Position numbers and translations under genes: made by a program
Part shown: positions 1 to 64,000 of the stretch, piece by piece
Numbering within the stretch: the stretch's first letter is position 1
Layout: every line of letters starts with the position of its first letter
The notes under the pieces: model-generated
What the model was told of the DNA's origin: nothing
Database searches by the model: none
What the model saw: the letters and a program-made list of their open reading frames with translations, nothing else
NCBI RefSeq assembly: GCF_000828915.1
Contig: NZ_AP014569.1
Location: forward strand, 1,488,001-1,552,000
Length of the DNA stretch: 64,000 nt
Origin: Serpentinimonas maccroryi
GTDB lineage: Bacteria > Pseudomonadota > Gammaproteobacteria > Burkholderiales > Burkholderiaceae_C
Reading direction: 5' to 3'

Positions 1-1
1 G

Positions 2-310
2 CGGCGCATCCGCAACCTGTTTGGGCTGGTGGAAGACCTCAACACCCTGCCCCTGCGCGCCCGGCTGGCCAAGCAGCTGCTGCACCTGTCGCGCAGCTAC
101 GGCGTGCCCTGCCTGGCCAACGCGAGCGAGACCCGCATCGGGCTGCAGCTGGCACAAGAAGAACTGGCGCAGATGCTGGGCGCCTCGCGCCAGCGCGTCA
201 ACCAAGAGCTCAAATCGATGGAGCGCGAGCAAGCCATCCGCATCGAACCCGGCGGCCTGGTGGTGTGCGACCGCAGCGCGCTGCTGCGCATCGCCGCCGC
301 CGAACACTAA
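2..310 (+). CDS. Crp/Fnr-family transcriptional regulator, C-terminal part (truncated by window edge)
   Basis: Only the last 102 residues are present; the gene begins before the window. What remains is the DNA-binding part of a Crp/Fnr-type regulator: a helical linker, then a winged helix-turn-helix in which QEELAQMLGASRQRVNQEL is the turn and recognition helix, followed by a short beta wing (IRIEPGGLVVCD). The cyclic-nucleotide-binding-like sensor domain lies outside, so the effector cannot be told. The stop codon is 10 bases before the first ATG of the phosphotransferase gene, so this regulator may belong to the same transcript or control the two genes that follow. Family call is firm, target is inference. 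Confidence 0.85.
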   Translation, partial: RRIRNLFGLVEDLNTLPLRARLAKQLLHLSRSYGVPCLANASETRIGLQLAQEELAQMLGASRQRVNQELKSMEREQAIRIEPGGLVVCDRSALLRIAAAEH

Positions 311-320
311 AACCTTTTGG

Positions 321-1466
321 ATGCACCCCGCGGCCATGATCGACCCCTCCTCCCACGACTTGGCCGCACCGAACTCGGCCCCCTTGGCAACCCCAGACCC
401 GGCCCCCAGCGCACCGGCGGCCGAGCTGCCCTTCGATGCAAGCGCGCTGGAGCCGTGGCTGCGTGCGCATCTGCCCGGTTTTGCCGGCCCTTTGCAGATC
501 GAGAAATTTCCCGGCGGCCAGTCCAACCCCACCTACCGCCTGCGCACGCCGCAGCACGACTGGGTGCTGCGCAGCAAACCGGGCCCGGCGGCCAAGCTGC
601 TGCCTTCGGCGCACGCCATCGAGCGCGAATTCCGCCTCATGCGTGCGCTGGCCGACACGGCGGTGCCGGTGCCGCGCATGGAACTGCTGTGCGCCGACGA
701 AGCGGTGATCGGGCGCGCCTTTTACCTGATGGAATACGTGCCCGGGCGCATCCTCTGGGAGCAGGCCCTGCCCGGCCTGAGCGCGGCGCAGCGGCGCGCC
801 CACTACCTAGAAATGAACCGCGTGCTGGCGGCGCTGCACCGGGTCGATGTGCAGGCCGTGGGACTGGCCGACTACGGCAAACCCGGCAACTACTTCGAGC
901 GCCAGATCGCGCGCTGGAGCAAGCAGTACCAGGCTTCAGTCACGCAGCCCATCCCCGCGATGGAGCGCCTGATCGACTGGCTGCCCCGCCACATCCCGGC
1001 GCTGGCGCGCGACGACAGCCGCGTGTGCGTGGTGCATGGCGACTTCCGGCTCGACAACCTGGTATTCCACCCCGAGCAGGCCCAAGTGCTGGCGGTGCTC
1101 GACTGGGAGCTTTCCACCCTCGGGCACCCGCTGGCCGACTTCAGCTACCACTGCATGGCCTGGCACATCGAGCCGGGGCAGTTTCGCGGCATCGCCGGGC
1201 TCGACTTGCAAGCCCTGGGGATACCCAGCGAGCGCGAGTACATCGAGCGCTACTGCGCCAGCACGGGTTTTTACGACCCCGAGGCGCTGCAACAAGACTG
1301 GAACTTCTTTCTGGCCTACAACCTGTTCAGGCTGGCGGCGATTCTGCAGGGGATCGCCAAACGGGTCGAGGCCGGCACCGCGTCCAGCGCCCAAGCGCGC
1401 CAGTCCGGGGCCGGGGCGCGGCCGCTGGCCGAGCTGGCTTGGTCCTTTGCCCAGCGCGCTGCCTGA
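321..1466 (+). CDS. Phosphotransferase family (APH-like) protein, LvaA/ACAD10-11 N-domain type
   Basis: About 381 residues with the aminoglycoside-phosphotransferase fold used by many small-molecule kinases. The Brenner motif HGDFRLDN lies near residue 240 (catalytic Asp plus Mg-binding Asn) and the Mg-binding stretch [16 protein letters not shown] follows about 20 residues later. The N-terminal [12 protein letters not shown] is the glycine-rich nucleotide loop. The next gene is an acyl-CoA dehydrogenase. In human ACAD10/11 these two parts are fused, and in Pseudomonas LvaA/LvaC they are separate enzymes that phosphorylate and then dephosphorylate 4-hydroxyacyl-CoA. A similar role here is inference; antibiotic resistance is unlikely. 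Start may be 321 or the in-frame ATG at 336; neither has a strong ribosome-binding site. Confidence 0.85.
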
Positions 1467-1519
1467 GCCCCTCGCCCTGCCACCCAAAACCCCGCCCACG
1501 CCCACCCAGAGGAGCCTTT

Positions 1520-2791
1520 ATGCACTTCGATTACAGCCCCAAGGTCAAAGACCTGCAAGCGCGCCTGCAAGCCTTCATGGACGCCCACATTTACCCCAAC
1601 GAAGCGCGCTTCATGGCAGAGGTGGCCGCCAACCGCGCCCGCGGCAACCCCTGGCGCCCGACCGAGCTGGTCGAGCAGCTCAAGCCACTGGCCCGCGCCG
1701 CCGGTCTGTGGAACCTGTTTTTACCCAATTCCCCGCGCGCCCCCGAGGGCTTGAGCAACCTCGAGTACGCCCCGCTGTGCGAGATCATGGGCCGTGTCAG
1801 CTTTGCCCCCGAGGTGTTCAACTGCTCGGCCCCCGACACCGGCAACATGGAAACGCTGGAGCGCTACGCCAGCGAGGCGCTCAAAGACCGCTGGCTCAAC
1901 CCCTTGTTGCGCGGTGAAATCCGTTCGGCCTTCCTGATGACCGAACCCGAAGTCGCCTCGTCCGACGCCACCAACATCCAATGCCGCATCGAGCGCGACG
2001 GCGACGAGCTGGTCATCGACGGGCGCAAATGGTGGTCCTCCGGTGCCGGTGACCCGCGCTGCGCCGTCTTTATCCTGATGGGCAAAACCGACCCGCAAGC
2101 GCCCCGGCACGCCCAGCAGTCGATGGTCGTGGTGCCGGCCGATGCACCCGGCGTGCAAATCGAGCGCGCCCTGACGGTTTTTGGTTACGACGATGCCCCA
2201 CACGGCCACATGGAGGTGCAGCTCAAGCAGGTGCGCGTGCCCGCCAACCACATCCTGCTCGGCCCTGGGCGCGGTTTCGAGATCGCCCAAGGCCGCCTCG
2301 GGCCGGGCCGCATCCACCACTGCATGCGTTCCATCGGCGCCGCCGAGCGCGCGCTGGAGCTGATGTGCCAGCGCCTGACGCGGCGCGTGGCCTTTGGCAA
2401 GCCGCTGGCGGCGCAGGGGGTCTGGCACGAGCGCATCGCCGAATCGCGCTGCCTGATCGAGCAGGCGCGGCTGCTCACCCTCAAGGCCGCCTACATGATG
2501 GACACGGTGGGCAACAAGGTCGCCAAGGCCGAAATCGCCATGATCAAGGTCGTGGCCCCCAACGTCGCCTGCAAGGTGCTGGATTGGGCGATCCAAGCGC
2601 ACGGCGGCGCCGGGGTGTCGCAAGACTTCGTGCTGGCACAAAGCTACGCCAACCAGCGCACCCTGCGCCTGGCCGACGGCCCCGACGAGGTGCACCGCAT
2701 GGCGATCGCCAAGCTGGAACTGGCGCGCCACCAGCTGCTGGCGTCAGCCACAGCCACCGAACTCGAACCCCCGGTGACGCGCGGCTGCTGA
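1520..2791 (+). CDS. Acyl-CoA dehydrogenase family protein (ACAD10/11-like, LvaC-like)
   Basis: 423 residues, full length for the acyl-CoA dehydrogenase family (FAD-dependent alpha,beta oxidation of acyl-CoA). Visible landmarks are the FAD/substrate stretch [15 protein letters not shown] (138-152), RVAFGKPL (289-296), the C-terminal QAHGGAG (359-365) and [10 protein letters not shown] (383-392). The last matches the ACAD10/11 branch, which has DGPDEVH where classic medium-chain enzymes have their catalytic Glu-Gly-Thr. GAGGAGC about 5 bases before the ATG supports the start. It follows the APH-like kinase by 53 bases in the same direction, so the two are probably co-transcribed and act in sequence on a hydroxyacyl-CoA. 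The substrate cannot be read from the sequence. Confidence 0.92.
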
Positions 2792-2818
2792 GAAAAGGCC
2801 CAGTTGCCTACCAGCCTC

Positions 2819-5260
2819 TTAGCCCACGGTGTTGGAACGCACCTCGGCTAGGCTGGTCAGGCCCTGCAGGAGCTTTTCTATGCCATCTTGGCGCAAGGTG
2901 CGCATGCCCTCATCGAGCGCCAGGTGTTGAATCTCGGTCGGTCGAGCGCGGGTTTGAATCAGGCGGCGCATGTCCGGGCTGCCGCACAACAGCTCGTGCA
3001 GAGCCAAGCGGCCCGCATAGCCGCTGTGGCCGCATTGCTCGCAACCGGGAGCCGTGCGCACGAGCAGGCGCCCGTCCTTGGCATAAGCCTGCATCCATTC
3101 GTCGAGCAGGGCATGGCCTTGGCGCAAGGGGTGAGTGGCCGGCAGCAGGGCTTGGTAGTCGCGCAGCAGCTCATCGATTTGGGCGCTCTCGAGCGGCCGC
3201 TCAACCTCACAGTGCTTGCACAAGCGCCGCACCAGGCGCTGCGCCAACACCCCTTGCAACGAATCGGCAAAGGAAAAGGGATCGACCCCCAGATCGATCA
3301 GGCGCACCACCGTTTCGGCAGCCGAATTGGTGTGCAAGGTCGAAAACACCAAGTGCCCGGTCAACGACGCCTCAATAGCAATTTCAGCCGTTTCATGGTC
3401 GCGGATTTCGCCCACCATGATCACATCCGGGTCGGCACGCAACAGGGTGCGCAAGGCCGCGGCAAAAGTCCAGCCGATTTTGGCGTTGACCTGTATCTGG
3501 CGCAAACCACGCTGGGTGATTTCAACCGGGTCTTCGGCGGTCCAGATTTTGCGGTTCGGGGTGTTGATGCGCTGCAACGCCGAATGCAAAGTGGTGGTCT
3601 TGCCAGAGCCGGTCGGGCCGACGCACAAAAACAAGCCGTAGGGGCGCTCGACCAAGGCCTCGAAACGCTGCAAATTGCGGGCGTTGAGATGCAGTTGCTC
3701 GAGCGCCAGCGGCTTCGTCGAGGACAGCAACCGCAACACCACGTCTTCGAGCCCGCCCGCAGTCGGCACGGTGGCCACCCGCAACTCGATCAGTATGCCA
3801 CCAAACTTGGCAAAATTGATCTTTCCGTCTTGCGGTTTGCGGCGTTCGGAGATATCGAGGTCGCACATGATCTTGATGCGCGCCACCAAGGCGTTGCGGT
3901 AGTTGGCCGGCAGCTCGAGGTAGTTGCGCATCTGGCCGTCGACGCGAAAGCGAATCTGCAATTTCTGGCGCCCCGGATAGGGCTCGATGTGGATGTCGGA
4001 GGCCCCTTGCTGGTGCGCTTCGGCGATCATGGAATTGATCAACCGCACCAAGGTGTTGTCGGACTGCTCGATCGGCTTTTCTTCGAAATCGTCTTTGGCC
4101 CCACCAACCAGTTCAACCGCCAACTGCACCGCATCCTGCGGCCCCTGGGCCGGTCGTGCAGTGGCGGCAACAGCAGAAGCGGGAGCGGTGGCGCTAGAGA
4201 GCTCGCTCAACCCCACCTCGCGATAGGCTTTTTGAATGCTTTCACCTATTTCGGTGCTGACACTCACCACCGGCAAAATTTTGCGCTGGGTTGTGAACTC
4301 CAGATCATCGATGACGCGAAACTGCAGCGGATCGAGCATGGCCACCACCAACGCCCCACCCTGCTCCACAAGGGGCAGCACCTGCAGGCGCTGCGCCAAT
4401 GCCAACGGAATGCGACGCAAAGCGCTGGCATCGATCGGAAATTTGTATAAATTGACAAAGGGGTAGCCCATTTTGCGGGCAAAGGCGGTTTGCAGGTCGG
4501 CTGCAGACACCAGGCCTTTATCAAGCAACAGCTGCCCCAGCGGTTGCCGGCTTTGGTCGGCCTGCTGCCACTCCAGCACTTGCGCCAGCTGCTCAGGCGT
4601 GATCTTGCCCAACCCCACCAGGGCCTCGCCGATGGGCACTGGCTGCAACCTGGCTTGCCGTTGCAACGCACGCTGCAAATCAACCAAGGTTTCCACCACC
4701 GAGGGCGCCTCGCTGGCAACCGGGGCCAGCGGTTGCGTGTGCGGCCATTCGTGCAACACGGTCTGGGCAAAATCGGTATCGGCGATTTGGCTCTGCTGGC
4801 CCGCGCGCAGCTCGAAGCGCAAAATCCCGCTTTTGGGAATAAAAACGCGCTGCGGCTCGCCGTCAAGGGCCGATTTGGGGAAAATCCACAAACCCTGGTC
4901 GGTTTTTTTGTAGCCCAGGCAAATGCCCGAGTAGAGCGCGCCGTCGCGCAAGGAAACCAGAAAAGAATGGGTGGCCGGATGCAGCTCCAGGCTGTGCGCA
5001 TCGGTGCGGCCGTGGTCGGCCTCGCTGACCGGCCGCGCATCGATTTTCAAGCGCTTGACTTGGTTGAACTTTAAACTCAGGCTGCGTTGCTGCGCAGTGG
5101 GCCGGATTTTGATCACGCGGGCGGCCTGATCAAAGTCGAGCAACAGGCCCGAAACGGTTTGCTCGCCCCAGCCGTCGGCGCTGCAAATCAGACCGGTTTG
5201 CCCGATTTCGAGGGTTTCATCCTGCAGCAGGTCGGGCAATTGAAAATGGGTTCGGCTCAT
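2819..5260 (-). CDS. GspE/PulE-family type II/IV secretion or pilus ATPase (orphan)
   Basis: 813-residue secretion-superfamily ATPase, longer than the usual 500-600. The first ~160 residues are an unassigned beta-rich extension. MshEN-like (GSPII_E_N) segments follow at about 195-345, then SDIHIEP (421-427), Walker A GPTGSGKTT (548-556), the Asp box TAEDPVE (574-580) and Walker B DVIMVGEIRD (612-621). Four cysteines, C681, C684, C740 and C743, form the usual CxxC...CxxC zinc site. All catalytic elements look intact. It faces the acyl-CoA dehydrogenase end to end with 27 bases between. No secretin, pseudopilin or inner-membrane platform gene is next to it, so its partner machine is unknown; PilB-like or type II secretion roles are both possible. 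Confidence 0.9.
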   Translation of the reverse strand: MSRTHFQLPDLLQDETLEIGQTGLICSADGWGEQTVSGLLLDFDQAARVIKIRPTAQQRSLSLKFNQVKRLKIDARPVSEADHGRTDAHSLELHPATHSFLVSLRDGALYSGICLGYKKTDQGLWIFPKSALDGEPQRVFIPKSGILRFELRAGQQSQIADTDFAQTVLHEWPHTQPLAPVASEAPSVVETLVDLQRALQRQARLQPVPIGEALVGLGKITPEQLAQVLEWQQADQSRQPLGQLLLDKGLVSAADLQTAFARKMGYPFVNLYKFPIDASALRRIPLALAQRLQVLPLVEQGGALVVAMLDPLQFRVIDDLEFTTQRKILPVVSVSTEIGESIQKAYREVGLSELSSATAPASAVAATARPAQGPQDAVQLAVELVGGAKDDFEEKPIEQSDNTLVRLINSMIAEAHQQGASDIHIEPYPGRQKLQIRFRVDGQMRNYLELPANYRNALVARIKIMCDLDISERRKPQDGKINFAKFGGILIELRVATVPTAGGLEDVVLRLLSSTKPLALEQLHLNARNLQRFEALVERPYGLFLCVGPTGSGKTTTLHSALQRINTPNRKIWTAEDPVEITQRGLRQIQVNAKIGWTFAAALRTLLRADPDVIMVGEIRDHETAEIAIEASLTGHLVFSTLHTNSAAETVVRLIDLGVDPFSFADSLQGVLAQRLVRRLCKHCEVERPLESAQIDELLRDYQALLPATHPLRQGHALLDEWMQAYAKDGRLLVRTAPGCEQCGHSGYAGRLALHELLCGSPDMRRLIQTRARPTEIQHLALDEGMRTLRQDGIEKLLQGLTSLAEVRSNTVG

Positions 5261-5295
5261 GTGGAGTGGATACGCGCAGTTGCCCAGTGAGGGGG

Positions 5296-5514
5296 CTATT
5301 CAACAAACCATTTGATCACGCTTTTGGCCAGAAAGCCGACCATCCCAAACGACAACACCAGCAGCAAAATGAAGGTGCCAAACTTGCCCGCCTTGGATTC
5401 GCGCGCCAGGTTAAAGACGATAAACAGCATGAAGAGGATGAAGCCGCCCAAGCCGATGGTCAGGCCAAAGCTGGCGATCTGGTCTTCGGTGAAGCCGAAT
5501 ACGGTTCCAGGCAT
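5296..5514 (-). CDS. DUF2788 family small membrane protein
   Basis: 72 residues with two predicted membrane helices (about 15-35 and 45-65) separated by a short polar loop ARESKAGKFGTF. Sequence and length match the DUF2788 family of betaproteobacterial inner-membrane proteins, whose function is not known. Its start lies 1 base after the stop codon of the upstream membrane protein, so the two are very likely translated from one message. The following gene downstream is the GspE-like ATPase after 35 bases. Confidence 0.8.
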   Translation of the reverse strand: MPGTVFGFTEDQIASFGLTIGLGGFILFMLFIVFNLARESKAGKFGTFILLLVLSFGMVGFLAKSVIKWFVE

Positions 5515-5515
5515 G

Positions 5516-6304
5516 TTATTGCACCCCTCCCCACGAACCCGGCAGACCGAAGGCGCCGGCGCGCTTCAATTGCACATAGGCGTGCCAGCTGGCGTGACCG
5601 AGCCACGGCAACAGCACGATCAAACCCAGCATCCACGTGAGCAGCCCCACGGCCACGATGAGGGCGATCAAAAGCGCCCACAGCACCATCACCACGGGGT
5701 ACTGCGCCACCACGCGCCAGCTGTGGGCCACCGCCACCGGCAACGGCTGCGCGGTGTCGAGCAGCAGCGGAAAGCTCATCACGCTGGAAGCAAAGACCGG
5801 CGCCGCCAGCAGGGCCCCGAGCATGAGCCAGCCTACAAACAACCACTCGCTGGGGCCCAGCACCACGTGCGTCAGAAAATCTTGCCAAGTGCCTATGGGT
5901 TGTGGTGCCCAAAAGGCCAGCAAGCCAGCCGACAGCAAAACCCAAGCCGTACCGGCCAATGCCAGCAATATCCCAAACAGCACCAAGCGCGGATCGGCAG
6001 AGCGCCACAGCTTCAATACGGCGGGCATGCCGACCCGCCGGCCCAGCTGAGCCTCGCGGCTGACCAGCAACAGGCCCACCAAGACCACCGGCGCCACCAG
6101 CAACAGACCGGAAAACGCCCCCGCCTTCCACCAGAAATGGCCTTGAGCAAGCCACATCAGGCTGGCGCCAAACAGGGCCGCCGCCAAACCATGGAGCAAA
6201 CCGGGCACCGGGTTGGTGCGCAGATCGTGCCAGCCCAGCGCGAGCCAGCGCAGGGGTGAGGTGAGGGTGATGGCAACTGGGGGCGGGGCGTGGGCTTCGT
6301 TCAT
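5516..6304 (-). CDS. BPSS1780-type multi-pass membrane protein
   Basis: 262 residues, mostly hydrophobic, with about six predicted membrane helices (starting near 35, 60, 110, 145, 185 and 210). It resembles the betaproteobacterial BPSS1780 family, often annotated only as a transmembrane protein. The chosen ATG (MNEAHAPPPV) starts a typical short cytoplasmic N-terminus; the reading frame stays open far upstream but that part overlaps yejF antisense-style low-complexity sequence and has no membrane-protein character. It lies 50 bases downstream of yejF and directly upstream of the DUF2788 gene. No function can be assigned. Confidence 0.75.
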   Translation of the reverse strand: MNEAHAPPPVAITLTSPLRWLALGWHDLRTNPVPGLLHGLAAALFGASLMWLAQGHFWWKAGAFSGLLLVAPVVLVGLLLVSREAQLGRRVGMPAVLKLWRSADPRLVLFGILLALAGTAWVLLSAGLLAFWAPQPIGTWQDFLTHVVLGPSEWLFVGWLMLGALLAAPVFASSVMSFPLLLDTAQPLPVAVAHSWRVVAQYPVVMVLWALLIALIVAVGLLTWMLGLIVLLPWLGHASWHAYVQLKRAGAFGLPGSWGGVQ

Positions 6305-6354
6305 GTCGGCAACATCAAAACGGCGTGGGCAAAAAGACTGCGGGCAGGGCGCGG

Positions 6355-8007
6355 CTAGGGCTCGGTGCGCGGGCACAGGGGCGCACAAGCCCGCACCAAA
6401 CTCTGCGTGTAGGGGTGCTGGGGCAACTGTAACACCTGCTCGGCGCTGCCTTGCTCGACCACCGCCCCGCCCTGCAGCACCAGCACCTGGTGCGCCAGGG
6501 CCCAGATCACGTCCAGGTCGTGCGTGATGAGCAGGTAGCTTAAGTTGTGCTCGCGCTGCAGCCGCAGCAGCAGCTCCAGCACCTGCTGCTGCACCGTGAC
6601 ATCGAGTGCCGACGTGGGCTCGTCGAGCACCAGCAAGCGCGGCTGCACGATCAGGGCGCGCGCGATGGCGATGCGCTGGCGCTGGCCACCCGAAAACTCG
6701 TGCGGGTAGCGCTGCAACCAGCGCAGCAGCTCGGCTTGCGGCCCAGACTCGGGCAGCAGCCCGACTTCGCGCAGCGCCTGCAACACGCGCTCGCGCCGCT
6801 GCGGCACGCTCAGGTGCGGTTCGTGCACGAGCAGGCCCTCGCCCACGATCTGCTCGATGTTCATGCGCGGCGACAGGCTGGAAAACGGGTCTTGAAACAC
6901 CACCTGCACCTGGCGACGCAAGCGGCGCAGGCGCGGGGTGTTGGCGCGCGCCGGGCCCATGCCGGGTTCGCCCCACGCTTCGCCCATGATCTGCAACTCG
7001 CCCTGGTGGCGCAGCAGACCGAGGGCGGCCAGCGCCAGCGTCGATTTGCCCGAGCCCGATTCGCCCACCACGCCCAGCGTGCGCCCGGGGGGCAGCTCAA
7101 ACTCGACGCCGCGCACGGCCTCGAAGCGCCCGCGCTTGAACCAGCCCGCCAAGCCCGGGCGCGGCACCTCGTAGGCCACGGCCAGCTGGCGCGCCCGCAG
7201 CACCTGCGGCGGCCCGGGCGGCGGTTGCGGGCCAAAGCTGCGCTTGGGGCGGCTGCCCAAGAGCTTGCGCGTGTAGGGGTGCTGCGCCTGCTCGAACACC
7301 TGCACCACCGGGCCCTGCTCCACCAAGTGCCCGCGCTCGAGCACCAGCACGCGGTCGGCAAACTGGCGCACCAGGTGCAGGTCGTGGGTGATGAGCAGCA
7401 GCGCCATCCCTAGGCGCTGTTGCAGCGTGCCCAGCAGCTCGAGCATCTGCGTGCGCAAGCTGGCGTCGAGCGCGGTGGTGGGTTCGTCGGCAATCAGCAG
7501 CCGCGGCTCGCTGGCCAGCGCCATGGCGATCATGGCGCGCTGGCGCTGGCCGCCGCTGAGCTGGTGCGGGTAGGCGCGGGCGCGCCGCTCTGGCTCGGGC
7601 ATGCCGGTGGCGGCCAGCAGCTCGACGATGCGCGCTTCGGCCTGGCGTGCGCTCAGGCCTTTTTTGAGGGTGAGGATTTCGCCGATCTGGTTGCCCACGG
7701 TGTAGAGCGGATTGAGCGCCGTCATGGGCTCTTGAAAGATGCACGCCACCTCGTCGCCGCGCACGCCGCGCAGCTCGCGCTCGCTCAAACGCAGCAGGTC
7801 GCGCCCTTGCAGCAACGCGCTGCCGCCCACTTCGGCCTCGGGAAGCAGGCGCAGCAGGCTCAGGGCCGAGACCGTCTTGCCCGAGCCCGATTCGCCCACC
7901 AGCGCCAGCCGCTCGCCGGCCGCGAGCTCGAAGTCGATGCCGTGCACCACCTCGAGCCCAGCAAAGGCCACGCTCAAGCCCCGCACCTGCAACAGCGGCG
8001 CGCTCAC
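6355..8007 (-). CDS. yejF: Oligopeptide/microcin C ABC transporter ATP-binding protein, two fused nucleotide-binding domains
   Basis: 550 residues made of two ABC ATPase domains in one chain, as in YejF. Domain 1 has Walker A GESGSGKT (38-45), signature LSGGQRQR (150-157) and Walker B LLIADEP (170-176). Domain 2 has GESGSGKS (315-322), FSGGQRQR (438-445) and LLVLDEP (458-464). Both carry the oligopeptide-type [21 protein letters not shown]-loops. It powers import of peptides across the inner membrane with YejB and YejE. The start is GTG, overlapping the yejE stop as GTGA, which fits translational coupling. Last gene of yejABEF. Confidence 0.93.
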
Positions 8008-9074
8008 CGCTGCACCTTTCGCGGGTCGAGCGCGTCGCGCAGCGCATCGCCCATGAAGGTGAGCAGCAGCAGCGTGAGCACCAGCACGGCAAAGGTGCCC
8101 AGCGAGATCCACCACGCGTCGAGGTTGTTCTTGCCCTGCGCCAGCAGCTCGCCCAGCGAGGGTGTGCCGGGCGGCACGCCCAAGCCCAGAAAGTCGAGCG
8201 CGGTCAGCGCCAATATGGCCGCGCTCATGCGAAAGGGCAGAAAAGTGACCACTGGCGTGAGGCTGTTGGGCAGGATGTGGCGGCGCATGATCTGCCAGTT
8301 GCTCAATCCCATGGCGCGCGCGGCGCGCACGTAGTCGAGCTGGCGGTTGCGCAAAAACTCGGCGCGCACGTAGTCGCTCAGGCCCATCCAGCCAAACAGG
8401 CTGAGCAAGACCAGCAGCAACAGCAAACCGGGCTCGAACAGCGCCGAAAAAATGATCAACAAATAGAGCTCGGGCATCGAGCCCCAGACCTCGATGAAGC
8501 GCTGCCCCACCAGATCGACGCGGCCGCCGTAGTAGCCCTGTATGGCACCAGCGAGCACACCCAGCAACACGCCCACCGCCGTGAGGGCGAGCGCAAACAG
8601 CACCGAGAGCCTGAAGCCGTACAGCAAGCGTGCGGCCACGTCGCGGCCGCGGTCGTCGGTGCCGAGCCAGTTGCTGGCGCTGGGGCCCGAGGGGTGCGGC
8701 TCGGGCGCGAAGTAGTTGATGCTGCTGTGGTGAAAGCGGATGGGGGGGAACAGGGCCCAGTTGCCGGGCTGCTCGAACTGGCGCTGGATGAAGGGGTCGT
8801 GGAAATCGGTCGGGGTCTCGAAGTCGCCGCCAAAGGCGGTCTCGGGTGGGTTGTGCAGCAGCGGCACGTGCAGTTGGCCACCGTAGCGCGCCAGCAGGGG
8901 CCGGTCGTTGGCGATCAGTTCGGCCCCGAGGCTGAGCACGAACAGCAGGCCAAAGAGGATCAGGCTGTAAAAACCGAGCCGATGGCGGCGAAAGCGGCGC
9001 CACGCCAGCCGCCCCGGGCTGAGCGCGGGCGGCAAGGGAGTGGCAGAGGCTGGGGCTTCAGTCAAAACGGACAC
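8004..9074 (-). CDS. yejE: Peptide ABC transporter permease YejE
   Basis: 356-residue inner-membrane permease of the DppC/OppC type. One N-terminal membrane helix (near 35-55) is followed by a ~100-residue periplasmic stretch typical of YejE, including WLGTDDRGRDVAARLLYG, then five helices. The EAA loop that contacts the ATPase is AARAMGLSNWQIMRRHILPN. It pairs with YejB as the membrane channel. The 5' end overlaps yejB by 17 bases and the 3' end overlaps yejF by 4. Product and operon role are well supported; the true substrate (peptides, microcin C-like compounds) is inferred from the family. Confidence 0.93.
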   Translation of the reverse strand: MSVLTEAPASATPLPPALSPGRLAWRRFRRHRLGFYSLILFGLLFVLSLGAELIANDRPLLARYGGQLHVPLLHNPPETAFGGDFETPTDFHDPFIQRQFEQPGNWALFPPIRFHHSSINYFAPEPHPSGPSASNWLGTDDRGRDVAARLLYGFRLSVLFALALTAVGVLLGVLAGAIQGYYGGRVDLVGQRFIEVWGSMPELYLLIIFSALFEPGLLLLLVLLSLFGWMGLSDYVRAEFLRNRQLDYVRAARAMGLSNWQIMRRHILPNSLTPVVTFLPFRMSAAILALTALDFLGLGVPPGTPSLGELLAQGKNNLDAWWISLGTFAVLVLTLLLLTFMGDALRDALDPRKVQR

Positions 9075-10095
9075 GGGGATCGACCCAGACGTAACACAGA
9101 TCGCTGATCAGGCGCGTGACCAGCGCGATCAGGGCAAACAGATACAGCGTGCCCATAACCACGGGGAAGTCGCGCCGGATCACGCTCTCAAAGCCCAGCA
9201 GCCCCAGCCCTTCGAGCGAAAACAGGGTTTCGATCAGCAGCGCGCTGGCAAAAAAGGCACCGACAAAGGCCGCCGGGAAGGCGGTGACGATGGGGATCAG
9301 GGCGTTGCGAAACACGTGCTTGTACAGCACCCGGCGCTCGCTCAGGCCCTTGGCGCGCGCAGTCAGCACGTATTGCTTGCGTATTTCTTCGAGCAGCGCG
9401 TTTTTGGTCAGCATGGTGGTGATGGCAAAGGCACCCACCACGCTGGCCGTGACCGGCAGCGTGATGTGCCACAGGTAGTCCACGATCTGCGCCCCCAAGC
9501 TGAGCTCGTGCCAGTTGCTCGAGACCAGCCCGCGCAGCGGAAACCACTGCAACTGGCCGCCAAAAATCACCAGCAGCGCCACGCCGAGCACGAAGCCGGG
9601 GATGGCAAAACCCACCAGCACAATGACGCTGGTGGCGGTGTCGAAGCGGCTGCCGGCGCGCACCGCTTTGGCGATGCCCAGCGGGATCGAGACCGCGTAG
9701 CTGATGAGGAAGGTCCAGAGCCCGAGGCTGATCGAAACCGGCAGGCGCTCGACGATCAGCTCCCAGACCGAGCGGTGGTGAAAAAAGCTCTGCCCGAGGT
9801 CGAAGCGCAAAAACTGCCCCACCATCTGCAAAAAGCGCTCGTGCGCGGGCAGATCGAAGCCGTAGAGCTGCCGGATCTGCTCGATCTGGGCCGCATCCAG
9901 CCCTTGGCGGCCGTGGATGCCGGCTGCCGCCCCGGCCGCCACGCCCTCGCCCCCGACATCGCGCCCCTGCAACTGCGCCACCATCTGCTCCACCGGCCCG
10001 CCGGGGACGAACTGGATGACGATGAAGGTGAGCAGCAAAATCCCGAACAGGGTCGGGATCATGAGCAGCAGGCGCTTGAGGACGTAGCTCCACAT
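9058..10095 (-). CDS. yejB: Peptide ABC transporter permease YejB
   Basis: 345-residue DppB/OppB-type permease. It starts with the standard MWSYVLKRLLLMIPTLFGILLLTF helix, followed by a periplasmic loop (VPGGPVEQMV onward, about 30-85) and five further helices. The EAA loop reads TARAKGLSERRVLYKHVFRNALIP. It forms the translocation pore with YejE. One base separates its start from the yejA stop, and it overlaps yejE by 17 bases, so the four genes form a tight operon. Family and subfamily are secure. Confidence 0.94.
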   Translation of the reverse strand: MWSYVLKRLLLMIPTLFGILLLTFIVIQFVPGGPVEQMVAQLQGRDVGGEGVAAGAAAGIHGRQGLDAAQIEQIRQLYGFDLPAHERFLQMVGQFLRFDLGQSFFHHRSVWELIVERLPVSISLGLWTFLISYAVSIPLGIAKAVRAGSRFDTATSVIVLVGFAIPGFVLGVALLVIFGGQLQWFPLRGLVSSNWHELSLGAQIVDYLWHITLPVTASVVGAFAITTMLTKNALLEEIRKQYVLTARAKGLSERRVLYKHVFRNALIPIVTAFPAAFVGAFFASALLIETLFSLEGLGLLGFESVIRRDFPVVMGTLYLFALIALVTRLISDLCYVWVDPRVRFD

Positions 10096-10096
10096 G

Positions 10097-12088
10097 TCAA
10101 CGTCCTCCCGCAGCGCGTGCGGCGCTGGCGGCTTGACGTTGCTGCAACTCGGCCCGGTTGGCCGCGCTGGCCCACCAAGTGGCCAGCACCCAGCCCTCGG
10201 GCTGGAAGTAGCGCGGCAGCACGGCCGGCTGCTCGAAGCGCCCGGCGCGGTAGGCGATGCGGTGCACGCTGCCGTACCAGTGCGGGATCATCAGGTGTTG
10301 GTGGCGCAGCACGCGGTCGAGCGCGCGCAAGGACGCGACCAGCTCGGGCCGGGTGCGCGCAGCCACGGCGCGCTCGAGCAGCGCATCGACGGCCGGGTCG
10401 CGCAGCCCGATCAGGTTGCTCGAACCCGGGGTGGTGGCGGCGGCCGAGCCGAAGCGGTCCAGCAGCTCGGCCCCCGGGGCTTGGCTGCCGAGCCAGCGCA
10501 CGCTGGTGAGGTCGAAGTCGAAGGCGTCGAGGCGGCGTTGCAGCAGCGCAAAGTCCACCACGCGGTAGCGGGCTTCGATGCCGAGGCGGCGCAGGTTGTT
10601 TTGCAGCGGCGTCACCACCCGGCCCATGCCACCGCCGCTGTCGAGGAACTCGATCACCATCGGCTCGCCTTGGGCGTTGCGCAGCGCACCGTCGCGGTAG
10701 CGCCAGCCGGCGGCGGCGAGCAGGTCGCGCGCACGGCGCAGGTGGTCGCGCAGGGTCTGGCCAGAATCGAGCTCGAGCCGCGTCACCGGCGGCAGCGGCA
10801 CCGGCTGGGTGAACACGGCTGCGGGCAGTTGTGCGCGCAAGGGTTCGAGCAGTGCCAGTTCGTCGGCGCCGGGCAGACCCCTAGCCTCGAAGTCGCTGGC
10901 AGTAAAAAAGCCGCGCATGCGCTCGAAGGAATTGAAGAACAGCTGCCGGTTCATCCATTCAAAGTCCAGCGCCAGCGCAATCGCTTCGCGCACGCGCGCA
11001 TCTTGAAGGTGCGGACGCCGGGTGTTGAACAAAAAGCCCTGAAAATCGCCGGCGTTGTGGTGCGCCACTTCACGCTTGATGAGCTCACCGCGGTCAAAGG
11101 GGCGCCCGATCAGGGTGCGCGCCCATTCGCGCGAGATGAAGGACTGCATGTAGTCGAACTCGCCGGCCTTGAAGGCCTGCACCTGCGCCGTGGGGTCGCG
11201 AAAGATGGTGTAGGTGATGCGCTCGAAGTTGAACATGCCGCGGCGCACGTTCAGGTCGGCGGCCCACCAGTGGGGGTCGCGCACGAAGGTGATGTCGCGG
11301 CCAAAATTGACCGGCCCGATGCGGTAGGGACCCGAGGCGATCGGGTGCTGCAAGACGACTTGGTCAAAGGGCAGGCGCTGGCCGTTTTCCAGCCCCCACT
11401 GGCGGCTGAACACCGGCATGGAGCCGGCGATGAGTGGCAGCTCCGGGTTGGGGCGCGCAAAATCAAAGCGCAGCAGGCGCTCGCCCAGCACCTGCACACC
11501 GGTGATCTCGCTAAAAAAACTGCGCAACTGCGGTGCCGCGTGGACGCCGGTGAGGGTTTCGAACGAGTGCTGCACGTCGGCCGCCAGCACCGGCTCGCCG
11601 TTGTGAAAGCGCGCGCGCGGGTGCAGCCTGAAGGTGGCCGAGCGGCCGTCGGCGGCCACCTGCACCGATTCGGCCAGCAGCCCGTAGGCGCTGTTGGGCT
11701 CGTCGAGGTGGGGAGTGAGCAGCGACTCGAACATCAGCAACCACATGCCCGGCGGCGCCGTGCCCTTGAGCGTGAACGGGTTGAACTTGTCGAAGGTGCT
11801 GATGCGCGTGGGCGAAACCAGAGTGATCGAGCCGCCGCGCGGGGCTTGCGGATTGACGTGGGCAAAGTGGGCAAAACCGGGCGGCAACGCGAGGTCGCCG
11901 AACTGGGCGTAGCCGTGCGCGGGTGCCCCGGCCCGGGCTTGGTTGGCTGCCGCAGCGGCCAGCAGCAAAAACAGCACGAGAAGCGCCAGCAGCAGATGCG
12001 TGAGCGCGCGCAGTGCTGGCGCGACGGCAGCTGGCCGCAGCGGGCTGGGCCCGCAAAAACACTGCCATCTGAAACACGGGTTCTGCAT
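10097..12088 (-). CDS. yejA: Periplasmic solute-binding protein (family 5) of the yej peptide transporter
   Basis: 663 residues, the extracellular solute-binding protein family 5 component. A long N-region is followed by a hydrophobic export helix (about 31-50: LLLALLVLFLLLAAAAANQA), then the YejA-type opening GYAQFGDLALPPGFAHFAHVNPQAPRGGS. It should capture peptides in the periplasm and hand them to YejBE. The ATG at 12088 (MQNPCF) is preferred over the upstream GTG-like starts because fabI begins only 37 bases away on the other strand. First gene of yejABEF, divergent from fabI. Confidence 0.92.
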   Translation of the reverse strand: MQNPCFRWQCFCGPSPLRPAAVAPALRALTHLLLALLVLFLLLAAAAANQARAGAPAHGYAQFGDLALPPGFAHFAHVNPQAPRGGSITLVSPTRISTFDKFNPFTLKGTAPPGMWLLMFESLLTPHLDEPNSAYGLLAESVQVAADGRSATFRLHPRARFHNGEPVLAADVQHSFETLTGVHAAPQLRSFFSEITGVQVLGERLLRFDFARPNPELPLIAGSMPVFSRQWGLENGQRLPFDQVVLQHPIASGPYRIGPVNFGRDITFVRDPHWWAADLNVRRGMFNFERITYTIFRDPTAQVQAFKAGEFDYMQSFISREWARTLIGRPFDRGELIKREVAHHNAGDFQGFLFNTRRPHLQDARVREAIALALDFEWMNRQLFFNSFERMRGFFTASDFEARGLPGADELALLEPLRAQLPAAVFTQPVPLPPVTRLELDSGQTLRDHLRRARDLLAAAGWRYRDGALRNAQGEPMVIEFLDSGGGMGRVVTPLQNNLRRLGIEARYRVVDFALLQRRLDAFDFDLTSVRWLGSQAPGAELLDRFGSAAATTPGSSNLIGLRDPAVDALLERAVAARTRPELVASLRALDRVLRHQHLMIPHWYGSVHRIAYRAGRFEQPAVLPRYFQPEGWVLATWWASAANRAELQQRQAASAARAAGGR

Positions 12089-12090
12089 GC

Positions 12091-12117
12091 GACAATTCTG
12101 CCTCACATTTTCTGGAG
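12091..12117 (+). promoter_or_regulatory. Possible fabI -10 element and ribosome-binding site
   Basis: In the 37-base gap between yejA and fabI the hexamer GACAAT (12091-12096) resembles a sigma-70 -10 box. GGAG (12114-12117) sits 8 bases before the fabI ATG and fixes that start. No good -35 hexamer is visible, so the promoter part is tentative. Confidence 0.35.
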
Positions 12118-12125
12118 CATGAGGC

Positions 12126-12971
12126 ATGGGTTTTCTGGTCGGTAAAAAGTTCTTGATCACCGGTTTGCTGTCGAACCGCTCGATCGCCTACGGCATTGCC
12201 CGGGCTTGCCACGCGCAGGGGGCCGAGTTGGCGTTCAGCTACGTGGGCGAGCGCTTCCGCGATCGGATCACCGACTTTGCTGCCGAGTTCAACTCCAGCC
12301 TGGTGTTCGACTGCGACGTGGCCGACGACGCCCAGATCGAGCGCTTGTTCCTCGATTTGTCGGCGCACTGGCCGCGCTTTGATGGCTTTGTGCACAGCAT
12401 CGGCTTTGCCCCGCGCGAGGCCATCGCCGGCAATCTGCTCGACGGCCTGAGCCGCGAGGCCTTTCGCATCGCGCACGACATCAGCGCCTACAGCTTCCCA
12501 GCGCTGGCCAAAGCCGCCCTGCCCTACCTGAACGACCGCTCGGCCCTGCTGACCTTAAGCTACCTCGGCGCGCTGCGCACGGTACCGCACTACAACACCA
12601 TGGGCTTGGCCAAGGCCAGCCTGGAAGCGAGCGTGCGCTACCTGGCCGAGGCCGTGGGGCGGCTCGACGACGGGCGCAGCATCCGCGTCAACGGCGTGAG
12701 CGCCGGCCCGATCCGCACCTTGGCCGCCAGCGGCATCAAAGACTTTAGCAAGCTGCTGGGCATGGTCGCCGACGCCGCGCCGCTGCGGCGCAACGTCACC
12801 ATCGACGACGTGGGCAACGTCGTCGCGTTTTTGCTCAGCGACCTGGCCGCCGGCGTCACCGCCGAGATCACCTACGTGGACTGCGGCTTCAGCCAGACCG
12901 CCGGCATCAGCCGCGACAGCGAGCGCGTCAACGGCGGCAACAACGGCAACGGCAGCAACGCGGCGGGCTGA
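12126..12971 (+). CDS. fabI: Enoyl-[acyl-carrier-protein] reductase (NADH) FabI
   Basis: 281-residue short-chain-dehydrogenase-type enoyl-ACP reductase, catalysing the last reduction of each fatty-acid elongation cycle. The NAD-binding start GLLSNRSIAYGIA (13-25) is the FabI form of the Rossmann loop. The catalytic Tyr146, Tyr156 and Lys163 (SYLGA, YNTMGLAK) fall at the same numbers as in E. coli FabI. GGAG 8 bases upstream supports the ATG. A Gly/Asn-rich tail (NGGNNGNGSN) extends past the usual C-terminus. It stands alone on the plus strand between the yej operon and the metal-efflux operon. Confidence 0.96.
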   Translation: MGFLVGKKFLITGLLSNRSIAYGIARACHAQGAELAFSYVGERFRDRITDFAAEFNSSLVFDCDVADDAQIERLFLDLSAHWPRFDGFVHSIGFAPREAIAGNLLDGLSREAFRIAHDISAYSFPALAKAALPYLNDRSALLTLSYLGALRTVPHYNTMGLAKASLEASVRYLAEAVGRLDDGRSIRVNGVSAGPIRTLAASGIKDFSKLLGMVADAAPLRRNVTIDDVGNVVAFLLSDLAAGVTAEITYVDCGFSQTAGISRDSERVNGGNNGNGSNAAG

Positions 12972-12977
12972 TGGGCT

Positions 12978-13349
12978 TTAGGGCAACACAAAACGCACCG
13001 TGATCGCCGGCTGATTGGGCCGGTTGATGGTTGCCACGGCGCGCGCGCCGGCTGCCAGTTGCAGATTGGCTTGCAGCATGTTGGGGCCGGCTGGGCTCAG
13101 GGGGGCTTGGGTGCGCGTGGCGCCTTGCAGCACGGTGAGCTGGCCCGTCATCTGGGCCACGTTGAAGGGCTTGCCGTGGTCATCGACAAAAATCTGCGCC
13201 TGCGCGCCGCGCCCGACGAGCTCAAAGCCCAGATCGGCCGCCACCTGCACCACACCGCCGTGCTGCGGCTTGGGCGCGCCGTGGGCGTGGGCGTTGAAAC
13301 CGATCATCGACAGGCCCAGCAGGGCCGCGATTGCGTAGCGTTTTTGCAT
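12978..13349 (-). CDS. Small His-containing periplasmic protein of the metal-efflux operon
   Basis: 123 residues with a signal peptide (MQKRYAIAALLGLSMIGFNAHA, likely cleaved after AHA). The predicted mature N-terminus is HGAPKPQHGGVVQV, a His-rich stretch suited to metal binding, followed by a beta-rich domain. Proteins like this are common beside CzcA/CusA-type pumps and are usually annotated hypothetical; a periplasmic metal-binding accessory role is inference. GGAG upstream selects the ATG at 13349 over the TTG four codons earlier. It is the last gene of the operon, 78 bases after the pump gene, and ends 6 bases from the fabI stop. Confidence 0.75.
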   Translation of the reverse strand: MQKRYAIAALLGLSMIGFNAHAHGAPKPQHGGVVQVAADLGFELVGRGAQAQIFVDDHGKPFNVAQMTGQLTVLQGATRTQAPLSPAGPNMLQANLQLAAGARAVATINRPNQPAITVRFVLP

Positions 13350-13427
13350 TTCATTCTCCAAAAAAAGTGGGGGGGATTTGGCCGCATTGGGCGCCGACTC
13401 ACGTCGCGATTGTGAATCAGCGCAGGC

Positions 13428-16400
13428 TCAATACGACTCCTGCACCGCCGCATCGGCGCGGCTGGTGTCGGTTTCGTTGACCAAGCGCTCGGTGGCTGCG
13501 CGCCCGTAGCGCAGATAGAGCACCGGCGTCAGCAGGGTGTCGAGCAGGGTTGAGCTCACCAGCCCGCCAAAGATCACCACCGCCACCGGGTGCAAAATCT
13601 CCTTGCCCGGCGCATCGGCCGCCAGCAGCAAGGGCGTGAGGGCAAAGGCTGCCACCAGCGCCGTCATCAGCACCGGCGTGAGGCGCTCGAGCGAGCCGCG
13701 CACCACCATCTCGGGCCCGAAGCGTTCGCCCTCGAACTTGCACAGGTTGATGTAGTGGCTGATCTTGAGCACGCCGTTGCGGCTGGCAATGCCGGCCAGG
13801 GTGATGAAGCCCACCATCGAAGCCACCGAGAGCGACACGCCCGCGATCCACATCGCCAGCACCGAACCGATCAGGGCCAGCGGGATGTTGAGCATGATGA
13901 TGCCGGTGAGCAGCGCCGATTTGTAGCGCGAATACAGCACCATGAAAATCAGCAGCAGCGACAACAGCGACAAGCCGGCGATCAGCCGCGTGGCCTGCTC
14001 TTGCGCCTGGAACTGGCCTTCGAGCGTGATGAAGGCCCCCGGCGGCAGCGCGCTGCCCGCGATCACGCCGCGCACGTCGGCGATGATGTGCGCCATGTCG
14101 GAGCCGTCGGTGTTGGCATAGACCACGATGCGCCGGCGGCCGTTCTCGCGCCCGATCTGGTTCGGGCCGTCGCTCACCTCCACCGTGGCAAAGGCCGACA
14201 CCGGCACGCTGCCCGAGGGTGTGTCGATCAGCAGGCGCTCGAGGTCTTGCGGGCTGCGCGCGCCGTCGGGCAGGCGCAGCACCAGCTCGAAACGCCGCGG
14301 CCCATCGACGATCACCGCCCCGTGCGCGCCGTCGGTGAGCGCTTGCAGCACGCGCACCGCCTCGCCCGGCGACAGACCGGTCTGCGCAAGCCGCTGGTGG
14401 TCGATGCGCAGCGTGATCTGCGGGATCAGCACCTGTTTTTCGACGCTCAAATCCACCAGCCCCGGCACCGCCTCCAGCTCCTGGCGCAGTTGCGCCGCCA
14501 GGCCGCGCAGGGTGTCGGTGTCGTCGCCAAAGACCTTGATCGCGATCTGCGCCCGCACCCCGGCCAGCAAGTGGTCGAGCCGGTGCGAGATCGGCTGCCC
14601 CACCGCCACCTGCACCGGCAGCAGCGCCAAGCGCTCGCGGATGTCGGCCATCACGGCCTCGCGGTCGCGCGCGCTGGGGGCCAGCCCGACGTCGATCTCG
14701 GCCGCGTGCACCCCTTCGGCGTGCTCGTCGAGCTCGGCGCGGCCGGTGCGCCGCCCCACGTGCGTGACTTCGGGCACCTGCAAGATCAGGGTCTCGGCCA
14801 GCGCACCGATGCGGTTCGATTCCTCGAGCGAGGTGCCGGGCTGCATCAGCATCCCCAACGTCAGCGAGCCCTCGTTGAAGGCCGGCAGAAAAGCGCGCGG
14901 AAAAAACGGCACGCTCGCCGCCGCCAGCGCCACCGCCACCACGGCCGCCCCCAGCAGCAGGCGCGTGCGCCCGAAAGACCAGCGCAGCAGGCGCTCGTCC
15001 CAGCGCTTGAGGCGCACCACCAGCGGGCTGTCGCCGTGCGTCAGGCGCTTCATGCGCGGCAGCAGGTAGTAGCACAGCACCGGCGTGACGGTCATGGCCA
15101 CCGCCATCGACGCCAGAATCGAGACGATGTACGCCACCCCCAGCGGCGCAAACAGCCGCCCTTCGATGCCCGGCAGCGCAAACAGCGGCACGAACACCAG
15201 CACCACGATCAGCGTGGCATAGACGATGCCGGTGCGCACCTCGATGCTGGCCTGGCGCACGACCTCGATCACCGGCTGCGGCTGCGCCCGCAGGCGGTTT
15301 TGCTTCAGGCGGCGCAAGGTGTTTTCCACATCCACCACCGCGTCATCGACCAGCTCGCCGATGGCGATGGCGATGCCGCCCAGCGTCATGACGTTGATGG
15401 TCTGCCCCAGCCAGTGAAACACCAGCGCCGTGGCCGCCAGCGACAGCGGAATGGCGGTGAGCGAGATCAGCGTCGTGCGCGCCGAGAGCAAGAAGGCAAA
15501 GAGCACGATCGCCACCATGATGGCGCCGTCGCGCAGCGCCTCGGCCACGTTGCCGGTGGCCGCCTGGATGAAATCGGCCTGCCTGAACAGCACCTGCGGC
15601 TCGGCCAGCCCGGCGGGGCGCCCGGCCTTGAGCTCGTGCAGCGCGGCCTCGATCTGCTCGTTCAGGCGCAGCGTGTCGGCCCCGGGCTGCTTTTGGATGC
15701 TCAACACCACCGCCGGGGCACCGTTGAAGCCAGCGTCGCCGCGCTTCATGCCGGCGGCAAAGCGCACGTTGGCCACTTGCTGCAGCAGGATCGGGCGCCC
15801 CTCGCGCCAAGCCACCGCCAAGCCTTGCAGATCTTCGATGCGGCTGGTGCGCCCGATGTGGCGGATCATGTACTCGCGGCTGTTGCGGTCGATGAAACCG
15901 CCACCGGCGTTGCTGGCAAAGCCGGCCAGCGCGGCCTCGATCTGCGTCAGCGTGACGCCAAACTGCGCCATGCGCTGCGGGTCGGGCTCGACGCGCAACT
16001 GGCGCACCTCGCCGCCGATGGGGATCACCTGCGACACGCCGGCAATCGACAGCAAACGCGGGCGCAGCACGTAGTCCGCGTATTCGCGCGCCTCCATGGC
16101 CGCCAGCGCGGCGGCATCGGCGCTGCCTGCGGCCTGCGCTTGCAGGGGCAGCGCCAGCAGCATCACCTCGCCCATGATCGACGACACCGGCCCCATGGTC
16201 GGGCTGATCTCGGGCGGCAGTTGCGCGCGCACCAACGACAGCCGCTCGGCCACTTGCTGGCGGTTGCGAAACACATCGGTGCCCCAGTCGAACTCGGCAT
16301 AGACGATCGACAGACCGATGCCCGATACCGATCGCACCCGCGTCACGCCGGGCATGCCGTTGAGCGCGGTTTCGATCGGCACCGTGATCAGTTGCTCGAC

Positions 16401-16580
16401 CTCCTCCGGCGCCATGCCGCCGGCTTCGGTGAGCACCGTGACCTGCGGCTTGTTCAGGTCAGGGAACACATCGACCGGCATGCGCCAGGCGGTGAGGGCC
16501 CCATAGACCAGCAAAATGGCTGCAAAAACCAGCACAAACAGCCGGTTGTTCAGGCTGTGGCGTACGATCCAATTGAACAT
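13428..16580 (-). CDS. Heavy-metal efflux RND transporter, CzcA/CusA family inner-membrane pump
   Basis: 1050 residues, the standard length for HME-RND pumps: [10 protein letters not shown] opening, membrane helix 1 at about 14-32, a large periplasmic porter domain, helices 2-6 from about 340, a second periplasmic domain, and helices 7-12 at the C-terminus. It would export metal cations by proton antiport through a tripartite channel. The TM4 proton-relay region reads [15 protein letters not shown] (406-420), unlike DFG...DGAVV..EN of CzcA or AIGAMVDAAIVMIEN of CusA, so the metal is uncertain. The ATG at 16580 gives the family-typical N-terminus. It follows the adaptor gene by 19 bases. Confidence 0.93.
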
Positions 16581-16599
16581 GACAGTCCTTTGCGCGGCG

Positions 16600-17784
16600 T
16601 CAGCGAATTTGCGCAAGCAGGGCCGCGCCACGCACCACCACCCGGTTGTCGGCACCCAGCCCGGCGTGCACCACCACGGTGCTGGCGTCGAGCGCTCGGA
16701 ACTGCACCGGCTGCGGGATGTAGCGCTCGGCGCCCGACTTGATCCACAGCACCGGCTGGTTGGCCGGGTTGCGCACGATCGCCTCGGCCGGCAGCACAAA
16801 GCCCTGCAGGGTGTCGGTGCGCTGCACGATCACGGTCACCGGCTGGCCCAGCGCCAGCGGCAGTTGCGCGGTGGCTGTTGCGTTGCCGGCGCTGGGTGGG
16901 CTCTGGCGGGCGCGAAACAGCAGCGGCAGCAGGCCGTCGCGCAGCGCGGCACCACTGCCCAGCGGCTCGAGGCGCACGCCGGGCATGCCGGCCAGCGTGG
17001 CGGCGGCGATGCGCTGACCCAGCGCGACATCGGCCGTGCTGGCCTCAACCAGCAAGCGCGCCGGATCGACGATCTCAAACAGCACCTCGCGGCCCTCCAC
17101 CACTTGGCCGGCCAGCACCTCGGCGCGCGCGATCACGCCGCCCACGGGGGCGCGCAGCGCCACGCGCGCACGCTGCCCGGCGCTCAGCGCCTGCTGGCGC
17201 GCCTGCAGGCTGTACACCTCGGCCTGCGCGGCTTCGATCTCGCGCCGCGGCACCGAACCTTCTAGGCTGCTCAGGCGCTGCCAGCGCTGCTCGGCCACGG
17301 TTTGCGCCGCGCGCAGTTCGGCCAGTTGCGCCTGCAGGCTGGCGCCCGCCAGCGGATCGGGCAGATGGCGCACATAGGCCAGCACCTCGCCGGCGCGCAC
17401 GCGCTGCCCCGGGAGCGCAAAACCGCGCGGCCCGGCTTCGATCTGCCCGGTCAGCGGGCTTTGCACGCGCGCACCGGCGTTGGGGTCTTGCACCACCCGG
17501 CCCGGCAGCTCGGTGGTCTGCGGCACTTGCGCGGCTTGAGCCAGCACGGTGCGGAAGCCCATCAGGCGCTGCGAAGCCATGGGCACCTGCACGCTGCCGT
17601 CGGGCAGGCGCAGCAGGCCGTCGGCGCGCGCTGCCGCGCCCGGGGCGTCGAGGTGTTCACCGTCGGGGCCGTGTGCACCCGGAGCGGCCCAGGCGCTGCC
17701 CGCAGCAATGAAGGCCACAAAGCCCAAGGCCAGCGCCCACCGCAGCGCATTGTTGTGCATCCCAGCACGAAAAATAAAGTTCAT
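16600..17784 (-). CDS. Efflux RND periplasmic adaptor subunit (CusB/CzcB family)
   Basis: 394 residues. A signal peptide ends near AWA (31-33), then comes [15 protein letters not shown], which is identical to the predicted mature start of the next protein upstream in the operon. [20 protein letters not shown] follows, the usual entry into the adaptor core. The lipoyl/barrel-sandwich and helical hairpin regions cover about 85-235 ([21 protein letters not shown]; hairpin [22 protein letters not shown]), then beta-barrel and membrane-proximal domains. It bridges the pump and the TolC-like channel. The ATG overlaps the preceding stop as ATGA. Family is secure, metal not. Confidence 0.92.
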
Positions 17785-18425
17785 GATCCCAATCCTTTGC
17801 TCGCACGCACGGCCTTGCCGCGGCGCAAAAACCAAATCCCGCCACCCGCCAGCAGCAGCCCGCCACCCACCAGGGTCAGCGGCAGCGCCAGCTCTTGCAG
17901 CAAGCTGTGTTCGTGGCCGTGACCGCCGGCAGCCGCCGCCGCCACGCTCAGACTGCCCTCGAGCAAATCGGACTGCTGGCCGGCGATCACCGTCAGCACC
18001 AGCGCGTGCTGGCCCGGTTGGCGCAGCAGCGCCAGCAGCGCCGCGTCGCTCAACAGGTAGTCGCCCTGCTCGGGCCTGAAGGCCGCCGTGGCCTGCAGCG
18101 CCCCCGATTCCACGTGCAACTGCGCCTGCAGCACCGGCTCGCTGCTTTTGAAATGATTCAGGTACAGGCTCAGGCCCTCGGCCTGCAGGCGGCCGACGAC
18201 TTCAAACAATTCAGAAGCGGCCTCGAAGCGCGGCAGCGCAGCGGCCCCTGCCAGCGCAGCAGCAGGGGCGTCGAGGTGCTCGCCATCGGGTCCGTGGGCA
18301 CCGGGGGCGGCGTGGCTGCCCAGCGCCAGCGCGCACAGGGCTGCGGCCGCTAGGGTGTGTTTCAGGCTGTGTTTCAGGCTGAGCTTTAGGTGCAGGCGCA
18401 AGGAGTGTTTTGGGTTCGGTGTCAT
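17781..18425 (-). CDS. Periplasmic/membrane-anchored accessory protein of the metal-efflux operon, unknown function
   Basis: 214 residues. A basic N-region with repeated HSLK/HTLA units leads into a signal peptide ending SHA (37-39). The predicted mature start [15 protein letters not shown] is shared exactly with the adaptor encoded next. A beta-rich domain (about 65-165) follows, then HGHEHS and one C-terminal membrane helix (about 183-202) with a basic tail RRGKAVRASKG. Its placement between the channel and adaptor genes, with ATGA overlaps on both sides, suggests equal expression and a direct part in the efflux complex. Similar proteins are known only as hypothetical; a metal-binding or adaptor-partner role is inference. 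Confidence 0.7.
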   Translation of the reverse strand: MTPNPKHSLRLHLKLSLKHSLKHTLAAAALCALALGSHAAPGAHGPDGEHLDAPAAALAGAAALPRFEAASELFEVVGRLQAEGLSLYLNHFKSSEPVLQAQLHVESGALQATAAFRPEQGDYLLSDAALLALLRQPGQHALVLTVIAGQQSDLLEGSLSVAAAAAGGHGHEHSLLQELALPLTLVGGGLLLAGGGIWFLRRGKAVRASKGLGS

Positions 18426-19906
18426 GGCAGGATTCCTAGAGTGAGTTGCAGCCGCGCCTGCGCGATCTGCTGCTGCAGACGCAGCGCTTGCAGCTCGGCT
18501 GCGGCTTGGGCAGCGCCGGCGCGGGTGCGCAGCCAGTCGGCGAGTGCGGTCTCGCTGCTGCGGAAAGATTGTTCGATCAGGGCGGCGCGCTCGCGCAGCT
18601 GCTCGGCGCGCTGCGCTTGGTGCGCGATCTGGGCTTGCAAACCGGTCAGCGCTGCCTGCTGCTGCGCCCACTGGGTCTGCAGTTGCCGCTCCAGTTGCTG
18701 CTGCAGCGCTTGCGCGTGGGCATAGGCGCCTTGGGCTACCACCAGGCGCGGGTGGTGCTGGGCGGCGCTGTGCAAAGGCAGGCGCAGCGTCAGGCCCACG
18801 CTCTGCGCGCTGGCGGCGCCACGGGCCTCGGTCTGCTGCACCCAGCGCGCTTGCAGCTCGGGCGCATCGCGGCGGCTGCGCTCGATCAGCGTCAGTTGGC
18901 GCTGCGCCCACTGGCTGCGCGCATCGGCCTCGAGCAGCAGCGGGTGCTGTGCCAAGGCAGCTGGAGGGGCGCAGGAGGCCCCAAGCCGTGATACTGCCCC
19001 GACATCAGCCGCTGCCGCAACGGCTGATGTGTGCGTGTGGGCCGCAGCTGTGGGTTCGCATGGAGCACCCAGCGCTGCAATGGGCGCGACGCCGCTCAAC
19101 CCAGTCAGGCTGTGCCAGTGCAGCTCAGCCCGCTGCAGTTCGCTGCGGGTCTGCTGCAGCAGTGCCTGCGCGTGCAACAGCTCGGCCTGCGCCGCCAGAC
19201 TGTCGGTGCGCGCGCGTTCGCCTGCCGCCAGCAGCCGCTGCACGTCGGCGGCCAGCAGGCGCAGCGTCTGCACCTCGCTGGTTTGCCATTCCAACGCCAA
19301 GCGCTGCTGCTGCACCGCGGCGGCGGCTTCGAGCAGCGTCTGCGCCAACTGCAGGCGCTGGGCGCTGGCGCTGGCTTGGGCCACGGCGGCAGCGGCAGCG
19401 GCTTGCTGCACGCTGGCTTGGCGCTGCCCCGGCAACCACAGCGGCAGCGCCAGCGCCAGCTCGGTTTCGCGCGCGCCGGTGTTGCGGTTGAGCTGGTCGG
19501 TGCGCCAGCCGGCTTCGAACACCGGCGCACCCGGCAACCACGCCTGGGCCGCAACTTGCTCGGCTTGCGCCAACTGTGCCGCCGCCGCAGCGGCGGCGGA
19601 GTCGGCGCTGCGCGCCCAAGCGGCGTCGAGCGCCTGCGACCAACTGGATTCCTGCGCAGCGCCGGCTGCGCCCGGATTGGACACCACGCCGACTGCACCC
19701 AGGTGGGGCGCCGCAGCGCTTGAGGCCGCAATGGGCCCCACACCGGCCGCGACTGGATTGAACCCAGCAGCCTCAACAGGCGCTCTAAAGGGATAAAAAG
19801 TGGGTGCGGGTGCGGGCAGGGTCGCGGTCTGCGCCCACAAAGCCGGCGCACCCACACCCAGGGCGACGGCAACACCGAGCGCCCGCAAGCGGAACGTGCA
19901 AAACAT
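18422..19906 (-). CDS. TolC-family outer membrane efflux channel (CzcC/CusC-like)
   Basis: 494 residues. Signal peptide MFCTFRLRALGVAVALGVGAPALWA is followed by a ~65-residue Ala/Pro-rich linker and two long helical repeats, rich in Gln, Ala and Leu, characteristic of OEP/TolC proteins (about 90-285 and 315-494). No lipobox cysteine is seen at the cleavage site. It would form the outer-membrane exit duct for the RND pump. It overlaps the next gene by ATGA and follows the CzcI-like gene after 153 bases, in which no gene or clear hairpin was seen. Confidence 0.88.
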   Translation of the reverse strand: MFCTFRLRALGVAVALGVGAPALWAQTATLPAPAPTFYPFRAPVEAAGFNPVAAGVGPIAASSAAAPHLGAVGVVSNPGAAGAAQESSWSQALDAAWARSADSAAAAAAAQLAQAEQVAAQAWLPGAPVFEAGWRTDQLNRNTGARETELALALPLWLPGQRQASVQQAAAAAAVAQASASAQRLQLAQTLLEAAAAVQQQRLALEWQTSEVQTLRLLAADVQRLLAAGERARTDSLAAQAELLHAQALLQQTRSELQRAELHWHSLTGLSGVAPIAALGAPCEPTAAAHTHTSAVAAAADVGAVSRLGASCAPPAALAQHPLLLEADARSQWAQRQLTLIERSRRDAPELQARWVQQTEARGAASAQSVGLTLRLPLHSAAQHHPRLVVAQGAYAHAQALQQQLERQLQTQWAQQQAALTGLQAQIAHQAQRAEQLRERAALIEQSFRSSETALADWLRTRAGAAQAAAELQALRLQQQIAQARLQLTLGILP

Positions 19907-20059
19907 GAAAACCTCTGCGATCTACAGCCTGATACGGCCTAGGCAGGGCTCGTGCACGCGCTTAACCCACCAAGGGGCTGAAAAGCGCATGAGGCCACGG
20001 CGACTAGACCAAGCGAACGCACCCGCGCGCCATAGGGCGCAAAAGGGCGCAGCTGCGCT

Positions 20060-20404
20060 TCAGGTGCGCGGAGGTCGGTGCAGAGGATCGGTGTAGCGGT
20101 TGGGCAGGGAATCGGCCCAGTAGTGTGGCAGCCCGGCGAGGGGCAAGGGGAATGCGAGCTGGGGCGCCGCCACGGGCGAAGCCACCACGTGCGAGCCGTC
20201 GAGTGCCACGTGCTCGAAGGAGGCTTGGCTGGCATCGGCGTGGATGCTGCCGTCGGTGTGGTGGTGGTGGCCCACGTCTTTCCAGTGCAGGGCGGCATGG
20301 ACGGCGTCGGCCGAGGCTTTGGCCAGCGCGGGCAAGCCAGCGCCGGCCACGCCTTGCCAGAGCAAGACCCACACAGCCACCAAAAGCACCAGTTTGCGAC
20401 GCAT
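20060..20404 (-). CDS. CzcI-like His-rich secreted protein
   Basis: 114 residues: signal peptide MRRKLVLLVAVWVLLWQGVAGA, then a mature part with LHWKDVGHHHHTDGSIHAD and ending in an Arg/Pro tail. Size, signal peptide and an early His cluster match the CzcI type of small proteins that open czc metal-resistance operons and are linked to their regulation. It is the first gene of the operon that continues with the TolC-like channel, adaptor and pump. An extended -10 sequence ends about 8 bases before the ATG, so the message may be leaderless. Family assignment is by pattern, not strong identity. Confidence 0.7.
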   Translation of the reverse strand: MRRKLVLLVAVWVLLWQGVAGAGLPALAKASADAVHAALHWKDVGHHHHTDGSIHADASQASFEHVALDGSHVVASPVAAPQLAFPLPLAGLPHYWADSLPNRYTDPLHRPPRT

Positions 20405-20411
20405 GGGTCAG

Positions 20412-20447
20412 ATTTTAGCAGCAGGGCCTTGAGCGCAGTGCCCTGCT
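20412..20447 (-). promoter_or_regulatory. Putative extended -10 promoter and 8-bp inverted repeat before the metal-efflux operon
   Basis: On the minus strand TGCTAAAAT (20412-20420) is an extended -10 element ending 8 bases before the ATG of the CzcI-like gene. Directly upstream lies an inverted repeat, AGCAGGGC (20420-20427) and GCCCTGCT (20440-20447), separated by 12 bases. It sits where the promoter spacer and -35 would be, and 26 bases past the hflC stop. It may be an operator for a metal sensor or a weak hflC terminator without a U-tract. Confidence 0.45.
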
Positions 20448-20473
20448 TGGGGTGCTGCGCCCAGGCACGTGCA

Positions 20474-21370
20474 TCAGCGCCCAGCCGCCGGCACGTTGCC
20501 GCGCATGGCGCGGAAGAACTCCGAGCTCTGATCCAGCACCATCAAATCGGTGCGGTTTCTGAAGCTGGCGCGGTAGGCCTCGAGGCTGCGGTAGAACTGG
20601 GCGAAGGCCGGGTCGCGGCTGAAGGCGTCGCTGTAGATGCGCGAGGCTTGGGCGTCGCCCTGGCCTTTGAGCTTTTGCGCTTCGCGGAAGGCCTCGGCCA
20701 GCAGTTCCTCGCGCTGGCGGTCGGCGTCGGCGCGGATCTGCTCGCCTTCGGCAAAACCGGTGGCGCGCAGCTCGTTGGCCACGCGGCGGCGCTCGGCGAT
20801 CATGCGGTCAAAGACCGAGCGCGTGATGGTCTCGGCGTAATCGACGCGCGTGATGCGCACATCGATCACGTCCATGCCCCAAGGCTGTTCGGCGCCGCGC
20901 ACGGCCGCCAGCACGTCGCGCTTGACGTCGGCCATGACCTCTTCGCGCCGGGTCGAGAGCAGCTCGCGCACCGTGCGCCGGTTCACCTGCTCTTGGAAGG
21001 CGTTGCGCACCACGCGGTTGAGCTGGGCCGCGCCGGCGCGCTCGTCGAGCCCGACGTTGCGGATGAAAGCCGAGGGGTCGGAGATGCGCCAGCGCACGAA
21101 CCAGTCGATCACCACCCGTTGGCGCTCGGCGGTGAGCATGGGCTCGGTATCGACACTCTCGAGCGTGAGCAGGCGCCGGTCGATATAGACCACGTTTTGA
21201 AACGGCGGCGGCAGCTTGAAGTTGAGCCCAGGCTCGATCACCACGCGCTGGATTTGACCGAGCTGATAGACCACGCCAAACTGGCGCTGGTCAACCACGA
21301 ACAGCATCGAACTCCCGACCCCGAGCAACACGAGGAAGGAGACCAGAATCAGACCAATTTTGTTCATCAT
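20474..21370 (-). CDS. hflC: HflC, membrane regulator of FtsH protease (SPFH/prohibitin family)
   Basis: 298 residues: one N-terminal membrane helix (about 5-23), then an SPFH/band-7 domain beginning VVDQRQFGVVYQLGQI and a long helical region typical of HflC (RIYSDAFSRDPAFAQFYRSLEAYR is a family hallmark). With HflK it forms a large membrane cage around FtsH. The stop is near an inverted repeat that precedes the metal-efflux operon. It follows hflK by 17 bases, so the two are co-expressed. A second ATG lies one codon after the first. Confidence 0.95.
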   Translation of the reverse strand: MMNKIGLILVSFLVLLGVGSSMLFVVDQRQFGVVYQLGQIQRVVIEPGLNFKLPPPFQNVVYIDRRLLTLESVDTEPMLTAERQRVVIDWFVRWRISDPSAFIRNVGLDERAGAAQLNRVVRNAFQEQVNRRTVRELLSTRREEVMADVKRDVLAAVRGAEQPWGMDVIDVRITRVDYAETITRSVFDRMIAERRRVANELRATGFAEGEQIRADADRQREELLAEAFREAQKLKGQGDAQASRIYSDAFSRDPAFAQFYRSLEAYRASFRNRTDLMVLDQSSEFFRAMRGNVPAAGR

Positions 21371-21387
21371 GGCAGTGTGTCGTCGCT

Positions 21388-22797
21388 TTAGCGGGCGCGC
21401 TGGGCGTCACGGGCGCGCGGGTCGGGCGCTGGTGCGGCGGGTGCTGGAGTTGGAGCGGCGGGCAGCGCCGCAGCCGCGCCGGCCAGCGGTGCCGCCACGG
21501 CGGCTTGCTGGATCAGCCGATCGAGCGGCAGGTGCAGCAGGTTGTTGTTGTTGCGCGAGTCGATCAGCACCTTGGTGACGTTGCTGAACACCTCTTGCAT
21601 GGTCTCAAGGTACAGCCGGTCGCGCGTGACTTGGGGTGCGCGCGCGTGCTCGGCTTGCACCAGGCGGAAGCGCGCGGCATCACCCTCGGCGCGCGCCACC
21701 ACGCGCACCTTGTGGCCTTGGGCTTCTTCCATCAGGCGCGCGGCGGCACCGCGGGCGCGTGGGATCACGTCGTTGGCGTAGGCTTCGGCCTCGTTGCGCG
21801 CGCGTTCGCGCTCTTGGCCGGCCACCAGCACGTCGTCGAAAGCGGCTTGCACCTGCTCTGGCGGGCGCACGCCGCCTTGTTGCAGGTTGACGGCCACCAC
21901 CTCGACCCCGACCTGGGCGCGGTCGAGCAGGCTTTGCATCAGGGCACGCACGCGCGGCGCGATCTGGTCGCGCTCTTCGACCAGGGCTTGGTCCATGGTC
22001 ATGCTGCCGACCACTTCGCGCACCGAGGTCTCGGCGGCGCGCAGCACGGCGTTGTCGGGGTCGCGGCTGTTGAACAGAAAGGCGCGGGCGTCGTTGAGGC
22101 GGTATTGCACCGCAAAGCGGATTTCGACGATGTTCTCATCGAGCGTGAGCATGCCCGAATCGCGCAGGCCGGTGGCCGGCACGATGTCCTCGCGCCCGAC
22201 ATCGACCGAGCGAATGGTGGTGACGAACACGGTTTCGTGGCGCTGAATCGGCGTCGGCAGGCGCCAGTTGAAGCCCGCGCCCACGGTGCTATGGTAGCGC
22301 CCGAACTGGGTCACCACGGCTTGCTGGCCCTCTTGCACGATGAAGAAACCCGAGCCGAGCCAGAGCACCAGCAACACGCCGCTCACCATGCCGGCGACCA
22401 CGCCTGCCCCCTTGGGGGTGGGGGCCTTGAAGCCCGGCATGCCACCACCGCCGCCGCCGGAGCCCATGCCCCCGCCACCGGGCCGTTTGCCACCGCCAAA
22501 AAGCCCGTTGAGCTTGCGGTTGAAGTCGCGCCAGATTTCGTCTAGGTCGGGCGGGCCTTGGTTGGGGCCTTTGGGCCGGCCTTGCCACGGGCGCGGATCG
22601 GGCTGCTGCTCGTCGCCACGGCGGTCGTCGGGGCGGTCGTCGTGGCTGGGATCGGGCCGGCGAGAGGAGTCACGCGAGCCATCGGATGCACCGGGTTTGG
22701 CGTCGTCGTCGCGACCCCAACGCGGGTCGTTGAGGTTGAACATGCCCCGCACGCGGCTCCACCAAGGAGAGCGCAGGGGCAAGGGGTGGCTATTCAT
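21388..22797 (-). CDS. hflK: HflK, membrane regulator of FtsH protease
   Basis: 469 residues. A charged, low-complexity N-terminus (Asp/Arg/Pro-rich, then a Gly-rich GGGGMGSGGGGGGMPG stretch near 105-120) precedes a membrane helix at about 135-155. The SPFH domain starts VQEGQQAVVTQFGRYHSTVGAG, followed by long helices and an Ala/Pro-rich tail. It is the partner of HflC in the FtsH-modulating complex. The start could be the ATG at 22797 or the in-frame ATG at 22743 (MFNLNDPRWGR), where many relatives begin. It lies 76 bases downstream of hflX. Confidence 0.95.
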   Translation of the reverse strand: MNSHPLPLRSPWWSRVRGMFNLNDPRWGRDDDAKPGASDGSRDSSRRPDPSHDDRPDDRRGDEQQPDPRPWQGRPKGPNQGPPDLDEIWRDFNRKLNGLFGGGKRPGGGGMGSGGGGGGMPGFKAPTPKGAGVVAGMVSGVLLVLWLGSGFFIVQEGQQAVVTQFGRYHSTVGAGFNWRLPTPIQRHETVFVTTIRSVDVGREDIVPATGLRDSGMLTLDENIVEIRFAVQYRLNDARAFLFNSRDPDNAVLRAAETSVREVVGSMTMDQALVEERDQIAPRVRALMQSLLDRAQVGVEVVAVNLQQGGVRPPEQVQAAFDDVLVAGQERERARNEAEAYANDVIPRARGAAARLMEEAQGHKVRVVARAEGDAARFRLVQAEHARAPQVTRDRLYLETMQEVFSNVTKVLIDSRNNNNLLHLPLDRLIQQAAVAAPLAGAAAALPAAPTPAPAAPAPDPRARDAQRAR

Positions 22798-22873
22798 GGA
22801 TGGTGGCTGTTGTTAAGTCGAACAAAACGCTATTGTGCCCAAACCGGGCCACACGCCGTGCGTGGGCACCGCA

Positions 22874-24046
<1,173 letters not shown>

Positions 24047-24106
24047 ACGGTCTTGCCCCGAGGGGGCGGCGTCAGGCGCAGGCAGGAAGGGAACTGGATT
24101 CAGCTT

Positions 24107-24352
24107 TCAGGCCTCATCGGTCGGCGCGCTGGCCGAGAACTGCACCGGACGCCCCGGCACGATAGTGGAAATGGCGTGCTTGTAGACCATCTGCGTCACG
24201 GTGTTGCGCAGCAGCACCACGTACTGATCAAAGGATTCGATCTGCCCCTGCAGCTTGATGCCGTTGATGAGGTAGATGGACACCGGAACGTGCTCGCGGC
24301 GGAGCTGGTTCAGAAATGGGTCCTGCAAGAGTTGGCCTTTGTTGTTGCTCAC
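24107..24352 (-). CDS. hfq: RNA chaperone Hfq
   Basis: 81 residues with both Sm motifs: [31 protein letters not shown] and [26 protein letters not shown]. Gln8-like, Lys and YKHA RNA-binding residues are all present, with a short C-terminal tail (SASAPTDEA). It promotes small RNA-mRNA pairing. The start is GTG at 24352 (VSNNKGQ), chosen because homologues begin MSNKGQ and GGAA lies 6 bases upstream; the open frame before it has no homology. It sits between der and hflX, the usual betaproteobacterial order. Confidence 0.96.
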
Positions 24353-24433
24353 GATATGTTCCGTGTTCAATGTAAAGTTTCGGAAAGGAAGAAGATACCA
24401 CAACCGAGGGCGCTTGGGGCGCGCGCCGGGTTT

Positions 24434-25783
24434 TTATTGCTCGGCATAGGGGTTGGCAGCGGTTTTGAACTCGATGCGCAGCGGCGTGCCCACCAGATCG
24501 AAGGCCTTGCGAAAGCGCCCTTCCAGAAAGCGCCGGTAGCTCTCGGACACGCCTTCGAGCGAATTGCCGTGGATCACCACCACCGGCGGGTTCATGCCGC
24601 CTTGGTGCGCGTAGCGCATTTTGGGCCGGTACATGCCGCTGCGCTTGGGCGCTTGCAGGGCCACCGATTCCTGCAAAATGCGTGTGAGCAGCGGCGTCGG
24701 CATTTTTTTGTGGGCCGAGGCGTGGGCCTGCGCGATCGCCGGCCACAGCGGCGCCAGCCCTTGGCGCTTGAGCGCCGAAATGGTGTGCATCGAGGCAAAC
24801 TTGAGGAAAGCCAAGCGGCTCTCGATCGAGCGCTGCAACTGCTGGCGCTGGTAGCTGTCGAGGGAGTCCCATTTGTTGAGCGCCACCACCACCGCACGGC
24901 CACAGTCGAGCGCAAAACCGGCGATGTGCGCGTCTTGCTCGGTCACGCCCTGGCTGGCGTCGAGCAGCAGCAGCACCACGTGCGCGCCCTCGATCGCCTG
25001 CAGCGTTTTGACGACCGAGAACTTTTCCACCGCCTCGAACACCCGGCCCTTGCGCCGCAGCCCGGCGGTGTCGATGAGCTCGAACTTTTGCCCGTTGCGC
25101 TCAAAGGGCACGGCAATCGCGTCGCGCGTGGTGCCGGGCTGGTCGAAGGCCACCAGCCGCTCTTCGCCCAGCCAGGCGTTGATGAGGGTGGATTTGCCCA
25201 CGTTGGGGCGTCCGGCCACGGCCAGCCGGATCACGCCGTCGGCCTCGGCGTCGGCCTCTGATGCGGCGCTTGGCTCAGCGGGGGCGGCAGCGGCCAGTCG
25301 GTCGAGTGCTGCCTCGACCATGTCGCGCACGCCCTGCCCGTGCGCCGCCGAGACCGGCAGCACCTCGCCCAAGCCGAGCTCGTAGAACTCGCTCCACTGC
25401 GCCTGCCCTTGCATGCCCTCGGCCTTGTTGGCCACCAGCAGGCAGGGTTTGGCGAGCTTGCGCAGGTAGTCGGCGATGTCGTGGTCTTGGGCGCTCAGGC
25501 CGGCGCGGGCGTCGAGCACGAACAGCACCACGTCGGCTTCGGCCACCGCCTGCCGGGTCTGCTTGGCCATTTCGCGGTAGATGCCGGCCTCGGCCCGGGG
25601 CTCAAAACCGCCGGTGTCGATGACGATGAACTCGCGCTTGCCCAGCCGCGCGCTGCCGTAGTGGCGGTCGCGCGTAAGGCCAGGCAGGTCGGCGACGATG
25701 GCGTCGCGCGTTTTGGTCAGGCGGTTGTAGAGCGTCGATTTGCCGACGTTGGGCCGCCCGACCAGCGCCAGCACCGGCTTCAT
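24434..25783 (-). CDS. der: Ribosome biogenesis GTPase Der (EngA)
   Basis: 449 residues with two consecutive G domains and a C-terminal KH-like domain. G domain 1 starts at residue 8 with [15 protein letters not shown] domain 2, near 185, repeats [16 protein letters not shown] and has DTAGLRRKG and NKWD. The C-terminus ([20 protein letters not shown]) is the usual KH-like ending. It acts in 50S subunit assembly. The ATG overlaps the bamB stop as ATGA, coupling the two. It lies 81 bases upstream of hfq. Confidence 0.97.
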
Positions 25784-26955
25784 TGCGGCCGCCAAGCGTA
25801 AACGCCGCCGTTGCGCGTCACCGCCACCAAGGTGTTGCCCAGCAGCAGCGGCCCGGCAACGATGGCCGAGCCGTCGGTGCTCAGGCGGTTGAGCAGGGTG
25901 CCGTCGTCGCGCGAGAGCAGGTGCACGAAGCCCTGCGCGTCGCCGACGGCGATCGAGCGCCCTGCGGCCAAGGGGGCCGTGAGGCCGCGGTGCAACAAGG
26001 CATCGCTGCTCCAGGCACGCGCCCCGGCGTCGCGGCGCCAGGCCAGCACGCGGCCGTTGCGCTCCACGCCATAGACACGCTCGGCGTCGGCGCTCAGGCC
26101 CACGGCACCGTCGGCGGGCTGGGTCCAGACCAAGCGGCCGCTGGCGCCATCGACGCAACCCACCGCCGCTTGGAAGGCGCGCACGCACAGCTGATCGCCC
26201 ACGCGGCCAGTGCGCCCGACCAGATCGACCAAGCGCTCGATTTCGTTCACGCCGCGCGGGGTGGCGATGGCCGCATCCCAGCGGATGCGGCCGTTGAGCG
26301 GATCAAAGCCCACCAGCCGCCCACCCAGGCCGACGACCAAGGTGTCGCCCACCGGCAGCAGCACGCCGCTTTGTTGCAGCACCAGCGCTTCGGCGGTGCG
26401 GCCACGGTGCTGCCACAGCGGGGCGCCGTTGCGGGCGTCGAAGGCGTGCACACTGCGGTCGTTGGCGAGCACGAACACGCGCTGCCCGGCCACCAGCGGG
26501 GCCGTGAGCACCCGCGCCGGCAGACGGGCGCGCCACTGCACCCCGGCGCTGTTGAGCGCCAGCAGTTCGTTGTCCTGCGTCACCACCGCCGCCGTCTGGC
26601 CGTCGAAGCCCGCGGCGGCCGACAGGGGTTGCGCCAATTCGACCCGCCAGCGCACCTGACCGTTGGCGCCGTCGAGCGCCAGCACGGCACCGGCGGCGTT
26701 GGCCAGCAGCAGCGTCTGGCCATGCACGGCCGGGGTGAGCAGCGGATCGACGGCACCGATGGCCGTGTTCCAGACTTGGGTGGCGGGCTGCAGCGCCACC
26801 AGCGGTGCCAGCGGCGTGGGCGCCGGGCGCTCTGGGGCCGAGGAGCAGGCCGCCAAGCTCAGCGCCAAGGCAGCGGCAAGAGAAGCCGCCGCCAAGGGGC
26901 GAGCGAGGGAGCGGGGCGCGAAGCGTTGCGACTTGAGCGGGGAGCTTGGGTTCAC
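25780..26955 (-). CDS. bamB: Outer membrane assembly lipoprotein BamB
   Basis: 391 residues. A lipoprotein signal with lipobox LAAC (Cys at about 37) precedes a beta-propeller of PQQ-like repeats, seen as recurring [23 protein letters not shown] and [12 protein letters not shown] units. BamB binds BamA in the outer-membrane protein insertion complex; BamD is encoded at 36.9 kb in this window. The start is GTG (VNPSSPLK), 13 bases after the yfgM-like stop. It overlaps der by ATGA. Confidence 0.95.
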
Positions 26956-26968
26956 TGGGGTGTCTCCG

Positions 26969-27685
26969 TCACTGGGGGGCGACTGGCGTAGCCGGGGCGG
27001 CTGAGGCGGCTGGGTTGACCTCGGCGGCAGCAGGGACCGGGGCGGTGGGATCTACTCCCAAGGCGTTGAGCTTGGCCTCGATCACGCGCCGGTAGTCCAC
27101 GGCCTCGTCCATCGCTGCCCAAGCCTGCTGATACGCCTGCCGGGCGGCGTCGGTCTGGCCTTGGGCCAGCAGCACGTCGCCGCGCCGGTCGGCGGCAAGG
27201 GCAGCAAACTCAGGCGGCATGTCGGCGCCCAGGGCTTGCAGCGCGGCCTCGTATTGCCCGGCTTGCAGTTCCAGCGCCGCCAAACGCAGGCGGGCCGCCG
27301 CCACCACCCCGGGGTCGGCAGCGTTGTCGCGCACGAAATGCAGCGCCAGCCGCGCGTCATCGAGCGCATCGGCTTGTTGCAGGGCGCGCGCCGCCAGCAG
27401 GCCGGCGTGGTGGGCCTGCGCGGTGCGCGGCACCTGTTGCTGGATGTCGGCCCAGACCTGGCGCACGCGCTCGGTGTCGTTGGCACCGGCGGCTTCATCC
27501 AGCGTCTGGTACAGCACGGCCGCCTCCACGGCCTGCTGGCGCTGCCAGTAGTTCCAGCCGTTCCAGCCGGCAAAGGCCAACAGCACGGCCACCAGCAGCC
27601 ACGTGATCAGGGTGCCGTACTGGCCCCAGAAGCGCTTGAGCTGGTCGAGTTGTTCTTCTTCGTGCGGGTCAAAGGTTTTCGCCAT
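26969..27685 (-). CDS. YfgM-like tetratricopeptide protein with single membrane anchor
   Basis: 238 residues: a cytoplasmic start MAKTFDPHEEEQLDQLKRFW, one membrane helix (about 24-43) and a periplasmic tetratricopeptide region (about 60-205), ending in an Ala/Pro-rich tail. This is the YfgM architecture, an ancillary SecYEG-linked factor for folding exported proteins, and it sits in the conserved hisS-yfgM-bamB-der order. The ATG at 27685 is selected because the preceding open frame covers an intergenic hairpin and lacks family similarity. Confidence 0.88.
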   Translation of the reverse strand: MAKTFDPHEEEQLDQLKRFWGQYGTLITWLLVAVLLAFAGWNGWNYWQRQQAVEAAVLYQTLDEAAGANDTERVRQVWADIQQQVPRTAQAHHAGLLAARALQQADALDDARLALHFVRDNAADPGVVAAARLRLAALELQAGQYEAALQALGADMPPEFAALAADRRGDVLLAQGQTDAARQAYQQAWAAMDEAVDYRRVIEAKLNALGVDPTAPVPAAAEVNPAASAAPATPVAPQ

Positions 27686-27781
27686 GGCGGTGGGCTTGCA
27701 AAAATTGCGTGTGCAAAAAAATCGGGGCCACACGCTGATGTGTGGCTGGGCTGGGCCTGCTTGAAACCCTGTTCGGTGCCG

Positions 27782-27812
27782 ATTGTAGGCGCTGGCCTGA
27801 TGGTCAGGCCAG
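27782..27812 (-). promoter_or_regulatory. 9-bp hairpin and TACAAT box between hisS and the yfgM-like gene
   Basis: Just past the hisS stop, CTGGCCTGA and TCAGGCCAG (27792-27800 and 27804-27812) form a perfect 9-bp stem with a 3-base loop. No U-tract follows, so it is not a classic intrinsic terminator. TACAAT on the minus strand (27782-27787) could be the -10 of a promoter serving yfgM-bamB-der, about 95 bases before the ATG. No good -35 is visible. The hairpin may slow transcription or protect the upstream mRNA end. Confidence 0.45.
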
Positions 27813-27816
27813 ATGG

Positions 27817-29112
27817 CTAGGCGCGCAGGCGCGCCGCCCACTGCCCGGCTTGGGCCAGCGGCAGCAGGGTCTGCTCGGTGAGGGCCCCCGGGGCGTCGGC
27901 GCGCAGCGGCTTGACCGCCACCTGGCCGGCGGCGAGCTCGGCGGCACCAAACACCAGCGCGTAGCGGGCGCCGCTGGCATCGGCTTTTTTGAACTGCGCC
28001 TTCATGCTGCTCAGGCCCTCAGGCCCGGCGCCGTGCATCTGCACCGCCAGCCCAGCCGCGCGCAGCTGGCGCAGCAGGGGCAGCACCTGCACCATGGCTT
28101 CGGGCTGCGGCACCACGGCGTAGCAGTCGGGCAGCGCTGGCGGCGGCAGCTTGCCCTGGAGCTTCAACAGCTCGAGGATGCGCTCCATGCCCAGCGCCCA
28201 GCCCACGGCGGGTGCCGGCTTGCCGCCGATCTGCTCGAGCAGGCCGTCGTAGCGCCCGCCCGCGCACACCGTGCCCTGCGCCCCCAAGGTGTCGGTGACA
28301 AACTCGAACACGCTCAGGTTGTAGTAATCGAGCCCGCGCACCAGACGCGGGTTGATGCGGTAGCCGATGCCTTGTGCATCGAGCAGCGCACGCAAGGCGT
28401 CGAAGTGGGCCAGCGACTGCGCGCCCAAATAATCGATCAGCTTCGGGGCCGCCTCGATCAGTGCCTGCAGGTCTGGGTTTTTGCTGTCGAGCACGCGCAG
28501 CGGGTTGCTGTGCAGGCGCCGGCGCGCGTCGTCGTCGAGCTGCGCGGCGTGCTGCTCGAGGTAGGCGATCAGCGCCTGGCGGTGTGCCAAGCGCTCGGGC
28601 GGCTGGCCCAGGCTGTTGAGCTCGAGCCGGATGTCGCTCAGGCCCAGCTGCGCCCACAAATCGGCCGCCATGGCGATGAGCTCGGCATCGACGTCGGGGC
28701 CGGCAAAGCCCAGCGCCTCGGCCCCCACCTGGTGAAACTGGCGGTAGCGGCCGCGCTGCGGGCGCTCGTGCCTGAACATCGGCCCCAGGTAGTACAGGCG
28801 CTTGGGGCCGTCGTAGAGCTGATTGTGTTCCAGCACCGCACGCACCACGCCGGCGGTGGCCTCGGGGCGCAACGTGAGCTGCTCGCCATTGAGCCGATCC
28901 TCGAACGAGTACATCTCTTTTTCGACGATGTCGGTGACTTCGCCCAGGCCGCGCACGAACAGCGCCGTGGGCTCGACGATCGGGGTGCGCACGTTGCGGT
29001 AGGCGTAGCGCGCCATCAGCTCGCGCACCTGGGCTTCGAGCCACTCCCAGTGGCCGGAAGCGGGCGCAAAAATATCGTTCATGCCTTTGACGGCACGCAA
29101 AAGTTCAGGCAT
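27817..29112 (-). CDS. hisS: Histidine-tRNA ligase
   Basis: 431-residue class II synthetase. Motif 2 is [17 protein letters not shown] (about 115-130). The histidine-binding motifs are LVRGLDYYN and CAGGRYDGL, with motif 3 at [11 protein letters not shown]-terminal anticodon-binding domain follows. It charges tRNA-His. The ATG at 29112 ([14 protein letters not shown]) is the family-typical start and lies inside the end of ispG (8-base overlap), so translation is probably coupled. A 9-bp hairpin follows the stop. Confidence 0.97.
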
Positions 29113-30388
29113 GGGAGGAAAAACGCTGTTCGATGTAGTTTTGTACGATTTGCTGAAACTCGGCCGCAATGCCGTCGCCGCGCAGCGTCAGGCGTTTTTC
29201 GCCGTCGATATAGACCGGCGCCGCCGGCGCTTCGCCGGTGCCGGGCAGGCTGATGCCGATGTCGGCGTGCTTGCTCTCGCCCGGGCCGTTGACGATGCAG
29301 CCCATCACCGCCACCTTGAGGTTTTCCACGCCGGGGTAGCGCTCGCGCCACTGCGGCATGGAGCTGCGCAAATAATCGTCGATCTGTTTGGCCAGATCGA
29401 GGAACACGGTGCTGGTGGTGCGGCCGCAGCCGGGGCAGGCGGTGACGCTGGGGACGAAGTTGCGCAGGCCCAGCGCCTGCACGATCTCGAGCGCCACCAC
29501 CACCTCTTGGGTGCGCGACTCGCCCGGCTGCGGCGTGAGCGAAACCCGGATCGTGTCGCCGATGCCCTGCTGCAGCAGCACGGCCAGCGCCGCCGTCGAG
29601 GCCACGGTGCCGCGCACGCCCATGCCGGCCTCGGTCAGCCCCAGGTGCAGCGGGTAGTCGCAGCGCCGGTGCAGCTCTTGGTAGACCGCGATCAGGTCTT
29701 GCACGCCGCTGACCTTGCACGAGAGCACGATGTCGCCCGGCGCCATGCCCATGGCCTGCGCCTGCTGCGCCGACTGCAGGGCGGAGCTGATCAGCGCTTC
29801 GATCATCACCTGGCGCGGCAGCCACGGCCGGGCGCGGCGCGCGTTTTGGTCCATCAGTTCGGCCAGCAGCTCTTGATCGAGGCTGCCCCAGTTGACGCCG
29901 ATGCGGATGTGCTTGTCCCAGCGCAGCGCGGCTTCGACCATCTGGGCAAACTGCTTGTCTTTTTTGTCGCCCTTGCCGACGTTGCCGGGGTTGATGCGGT
30001 ATTTGGACAAAGCCTGCGCCATGTCCGGGTAGTCTTGCAGCAGGCGGTGGCCGTTGTAGTGGAAGTCGCCGATCAGCGGCACCACCACCCCCATGCGGTC
30101 GAGCTGCTCGCGGATGTGTGGCACGGCGCGCGCGGCCTCGTCGTTGTTTACGGTGATGCGCACCAGTTCGGAGCCGGCCTGCGCCAGTTCCTTGACCTGG
30201 ATCGCGGTGGCGATGGCGTCAGCGGTGTCGGTGTTGGTCATCGACTGCACGCGCACCGGCGCGTCGCCACCCAGCGCCACCCGGTGCTCGCCCCAGCGCA
30301 CGATGCCCTGGTGGGTTTTGCGGCGCGGGATTTCGGGCAGCGGCGGGGGTTCGTCGGCACAGGGCCGGTGGTCGGTGTTCGGGTTCAC
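29105..30388 (-). CDS. ispG: 4-hydroxy-3-methylbut-2-en-1-yl diphosphate synthase (flavodoxin)
   Basis: 427 residues. The N-terminal TIM-barrel contains [11 protein letters not shown] and GDFHYNGH. The C-terminal [4Fe-4S] domain carries CPGCGRT and CIVNGPGE, supplying the cluster cysteines. It catalyses the penultimate step of the MEP isoprenoid pathway. The start is GTG (VNPNTDHRP), 6 bases after the rodZ stop. Neighbour order rodZ-ispG-hisS is widely conserved in proteobacteria. Confidence 0.96.
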
Positions 30389-30394
30389 AGGGCT

Positions 30395-31321
30395 TTACCT
30401 CACTTGCAGGCGCGCGACGTTGTTGCGGCTGACGGCGTTCAGGTCGGTGGGGGCACCGCGCACGCTCACGCGCACGGCGTCGGCGCGACCGATGACCAGT
30501 TGCAGCGGCAAGTCGTCGTTGATAACCACCGACTCGCCCGGCTGCAGGCTGCGCTGCAACAGCACCCGGCCCGAGGCGCCGATGACTTGCACCCAGGCGG
30601 TCTGGTCGGCGCTCAGGCGCAAGACCTCCGGTTGCGTGGCCGGTGCGAGCAGCGGGGCGCTTGCAGCCGTGGGGGCTGCGGGCGCTGCGGGCGCTGCGGG
30701 GGCGGGCAAAGGCGCAAGCACAGGCGATGCCGCGGGTGCGGGTGCGGGTGCAGGCGTCGGAGTGAGCGTCGGCACGTCAGGCTGCGCCGCTTGAGGGGCC
30801 TGCTGCGTAGCCAGTTGCGGCTCGGCGCCGGCCGGGGCTGGCTCGGGCGCCTGCCGGGGCAGCAGGAACCAGAGGGTGAGCGCGGCCACGAGCAAAAACA
30901 GCGCCACCGCCACGGGCGCGCTCAAACGCTGAATCGGGGCGCTGGCTGCACGCGCCAGCACCGTGCTGGCCGTTGCGCTGGGCAAGGGCGTGTGCAGGGC
31001 GTTCTCGGGTTCGCCCAAGCGCACCCGGGCCAAGGCGGGCAAGGAGGCCAAAATAGGGCCGGGGTCGGTCTTGAGCACCCGGCACACGCTCGAGGCCAGC
31101 GCGCGCGCAAAAGTGGGGTCGGGCAGTTCGTCGTAGCGCCCGGCCTCGAGCGCTTCAAGCTGGCGCACCGGCACTTTGAGCGTGGCCGCCAAAGCCTCAA
31201 CCCGCAGCCCGGTCCGCTCGCGGGCTTGGCGCAGGGTCAACACCGGTGCACCAGAGGACTCAACCCCCGGGTGCGCCAGCGCAAGACCATCCAATGGCTC
31301 CGGGCGTGTCTCGCTACTCAT
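30395..31321 (-). CDS. rodZ: RodZ-like helix-turn-helix membrane protein
   Basis: 308 residues. An N-terminal helix-turn-helix (TLRQARERTGLRVEALAATLKVPVRQLEALE, about 28-58) is cytoplasmic and in RodZ binds MreB. A membrane helix lies at about 133-153. An Ala/Pro-rich linker and a C-terminal DUF4115 domain (VLRLSADQTAWVQVIGASGRVLLQ) are periplasmic. RodZ helps set rod shape. The ATG overlaps the pilW stop by 8 bases. Gene order upstream of ispG supports the name. Confidence 0.9.
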   Translation of the reverse strand: MSSETRPEPLDGLALAHPGVESSGAPVLTLRQARERTGLRVEALAATLKVPVRQLEALEAGRYDELPDPTFARALASSVCRVLKTDPGPILASLPALARVRLGEPENALHTPLPSATASTVLARAASAPIQRLSAPVAVALFLLVAALTLWFLLPRQAPEPAPAGAEPQLATQQAPQAAQPDVPTLTPTPAPAPAPAASPVLAPLPAPAAPAAPAAPTAASAPLLAPATQPEVLRLSADQTAWVQVIGASGRVLLQRSLQPGESVVINDDLPLQLVIGRADAVRVSVRGAPTDLNAVSRNNVARLQVR

Positions 31322-32138
31322 CGAAGGCCCCTCGCTCGTAGGCATTGGCCTGCCGCGAATCGGGGAAGCGGCGTTGCAACTGGCGCGCGAGCTGCTGCGC
31401 TGCCTCGCGGTTTTGCAGGCGGTTTTCGATCCGGATCGCCAGCCAGAGCGATTCGGCGTTGGCAAACTCGGTCTGGTTCAGGCGACGCAAATAAAAGCGG
31501 GCGCGTTCGCTTTCGTTGCGCTGGTGGTGCAGCAGCGCCAAGTTGTAGAGCGTGACCGGCTGCGCGGGGTCGAGCTCAAAGGCGCGCGTCAGGCTCTGGA
31601 TGGCCACAGCGGCTTGGCCGGCACGCGCCTGGCAGATGCCCTGCACCATCCAGGTGCGCGCTGGCGTGGCATAAGCCGGCGATCGCAGGGCTTGCGCAAA
31701 CGATTGTTCGGCCTCGGCAAAGCGCTGCTGCTGGCACTGCAGCCAGCCCAGGTTGTGCCAGCTGTCGCCGTCGCGCGGGGCCAGCCGCAGCGCCTGCTGC
31801 AAACTCTGCTCGGCCAGCACCGGTTCGTTGAGCTGCATCAGCGCCAGCGCGCGCAGGTTGTGCGCCGCTGCCAGGCTCGGGTCGGCCTGCACCGCGCGGT
31901 TGGCTTCCTCGAGCGCCACGGCGGGCTGGTTGTTTTCCAGAAAAGCGGCGGCCAGTTCGAGCCGGATCTGGGCCCGACGCTGCGCCTCGGTGGGCTCGGT
32001 GGTGCCTGCGGTCAGCGCAGAGGTCTGGCTGGCGTCGCCAGGGCTGGCGCAGGCCGTCAAGCCCAAGCCCAAGCCGAGCGCCAGCGCCAGCAATGCCGCA
32101 GCACGCCACAGAGGGCTTTGGGCTTTGGGTCTGTTCAT
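31314..32138 (-). CDS. pilW: Type IV pilus biogenesis/stability lipoprotein PilW (PilF)
   Basis: 274 residues: signal peptide with lipobox LTAC (Cys near 30), then six or so tetratricopeptide repeats (for example [27 protein letters not shown]). PilW/PilF is the outer-membrane pilotin-like factor for PilQ secretin assembly. Its place between rlmN and rodZ-ispG is the conserved proteobacterial order. The ATG overlaps the rlmN stop as ATGA. Confidence 0.9.
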
Positions 32139-33331
32139 GAAAGGGCCTCGTTGCGCGGCTGCCAGATGATGGGCTGCACCGAGTCGGTCTGCAACCGCTC
32201 GGCCTGCCCTGTGTCGGCCGGTCGCGGGCGCGCCAGCCGCTCGGCTGCCCCGGTGCGGTCTTGCACCTCGCCGGCCAGTTGGCCACAAGCGGCGTCGATG
32301 TCGTCGCCGCGGGTCTTGCGCACCGTGGTCACCAGCCCGGCGGCGTTGAGGCGCTGCGCAAACGCCTGCACCCGCGCCCGGCTGGAGCAGCGCAGGCCAG
32401 AGCCGGGGAAGGGGTTGAAGGGAATCAGGTTTACCTTGCTCGGCACGCCTTGCCCACGGTGCCCTTGCAGCAGGGCGATCAACTGCTCGGCGTGCGCGTC
32501 TTGGTCGTTGACGCCGTCGAGCAGGCAGTATTCAAAGGTGATGAAGTCGCGCGGCGCCCGGGGCAGATAGGCCAAGCAGGCGTCGAGCAGTTCGGCGATC
32601 GGGTACTTGCGGTTTAGCGGCACCAGCTCGTCGCGCAGCGCGTCGGTGGGCGCATGCAGCGACACCGCCAGCGCCACCGGGCAGTCGGCGGCCAGGCGCT
32701 CGATCATCGGCACCACGCCCGAGGTCGAGACCGTGACGCGCCGGCGCGACAGGCCGTAGGCGTGGTCGTCGAGCATCAGGCGCAGCGCCGGCAGCAGCGC
32801 GGCGTAGTTTTGCAGCGGCTCGCCCATGCCCATGAGCACCACATTGCTGATCACGCGCTCGCTCAAACCATGCGCTTGGTGGCCCAACTGACGGCGCAAA
32901 TAATGCTCGGCAAACCAGAGCTGGGCCACGATTTCGGCCGTGCTTAAATTGCGACTGAAGCCTTGGGCGCCGGTGCTGCAAAAGCGGCAGCCCACGGCGC
33001 AGCCGGCTTGGCTCGAGATGCACAGCGTGCCGCGCCCGTCTTCGGGGATGAAAACGGTCTCGACGGCGTTGCCCTCGCCGACGTCGAACAGCCACTTGAT
33101 GGTGCCGTCGGCCGATTCGTGCTGCGCCAGCACCGGCAGCGCCCGCACTTCGCACAGCCCGGGCAGTTTGTCGCGCAGGCTGCGCGCGAGGTCGGTCATG
33201 GCGCCAAAATCGCTGGCGCCGCGCTGGTGGATCCAGCGCAGCAGCTGCACCGCACGAAAGCGCTTTTCCCCCAGCCGCTCGCAGAAGGCGGCCAACCCGT
33301 CGAGGTCGAAACCGAGCAAATTGGCCGTCAT
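32135..33331 (-). CDS. rlmN: 23S rRNA/tRNA adenine-C2 methyltransferase RlmN
   Basis: 398-residue radical SAM enzyme. The cluster motif is CAVGCRFC inside [27 protein letters not shown], the SAM-binding part, and the conserved C-terminal Cys in [17 protein letters not shown] region are present. It methylates A2503 of 23S rRNA and A37 of some tRNAs, aiding translational fidelity. The C-terminal ~45 residues past the core are an extra low-complexity tail. It starts 7 bases after ndk and overlaps pilW. Confidence 0.96.
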
Positions 33332-33338
33332 TGCATGG

Positions 33339-33764
33339 TCAGCGGGTGTAGACGTTGAGGCCGGCGAAGAAGAACGCCACTTCGGCGGCGGCGGTCTCGG
33401 GGCCGTCGGAGCCGTGCACGGCGTTGGCGTCGATGCTGTCGGCGAAGTCGGCGCGGATGGTGCCCGCAGCGGCTTTCTTGGGGTCGGTGGCGCCCATCAG
33501 GTCGCGGTTTTTGGCGATCGCGCCCTCGCCTTCGAGCACCTGGATCATCACCGGACCCGAGACCATGAAGTCCACCAAGTCTTTGAAGAAGGGGCGTGCG
33601 CGGTGCACATCGTAGAACTGCTCGGCCTCGGCGCGCGAAAGCCGCACCAGCTTGGCCGCCACAACCTTGAGCCCAGCGGCTTCGAAGCGGCTGGTGATCT
33701 GGCCGATCACGTTTTTGGCAACGGCGTCGGGTTTGATGATGGAGAGGGTGCGCTCGAGAGCCAT
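33339..33764 (-). CDS. ndk: Nucleoside diphosphate kinase
   Basis: 141 residues, full length. The catalytic His117 lies in the NAVHGSD signature, and [12 protein letters not shown] is the standard opening. It transfers phosphate from ATP to nucleoside diphosphates through a phosphohistidine. It is the first gene of the run ndk-rlmN-pilW-rodZ-ispG-hisS on the minus strand. Upstream is a 23-base -10 region nearly identical to that of rpsF (see the promoter entry). Confidence 0.97.
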
Positions 33765-33802
33765 GGGATGTCCTGAATGAAATCTTGGGAAGGAAAATGG
33801 GT

Positions 33803-33825
33803 TAAGCGCGGGATTTTAACCCGCT
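33803..33825 (-). promoter_or_regulatory. Putative ndk operon promoter -10 region flanked by an inverted repeat
   Basis: On the minus strand the -10-like TAAAAT (33813-33818) is framed by GCGGG and CCCGC arms. The 23-base block matches the rpsF promoter block at 42448-42470 in 20 positions. It lies 38-60 bases upstream of the ndk ATG and just after the rluB stop. No convincing -35 is seen. Confidence 0.5.
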
Positions 33826-33826
33826 C

Positions 33827-35260
33827 TCAGCGTGCTGGGCCGGATTTGGGGCCGCGCGGGGCACCGCGTTTGGGGCCGGAACCGGCACCGGGGTTGGATC
33901 TTGGGCTGGCACCGGGGCTGGGGCCACCGCGCGCGCTGCTGCGGTCGCTGCTGCGGTCGCTGTTGCGGTCGGTGTTGCGCCCCGTGCGCCCGGTGCGGCC
34001 GGTGTTGAGCGGCATGGGCGCGCCATCGACCAATTTGGGCGCACTCGGGCGCGGCCCTTGACTGCGGCCCCGCGAGGGCTGGCGCTTGGGCGGCGCGGGC
34101 GGTTGAAACTGGCGTGCGCGCGACTCCAGCGTGCGGTCCATGCCCGTGGCCTCGGTCAGGCGCGCCACGTCGCGCGCGTCGAGCTCCATCCAAGCACCCC
34201 GGCGCAGGCCGCGCGGCAGGGTCACGGCACCGTAGCGGATGCGGATCAGGCGGCTCACCGCGTGCCCGAGCGACTCGAACATGCGCCGCACTTCGCGGTT
34301 GCGGCCTTCGGCTATCGTCACCCGGTACCAGCAGTTGGCCCCGTCGCCGCCACCGTCTTCGAGCGTCTGGAACTGCGCCGGACCGTCATCGAGCAGCACG
34401 CCGTCGAGCAGCTTTTGTTTTTCCTCGAGGCTCAACGCGCCCAGCACGCGCACCGCGTATTCGCGCTGCAAGCCAAAGCTGGGGTGCATCAGCAGGTGCG
34501 CCAGCTCGCCCGAGTTGGTCAGCAGCAGCAGGCCCTCGGTGTTGATGTCGAGCCGCCCGACCGACTGCCACTTGCCGCTGTAGAGTCGGGGCAGGCGGCG
34601 AAACACGGTGGGGCGGTTTTGCGGGTCGTCGTGCGTCACCACCTCACCGGCCGGTTTGTGGTAGGCCAGCACGCGCGGCGGCAGCGGCGCGATGCGCACC
34701 TTGATCAGGCGACCGTTGACGCGGATGGCGTCGCCGATCTGGATGCGCTGCCCAACGTGGGCCGGCTCGCCGTTGACCGAGATCTGGCCTTGGGCGATCA
34801 GGCGCTCCATCTCGAGCCGCGAACCCAGCCCGGCCTGCGCCAGCACCTTGTGCAGCTTGGGTGCTTCGGCCTCGGGCTCGAGCACCCGCTTGGACGGCGG
34901 TGCGGGCTGCTCGGGCTCAGGCGGCAAAGACAAATCGGCATCGAAAGCGCCCGACACCACGGCCTCGAAACCCACGGCGTCTGCCAGCGCTGCACCTGCA
35001 TCTGTTGCACTTGCGTTTGCTGCGTCTAGGCCCGGCGCATCGATGCCTTGCCCATCGACACCCGGCACGGGCGCGTGTACGGCGATCGCTGGCGCGGCCA
35101 CTTGGGCCTCGCGCGGGCGCACCACCGCGCGGGGCGGCCCCAAGCGTGCCGGCCGGGGGGCGGCGGCCGTTGCCGTGCCCGGGCGCTGCGACGATGCTGG
35201 CGGTGCCTTGGGGCCTGCTGGGCGGGCGGATGGGGCTTTGCGTTTGGGTGGTGGGCTCAT
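33827..35260 (-). CDS. rluB: 23S rRNA pseudouridine synthase RluB
   Basis: 477 residues. An S4 RNA-binding domain (LHKVLAQAGLGSRLEMERLIAQGQISVNGE, about 139-170) precedes a RsuA-type pseudouridine synthase domain whose catalytic Asp is in GRLDINTEGLLLLTN (about 245). RluB modifies U2605 of 23S rRNA. The protein has unusually long disordered tails: ~135 Ala/Pro-rich residues in front and ~100 Arg/Gly/Ser-rich residues behind, partly encoded by 12-bp tandem repeats. The ATG overlaps the scpB stop as ATGA. Confidence 0.93.
   Translation of the reverse strand: MSPPPKRKAPSARPAGPKAPPASSQRPGTATAAAPRPARLGPPRAVVRPREAQVAAPAIAVHAPVPGVDGQGIDAPGLDAANASATDAGAALADAVGFEAVVSGAFDADLSLPPEPEQPAPPSKRVLEPEAEAPKLHKVLAQAGLGSRLEMERLIAQGQISVNGEPAHVGQRIQIGDAIRVNGRLIKVRIAPLPPRVLAYHKPAGEVVTHDDPQNRPTVFRRLPRLYSGKWQSVGRLDINTEGLLLLTNSGELAHLLMHPSFGLQREYAVRVLGALSLEEKQKLLDGVLLDDGPAQFQTLEDGGGDGANCWYRVTIAEGRNREVRRMFESLGHAVSRLIRIRYGAVTLPRGLRRGAWMELDARDVARLTEATGMDRTLESRARQFQPPAPPKRQPSRGRSQGPRPSAPKLVDGAPMPLNTGRTGRTGRNTDRNSDRSSDRSSARGGPSPGASPRSNPGAGSGPKRGAPRGPKSGPAR
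33935..33982 (-). repeat. 12-bp tandem repeat inside rluB
   Basis: Three and a half copies of a 12-base unit (GCTGCTGCGGTC twice, GCTGTTGCGGTC, then a degenerate GGTGTTGCGCCC) encode the DRSS/DRSS/DRNS part of the disordered RluB tail. The unit keeps the frame, so copy-number change would alter tail length without breaking the gene. Confidence 0.8.
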
Positions 35261-35829
35261 TGGGGTTGCGATGTTAAATGTAGGGCCGCGGCAGCGGGCT
35301 GCGGCAGCAGCGGCTCACCGGCCGCTGGCACAGAGGGCAGGTCGGCCAACGAGGGCAGCGCGAAATCGCACAAAAACTGGCGCGTGGTGGCGTACAAGGC
35401 CGGCCGGCCGGCGCTGGGGCGTTGCCCCACCACCTCGATCCAGCCGCGCGCTTCGAGCTGCTTCAAAATCCCGCTGTGGATGCTCACGCCGCGCAGGTCT
35501 TCCATTTCGCCGCGCGTCACCGGTTGCCGGTAGGCCACGATCGCCAAGGTTTCGAGCACGGCGCGGCTGTATTTGGGCGGCTTTTCCGGGCGCAGGCGCT
35601 CAAGGTAGGGCCGCACCTGCGCGCGGCTGCGAAAACACCAACCAGCCGCCACCTGAACCAGCTCGAGGCCACGCGGCGCCCAGTGCTGCTGCAAATCATG
35701 CAAAGCCGCCTGCAGCGCTTGCGGCGCCACCTCGCCCTCAAAGGCGGCACAGAGCTCGGGCTCCGAAACCGGCTCTGGGGCGCACAACAGCACGGCTTCC
35801 AGATACGGCGGCAGGTCGGCGGGGTTCAT
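35257..35829 (-). CDS. scpB: Segregation and condensation protein ScpB
   Basis: 190 residues with two winged-helix domains: PPYLEAVLLCAPEPVSEPELCAAF at the start and KYSRAVLETLAIVAYRQPVTRGEMEDLRGV, the family hallmark, near 95-125. ScpB works with Smc (encoded at 48.7-52.3 kb) and ScpA in chromosome condensation. The ATG at 35829 is in the family position; the open frame extends only ten codons further. It overlaps rluD and rluB by 4 bases each. Confidence 0.93.
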   Translation of the reverse strand: MNPADLPPYLEAVLLCAPEPVSEPELCAAFEGEVAPQALQAALHDLQQHWAPRGLELVQVAAGWCFRSRAQVRPYLERLRPEKPPKYSRAVLETLAIVAYRQPVTRGEMEDLRGVSIHSGILKQLEARGWIEVVGQRPSAGRPALYATTRQFLCDFALPSLADLPSVPAAGEPLLPQPAAAALHLTSQPQ

Positions 35830-36902
35830 GGGGTGGCGGGCTCGCTGTCGAGCGACCACAAAGATTCGTCATTGTATTGGAGCTGCGCCGCCGCCAGCGC
35901 CTGCATCAGGTCGGGCGGGGCTTCGCTGCACCAGCACATCCATTCCCCGCTCACCGGATGGCGCAAAGCCAGCTGATGCGCGTGCAAGGCCTGGCGCTGC
36001 AAACCCAGCGCCGGCGGGCCGCCATACAGGGTATCGGCCACCAGCGCGTGCCCGGCCCACGCCAAATGCACCCGGATCTGGTGCGTGCGACCGGTGTGCA
36101 GCTTGCAGCCCAGCAAGCTGCACTGGCTGCCCAGGGCCAGCGGCCGCACATGGGTCAAGGCCGGTTTGGCGCCCGAGTGCTCGGGCCCGAGCACCGCCAT
36201 GCGCAAGCGCTGGCGCGGGTCGCGCCCGATGGGCTGCTCGATCGTGTGCTGCGGCCCATGCCGCCAAGCCCCGTGCACCAGCGCCAGATAGACCCGGTGC
36301 ACCTGGCGCAGCGCGATCTGGCGCACCAAGGCATCAAAGCAGGGCTGCGTTTTGGCCACCACCATCAGGCCGCTGGTGTCTTTGTCGAGCCGGTGCACGA
36401 TGCCTGCACGCGGCAAAGTGGCCGCGCCCGCGTGGTGCGCCAGCAAGCCATTGAGCAAGGTGCCGCTCCAGTGACCGGCCGCCGGATGCACCACCAAACC
36501 CACCGGCTTGTTGAGCACCAGCAGGTGCGCGTCCTCATAGACCGGCTGCAGCGCCATGGGCTCGGGCACAAAGGCGCTGGCTTGGGCGGTGGGGCGCAGC
36601 TCGATCTCGATGCGGTCGCCCACGCGCACCTTGTGCGCCGGCTTGGTGCACAGGCTGCCGTTGAGCTGCAAGGCCCCCTGCCCGATCAGGTTTTGCAGCC
36701 ACGCACGTGAAAACGCGGGCAGGCTCGCCACCAGCACCCGGTCGATGCGCTGGCCATGTTCGCCGGCTTCGGCCAGCCAGTGGCGGCACTCGGGCGCGAG
36801 CGCCTCAGGGACCTCATCGGCCTCGTAGGCCTCGTCGTTGGGGAGCGGCGTCGATATAATGGGTTTCGTCAATCTTTGGTTCCGCCACGCGAAGGTATGC
36901 AC
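35826..36902 (-). CDS. rluD: 23S rRNA pseudouridine synthase RluD
   Basis: Up to 358 residues. An S4 domain (RIDRVLVASLPAFSRAWLQNLIGQGALQLNG, about 52-82) precedes an RluA-family catalytic domain with catalytic Asp in HRLDKDTSGLMVVAK (about 165) and the HTGRTHQIRVHLAW motif. RluD makes pseudouridines in helix 69 of 23S rRNA. The start is unsure: GTG at 36902 gives the longest form, but a TTG at 36872 has a purine-rich GGCGGAAC upstream; both precede the conserved domain. It is divergent from bamD and overlaps scpB. Confidence 0.92.
   Translation of the reverse strand: MHTFAWRNQRLTKPIISTPLPNDEAYEADEVPEALAPECRHWLAEAGEHGQRIDRVLVASLPAFSRAWLQNLIGQGALQLNGSLCTKPAHKVRVGDRIEIELRPTAQASAFVPEPMALQPVYEDAHLLVLNKPVGLVVHPAAGHWSGTLLNGLLAHHAGAATLPRAGIVHRLDKDTSGLMVVAKTQPCFDALVRQIALRQVHRVYLALVHGAWRHGPQHTIEQPIGRDPRQRLRMAVLGPEHSGAKPALTHVRPLALGSQCSLLGCKLHTGRTHQIRVHLAWAGHALVADTLYGGPPALGLQRQALHAHQLALRHPVSGEWMCWCSEAPPDLMQALAAAQLQYNDESLWSLDSEPATP
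36855..36860 (+). promoter_or_regulatory. Possible bamD -10 box (TATAAT)
   Basis: A perfect TATAAT lies 46 bases before the bamD ATG. At the expected 17-base distance the -35 position reads TCGTCG, a poor match. The box falls inside or just behind the 5' end of rluD, depending on which rluD start is used. Confidence 0.45.
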
Positions 36903-36905
36903 ACG

Positions 36906-37745
36906 ATGTTTTCGAGCCGATTATCCGCTTTCGCTCCGGCGCGCTTCCGTGCAGGCCGATCCCTGGCGGCGCTGGCCGTTGCGGTTACCCTGCTGAGCGC
37001 GTGCGCCAGCGGCCCCACCGCCGACCCGACCGCCGACTGGAGCCCCAACCGCCTGCACGCCGAGGCCATGGCCGAGCGCGACCGCGGCAACTTCGAGCGC
37101 GCGATCACGCTGTTTGAGCGGCTCGAAGGCCGCGCCGCCGGCACCATTTTGGCGCAACAGGCCCAGCTCGAGAAAGCCTTCGCCCACTACCGCGCCGGCG
37201 AGCAGGCGCAAGCCATCGCCACCCTAGACCGCTTCATGCGCCTGCACCCGGCCAGCCCAGCGCTGGACTACGCGCTCTACCTCAAAGGGCTGGTCAACTT
37301 CCAAGACAACCTCGGCTTTCTGGGTGCGTTGGCCAGCGTGGATCTGTCGGAACGCGACCAGCGCGCCGCGCGCCAATCGTTCGAGGCCTTTCGCGAACTG
37401 GTCGATCGCTTCCCCGAGTCGCGCTACACCCCCGATGCCCAGCTGCGCTTGGCGCACATCGTCAACTCGTTGGCTCAGGCAGAAGTCAACGTGGCCCGCT
37501 TCTACCTGAGCCGCGGCGCTTACGTGGCCGCCATCAACCGCGCCCAAGTGGCATTAACCGACTTCCAAGGCGTGCCCGCCGCCGAAGAAGCGCTGTTCAT
37601 CAAATACCGCGCCTACCAAGCCTTGGGCATGAACGACCTGGCCGCCGACGCGCGCCGCGTGCTCACACTCAACTTCCCCCAGAGCGCCTTCTTGGGCCTA
37701 GGCCAGGCACCAGAGCGCGCGGCGTCTTGGTGGCGGTTTTGGTGA
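36906..37745 (+). CDS. bamD: Outer membrane assembly lipoprotein BamD
   Basis: 279 residues: lipoprotein signal with lipobox LLSAC (Cys near 32), then five tetratricopeptide-like repeats including the BamD landmarks PASPALDYALYLKGLVNF and FRELVDRFPESRYTPDA. BamD is the essential partner of BamA in inserting outer-membrane proteins. GAAGG (36891-36895) is 10 bases from the ATG at 36906 but only 1 base from the ATG at 36897, so 36906 is preferred. It stands alone on the plus strand. Confidence 0.95.
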   Translation: MFSSRLSAFAPARFRAGRSLAALAVAVTLLSACASGPTADPTADWSPNRLHAEAMAERDRGNFERAITLFERLEGRAAGTILAQQAQLEKAFAHYRAGEQAQAIATLDRFMRLHPASPALDYALYLKGLVNFQDNLGFLGALASVDLSERDQRAARQSFEAFRELVDRFPESRYTPDAQLRLAHIVNSLAQAEVNVARFYLSRGAYVAAINRAQVALTDFQGVPAAEEALFIKYRAYQALGMNDLAADARRVLTLNFPQSAFLGLGQAPERAASWWRFW

Positions 37746-37785
37746 GGCGGGGGCGCGCTCCTCAAGGCTGCCCTGCATTTGACTG

Positions 37786-39027
37786 CTACGCCCCCCACAG
37801 CGTAGACATCGGCACCGCCCAGATTCCATCGCCCAAGGGCAGCGTCTCGGCGCCGTCGTACAGCAGCACGCCCAGCTTGAACTGGCTACCGGCGAGGCTG
37901 GCGAGCTTCTTGAGCCCACGCAGATCGCTAGGCTTGACGGTGGCGGCAGCCTTGATCTCGACCCCCACCAGTTGCCCAGCGGCATTTTCGATCACCACAT
38001 CGACTTCGACCTGGTCGGCGTCGCGGTAGTGCAGCAGGCGATAGTCGCCCTCTGCCGTGGTCGTGTGTTTGAGCAGTTCCGCAAAAACAAAGGTCTCGAG
38101 CGCGTTGCCAAAGCGCGTGCGGTCTCGCTGCACCTCCTCGGCGCTCAGGTCGAGCAAGGCCGCCAGCAAGCCGGCATCGATGAACTGCAGCTTGGGTGTT
38201 TTGGCCACGCGCTTGAGGCGGTTGCGCGCCCATACATCGACGCGCTTGAGCAGGTACATTTGCTCAAACACTCCCAAGTAACGCGCTGCCGTCTTGCCGT
38301 CCAAACCGACTTGGGCGCCGAGTTGGGTGTAGTTGCACATCTGGCCCGCCGTCTGTGCCAGGGCGCGCAGAAAGCGCGGCAGCTGATCGAGCTTGTCGAT
38401 GCCGGCCACGTCGCGTACGTCGCGCAAAATGAGGGCGTCGAGGTACTGGCGCGCCCACGCCCGGCGGCGCTTGGCCGAGGCGCGCGCAACCGCTTCGGGG
38501 TAGCCGCCGCGCAGCACTCTCTCCACCAGCTCTAGGCCCAGTGCGGGCCGCTCCACCTTAAGCAACTGCCCCGCAAACGCGCTGTCGATCCAGTTGGCCG
38601 AACGCGATTCGATCTCGCTCTGCGACAAAGGCAACAACGACAGGGTTTCCATTCGGCCTGCGAGCGAGTCGGCCACGGTGGGCAGCGCCATCAAGTTGGC
38701 CGATCCGGTAAGCAAAAAACGGCCTGGGCGCCGGTCTTCGTCCACGCTTTTTTTGATGGCCAAAAGCAGCTGGGGCGCGCGCTGAACCTCGTCGATCACC
38801 GCCCGACCCAAGTTGCGAACCATCCCCACCGGGTCTGCCCGTGCCGACAACCATGTCAGTTCATCGTCCAGTGTGATGTAGTGCAAGCCCTGCCGCGCTG
38901 CGATTTGGCGCACCAGCGTCGTCTTGCCGGCCTGTCGCGGCCCGGCCAGCAACACCACCGGCGTGTCGAGCAGCGCTTCAGCGATGCGTGGCTCGATCCA
39001 GCGCGGGAAAAGGGATGCCGTGTTCAT
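37786..39027 (-). CDS. ATP-binding protein of the AAA_14/DUF4143 family
   Basis: 413 residues. AAA_14 ATPase with Walker A AGPRQAGKTTL (28-38) and a Walker B-like AVIDEVQRAP (about 75-85), then sensor FLLTGSANL. A winged-helix-like middle follows, and a DUF4143 C-terminal domain whose DVVIEN...GVEIKA (about 350-370) has the D-(E/Q)xK look of a PD-(D/E)xK nuclease core. Such proteins are widespread, often accessory, and their role is unknown. It sits between bamD and a sugar kinase. Three copies of a 14-bp motif with exact 22-bp period lie 14-71 bases before its ATG. Confidence 0.88.
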   Translation of the reverse strand: MNTASLFPRWIEPRIAEALLDTPVVLLAGPRQAGKTTLVRQIAARQGLHYITLDDELTWLSARADPVGMVRNLGRAVIDEVQRAPQLLLAIKKSVDEDRRPGRFLLTGSANLMALPTVADSLAGRMETLSLLPLSQSEIESRSANWIDSAFAGQLLKVERPALGLELVERVLRGGYPEAVARASAKRRRAWARQYLDALILRDVRDVAGIDKLDQLPRFLRALAQTAGQMCNYTQLGAQVGLDGKTAARYLGVFEQMYLLKRVDVWARNRLKRVAKTPKLQFIDAGLLAALLDLSAEEVQRDRTRFGNALETFVFAELLKHTTTAEGDYRLLHYRDADQVEVDVVIENAAGQLVGVEIKAAATVKPSDLRGLKKLASLAGSQFKLGVLLYDGAETLPLGDGIWAVPMSTLWGA

Positions 39028-39040
39028 GCGGGCATGATAA

Positions 39041-39098
39041 CGTAAATCTCGGAAATAATTGCCGTAAATTCCGGAAACAAAAATCGTAAATCTCGGAA
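39041..39098 (-). repeat. Three direct repeats, 22-bp period, upstream of the DUF4143 ATPase gene
   Basis: CGTAAATCTCGGAA occurs at 39041-39054 and 39085-39098, with CGTAAATTCCGGAA at 39063-39076. Starts are exactly 22 bases apart, about two helical turns, so a bound protein would meet all copies on one face. The block is much more AT-rich than its surroundings. Next to it is an inverted repeat GCGCAA/TTGCGC (39106-39111 and 39113-39118). Best read as an operator or other protein-binding array; no regulator gene is adjacent. Confidence 0.8.
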
Positions 39099-39183
39099 TC
39101 TAGGCGCGCAAATTGCGCACCAACTGGGCATCGAGCCAGAGGAGCTTGAGGGCGCCGCAGGACTCATCCCTTCACCCCCACCC

Positions 39184-40737
39184 CTAAGGCTTCGGCTTGG
39201 TAATGCGCTGAATCTCGCGGTACAGCGGCAGCAGGCGCTCGTACATCTGGCAGTACACGCTGGCGTAGAGTTCGTCGTAGATCTGCCGGTTCTGGGCGTT
39301 GGGCTCGAAGCTACGGCCCAAGCGCGTCATGCTGGCCACGGCCGTGGGGAAATCGCGGTGCAGCCCCAGGCCCACGGCGGCGTCGATGGCTGCGCCCAAG
39401 CCCGAGGTCTCGTAGACGTGCGGGCGCGCGGTTTGCAGCCCAAACACGTCGGCGGTGAGCTGCATCGCGGCGTCGCTCTGCGAGCCCCCGCCCGAGACCC
39501 GCAAGGCCGTGATCGGCACGCCGCTGCGCTGCTCGATGCGCTCTTTGCCCTGACGCAAGGCATAGGCTAGGCCCTCTAGGATGGCGCGGTAAAAATGGGC
39601 GCGGTTGTGCACGTCGCTAAAGCCGATCACGGCGCCCTTGGCTTCGGGCCCCGGGTGCTTGAGGCCCGGCGACCAGTAGGGTTGCAGCAGCAGCCCCATG
39701 GAGCCGGGCGGCACGGCATCCACCAGTTGGTCAAACAAGTCCTCGGGCAACACGCCCTGCTCGGCGGCGCGCAACTGCTCGGACAGGCCGAACTCTTCCT
39801 TGAACCAGTTCACCATCCAGTAGCCGCGGTAGATCTGCACCTCGGTGCTGTAGTAGCCGGGCAAGGCGGCCGGGTACGGGGGGATGAATGAGGTGACCTC
39901 GACGTAGCGCTCGCTGGTGGTGTTGATGGTGGCGGTGGTGCCATACGACAGGCAGCCGATGTGCGGCTCCAGGCAGCCGGCGCCGAGCACCTCGCAGGCC
40001 TTGTCGGCTGCGGCGGCCAGCAGCGGCAAGCCGGCCGGGATGCCGGTGTCGTGTGCGGCGGCGGCGCTGATCGTGCCCAGTACTGCGCCCGGCGGCAACA
40101 GCTTGGGCAGCATGCGCTGGCGGATCGGGGCCAGCGCCTGCCACTTCCAGTCCAGCGCCCCGGCCCAGCGCTGGCGCTTGTAGTCAAAGGGCAGATAGCC
40201 AACCTGCGAGCCGCTGGAATCGACAAAATCGCCACACAAGCGGTAGTTCAGGTAGCCCGAGAGCAGCAGATACTTGTGCGTGCGCTGCCAGACCTCGGGC
40301 TCGTGGGCGGCGATCCAGTTGGCCTCGGCTTGGCCCAGAAAATAATCGATGGTGTCGTTGACCCCCAGCAAGCCAAAGCCGGCCCGCCACCACCAGCTCA
40401 GGCTGGGCACTTGCTCGGTGCGGCGCTGGTCCAGCCAGACCATGGCGGCGCGCAGCGGCTGTCCATGCCGATCGAGGTTGATGACGGTGCCGCGCTGGGT
40501 GGTGACCGCCACCCCCTTGATCGAGTCTTTGGGCACCGGGCTGTGCAGCCACAGCCGCTGGCAGGCGCTGCACAGCGCGCGCCAGTAATCTTCCACCGGA
40601 TACTCGGCCCAGCCCGGCTGCGCCGAAAACCCGGCCTTCAAGGGTTCTTGGGCCTTGGCAATCAGGCGGCCCTGCAGATCAAAGAGCAGGGTGCGCACGC
40701 TTTGCGTGCCGTTGTCGATGGCGAGCAGGTGTTCCAA
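39184..40737 (-). CDS. FGGY-family carbohydrate kinase
   Basis: 517 residues with both FGGY halves. The N-terminal phosphate loop is LLAIDNGTQSVRTLLFDLQGRL, and WLDQRR lies near 95. The C-terminal FGGY_C carries ILEGLAYALRQGKERIE and VSGGGSQSDAAMQLTADVFG. It phosphorylates a sugar or polyol; residues fit neither xylulose nor glycerol kinase clearly, so the substrate is open. The start is TTG, required because the phosphate loop begins four residues in and no ATG or GTG is nearby; no clear ribosome-binding site is seen. It is not in an operon with transport or sugar genes. Confidence 0.88.
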   Translation of the reverse strand: MEHLLAIDNGTQSVRTLLFDLQGRLIAKAQEPLKAGFSAQPGWAEYPVEDYWRALCSACQRLWLHSPVPKDSIKGVAVTTQRGTVINLDRHGQPLRAAMVWLDQRRTEQVPSLSWWWRAGFGLLGVNDTIDYFLGQAEANWIAAHEPEVWQRTHKYLLLSGYLNYRLCGDFVDSSGSQVGYLPFDYKRQRWAGALDWKWQALAPIRQRMLPKLLPPGAVLGTISAAAAHDTGIPAGLPLLAAAADKACEVLGAGCLEPHIGCLSYGTTATINTTSERYVEVTSFIPPYPAALPGYYSTEVQIYRGYWMVNWFKEEFGLSEQLRAAEQGVLPEDLFDQLVDAVPPGSMGLLLQPYWSPGLKHPGPEAKGAVIGFSDVHNRAHFYRAILEGLAYALRQGKERIEQRSGVPITALRVSGGGSQSDAAMQLTADVFGLQTARPHVYETSGLGAAIDAAVGLGLHRDFPTAVASMTRLGRSFEPNAQNRQIYDELYASVYCQMYERLLPLYREIQRITKPKP

Positions 40738-40819
40738 AGGGAGCAGACTAGGTAATGGTCAAGGCGCAAACGGCAGCCAAAGTACCGTGGAGAATGGCAA
40801 GCGGTTGCGCGTGGCACAC

Positions 40820-40846
40820 AAAAAAACCGGCCGAAGCCGGTTTTTA
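40820..40846 (-). terminator. Rho-independent terminator after rplI
   Basis: AAACCGGC, CGAA-type loop and GCCGGTTT form an 8-bp stem followed by a run of T on the minus strand, 29-55 bases past the rplI stop. A T-run also follows on the plus strand, so it could stop transcription both ways. It marks the end of rpsF-priB-rpsR-rplI. Confidence 0.9.
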
Positions 40847-40874
40847 TATCACGCCAAAGCCGTGCCGGCCCGCC

Positions 40875-41327
40875 TTAAGCGGTCTCGCCCAGCACGCTGA
40901 CGTTGACATCGACCACCACGTCGGTGTGCAAAGCCACCTGCACCGTGTAGTCGCCCACGTTTTTGAGCAGGCCGTTGGGCATGCGCACTTGGGCCTTGTT
41001 GACGGCGAAGCCTTGGCGGCCCAGCTCGTCGGCGATGTCGTGGTTGGTGACGGAGCCAAACAGGCGGCCATCGACACCGGCTTTTTGCGATAGCTTCAGG
41101 CCCACACCGCCCAGTTTGGCGGCCAGCTCTTGGGCGGCAGCGAGTTTGGCCTCGGCGGCTTTTTCGAGCTCGACGCGGCGCGCCTCGAACTCGGCCACAG
41201 CGGCCTGGGTGGCGCGGCGGGCGCGTCCGTTGGGGATGAGGAAGTTGCGGGCGTACCCGTCTTTGACCTTGACCACATCGCCCAAGTTGCCGAGGTTGAT
41301 GACTTTGTCGAGCAGGATGATTTGCAT
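40875..41327 (-). CDS. rplI: 50S ribosomal protein L9 (bL9)
   Basis: 150 residues, full length. It opens [32 protein letters not shown], the L9 signature, then a long helix ([31 protein letters not shown]) linking to the C-terminal domain. L9 binds 23S rRNA at the base of the L1 stalk. The ATG at 41327 is the family start. It follows rpsR by 19 bases and is ended by a strong terminator. Confidence 0.98.
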
Positions 41328-41346
41328 GATTTGGGGCTCCTGGCGA

Positions 41347-41628
41347 TTAGACGCGGTGCTGGTCGGAGTACGGCAGCAGGGCAAGAAAGCGCGCACGCTT
41401 GATCGCCGTGGTCACTTGACGCTGGTAAATGGCGCGGGTGCCGGTGAGGCGGGCCGGAATGATTTTGCCGTTTTCGGCAATGAAGTCGCGCAGCACGTCC
41501 ACGTCTTTGTAGTCCACCTCGACCACACCGGCGACGGTGAAACGGCAGAACTTTTTGCGCTTGAACAAAAGCGACTGGGTGTTGCGCTTGGGGCGCTTGT
41601 CTTTATTGAAACGTTTCGGAGCAGGCAT
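41347..41628 (-). CDS. rpsR: 30S ribosomal protein S18 (bS18)
   Basis: 93 residues with the S18 core [50 protein letters not shown] and a basic N-terminus [14 protein letters not shown]. It pairs with S6, encoded two genes upstream, on the 30S platform. It follows priB by 12 bases and precedes rplI in the standard operon. Confidence 0.98.
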
Positions 41629-41640
41629 GGTATTGCTTCC

Positions 41641-41994
41641 TTAAATGAGCTTGAATTCTTGAATGTGCAGCACAAAACCCTTGCCGTTGCGGGCGTGGGC
41701 CATGAAGCCGTGTGCGTCGAGCAGCGTCCCCAGCGGGAGCCTGGCCAGCGCCTCGGCCATGAGCCCAAAACCCACCGCTTTCAACTGCAGCGCCACCTGA
41801 CGCTGCTGCCCCGACTCGATCTGCACCGACTGGTGCTCGAGCAGCGCATCGAGGACAGGAACCGCGGCCGGCGTGTAGCGCAGCGGCTGGGTGCCCACCA
41901 AGGTGGCTGTGAGGTGCAGGCGGTTGTGCGAGGGGTTGTGCGGGGGGATTGGAGGCTGTTGGGCTTCGGTCGTCGGCGGGTTGGCCACGGGCAA
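41641..41994 (-). CDS. priB: Primosomal replication protein N (PriB)
   Basis: 117 residues with a single-strand-binding OB fold: NRLHLTATLVGTQPLRYTPAAVPVLDALLEH and VQIESGQQRQVALQLKAVGFGLMAEAL are typical PriB segments. It takes part in restarting stalled replication forks with PriA. Position between rpsF and rpsR is diagnostic. The start is TTG at 41994, with a GTG two codons later also possible; AAGGCG lies at the rpsF stop, somewhat far upstream. Confidence 0.9.
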   Translation of the reverse strand: MPVANPPTTEAQQPPIPPHNPSHNRLHLTATLVGTQPLRYTPAAVPVLDALLEHQSVQIESGQQRQVALQLKAVGFGLMAEALARLPLGTLLDAHGFMAHARNGKGFVLHIQEFKLI

Positions 41995-42012
41995 CGGCTG
42001 GGGCAGCGCGCC

Positions 42013-42375
42013 TTAAGCCGCTTCTTGCTGGCTGGACTTGCGCGCCTCTTCGCGCTCAACCGAGCGCATCATGGGCGAAGGTCCGGTGTCGGCCTTCTTG
42101 CGCTGCACCACGAGGTGGCGCAACACGGCGTCGTTGAAGCGAAAGGCGTGGTCCAACTCGGCCATCACGGCTTGGCTGGCTTCGATGTTCAGGCACAGGT
42201 AGTGCACCTTGGACAACTTGTTGATCTGGTAAGCCATTTGGCGCCGGCCCCAGTCTTCGATGCGGTGGATCACACCGCCGCCAGCGGCGATCATGCCCTT
42301 GTAGCGCTCCAGCATGGCGGGCACTTGCTCACTTTGATCCGGGTGGATCAGCATGACGATTTCAAAATGACGCAT
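42013..42375 (-). CDS. rpsF: 30S ribosomal protein S6 (bS6)
   Basis: 120 residues. [25 protein letters not shown] and [35 protein letters not shown] are the S6 core, with a charged C-terminal tail. AAGGAG 5 bases before the ATG at 42375 fixes the start. First gene of rpsF-priB-rpsR-rplI, with its own promoter about 85-110 bases upstream. Confidence 0.98.
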
Positions 42376-42447
42376 ACACACTCCTTGTGGATTTTCCTGC
42401 TGCCAGGATGAAGCCGCCCCGAAGCGTCAGTCTAGGGTGCGGCAAGG

Positions 42448-42487
42448 TAAGCGTGGGATTATAGCCCGCTTCGCACCTGCTCCACAA
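42448..42487 (-). promoter_or_regulatory. rpsF operon promoter
   Basis: On the minus strand a consensus TATAAT (42458-42463) is preceded after 18 bases by TTGTGG (42482-42487), a partial -35. The -10 overlaps the TAA stop of the symporter gene (42459-42461), so the promoter is built into the end of that gene. The 23-base -10 block is nearly identical to that of ndk. Predicted leader is about 75 bases. Confidence 0.7.
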
Positions 42488-44537
42488 GGTCCTGCACGCG
42501 CTGCGGCGGCCGCCGCGTCACCAAGCTCACGGCGATCATGACCGCAAAGCCCACCGGCACCCCAAACACGCCGGCCGAAATCGGCTCGATCCCCCACCAC
42601 AAGACCACCGGGGAATCGACGCCAAAGACCGAGCGCAGCCACGGCTGGGTGGTGATCATGTAGTACAGCGTGATGCCCAAACCGCTGAGCATGCCCAGCA
42701 CGGCCGCGCTGCCGGTGGTGCGCTTCCAGAAGATGCCCAGCACCAGCGCCGGGAAAAACGCGGCACCGGCAATCGAAAACGCCGCCGACACCATGAACAG
42801 GATGTCGGCCGGTTTTTGCGCCGCCACGTAGGCCGCGGCCAGCGCCACCACCAGCAGCACCACCTTGGACACCGTGACCCGGCGCGCGGTGGCGGCGTGT
42901 GGGTCGATCATCTTGTAGTACAGGTCGTGGCTAAGGGCGTTGGCCATGGTCAGCAGCAGCCCGTCGGCGGTGGACAGCGCCGCCGCCAGCCCGCCAGCGG
43001 CCACCAGCGCCGCGATCACGTAGGGCAAGCCAGCGATCTCGGGCGCGGCCAGCACGATGATGTCGGAGCCGATGGTGATTTCATTGAGCTGCAGCAAGCC
43101 GTCGAGGTTCACGTCGCTCACGCGCAGCAGCTCGGCGTCGATGCGGCTCCAGTCCGCCACCCAATCGGGCAGCTGGTCGAACGGCGTGCCGACCAGCACG
43201 TGAAAGACCTCAAACTTGACCATTACCGCCAGCGCCGGTGCGCTCAGGTAGAGCAGCCCGATGAACAGCAGCGACCACGCCACCGATTTGCGCGCCGCCC
43301 GGGCGTCGGGCACGGTGTAGTAGCGCATCAGGATGTGCGGCAAGGCGGCGGTACCGACCACCAGGCAAAACACCAGCGCCAGGAAATTGAGCCGCGACTC
43401 GTGAAACGCCTGCTGCTCGGCCGGGCTGCCGTGCGGGTCGCCGGCAAAAGCCTGCGCGTGCGGCAACATGCCGCCCAGCGGCAGCGATTTTTGCTGCGCC
43501 TCGTAAAGCTGCTGCTCCCACAGCAGGCGCGCGCTGTGGGGGTCGCGCGGCAGCGCCGCCAAATCCTGCTCGGCTTGGGCGATGAGCGCAGGCGAGGCAT
43601 TGGCCGTGCGCAGCACCTGCACCCGCTCACGGGCCAGCACACGCAAGCGCTCGAGCGCCGCTTGCGGGTCTTGCAGCCGCTCTTGCAACAACAAGGCGCG
43701 CTGCTGGTAGATGGCGCGCACCTGCAACTCGGCCGGGTCGCGCATCAGCTCTTGTTCGCGCTCGCTGATTTGCTGCAACTGCTGCCCATAGACCAGCTGC
43801 GGCAGCGGCGAGCCGGTCTGCTGCACCGACAACCACACCACCGGCACCATGTAGGCGACGATCAGCACGATGTACTGCGCCACTTGGGTCCAGGTGACGG
43901 CGCGCATGCCACCCAGAAAAGAACAGACCAAAATCCCGCCCAGCCCTAGGAACACGCCGACCTCGAACGCGACCCCGGTCAGGCGCGCCGTGATCAGCCC
44001 GACACCGTAGATTTGCGCCACGATATAGACAAAAGAGCACAAAATGGCGGCAGCGATGCCCAGCAGGCGCGGCAGGTGGCCGCCGTAGCGCTCGGCCAAA
44101 AAATCGGGGATGGTGAACTGCCCGAAGCGGCGCAAATAGGGCGCCATGAAAAAGGCCACCAAGCAGTAGCCGCCGGTCCAGCCCAGCACAAAGGCCAGCC
44201 CGCTGTAGCCGTGCATGTACAGGGTGCCGGCCAAGCCGATGAACGAGGCCGCCGACATCCAGTCGGCGCTGGTGGCCATGCCGTTGTACATGGCCGGCAC
44301 CCGCCGCCCAGCCACGTAATACTCCACCGGATCGACGGTGCGGCTCATGATGCCGATGGCCGCGTAAATCGCGATGTTGCCGAGCAAAAAACTCATCCCG
44401 ATCCATTGGCGCGGCAGCCCCATCTGCTCGAGCAGTGCCAAACACAACACGAACAGCAAAAAAGCCGCGGTGTAGAGCAGAAAAACCTTGTGCAGCTGGT
44501 GCTCAAAGCGGCGCACGGGGGCGGGTTTGCGTTCCAC
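42459..44537 (-). CDS. Sodium:solute symporter, VC_2705-type large subunit
   Basis: 692 residues of the SSS family (LeuT fold, about 13 membrane helices). Residues such as GRRVPAMYNGMATSADWMSAASF (78-100) and QFTIPDFLAERYGG (140-153) are typical. A polar, helical segment of about 140 residues (240-380, rich in Gln, Glu and Arg) is inserted between membrane segments and makes it longer than the ~550 residues of many relatives. Members paired with a DUF4212 subunit are annotated as acetate or monocarboxylate symporters; the substrate here is inferred. The start is GTG, 2 bases after the DUF4212 stop. Confidence 0.88.
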   Translation of the reverse strand: MERKPAPVRRFEHQLHKVFLLYTAAFLLFVLCLALLEQMGLPRQWIGMSFLLGNIAIYAAIGIMSRTVDPVEYYVAGRRVPAMYNGMATSADWMSAASFIGLAGTLYMHGYSGLAFVLGWTGGYCLVAFFMAPYLRRFGQFTIPDFLAERYGGHLPRLLGIAAAILCSFVYIVAQIYGVGLITARLTGVAFEVGVFLGLGGILVCSFLGGMRAVTWTQVAQYIVLIVAYMVPVVWLSVQQTGSPLPQLVYGQQLQQISEREQELMRDPAELQVRAIYQQRALLLQERLQDPQAALERLRVLARERVQVLRTANASPALIAQAEQDLAALPRDPHSARLLWEQQLYEAQQKSLPLGGMLPHAQAFAGDPHGSPAEQQAFHESRLNFLALVFCLVVGTAALPHILMRYYTVPDARAARKSVAWSLLFIGLLYLSAPALAVMVKFEVFHVLVGTPFDQLPDWVADWSRIDAELLRVSDVNLDGLLQLNEITIGSDIIVLAAPEIAGLPYVIAALVAAGGLAAALSTADGLLLTMANALSHDLYYKMIDPHAATARRVTVSKVVLLVVALAAAYVAAQKPADILFMVSAAFSIAGAAFFPALVLGIFWKRTTGSAAVLGMLSGLGITLYYMITTQPWLRSVFGVDSPVVLWWGIEPISAGVFGVPVGFAVMIAVSLVTRRPPQRVQDLVEQVRSGL

Positions 44538-44539
44538 TG

Positions 44540-44812
44540 TCAGTGCCGCCGGGGTTCGATGCGGTCGGGCGGCTCGCTCACGCCATGCAGCTCGTCAAGC
44601 CGGTTGGCGGCCCAAGCGTAGAGCGCGATCAACAGGCCATAGACCACGATCGCGCCTTGGGCCGCGACCCAAAAGCCAAAGGGCCAGCCGAAAAAATAAA
44701 AATCCAACTCGCGGGCGTAAAAACTGACCCCGAAGGTCACGCCCACCCAGAGCAGCAGCAACAGCAGCGTGAGCCGCTTGATGCGGCGCCAATACAGGGG
44801 TCGGTCGCGCAT
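44540..44812 (-). CDS. DUF4212 small subunit of the sodium:solute symporter
   Basis: 90 residues with two membrane helices (about 14-34 and 44-66) separated by the conserved short stretch ARELDFYFFGWPFGFWVAAQG. DUF4212 proteins are almost always encoded next to VC_2705-type symporters and are taken to be their partner, as here with 2 bases between the genes. The ATG at 44812 shares a base with the stop of the preceding TPR gene (TGATG overlap), indicating coupling. Confidence 0.88.
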   Translation of the reverse strand: MRDRPLYWRRIKRLTLLLLLLWVGVTFGVSFYARELDFYFFGWPFGFWVAAQGAIVVYGLLIALYAWAANRLDELHGVSEPPDRIEPRRH

Positions 44813-45426
44813 CAGACCAGCTCCTGCGTGGGTGCCTGCAATTCGCGCTGCAAAGCGGCCGCCACCCGGGGCTCGAAGCCGCGCAGGTGCGCGATCAGGG
44901 CCTGCGCGTGCTCGGGCCGCCCCAGCCGCTGCTGCAGCCGCGCCATGGCCGCGTGGGCGTGCGGGCTCCACGGTTGCAGCGCGGCGTTGCGCTGGTAGGC
45001 CTGCAAGGCCGCTTCGAGGCGGCCCTGGCGCTCGAGGCAGCGCGCCAAGCCAAACCAAGCCAGATCGAGCTGCGGCGCCAGCTCGGTGGCGCGCTCGAAC
45101 GCCGGCTGCGCCGCCTCATCTTGCTGCAGTTGCTCGAGCAAAAAGCCGAGGTTGAAATGGGCTTGGGCGCACTGCGGGCGCTGCACCAGGCAGCGCCGCT
45201 GCCAGCGCAGCGCTGCCTTGGGCTGGCCGCTGCGGGCGCGGCTATAAGCCAGCGCCGCCAGCGCGGCGGCGTCGTGCCGGCGGCCGCGCCACACGCGCCA
45301 CCACACCAGCGCGCCCAAGCGCTGCCCACCCAGCAGCGTGGCCGCCCCGGCCAAGGCCGGCCCCAGCCCTGGCCACCAGGCGCCGGCGGCTTGAACGGCT
45401 TTGGGTTGTGTGCCCTTCAGCGGCAT
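44812..45426 (-). CDS. Tetratricopeptide-repeat protein upstream of the symporter genes
   Basis: 204 residues. A hydrophobic N-terminal part (about 15-45) may anchor it, followed by four tetratricopeptide repeats (AALAYSRARSGQPKAALRWQRRCL; AHFNLGFLLEQLQQDEAAQPAFERA; WFGLARCLERQGRLEAALQAYQRN; and one more). It is likely a scaffold for protein contacts. It overlaps the membrane-protein gene before it by 10 bases and touches the DUF4212 gene, so it belongs to the symporter operon. No family function known to me. Confidence 0.7.
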   Translation of the reverse strand: MPLKGTQPKAVQAAGAWWPGLGPALAGAATLLGGQRLGALVWWRVWRGRRHDAAALAALAYSRARSGQPKAALRWQRRCLVQRPQCAQAHFNLGFLLEQLQQDEAAQPAFERATELAPQLDLAWFGLARCLERQGRLEAALQAYQRNAALQPWSPHAHAAMARLQQRLGRPEHAQALIAHLRGFEPRVAAALQRELQAPTQELV

Positions 45427-45725
45427 TGGTCCATCCCCACTTCTAGGCAGGCTTGGAGCTTGAGCCAAGTGGCTGCCAGCCACAGCCCCAACAACAGGCA
45501 AAAAGCCAGCAGCGGCCAGTGCTCCCGCAGCACCCAGCGCGGCGCCAGCCACCCGGCCGCGGTCACGAACGGGCGGCACAGGGTGTCGAGCAGCCACAAA
45601 AACAGGTTGGATTCGAGCGCCTGCGGCGCCAAACGGCGCAGCCACGCCGCCAGCAACCAGCGCCCGAGCAGCGCCAGCAAGGCCAGCTCGGCGATCAGCT
45701 TGAGGGCGGAAGCGAGCAGCAACAT
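45417..45725 (-). CDS. Hypothetical membrane protein, first gene of the symporter operon
   Basis: 102 residues with two predicted membrane helices (about 3-25 and 70-92) and a short linker (RRLAPQALESNLFLWLLDTLCRPFVTAAGWLAP). I do not recognise a family. The ATG at 45725 is chosen because upstream codons are made by a 12-bp tandem repeat and lack membrane-protein character. It overlaps the TPR gene by 10 bases, linking it to the DUF4212/symporter pair. Confidence 0.6.
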   Translation of the reverse strand: MLLLASALKLIAELALLALLGRWLLAAWLRRLAPQALESNLFLWLLDTLCRPFVTAAGWLAPRWVLREHWPLLAFCLLLGLWLAATWLKLQACLEVGMDQCR

Positions 45726-45738
45726 GGAGCGCAAATGT

Positions 45739-45774
45739 GGCTGGCTGAATGGCTGGCTGAATGGCTGGCTGATT
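45739..45774 (-). repeat. 12-bp tandem repeat, three copies, upstream of the small membrane protein gene
   Basis: GGCTGGCTGAAT at 45739-45750 and 45751-45762, with GGCTGGCTGATT at 45763-45774. It sits 14-49 bases before the ATG of the 102-residue membrane protein, inside the 145-base gap that follows the TerB/DUF697 gene. If translation began further upstream it would encode a SQPF repeat. Confidence 0.8.
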
Positions 45775-45870
45775 GCCTTAGTGGCGCCGCAGCCGGGGCA
45801 GACCCAAGGCAACGTGCGCACCAATGGCTGCGGACTGGGAAGCCAGGCCTCGCCCTGGTTAAGCGGCCGA

Positions 45871-47022
45871 TCAAATGCCGCCCTTGACCAAGCGCAGCAC
45901 CTCGCCTGCGTTCAGCGTGCGCGCACGCGCTTGAATCTCGGGCAGGTGCTGCTGCTGCAGGTTTTTGGCCGGCCCCAGCAAGCCCTGAAAGGTCTGGCGC
46001 AGCACGTCGGTGGACATGACGCGCCCGCCGGCGTAGTAGCGCTTGGCCAACTGGCCCAGCGCATAGGTGGTGGCAAACGAGAACGCCACCCCGGTGGCGC
46101 GCCCGGCCAAGCCCCCCGCCATACGCCCTGCCGCCTTGCCCACCAAGCCGCCGAGCAAGCGGCGGCCAAACTGCTCCAGGTACTGCGAGCCCAGCCCGAC
46201 CCCGGCGGCGGCGATGAATTCGCGGATATGCCCTTGGTCCAGCGCCACCCCGTGCGCCTTGCCGATGCGATAGACCATCTTGATCTGCAGCGGAATGATC
46301 GCCACCGTGGCCCACGACTGCGGCAGCAACTCGAGCGCGCCGTTGAGGATGGCGTAGTTCAGGATCATCTTGTCCAGCGCCGGGGTGCTGGCGGCCAAGG
46401 CGGCGCTGCCTGCTGCACCGCCCACTTGGGCACCGCCAACTTGCACACCGGCTTGGTTGCTCACCCCACTGGCACCCGCTCGGGCCGCCAGCGCCCCGCC
46501 AACCCCTGCCACCCCCAAAGCCGCCGCGCCGGCGGCCACCAAGGGCGCGGCGCGCGCCCACTGCGAAGGCGCGGCGGTGGGCGCGGCAGCGGGTGCGCGC
46601 TCGTCGGCGTCCAGAAAATCGTCGGCGTAGGCGGCCGCTGCCACGGAATGCGTTTGGCGCTCAAGCTGCTCGAGCTCCTGCGCTGCAGCGCCGCCCGTCA
46701 GCCCGAGCGCGGCGCGCAGCTGCGACAAGAAGGCCTGCTCGGCCGTGCTGGCCACGCCGTCGGCGTCGCACACCGCCAGCGCCCACTCATAAGCCAGCTG
46801 GCGCTGCTCGGCGTCATCCAGCAGCGCCACCGCCTGCGCCAGCGTCACGCGCTTGAGCAGCGCGTCTTGCAGCGCCTGCGCCAGGTGCGCGCCGCCAGCG
46901 TCGGCGTCGAGCTGCAGCGCCAGCTCGCGGATGAACTGGCGTTCGCTGTCGGCTTTTTGGCCGTCGGCCATGGCCGCCTGCACCAAAATGGTGAGCAGGG
47001 CGCGTTGGGATTGCGGGTTCAT
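45871..47022 (-). CDS. TerB-like / DUF697 domain protein
   Basis: 383 residues. The N-terminal ~115 residues form a TerB-like helical domain (QSQRALLTILVQAAMADGQKADSERQFIREL; AYEWALAVCDADGVASTAEQAFL, with acidic DADG sites that could bind metal). A low-complexity Ala/Gly linker (about 130-205) leads to a DUF697-like domain (LNYAILNGALELLPQSWATVAIIPLQIKMVYRIGKAHG, then glycine-rich helices to 340). DUF697 is usually attached to a GTPase; none is present here. Function unknown, possibly membrane-associated. It lies 145 bases upstream of the symporter operon on the same strand. Confidence 0.75.
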   Translation of the reverse strand: MNPQSQRALLTILVQAAMADGQKADSERQFIRELALQLDADAGGAHLAQALQDALLKRVTLAQAVALLDDAEQRQLAYEWALAVCDADGVASTAEQAFLSQLRAALGLTGGAAAQELEQLERQTHSVAAAAYADDFLDADERAPAAAPTAAPSQWARAAPLVAAGAAALGVAGVGGALAARAGASGVSNQAGVQVGGAQVGGAAGSAALAASTPALDKMILNYAILNGALELLPQSWATVAIIPLQIKMVYRIGKAHGVALDQGHIREFIAAAGVGLGSQYLEQFGRRLLGGLVGKAAGRMAGGLAGRATGVAFSFATTYALGQLAKRYYAGGRVMSTDVLRQTFQGLLGPAKNLQQQHLPEIQARARTLNAGEVLRLVKGGI

Positions 47023-47119
47023 GGGCGGCTCCAGATGCGGCTGTGAAAGCAGCGATTATCGGCCCTGAATCTGCCCCAGAGCCGGCTTCGCAGCCAGGCA
47101 CGCACTACACTAGTCAGCC

Positions 47120-47674
47120 ATGACGCGCTCACAAATCAACCATTGCCGCCACTGCGGCAGCGCCGTGGAGCACCGCCTGCCCGATGACGGCGACAGCCGG
47201 GTGCGCGCCATCTGCCCAGCCTGCGGCACCGTGCACTACGAAAACCCGCTCAACGTCGTCGGCACGGTGCCGGTCTGGGGCGCGCAGGGTGAACAGGTGC
47301 TTTTGTGCCTGCGCAACATCGAGCCGCGGCGCGGCAAGTGGACGCTGCCGGCCGGCTTCATGGAATTGGGCGAGAGCACGGCGGCTGGGGCGGTGCGCGA
47401 AACGGTCGAAGAGGCCGGGGCGCAGATCGAGCTGCTGGGACTGTTCACCGTGCTCAGCGTGGTGCGCGTCGGGCAGGTGCACCTGTACTACCGCGCCCGG
47501 TTGCTGAGCGACCGCTTTGAGCCTGGCCACGAAACCATAGAAGCGCGGCTGTTCCACGAGCACGAAATCCCCTGGGACGAGCTGGCCTTTCGCACCGTCA
47601 AAGTCACGCTGGAGCACTACTTTGCCGACCGGCGCCGTGGCCAGTTCGAGGTGCACAACGGCGAGATCGCCTAG
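47120..47674 (+). CDS. Nudix hydrolase with N-terminal zinc ribbon
   Basis: 184 residues. A zinc ribbon CRHCG...CPACG (9-36) precedes a Nudix fold with box GFMELGESTAAGAVRETVEEAG (about 78-99), matching GX5EX7REUXEEXGU. Enzymes of this build hydrolyse NAD-like or other nucleoside diphosphate derivatives; the exact substrate is open. It is the only plus-strand gene between 37.7 and 52.5 kb. Its stop overlaps the zipA stop region by 4 bases in a convergent arrangement. Confidence 0.9.
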   Translation: MTRSQINHCRHCGSAVEHRLPDDGDSRVRAICPACGTVHYENPLNVVGTVPVWGAQGEQVLLCLRNIEPRRGKWTLPAGFMELGESTAAGAVRETVEEAGAQIELLGLFTVLSVVRVGQVHLYYRARLLSDRFEPGHETIEARLFHEHEIPWDELAFRTVKVTLEHYFADRRRGQFEVHNGEIA

Positions 47675-48741
47675 CTGAACAAACGCCGCGCCAGCACCGA
47701 TCCGGGCGCCAGGTCGCGCGTCTGCAGGGCCTCACACAGCGCCTCGAGCTCGGCCCCGATCTGGTCCATCGCATCGTTGTGCAGCGGCGTGCCGGCGCCG
47801 TCGCACACCACCCCCTCCATGCTCTGCGCCAGCTGCTGCACCGTCTGGCGCAGTCGCACATAAGGGCGCTCGCTGCGTGCCACGTGCGGCACATCGAGCG
47901 TGACGCCAAACTGGTTGAGCACCGCTTGCTCGGGGTCGTCGGCCAAGGCGGCTTGGGTCTCGTACTGCAACACCAGCACCGCCGCCGCGCCGCTGGATTG
48001 CGCCGGCAGCACCATGCGGCCCGGCAGCGCGCCAGCCACAAAACCAGCCCGCGCCGCGTGTTGCGCCAAGTAGCCGGGGCTCCAAGCGGCACGCTGGGCG
48101 CGCACATAAAACGACAACTGCGCATCGTGTGCCAGCGCAAACTGGTCGAGCTCGCGCGCGCGCGCCACCTCGTGCATCATGTCGGGGTATTCGGGGCGCA
48201 GCTGCAGGCTGTCGGCCAATTCGTCGAGGCGCTGGATAAACTGCGAAAAGCCGATCTCGTTGAGCGCACCGGCCCGATTCACCAGCTGGATGCCGGCGCG
48301 CAAGCTTTGGTAGCGCTCGCCCGCGCGCGGCAACTCCCACTGCTGCGTCTGCAGGTTTTGCGCCTCGACATAAAACGGCTTGCCGTCGATGCGCCGGCTG
48401 GTGGGCAGTGCCGCCAGCACGGCGTCGCCCGACACCAGCTGGTCGCTGTGCAGCAGGGCAATGGCATCGATGCGCTCATCGAGCACCTGCTGCGCCTGCA
48501 CCACCTTGGGCAAATCCGGCACGCCCTCGGCGCCTGCGGTGGCAACGGGCTGCGCCTGTGCAAGCTGGCCCAGCACCGGGTCGAGGCGCGAACCGGGTTC
48601 GGCCCCCGGCGCGGCGGCTGGCGCATCGGCGCTTTGGGCGCGGCGCGGGCGCTGGCGCCGGGTGCTCCAGACGTTGTAGAGCAGCAGCGCCACCAGCAGC
48701 GCCAGCCCGAGCAGCAGCAGCCCCCATTGCAGCGGCGTCAT
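47671..48741 (-). CDS. zipA: ZipA-like cell division protein
   Basis: 356 residues: an N-terminal membrane helix (4-22), a basic and Pro/Ala-rich linker, and a C-terminal ZipA FtsZ-binding domain (about 215-345; SFYVRAQRAAWSPGYLAQHAARAGFVAG and MVLPAQ are typical). ZipA tethers FtsZ to the membrane. Its order directly after smc, with an ATGA overlap, is usual in betaproteobacteria, where ligA often follows; here a convergent Nudix gene follows instead. Confidence 0.85.
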   Translation of the reverse strand: MTPLQWGLLLLGLALLVALLLYNVWSTRRQRPRRAQSADAPAAAPGAEPGSRLDPVLGQLAQAQPVATAGAEGVPDLPKVVQAQQVLDERIDAIALLHSDQLVSGDAVLAALPTSRRIDGKPFYVEAQNLQTQQWELPRAGERYQSLRAGIQLVNRAGALNEIGFSQFIQRLDELADSLQLRPEYPDMMHEVARARELDQFALAHDAQLSFYVRAQRAAWSPGYLAQHAARAGFVAGALPGRMVLPAQSSGAAAVLVLQYETQAALADDPEQAVLNQFGVTLDVPHVARSERPYVRLRQTVQQLAQSMEGVVCDGAGTPLHNDAMDQIGAELEALCEALQTRDLAPGSVLARRLFS

Positions 48742-51700
48742 GGCTGTGGCTCCGCCAGCAAATGCTGGGCCGATTGCAAATCCACGGCCACGATGCGCGA
48801 GACGCCTTGCTCTTGCATCGTGACGCCGACGAGTTGGTGCGCCATTTCCATGGTGATTTTGTTGTGGCTGATGAAAAGAAACTGGGTCTCAAAGCTCATA
48901 CGAGTCACCAGTTGGGCAAAACGTTCGGTGTTGGCGTCGTCCAGCGGGGCATCGACCTCGTCGAGCAAGCAAAACGGCGCCGGGTTGAGTTGAAAAATGG
49001 CAAACACCAAGGCGATTGCGGTCAGCGCCTTTTCGCCGCCCGACAGCAGGTGGATGGTCTGGTTGCGCTTGCCCGGCGGCTGCGCCAGCACCTGCACCCC
49101 GGCGTCGAGGATTTCGCCCTCGCTCCACTGCAGCCGCGCTTGCCCGCCGCCAAACAATTCGGGGAATATACGCCCAAATTGCTGGTTCACCGCCTCGAAG
49201 GTCTGGCCCAGCAGGGCGCGGGTCTGGCTGTCGATGGTGCGGATGGCCTCTTCGAGGGTGGTGATGGCCTGCTGCAAGTCGTGGCTTTGCTCGCTCAAAA
49301 ACCGCCCGCGCTGCTGCGCCACCGCCAGCTCCTGGAGCGCCGCCAGGTTGACGTCGCCCAAGGCTTCGAGCTCGCGTTGGCCGCGCTGGACCTGCGCCGG
49401 CAAGGTGGCCAGCTGCACGCCCTCGGCGGCCACGCTGTGGGCCAGCGCCTGCAGCTGCTGCGGCTCGACCACGCCGGCCTCCTCGAGGCTCTGACGCTGC
49501 TGCTGCTGGGTCAGCTGCGCCGCCTGCAGGCGCAGCTGCAGCTCGCCCAAGCGCTGGCGCAAGGGCTCGAGCGCGTGCTCGAGCCGCAGGCGCTGCGCGT
49601 CGCTGGCGCGCAGTTCGGCGCTCAAAGCATCGTGGGCGCTGCGCCGCGCCCCCAGCTCTTGCTCGCGCTGGAGCTTGAGGGCCAGCGCCGCTTGCAGGGC
49701 CGACTGAGCAGCGGTGTCGCACAGGGTCTCGAGTTCGGCCTGTATCTGCTGCGCTTGCTCGGCCAGTTCGGCGCTGTGCTGCTGCCCGGCGGTTTGGTTG
49801 CGCTGCAGCTCGTCGGCGCGCGCTTGCAGGCTGCGCTGCGCGAAGTCGGCCTCTTGCGCTTGGCGCTCGAGCGCGCGCGCTTGGGCGCTGGCCTGCTGCA
49901 GCGCCTGCTCGGCCTGCGCCTGCTCGCGCTCGGCCTGCTGCAGCGCCTGCTGCTGCGCTTGCAGCTCGGTGTGCCGCTGGTGCTGTTGCGCTTGCAGCTG
50001 CTGCTGTTGCGCCTGCAGCTGCTGCAAGTTCTGCTCGGCTTCGGCTTGCTCTTGCCCCAATTGGGCGGCGCGCTGCTGGCGGTGCGCGGCTTGCTGGCTC
50101 AGGCGCAGCAGCTCGACTTGCAGTGCATGGGCTTGCGCCAGGGCGCCTTGGGCCGCAGCGCGGGCTTGCTGCAAGTGCGCACTGGCTTGGGCGCACGCGG
50201 CTTCGGCCTGCGCTTGCGCCTGGCGCGCTTGCGCGGCTTCGCCTTGCAGCTTGTGCAGCTGCTGCTGCAACTGCTCGATCTCTTGCGCGCGCGCCAGCCA
50301 GCCCGACTGCTCGGGCGCTGCGGCATAAAACGCTAGGTGCTGCGCGCCCACGCAGTGCCCCTGCGGGGTGTAGATGAGCTCGGCGGGCCCCAACGCGGCG
50401 CGCACGGCCAGCGCCTCGGGCAGGCTGGCGGCGGCGTAGCAAGGGCTGAGCCAGCGCGACAGCAAGGCCCGCAAGGCCGGCTCGGGGCAGCGCAGGTGCT
50501 GCGCCAGCGGCTGCAATTGGTGCGCGGCCTGTGCTGAGCCCTGCCCCCTGCCCTCGGCGCCCTGCCCCGCGCCCGCAGCGCATTCCTCCAGCGCATACAG
50601 CACCAGCGCCCCCGGTGGCGCCGCCTCGGCCCAAGCCAGCGCGGCCTCTAGGTTGGGCAGCTCCAGCGCCTGCAGCCGCTCGCGCAAGGCGGCCTCGATC
50701 GCCGTGGCCCAGCCGGCCGCCGGCTGCACCCGCTGCCACAGCGGCGCGCGCCCTTGCAAGCCTTGCCGCTCCAGCCATTGCGGCAGCTGGCCGGCTTGCT
50801 GCAGCCGGGTCTGCAAGGCCTGCAAGGCGTCGTGTCGGGCTTGGCACTGGGCCTGCGCTTGGGCCTGCGCCTGCGCCTGCTGCTGGCACTGGCTGCGCCG
50901 CTGCTCGCATTGGGTCTGCTCGAGCTGCAGCTGCTGCACCGCCTCCTGCGCTTGGGCGTGGCGCTGCTGCGCTTGCTCAAACTCGGCCTGCAAGCCCGCC
51001 AGCCGCGCCTCGTCGCTGGCCTGCGCCGCCAGCGCTTGGGCTTCGCTGTGCAGGCGCTGCACCCGCTGCTGCCACTGCTGGCGCTGTTGCTCAAAGGCGC
51101 GCTGTTGCGCCCCCAGCACGCCCAGCGCCTGCTGGCTCTCGGCCAGCGCGCGGCGGCAGCGCTGCAGCCCCTGCTGCGCCGCTTGCAGCTGGGCTTGGGC
51201 GGCGGGCTGCGCAGCGGCTTGCTGCTGGCACTGCGCCGCCAGCGCCGCCGCCTGCAGGGCCGCGGCTTGCTGTTGCTGGGCTAGGCGCTCGCGCTCGTCG
51301 GCGGCGGCGCGGGTGCGCTCGTCCCACTGTCCGCGCTGCTGATGTAACTGCTGCAGGCGCTGCTGCAGGCGCTGGCGGTGGTCGCGCACGTGGCGGATCT
51401 CGGTCTCGAGCCGCGCCACCTCGGCGGCGGCGGCGTACAGCGCCCCTTGGGCCTGGTTGAGCGCCTCGCCGGCGGCATAGTGCGCCTGCCGCGCCGCTTC
51501 CAGTTCGGCCTCTAGCTTGCGCAAAGCCGCCGTTTGCTCGTCAAGCTCGAGCTGCACCTGCTGCCCTTGGGTTTGGGCTTGAGCAGCGTCGGCCTGGGCT
51601 TGGCAAAGTTTTAGCCAGCACAGCTGCTGCTGGCCGCGCTGCACCCGGCTTTGCAGATCGCGGTAGCGCTGCGCCAGCGCGGCTTGCTGCTCCAGCTTGC

Positions 51701-52316
51701 TGCGCTGCTCATCGAGCTCGGTCAAGATGTCTTGCACCCGGCTCAGGTTGGTGCGCGCATCGAGCAGCCGCGCGGCGGTCTCGCGGCGGCGCTCTTTGTA
51801 TTTGGACACCCCGGCCGCTTCCTCCAGAAACAGGCGCAAGTCTTCGGGGCGGCTCTCGATGATGCGGCCGATGGTGCCCTGGCCAATGATGGCGTAGGCG
51901 CGCGGCCCCAGCCCGGTGCCCAAGAACAGATCGTGCACGTCGCGCCGGCGCACCGGCTGCTGGTTGATGTGGTAGCTGCTGGTGCCATCGCGTGTGAGCA
52001 CCCGGCGCACCGACAGCTCGGCATAACGGCCCCACGGCCCGGGCACGCGCTGGCTGGCGTTGTCAAACACCAGCTCCACGCTGGCGCGGCTGGCGGGCTT
52101 GCGCTGCGCGCTGCCGCTGAAGATCACGTCCTGCATCGACTCGCCGCGCAGCTCGCTGGCCTTGCTCTCGCCCAGCACCCAGCGCACGGCGTCCATGATG
52201 TTGGATTTGCCGCAACCGTTGGGGCCGACCACCCCCACCAGTTGGCCCGGCAGGCCAAAGGTGGTGGCTTCGGCAAAGGACTTGAAGCCCGACAACTTGA
52301 TGGTCTGTAGGCGCAC
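48738..52316 (-). CDS. smc: Chromosome segregation protein Smc
   Basis: 1192 residues. An N-terminal ATPase half with Walker A GPNGCGKSN (31-39) is joined through two very long Gln/Ala-rich coiled coils to a hinge (about 500-640, LPQWLERQGLQGRAPLWQRV) and a C-terminal half with LLSGGEKALTAIALVF and Walker B FCLLDEVDAPLDDAN. It compacts and separates chromosomes with ScpA and ScpB (scpB at 35.3 kb). The start is GTG at 52316 (VRLQTIKLSGFKSF), which matches homologues; the extra upstream codons do not. It overlaps zipA by 4 bases. Confidence 0.96.
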   Translation of the reverse strand: MRLQTIKLSGFKSFAEATTFGLPGQLVGVVGPNGCGKSNIMDAVRWVLGESKASELRGESMQDVIFSGSAQRKPASRASVELVFDNASQRVPGPWGRYAELSVRRVLTRDGTSSYHINQQPVRRRDVHDLFLGTGLGPRAYAIIGQGTIGRIIESRPEDLRLFLEEAAGVSKYKERRRETAARLLDARTNLSRVQDILTELDEQRSKLEQQAALAQRYRDLQSRVQRGQQQLCWLKLCQAQADAAQAQTQGQQVQLELDEQTAALRKLEAELEAARQAHYAAGEALNQAQGALYAAAAEVARLETEIRHVRDHRQRLQQRLQQLHQQRGQWDERTRAAADERERLAQQQQAAALQAAALAAQCQQQAAAQPAAQAQLQAAQQGLQRCRRALAESQQALGVLGAQQRAFEQQRQQWQQRVQRLHSEAQALAAQASDEARLAGLQAEFEQAQQRHAQAQEAVQQLQLEQTQCEQRRSQCQQQAQAQAQAQAQCQARHDALQALQTRLQQAGQLPQWLERQGLQGRAPLWQRVQPAAGWATAIEAALRERLQALELPNLEAALAWAEAAPPGALVLYALEECAAGAGQGAEGRGQGSAQAAHQLQPLAQHLRCPEPALRALLSRWLSPCYAAASLPEALAVRAALGPAELIYTPQGHCVGAQHLAFYAAAPEQSGWLARAQEIEQLQQQLHKLQGEAAQARQAQAQAEAACAQASAHLQQARAAAQGALAQAHALQVELLRLSQQAAHRQQRAAQLGQEQAEAEQNLQQLQAQQQQLQAQQHQRHTELQAQQQALQQAEREQAQAEQALQQASAQARALERQAQEADFAQRSLQARADELQRNQTAGQQHSAELAEQAQQIQAELETLCDTAAQSALQAALALKLQREQELGARRSAHDALSAELRASDAQRLRLEHALEPLRQRLGELQLRLQAAQLTQQQQRQSLEEAGVVEPQQLQALAHSVAAEGVQLATLPAQVQRGQRELEALGDVNLAALQELAVAQQRGRFLSEQSHDLQQAITTLEEAIRTIDSQTRALLGQTFEAVNQQFGRIFPELFGGGQARLQWSEGEILDAGVQVLAQPPGKRNQTIHLLSGGEKALTAIALVFAIFQLNPAPFCLLDEVDAPLDDANTERFAQLVTRMSFETQFLFISHNKITMEMAHQLVGVTMQEQGVSRIVAVDLQSAQHLLAEPQP

Positions 52317-52432
52317 GCTTGCTGCTTCGCTGGATACTGGGCACGACCTTGCACGGCCATGCGCCGCCATGCAAGGCCATGAAAGATGGGAGGCGCTAGT
52401 TTAAGGCGCGCGCACCGAGCCAGGGCCAAACA

Positions 52433-52438
52433 TACAAT
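52433..52438 (+). promoter_or_regulatory. Possible dapD -10 box (TACAAT)
   Basis: In the divergent gap between smc and dapD, TACAAT lies 65 bases before the dapD ATG. No matching -35 hexamer is seen at 16-18 bases, so this is tentative. Confidence 0.35.
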
Positions 52439-52503
52439 GCGAGCTTCGATCCGGCCCCCTACAGCCCAACCCAGCCTCCGCTTTCGCAACCCACCGCCCC
52501 ACC

Positions 52504-53337
52504 ATGAGCCCCTCTTTGCAAACCCTGATCGACCAAGCCTGGGAACAGCGCGCCCAGCTCAACCCCAGCAACGCCTCGCGCGAGGTGCAAGACGCCGTCG
52601 AGCAGGTGCTCGAGCAGCTCAACAACGGCCAGCTGCGCGTCGCCACCCGCTCGGGCGTGGGCCAGTGGACGGTGCACCAGTGGATCAAAAAGGCCGTGCT
52701 GCTGAGCTTTAGGCTCAACGACAACGCCATCATCCGTGCCGGCGAGCTGGCCTTTTACGACAAGGTGCCGACCAAATTCGCCAACTTAAGCCCGCAGGAG
52801 CTCGCCGCCACGGGCGTGCGCGTGGTGCCGCCGGCGGTGGCGCGGCGCGGCAGCTTCATCGCCCGCGGCGCCGTGCTCATGCCCAGCTACGTCAACATCG
52901 GCGCCTACGTCGATGAAGGCAGCATGGTGGACACCTGGGCCACGGTGGGCTCGTGCGCCCAGATCGGCAAAAACGTGCACCTGTCGGGGGGTGTCGGCAT
53001 CGGCGGTGTGCTCGAGCCGCTGCAAGCCAACCCCACTATCATCGAAGACAACTGCTTCATCGGTGCGCGCTCCGAAGTGGTCGAAGGCGTGATCGTGGAA
53101 GAAAACGCCGTGCTCGGCATGGGCGTTTACTTGGGCCAGAGCACCCCGATCTTCAACCGCGCCACGGGCGAGATCAGCTACGGCCGGGTGCCGGCGGGCT
53201 CGGTGGTGGTGAGCGGCAGCCTGCCCAAAACCGCTGCCAACGGCGCCCCCTACAGCCTGTACGCGGCGGTGATCGTCAAGCAGGTGGATGCGCAGACGCG
53301 CTCCAAAACCAGCATCAACGAGCTGCTGCGCGACTAA
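52504..53337 (+). CDS. dapD: 2,3,4,5-tetrahydropyridine-2,6-dicarboxylate N-succinyltransferase
   Basis: 277 residues. A helical N-terminal domain precedes a left-handed beta-helix of hexapeptide repeats ([43 protein letters not shown]). It uses succinyl-CoA in the succinylase branch of diaminopimelate and lysine synthesis. DapE, which removes the succinyl group later, is encoded 1.2 kb downstream. Divergent from smc with a 187-base gap that holds the smc and dapD promoters. Confidence 0.97.
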
Positions 53338-53395
53338 AGCGCGCTCACCGCTGCTCAAGGCCTTTGGCAACGAACACGCAACAGGAGCCACACCC

Positions 53396-54556
53396 ATGGG
53401 CCCGATGGAAAAAATCCTGCGCCTGATGAGCGAAAAGCGCGCCTCCGACGTCTATTTGTCGGCGGCCTCGCCGGTGCAAATGAAGCTCAACGGTGTCTGC
53501 ACCGCCATCACGCCGCAGCCGCTGCCGGTCGATGGGCCGCTGCAGCTGCTGGCCGAAGTGGTGAGTGCCGAGCAGCTGCGTGAATTTCATGCCAGCGGCG
53601 AACTCAACATCGCCATTCCGCTGGCAGGGGTTGGGCGTTTTCGCCTCAGCGCCATGAAGCAGCGCGGCAACTGCGCCATGGTGGTGCGTTTCATCAGCAG
53701 CGAAATCCCGGCCTTCGAGTCGCTGCAGCTGCCGCCGGTGCTGGCAAAAATGATCATGGCCAAGCGCGGCCTGATGCTGGTGGTCGGCTCCACCGGCTCG
53801 GGCAAAAGCACCACCCTAGCGGCCTTGCTCGACCACCGCAACGCCCAAAGCAGAGGCCACATCCTAACGATCGAAGACCCGGTCGAATACCTGTTTCGCA
53901 ACAAGCAGTCGATCGTCAACCAACGCGAAGTCGGCACCGACACCGCTTCGCTCTACGTCGCGCTCAAAAACGCGCTGCGCCAGGCCCCGGACGTGATCCT
54001 GATCGGCGAAATCCGCGACCGCGAAACCATGTCGCTGGCCATCGCCTACGCCCAGTCGGGCCACCTGGTGCTGGCCACGCTGCACGCCAACAACAGCCAC
54101 CAGGCGCTCAACCGCATCCTCAACTTTTACCCGGTCGAGGTGCGCCCGACCATGCTCAACGACTTGGCTTCCTCGCTCAAGGCGATCGTGTCGCAGCGGC
54201 TGCTGCGCACGGTCGATGGCAGCCGCGTGCCGGCGGTGGAAGTGATGGTCAACTCGCGCCTGATGAGCGAAATGATCGAAAAAGGCGATTTTTTTGGCGT
54301 GCGCGAGGCGCTAGAAAAATCCATGTCCGAAGAATCGCAAACCTTCGAGTCCGACATCGCGCGCCTGATCCTGAGCGGCAAAATCGAACGCCAAGAAGGC
54401 TTGGCGTACGCCGATTCACCCACCAACCTGATGTGGCGGCTGCAAAACCAGTCGCTTCAATCGCGCACGCAAAACCCCAGCGAACCGCCCGCCGCGTCGC
54501 CCCAAGCGCCCTCGCCCAGCGGCCCCTCGTTTGCCGACTTTACCCTCGACGCCTAA
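53396..54556 (+). CDS. pilU: PilT/PilU-family twitching motility ATPase
   Basis: 386 residues of the pilus-retraction ATPase family. Landmarks are [27 protein letters not shown] at the start, Walker [11 protein letters not shown], the Asp box [10 protein letters not shown], Walker [15 protein letters not shown] and the His box LATLHANN. Residue choices ([19 protein letters not shown]) match PilU rather than PilT. AGGAG 9 bases before the ATG at 53396 supports that start. It lies between dapD and dapE, a common arrangement in the order, though unrelated to lysine synthesis. A disordered Pro/Ser tail ends the protein. Confidence 0.9.
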
Positions 54557-54573
54557 TTTGGCTGTCCCCGACC

Positions 54574-55740
54574 ATGCACCCCACCCAGCAACTGACCCAG
54601 CAACTGATCGCCTGCCCCTCTGTCAGCCCGGCCGACGCCGGTTGTTTGGAGCTGATCGCCGATCGCCTGCAAGCGCTGGGCTTTGTCTGCGAGCGTATCG
54701 ACAGCGGCCCGCCCGATTGGCGCGTGAGCAACCTGTGGGCCAAGCGCAGCGTCAGCCCCACGGCCCACACCTTGGTCTGGGCCGGCCACACCGACGTGGT
54801 GCCCACCGGCGCGCTGGAGCGCTGGCACAGCCCGCCCTTTGAGCCCACGCTGCGCGACGGCAAGCTCTACGGCCGCGGCGCCAGCGACATGAAAGCCTCG
54901 CTGGCGGCGATGGTGGTGGCCTGCGAAGCCTTTGTGGCCGCGCAGCCCGAGGCGCCGCTGAATCTGGCTTTTTTGCTCACCTCGGACGAAGAAGGCCCGG
55001 CCCACGATGGCACCGTGGCGGTGTGCCGCGAGCTGCAACGCCGCGGCGAGCGGCTCGACTGGTGCATCGTGGGCGAACCCACCGCCGAGCGCCAGACCGG
55101 CGACACCATCAAAAACGGCCGCCGCGGCTCGCTCAGTGGCCGGCTCACGCTCAAGGGCGTGCAGGGCCACATCGCCTACCCGCAACTGGCGCGCAACCCC
55201 ATCCACCTGCTGGCGCCGGCGCTGGCCGAACTCGCCGCCACCCTGTGGGACGGCGGCAACGCGCACTTCCCCCCCACCTCGTGGCAGGCCAGCAACCTGC
55301 ACGCCGGCACCGGCGCGAGCAACGTGATTCCCGGCACCGCCGTGCTCGATTTCAACTTTCGCTTCAGTACCGAGAGCACGCCCGAGAGCCTGCAACAGCG
55401 CGTGCACGATCTGCTGGCGCGCCACCACCTGCACGCCGGGCGCGACTACGAGCTGGACTGGAGCCTGTCGGGCCAGCCTTTTCTCACGCCGGCGGGCAGC
55501 TTGGTCGATGCGGTGCGCACCGCCATTTTTCAGGTCACCGGGCTGCAGGCACAGCTCTCGACCAGCGGCGGCACCAGCGACGGGCGCTTCATCGCTCAAA
55601 TCTGCCCGCAAGTGATCGAACTCGGGCCGCCCAATGCCACCATCCACCAAGTCAACGAGTGCGTGGCCGTGGCCGAACTCGAGCCCCTGACCCACATTTA
55701 TCGCCGGGTGATGGAGCACTTGGTCTCGCGCCCATTGTAA
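54574..55740 (+). CDS. dapE: Succinyl-diaminopimelate desuccinylase
   Basis: 388-residue M20 metallopeptidase-type enzyme. Zinc-binding and catalytic motifs are [11 protein letters not shown] (His, Asp), [13 protein letters not shown] (Asp) and [13 protein letters not shown] (Glu pair). The C-terminal [12 protein letters not shown] supplies the last zinc His. It hydrolyses N-succinyl-LL-diaminopimelate in lysine and peptidoglycan precursor synthesis. It starts 17 bases after pilU, so dapD-pilU-dapE look co-transcribed. Confidence 0.97.
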
Positions 55741-55794
55741 AATCGCCCAATATGATTACCATTTGCCGAACCTGAAAGCCGTTTCGCTCCGCGT

Positions 55795-57960
55795 ATGAAC
55801 CCAGCCGGCCCCCCTGATTGCGCCCCCGCTTTGCCTGACGGCGAAGCGGAGCGCCTGCGCGCCCTGCGCGCGCTGGGGGTGCTCGACAGCGCCGCCGAAG
55901 AGCGCTTCGACCGCATCACCCGGCTGGCGCGGGCCTTGTTCGATGTGCCGATCGCTTTGATTTCCTTGGTGGACGCCGAGCGTCAGTGGTTCAAGTCGCG
56001 TCTGGGGGTGGAGGCCACCGAAACCGAGCGCGCCGTCTCTTTTTGCGGCCACGCCATTTTGGAGTCGGGCATTTTCGAAATCCCCGACACCCTGCAAGAC
56101 CCGCGCTTCGCCCACAACCCCATGGTCACCGGCGAGCCGCACATCCGCTACTACGCCGGCGCCCCTTTGGTGGTCGATGGCGGCGACACCGTGGGCATGC
56201 TGTGCATCCAAGACCGACGCCCGCGCCTGCTCAGCCCCGCGCAGCGCACCGCCTTGCGCGATTTGGCCGACTGCGCACAAGCCGAGCTGCAGGCCCAGCG
56301 GCGCCAGCTGACGCAGAGTGACGATCTGCCCTTGCACCTGCTCGACCCGACCGAGCGCCGCAGCGGTTTTGCGGCCGTGCTCGAGCGCTTGCTGGCGCTC
56401 AGCGCCAGCGCCTACGGCTTCATCGGCGAGGTGCTGCACGCCGCTGACGGCCAGCCCAATCTCAAAACCTACGCCATCACCGACATCGCTTGGGACGCAG
56501 CCAGCAAGGCCCATTTTGCCGCCATGGCCCCCAAGGGCCTGGAGTTCACCAACTTGCGCACGCTCTTTGGCGCCGCCCTCACCAGCGGCGAACCGGTGTT
56601 TTCCAACCAGCCCGTCACCGACCCGCGCCGCGGCGGGCTGCCGCCCGGGTACCCGGCGCTCGACGCCTTCGTGGGCATCCCGCTGCATCACGGCGGCCAT
56701 CTAGTGGGCTTGGTCGGCCTGGCCAACCGCCCGGGCGGCTACGCCCCGGCCTTGCTCGATTTTCTGCACCCACTGCTCGAGCGCATCGGGCTGTGGATCG
56801 CCGCCAGCCGCAACGCCGAGCAGCTGCGCGCCAGCCAAGAGCGCTTGGCCAACCTCGAGCGCGTGGCACACATCGGCTGCTGGACCCTCGATCTGCAAAG
56901 CGGCCGCCTGGTGTGGAGTGACGAGCTCTACCGCCTGTTTGGCCTCGAGCCAGGCGTTTTTGCCGCCACCTACCCGGCTTTTCTGGAGCTCGTCCACCCC
57001 GAAGACCGCGCCGCCGTCGAAACCGCCTACAACGCTTCCTTGCAACCGGGCCACGCTGGCTACGAGATCGTGCACCGCATCGTGCGCCGCAGCGACGGCG
57101 CCATCCGCCACATTCACGAACAAATCCAGCACCGGCGCAATGAGGCTGGGGCGGTGATCGAGTCCTTCGGCACCGCCCAAGACGTGACCGAGCGCGAGTT
57201 GGCGGCGCAAGCCCTGCGCCGCGCCGCCAGCGTGTACGAACACGCCAACGACGCCATCGTCATCACCGACGCCCGTGGCCAGATCATCGACGTCAATGCC
57301 GCCTTGTGCCGCCTCACCGGCTACGCTCGCGAGGAACTGCTGGGCCAGAACCCGCGCTTTTGGTCCTCGGGCCGCCACGACGCCGCGTTTTACCGCAAGA
57401 TGTGGCTGGCGCTGCGCGAGCACGGGTTGTGGCGCGGGGAAATCTGGAACCGGCGCAAATCTGGCGAGGTCTATCCCTGCCTGCTCACCATCAGCCCGGT
57501 GCCCGACGCCAGCGGGCGCTTGCAGGGCTACGCCGGCATCTCGACCGACCTGAGCACGCTGCGCGAGCAGGAGCGCCAGGTAGAGCGCCTGAGCCAGTAC
57601 GACGCCCTGACCGGTCTGCCCAACCGCCGCCTGCTGGCCGACCGCTTGCTGATCGCCATGGGCCAGGCCACGCAACACCAGCACCAAGTGGCGGTGGTCT
57701 ATCTGGACCTGGACGGCTTCAAGGCCTTCAACGACCAGCTCGGCCACGAGGCCGGCGACCAGTTGCTGATCGCGCTCGGGCACGGCCTGCAAAGCGCCCT
57801 GCGCCCGGGCGATACGCTGGCGCGCTTGGGTGGCGATGAATTCGTCGCCGTGCTGCCCGACCTGTGCAGCGCCTTGGACTGCCTGCCCGTGCTCGAGGCC
57901 TTGCTGGCGGCGGCCGCCAGCCCGAGCGGCGCTTTGCCCGCGCACGACTTGCGCTTGTGA
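55795..57960 (+). CDS. GAF-GAF-PAS-PAS-GGDEF signalling protein, upstream fragment of a frameshifted GGDEF/EAL gene
   Basis: 721 residues before a premature TGA. Domains in order: GAF (about 15-165), second GAF (185-345), PAS (360-475), PAS (475-600) and most of a GGDEF domain (600-721). The diguanylate cyclase motif LGGDEF is intact and RPGD, the inhibitory I-site, lies exactly 5 residues before it. The frame stops after HDLRL, and the missing end of the domain (VSASIGVSFYPQ) continues at once in the next frame. A single missing base near 57957 explains this. With it restored the gene encodes about 1060 residues. As written the cyclase domain is incomplete. Confidence 0.85.
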   Translation: MNPAGPPDCAPALPDGEAERLRALRALGVLDSAAEERFDRITRLARALFDVPIALISLVDAERQWFKSRLGVEATETERAVSFCGHAILESGIFEIPDTLQDPRFAHNPMVTGEPHIRYYAGAPLVVDGGDTVGMLCIQDRRPRLLSPAQRTALRDLADCAQAELQAQRRQLTQSDDLPLHLLDPTERRSGFAAVLERLLALSASAYGFIGEVLHAADGQPNLKTYAITDIAWDAASKAHFAAMAPKGLEFTNLRTLFGAALTSGEPVFSNQPVTDPRRGGLPPGYPALDAFVGIPLHHGGHLVGLVGLANRPGGYAPALLDFLHPLLERIGLWIAASRNAEQLRASQERLANLERVAHIGCWTLDLQSGRLVWSDELYRLFGLEPGVFAATYPAFLELVHPEDRAAVETAYNASLQPGHAGYEIVHRIVRRSDGAIRHIHEQIQHRRNEAGAVIESFGTAQDVTERELAAQALRRAASVYEHANDAIVITDARGQIIDVNAALCRLTGYAREELLGQNPRFWSSGRHDAAFYRKMWLALREHGLWRGEIWNRRKSGEVYPCLLTISPVPDASGRLQGYAGISTDLSTLREQERQVERLSQYDALTGLPNRRLLADRLLIAMGQATQHQHQVAVVYLDLDGFKAFNDQLGHEAGDQLLIALGHGLQSALRPGDTLARLGGDEFVAVLPDLCSALDCLPVLEALLAAAASPSGALPAHDLRL

Positions 57961-58976
57961 GCGCCAGCATAGGCGTAAGCTTTTATCCCCAAGCCGACCC
58001 GGTGGACGCCGACCAGTTGCTTCGCCAAGCCGACCAGGCCATGTTCCAGGCCAAGCAAAGTGGCAAAAACCGCTACCACTTCTTCGACGCCGAGGGCGAC
58101 CGCGGCGTGCGCAGCCGCCACGCCGAAATCGAGCGCATCGCACAGGGCCTCAAAAACCACGAGTTCGTGCTGTTTTATCAGCCCAAAGTGAACATGCACA
58201 GCGGGGCCGTGATCGGGGTCGAGGCCCTGATCCGCTGGCAGCACCCGCAGCATGGCCTGCTGGGCCCGGGGGCCTTTTTGCCCGCGCTGGAACAGCAGGC
58301 GCTGATGGTGGACCTGGGCGACTGGGTGCTCGAACAGGCCTTGCAACAGCTGGCCCAGTGGAACTGCACCGGGCTGCACCTGCCGGTGAGCGTCAACGTG
58401 AACGCCATGCAGTTGGCGCAACCCGATTTCGTGCCCAAACTGCGCGCCGCGCTGGCCCGCCACCCCGAGCTGCCGCCCGATCAGCTGGAGCTCGAAGTGC
58501 TCGAAACCAGCGCGCTGGGCGATTTGAGCTCGGTTTCGGCCCTGCTGCACCAATGCCGCGAGCTGGGCGTGCACACCTCGCTGGACGACTTTGGCACCGG
58601 CTACTCCTCGCTCACCTACCTCAAGCACCTGCCGATTCAGGTGCTCAAAATCGACCAGAGCTTTGTGCGCAGCATGCTCGACGACGCCACCGACATCGCC
58701 ATTTTGCAGGGCGTGCTCAGCTTGGCGCAGGCGCTGGGTCGGCTGGTGATCGCCGAAGGGGTGGAAACCTCGGCCCACGCCCAGATGCTGCTGCGCCTGG
58801 GTTGTCTGCACGGCCAGGGCTACGCCATCGCCCGGCCGATGCCGGCGGCGCAAATCCCCGACTGGGTGGCGCAGTGGCGACCCGACCCGGCTTGGGTGGC
58901 GACCATCGCAGCCCCCAGCGCCCCCTCCTCAAGCCGCATCCACCCCACCGCCAGCAGCCGCTCCGACTCCCGGTGA
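57957..58976 (+). CDS. End of GGDEF plus EAL domain, downstream fragment of the frameshifted gene
   Basis: 339 residues read from a GTG that overlaps the upstream TGA. The first 45 residues finish the GGDEF domain (VSASIGVSFYPQADPVDADQLLRQADQAMFQAKQSGKNRYHFF). The rest is a full EAL phosphodiesterase domain with GVEALIRWQHP, NVNAMQL, ELEVLETS, LDDFGTGYSS, LKIDQSFV and AEGVETS, all the metal and catalytic positions. It would cleave c-di-GMP if translated. An independent start is unlikely because half of a GGDEF fold precedes EAL; it is best seen as one gene with the upstream fragment. Confidence 0.8.
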   Translation: MSASIGVSFYPQADPVDADQLLRQADQAMFQAKQSGKNRYHFFDAEGDRGVRSRHAEIERIAQGLKNHEFVLFYQPKVNMHSGAVIGVEALIRWQHPQHGLLGPGAFLPALEQQALMVDLGDWVLEQALQQLAQWNCTGLHLPVSVNVNAMQLAQPDFVPKLRAALARHPELPPDQLELEVLETSALGDLSSVSALLHQCRELGVHTSLDDFGTGYSSLTYLKHLPIQVLKIDQSFVRSMLDDATDIAILQGVLSLAQALGRLVIAEGVETSAHAQMLLRLGCLHGQGYAIARPMPAAQIPDWVAQWRPDPAWVATIAAPSAPSSSRIHPTASSRSDSR

Positions 58977-59034
58977 CGGCCCCTACCTTGGTCTGCGGCC
59001 TTTGCGCCCCAGCCCGCACCCCCTGTGCGCACCC

Positions 59035-59982
59035 ATGACCCTGTCCGAACTTCATCAAACCGCCTGCGCGCGCCTGCAGGCCGCCCCACTGGCCTACGGC
59101 CAAGGCACCCTCAACGCCCACGACGAAGCCGCTTGGCTGCTGTTGTGGCGCCTGGGCCTGCCGCCCGACAGCGCGCTCGATGCGCGGCCGGTCGAGCCCG
59201 AGCAGGCGCAAGCGGTGCTGGCCCTGATCGACGAGCGCATCGCCTCGCGCCGCCCCGCCGCCTACCTCACGCGCCAGACCTGGCTGCAAGGCGTGCCCTT
59301 TTATGTCGATGAGCGCAGCATCGTGCCGCGCAGCCTGATCGCCGAGCTGCTGGCCGCTGCCGCCGGGGCCGACTGCCTCGACGACTGGCTGGGCGCGCAC
59401 ACCCAGCGCGCGCTCGACCTGTGCTGCGGCAACGCCAGCCTGGCGGTGCTGGCGGCGCTGGCCTGGCCCGAGGTGCAAATCGACGCCGCCGACATCTGCC
59501 CCGACGCGCTGGCGGTGGCGCGCATCAACCTCGAGCGCCACGGCCTGCAAGAGCGCGTGCGCCTGATCGAGTCCGACGGCTGGGCCGCCCTGCCCGAGCG
59601 TTACGACCTGGTGCTGTGCAACCCGCCCTACGTCAGCCGCGCCAGCATGGACGCGCTGCCGCCCGAGTTCTGCGCCGAGCCGGCGCTGGCGCTCGACGGC
59701 GGGCTGTGCGGCGGCCGCGACGGCATGGACTTCATCCGCAGCCTGCTGGCACAAGCCGCCGCGCACCTCAACCCCGAAGGCGTGCTGGTGCTCGAGATCG
59801 GGCACGAACGCGCGCACTTCGAACGCGCCTTTCCCGGCCTGCCCGCGCACTGGCTACAAACCAGCGCCGGGCCCGACGCGGTGCTGCTGCTCACACGCCA
59901 GGCGCTGGACTGCTGGCAGGCCACACCCTCGGCCGTACCCCCAGCCGCAACCCCAGCCTCTAGCGGCGGGCCCCAAGCATGA
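59035..59982 (+). CDS. prmB: 50S ribosomal protein L3 glutamine methyltransferase PrmB
   Basis: 315 residues. An N-terminal helical domain contains RRPAAYLTRQTWLQGVPFYVDERSIVPRSLIAEL, typical of PrmB/HemK. The SAM-binding domain has ALDLCCGNASLAVLAA and the amide-recognition motif NPPYV. It methylates a glutamine of ribosomal protein uL3. The ATG at 59035 is the family start. Its stop overlaps the following ABC-F gene as ATGA. A Pro/Ser tail is lineage-specific. Confidence 0.93.
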   Translation: MTLSELHQTACARLQAAPLAYGQGTLNAHDEAAWLLLWRLGLPPDSALDARPVEPEQAQAVLALIDERIASRRPAAYLTRQTWLQGVPFYVDERSIVPRSLIAELLAAAAGADCLDDWLGAHTQRALDLCCGNASLAVLAALAWPEVQIDAADICPDALAVARINLERHGLQERVRLIESDGWAALPERYDLVLCNPPYVSRASMDALPPEFCAEPALALDGGLCGGRDGMDFIRSLLAQAAAHLNPEGVLVLEIGHERAHFERAFPGLPAHWLQTSAGPDAVLLLTRQALDCWQATPSAVPPAATPASSGGPQA

Positions 59983-61964
59983 TCACCCTGCGCCAAATCA
60001 CGCTGCGCCGCGGCCCCAAGGTGGTGCTCGACGGCGCCAGCGCGGTGCTCAACCCGGGCGAAAAAATCGGCCTCGTGGGGCGCAACGGCGCCGGCAAATC
60101 GAGCCTGTTTGCGCTGCTGCAGGGCCAGCTGCACGAAGACAGCGGCGAGCTGCAACTGCCACGCCACTGGCGCAGCGCCGCCGTGGCCCAAGACATGCCC
60201 GAAACCGAGCAGGACGCGACCGCCTTCGTCATCGACGGCGACACCCGGCTCGCCGCCGCCCGCGCCGCGCTCGCCGCCGCCGAGGCCAGCGGCGACGGCC
60301 TGGCGCTGGCCGAAGCGCACAGCGCCTGCCTCGATGCCGGCAGCCACGACGCGCACGCCCGCGCCCAGGCGCTGCTGCTGGGCTTGGGCTTTGAGGTGCC
60401 GCAACTCGAGCGCCCAGTCAACAGCTTTTCCGGTGGCTGGCGCATGCGGCTGCAACTGGCGCGCGCTCTCATCTGCCCCAGCGACCTGCTGCTGCTCGAC
60501 GAACCCACCAACCACCTCGATCTCGACGCCCTGGTCTGGCTCGAGAGCTGGCTCAAGCGCTACGCCGGCACGCTGCTGGTCATCAGCCACGACCGCGAGT
60601 TTCTCGACGCCGTCACTGGCGTCACGCTGCACCTCGAGGCCGGCCAGCTCAAGCGCTACGGTGCCAACTACAGCCGCTTCGAGCTCATGCGCGCCGAGCA
60701 GCTCACGCTGCAGCAAAGCAGCTTCGAGCGCCAGCAAGAGCGCATCGCGCACCTACAGCGCTTCATCGACCGCTTCAAGGCCAAAGCGAGCAAGGCGCGG
60801 CAGGCGCAAAGCCGCGTCAAGGCCTTGCAGCGCATGGAAAAACTGGCCCCGGTGCTGGCCGAAGCCGAGTTCGACTTCGAGTTCGACGACGCCGGCACCC
60901 TGCCCAACCCCATGCTCAGCCTGCGCGCAGCCAGCTTTGGCTACCGCAGCCCCGACGGCAGCGCGACCACGATCGTGCGCGGCGTCACGCGCTCGGTCAT
61001 GGCCGGGCAGCGCATCGGCATCCTAGGGGCCAACGGCCAAGGCAAATCGACCTTCATCAAGACCGTGGCGCGCACGCTCGATCTGCTCGACGGCCAGCGC
61101 AGCGACGGCAAGGGGCTGCGCATCGGCTACTTCGCGCAGCAAGAGATGGACTTGCTGCGCGCCGACGACACCCCTTTGATGCACATGGTGCGGCTCGCGC
61201 GCGAGACCGAAGCCGCCGGCGCGCTGGCCGGCCAGGCCACGCGCGAGCAGGATTTGCGCAACTTTCTGGGGCGTTTCCAGTTTGGCGCCGAGCTGGCGCA
61301 GCAGCGCGTGGGCAGCCTGAGCGGCGGCGAAAAAGCGCGCTTGGTGCTGTGCCTGATCGTCTGGCAGCGGCCCAACCTGCTGCTGCTCGACGAACCCACC
61401 AACCACCTCGACCTGGCCACGCGCGAGGCGCTGGCGCTGGCGCTCAACGGCTTTGAGGGCACGGTGCTGCTGGTCAGCCACGACCGCGCCCTGCTGCGCG
61501 CCGTCTGCGACGAGTTCTGGCTCGTCAGCCACGGCGGCATCGAAGACTTCGCCGGCGACCTCGACGACTACCAGCGCTACCTGCTCGAGCAGGCCAAGCT
61601 GCGCCGCGAAGCCTTGGCCAAACCAGCGCCGGCGCAAAAAGCGATACAAAAACCGGCACAAAAACCGGCGCGCTCCGAGCGAAGCGACGCCGAACAGCGC
61701 CGCACCGAGGCGCAGCGCCGCCAGCAACGGTCTGCGCGCCTGCAGCCGCACAAAAAACAGCGCGAGGCGCTGGAGCAGCAACTGGCCCAGCTGCAAGCCG
61801 AACAACAGGCCCTGCACGCGCAACTGCAGCGCCCCGACCAGCCCGCGCCCACGCTAGCCGCCGCCAGCCAGCGCCTAGGCGCCGTGGAGCAAGCCATCGA
61901 AGCCGCCGAAGAGCAGTGGCTCGAGGTGGCGCAGCAGATCGAGGCGCTGGAGCAGGCGCCGTGA
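59979..61964 (+). CDS. ABC-F family ATPase (YheS-like)
   Basis: 661 residues, two ABC ATPase domains without membrane helices. Domain 1: LVGRNGAGKSSL near 32, FSGGWRMRLQLARAL, LLLLDEPTNHLDLDAL. A charged linker (about 235-290) follows. Domain 2: ILGANGQGKSTF, LSGGEKARLVL and LLLLDEPTNHLDL. The C-terminal ~120 residues form a Gln/Ala/Arg-rich coiled coil. ABC-F proteins act on the ribosome to relieve stalled translation; YheS is the best match by domain layout and its place after prmB is common. Coupled to prmB by ATGA. Confidence 0.9.
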   Translation: MITLRQITLRRGPKVVLDGASAVLNPGEKIGLVGRNGAGKSSLFALLQGQLHEDSGELQLPRHWRSAAVAQDMPETEQDATAFVIDGDTRLAAARAALAAAEASGDGLALAEAHSACLDAGSHDAHARAQALLLGLGFEVPQLERPVNSFSGGWRMRLQLARALICPSDLLLLDEPTNHLDLDALVWLESWLKRYAGTLLVISHDREFLDAVTGVTLHLEAGQLKRYGANYSRFELMRAEQLTLQQSSFERQQERIAHLQRFIDRFKAKASKARQAQSRVKALQRMEKLAPVLAEAEFDFEFDDAGTLPNPMLSLRAASFGYRSPDGSATTIVRGVTRSVMAGQRIGILGANGQGKSTFIKTVARTLDLLDGQRSDGKGLRIGYFAQQEMDLLRADDTPLMHMVRLARETEAAGALAGQATREQDLRNFLGRFQFGAELAQQRVGSLSGGEKARLVLCLIVWQRPNLLLLDEPTNHLDLATREALALALNGFEGTVLLVSHDRALLRAVCDEFWLVSHGGIEDFAGDLDDYQRYLLEQAKLRREALAKPAPAQKAIQKPAQKPARSERSDAEQRRTEAQRRQQRSARLQPHKKQREALEQQLAQLQAEQQALHAQLQRPDQPAPTLAAASQRLGAVEQAIEAAEEQWLEVAQQIEALEQAP

Positions 61965-62026
61965 GCACCGTAAGCGCCGCAAGTACCGCAAGCAGCACCC
62001 TGAAGCGCCCGGGTACGCCCGGGTAG

Positions 62027-63736
<1,710 letters not shown>

Positions 63737-63742
63737 TCCATC

Positions 63743-64000
63743 ATGCAACTCTGTGGCTTCGAAGTCGGCCTGCACCGGCCCTTTTTCCTCATCGCCGGGC
63801 CCTGCGTGGTCGAAAGCGAGGCGCTGCAACTCGAAGTCGCCGGGCGCCTGAAGGAAATCACCACCGCGCTCGGCATCCCCTTCATCTTCAAGAGCAGCTA
63901 CGACAAGGCCAACCGCTCCAGCGGCAGCAGCTTTCGCGGCCCCGGGCGCGAGCGCGGGCTCGAGATTTTGGCCCAGGTGCGGCGCGAGCTCGGCCTGCCG
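63743..64000 (+). CDS. kdsA: 3-deoxy-8-phosphooctulonate synthase KdsA, N-terminal part (cut by window edge)
   Basis: The first 86 residues are present: [16 protein letters not shown] and [22 protein letters not shown] are KdsA signatures, the latter containing phosphoenolpyruvate-binding residues. KdsA condenses arabinose-5-phosphate and phosphoenolpyruvate for the Kdo part of lipopolysaccharide. It lies 6 bases after pyrG and should be co-transcribed with it. The gene runs beyond the window. Confidence 0.95.

Follow-up and report, generated by a model that had tools for sequence, protein, structure and literature searches.

A matched, co-varying N-terminal tag on the adaptor and a small exported partner protein of a predicted divalent-metal RND efflux operon

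Two different proteins of one RND metal-efflux operon, the periplasmic adaptor and a small exported protein encoded next to it (the partner), carry the same 13-residue tag at their predicted mature N-termini, and the peptides of the two proteins change together across dozens of genera. This suggests, from comparison of the sequences, that the two tags work as a pair. The operon lies in a stretch of 64,000 nucleotides of the Serpentinimonas maccroryi genome (contig NZ_AP014569.1, positions 1,488,001 to 1,552,000), here called the window, and all coordinates given without a locus name are positions within it. A 16-residue peptide is common to both proteins: in the adaptor it spans residues 33-48 (17641-17688, minus strand) and in the 214-residue partner residues 39-54 (18264-18311, minus strand). 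The identity, first noticed in a sequence-only reading of the window, is real: the two DNA segments differ at 8 of 48 bases, all of them third positions, giving eight synonymous differences and no amino-acid change. That reading also held that the two proteins have nothing else in common, and this stands, because a BLASTP comparison of adaptor and partner returns the signal peptide and the tag as the only common part. When both proteins were shuffled 2000 times the longest shared word reached at most 8 residues (mean 4.4), against the 16 observed, and in the whole 2.6-Mb genome DNA coding for HGPDGEH is found only at these two sites, one in the adaptor gene and one in the partner gene. The 16-mer had further been said to start at the predicted signal-peptidase site. 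The site does adjoin it, but the first Ala belongs to the signal peptide as its last residue, according to the AxA rule and to the covariation described below, which sets in exactly at the predicted mature N-terminus and so supports this cleavage site. The tags proper, of 13 residues each, are encoded at 18270-18308 for the partner (minus strand, predicted cleavage at A39|A40) and at 17647-17685 for the adaptor (minus strand, A33|A34). Their consensus at the mature N-termini is APGAHGP[N/D]GEHLD.

The operon, all on the minus strand, begins with a gene for a small His-rich exported protein (20060-20404, the nieI position), followed by the genes for an outer-membrane efflux protein (18422-19906, NieC-like, PF02321), the partner (17781-18425), the adaptor (16600-17784, 394 residues, NieB/CzcB-like and of the HlyD/CusB type, with PF13437, PF16576 and TIGR01730), the RND metal transporter (13428-16580, NieA-like, TIGR00914 above cut-off) and a second small exported protein (12978-13349) that starts HGAPKPQHGG. 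The partner gene has an ATGA overlap with both flanking genes, which probably couples the translation of all three (outer-membrane protein, partner and adaptor). The order outer-membrane protein, partner, adaptor, RND protein is kept in 54/54 long loci and the full six-gene order in 36 of them. The two further small His-containing exported proteins that the sequence-only reading had placed in the operon are present and conserved there, the first in 39 and the last in 50 of the 54 long loci. Neither has a Pfam family; the first contains HHHH and a conserved C-terminal RPPR, and the last has the conserved pattern AHG...HGG...FELV...DH. The window partner likewise has no Pfam or NCBIfam family above cut-off, its 55 homologues show no consistent Pfam family, and in a plasmid collection homologues appear just as 'hypothetical protein' or without annotation.

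The predicted proximal metal site of the RND protein comprises 12 residues including LDEHAEGVH (residue 617; 14697-14732, minus strand), conserved in the loci, with a second part, HRLDHLL (residue 666; 14565-14585, minus strand), found in 76 of 81 RND sequences, the other five being gapped there. His and acidic residues thus stand where CusA has its Met triad: M573, M623 and M672 align with G, A and H, so the window pump is not a Cus-type Cu(I) pump. The mature N-terminus of the window adaptor has no Met, and so lacks the Met ligands of the CusCBAF type. The motif DFGX3DGAX3VEN in transmembrane helix IV, which marks the HME1 and HME2 classes (PMC3637150) such as CzcA and CnrA, is not found in the window RND protein. 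HAEGVH and HRLDH are the motifs behind the proposal that nieIC-cep-nieBA of Cupriavidus neocaledonicus STM 6070 represents a new class, RND-HME class 6, with putative nickel efflux (PMC7060636). As in that operon, an exported protein is encoded in the window after the outer-membrane factor and before the adaptor (C-cep-B-A), an order seen also in locus L126 from Cupriavidus sp. amp6, a genome named in PMC7060636. This order together with HAEGVH and HRLDH in the RND protein identifies the partner as the 'cep' protein, and, on the gene order I-C-cep-B-A and the same two motifs, the window operon is a relative of nieIC-cep-nieBA. It differs in the extra conserved small gene after the RND gene, and the main text of PMC7060636, where cep is left without an explained role, mentions neither that role nor shared N-termini of cep and NieB. 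DEHAEGVH and HR[LI]DH (14565-14732) are invariant in 20 divergent relatives with any form of the tag and make a good marker of the pump class.

A scan for DNA coding for HGP[ND]GEH in 399 genomes of the same order as the source found it in 17, in most cases twice, 560-630 bp apart, in the partner and adaptor genes; a few single hits are unrelated, and L037, L039, L040 and L041 were set aside as unrelated pattern matches. To avoid circularity, the search of the genome contigs used an adaptor alignment beginning after the tag. In the best 80 loci, which are those closest to the window adaptor, 79 adaptors could be assessed and 76 have PGAHGPxGEH; of the partners 78 could be assessed and 72 have it, while remoter loci bear other tag forms. 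The partner family itself was found in 58 of those 399 genomes; among 369 genomes of the class it was found in 6. Sequences below 85% identity, 70 for the partner and 63 for the adaptor, were picked for a tag in both proteins; in both sets a 12-residue stretch of the tag is the most conserved 12-column window of the family. Mean pairwise identity within the tag is 0.97 for the partner and 0.96 for the adaptor, compared with 0.25 and 0.20 in the preceding 20 residues (signal peptide) and 0.47 and 0.61 in the body. The synonymous sites of the tag are near saturation and close to the codon-usage background, which rules out recent duplication or copying of the tag. Strong selection on the His/Asp/Glu motif, as had been proposed from the window sequence, is therefore supported; the motif search and codon-change count over many species that had been suggested as its check show the tag kept over synonymous sites near background, and in close relatives the motif proved neither missing nor variable. 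In the tag, G, P and L are as invariant as His. In L118 (Acidovorax sp. GW101-3H11) there are two copies of partner plus adaptor about 3.5 kb apart, with four tags of the same amino acids. The Asn codon at tag position 7 tends to differ within a genome, AAC in one tag and AAT in the other (the same in 27 of 60, with 34.4 expected), perhaps through avoidance of direct repeats and perhaps by chance.

Two positions of the tag are variable, mature residue 1 (A/G/S) and the N/D/G site, and both vary jointly within an operon. Residue 1 is concordant between partner and adaptor in 71 of 81 genomes, against about 32 by shuffling, and the N/D/G site in 70 of 81, against about 54. Mapped onto a tree built from the protein bodies, residue 1 shows about 20 changes in the partner and 18 in the adaptor, and just 24 when the two are taken jointly. 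Simulations of independent change on the tree with a similar number of changes gave at most 49 concordant genomes for residue 1, and shared phylogeny is thus insufficient as the cause of the concordance. Among 40 disjoint pairs of genomes, joint differences at residue 1 were 11 in cis (same genome) and 0 in trans (crossed), and those at the N/D/G site 7 and 0. No covariation was detected in the adjoining signal-peptide residues or at linker positions 14-15, and that at positions 12-13 is slight.

More distant relatives have other tags that are again matched. Partner and adaptor forms include GPGHDHGD/GPGHDHGD, GDGHDHGE/GDGHDHGD, GEGHDHGE/GEGHDHGD, HGDEDHG/HGDEDHG, HGDEVHD/HGDEVHD, HEGEDHGPA/HEGEDHGPA and HSEAAPA/HESAPAP. 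Among 48 distant cognate pairs, 41 are of the same tag class, and the first nine residues have 5.46 identities against 3.57 when shuffled (SD 0.22), with cleavage sites assigned by eye and the statistic taken without tree correction. The pump metal site is constant under every tag form, which indicates that the form of the tag does not track the transported metal, and a change of substrate as the driver of tag form was rejected for the same reason. There are also in-frame fusions of partner and adaptor that keep both tags (L006, 1537-3147; L091, 931-2538; L094, 5317-6984; L108, 2626-4236), laid out as partner, transmembrane helix, second hydrophobic segment, tag and adaptor. Fusions with other tag forms, L013, L015, L020 and more, also retain both. 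This implies that the two copies are not redundant. L070 was excluded from the count of fusions as its reading frame is lost inside the partner. Exceptions are some tag-mismatched pairs (L090, L103, L109 and L134), loss of the tag from the partner in L156-L159 and L162, and loss from the adaptor in L169 and L190.

The partner consists of the signal peptide, the tag, a beta-sandwich domain (17937-18236, minus strand; residues 25-124 of an AlphaFold model, pLDDT about 98), a membrane-proximal His cluster GGHGHEH (17907-17927, minus strand; at least two His in 58 of 63 partners) and, predicted from its sequence, a C-terminal hydrophobic anchor helix (17835-17891, minus strand) followed by basic residues. 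The predicted fold resembles that of CrdA, a small exported protein of the Helicobacter pylori CrdAB-CzcBA pump (PMC9182242; PDB 9ll2, 9ll4). A VIA-align search with the model placed H. pylori CrdA at the top (Z 11.5, 2.2 A over 91 residues; 11.1 for its silver complex), with P19 next at 9.4 and unrelated entries below CrdA. Foldseek alone gave no match to the model at E<=0.001, and a PDB sequence search with a partner profile found nothing useful and no sequence match to H. pylori CrdA. The two proteins are alike in predicted fold and in being small exported products of an RND metal-efflux gene set. They differ in that H. pylori CrdA has a Met-rich loop and no His, whereas the window partner lacks the CrdA motif MMxEMPGM and has His in its tag and before its C-terminal transmembrane helix. 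The tag is disordered in the partner model, and in a model of a natural fusion both folded parts are formed while the tags have pLDDT below 50 and make no contacts, so that no contact between tags is predicted.

How might a matched pair of flexible peptides serve an efflux pump? We give about an even chance to paired metal-binding N-termini, by which metal is handed from a membrane-anchored periplasmic partner to the adaptor and pump. Partner and adaptor would be exported, and on each of them signal peptidase would lay bare a flexible N-terminus offering one and the same set of His/Asp/Glu ligands. Anchored in the inner membrane through its C-terminal helix, the partner with its CrdA-like beta-sandwich would gather periplasmic metal, and its tag would pass the metal to the identical adaptor tag via an intermediate with ligands from both, after which the adaptor would load or switch on the RND pump. 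The tags would be kept matched, and would change together, because exchange between donor and acceptor must avoid an energy trap. Four parts of this scheme we infer: that the tags bind metal, which way it is transferred, that the intermediate shares ligands, and which metal it is, probably Ni2+ or a similar divalent cation. The mechanism is likened to the exchange of Cu(I) between CusF and CusB, which proceeds through a shared-ligand intermediate with Met residues in the disordered CusB N-terminus (PMC6235853), but would employ His/carboxylate tags. With E. coli CusCBAF the window operon shares a small periplasmic protein beside an RND pump, a disordered adaptor N-terminus with (here presumed) metal-binding residues and a proposed shared-ligand hand-off. 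The Cus system differs in using Met for Cu(I)/Ag(I), and no one peptide is repeated between the sites of CusF and CusB, whereas the window tags are identical and rich in His, Asp and Glu and the window partner is predicted to be membrane-anchored and to have a fold other than that of CusF. Slightly short of even, in our estimate, is the prospect that the tags are co-evolving, interchangeable donor and acceptor peptides forming a lineage-specific code while the pump metal site stays unchanged. Counting against paired metal tags are the mismatched pairs, the loss of one tag in some members, the disorder of the tags in the models, and a clade with HSEAAP tags that have one His each, yet an unchanged pump metal site. 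Residue 1 (A/G/S), moreover, is not a side-chain ligand, and its covariation is not obviously explained by pure matching of ligands.

The main rival, which is a better account of the covariation of residue 1 than metal hand-off, is that the tags are docking peptides: both N-termini would bind one pocket that co-evolves with them, whether this lies on the RND protein, on the outer-membrane factor or on a small operon protein, and metal would be incidental. Covariation at the non-ligand residue 1 as well as at the N/D/G site, tag G, P and L residues as fixed as the His, and the strict linkage of the operon in all the long loci speak for docking. We nevertheless think it unlikely, since the distant tags (GxGHDHG, HxxEDHG) retain His, Asp and Glu and not the other residues, a pattern easier to square with metal ligands than with a pocket specific for shape.

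Quite unlikely, we believe, is gene conversion, in which the two tags, each constrained separately, would stay alike through short recombination events between copies lying about 600 bp from one another. There is a weak same-genome synonymous excess (39 matches in cis and 15 in trans, where controls give 0.587; p=0.03), the two tags of one genome use the same codon at 464 of 883 sites where codon usage predicts 433.5, and L077 compared with L067 resembles a converted half-tag. Against this, identical DNA runs are not in excess, the covarying codons agree at synonymous sites no more often than by chance (60 of 139, about 61 expected), and all 81 pairs differ at 2 to 10 of 36 bases, leaving few long identical runs usable for recombination. 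Gene conversion may be a rare contributor and is seemingly not the main cause of the matching.

His clusters are frequent at the N-termini of metal-efflux adaptors, and the operon's small last gene product likewise begins HG..HGG, so the tags could be two independent, generic His-containing N-termini that buffer metal and are alike through their common substrate alone; the constancy of the pump metal site across all tag forms, by which the substrate does not set the form, and matching above that from independent change on the tree make this improbable. A tag for export or processing (signal-peptidase recognition or N-terminus protection), as opposed to efflux, would accord with a start exactly at the cleavage site and a residue 1 limited to A/G/S, and is hardly credible given that no other protein of the genome bears the tag, that it varies widely between related species and that other signal-peptidase substrates are not known to need it.

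The operon, and metal-binding adaptor N-termini as an idea, are already known. Searches of the open-access PMC literature turned up no case of two different pump proteins sharing a duplicated tag that is matched and co-varies, and no occurrence of the string HGPNGEHLD. Detailed knowledge of how metal in the periplasm gets to RND exporters comes mainly from Cu(I), through CusF and CusB. The evolutionary signal described here points to a second route, in a class of pump predicted to transport divalent metal, and pinpoints 13 residues in each protein. The tag pair gives a candidate function to cep, unexplained in PMC7060636, and with so many natural variants of the tag, besides mismatched pairs and fusions, whether donor and acceptor must match is directly testable.
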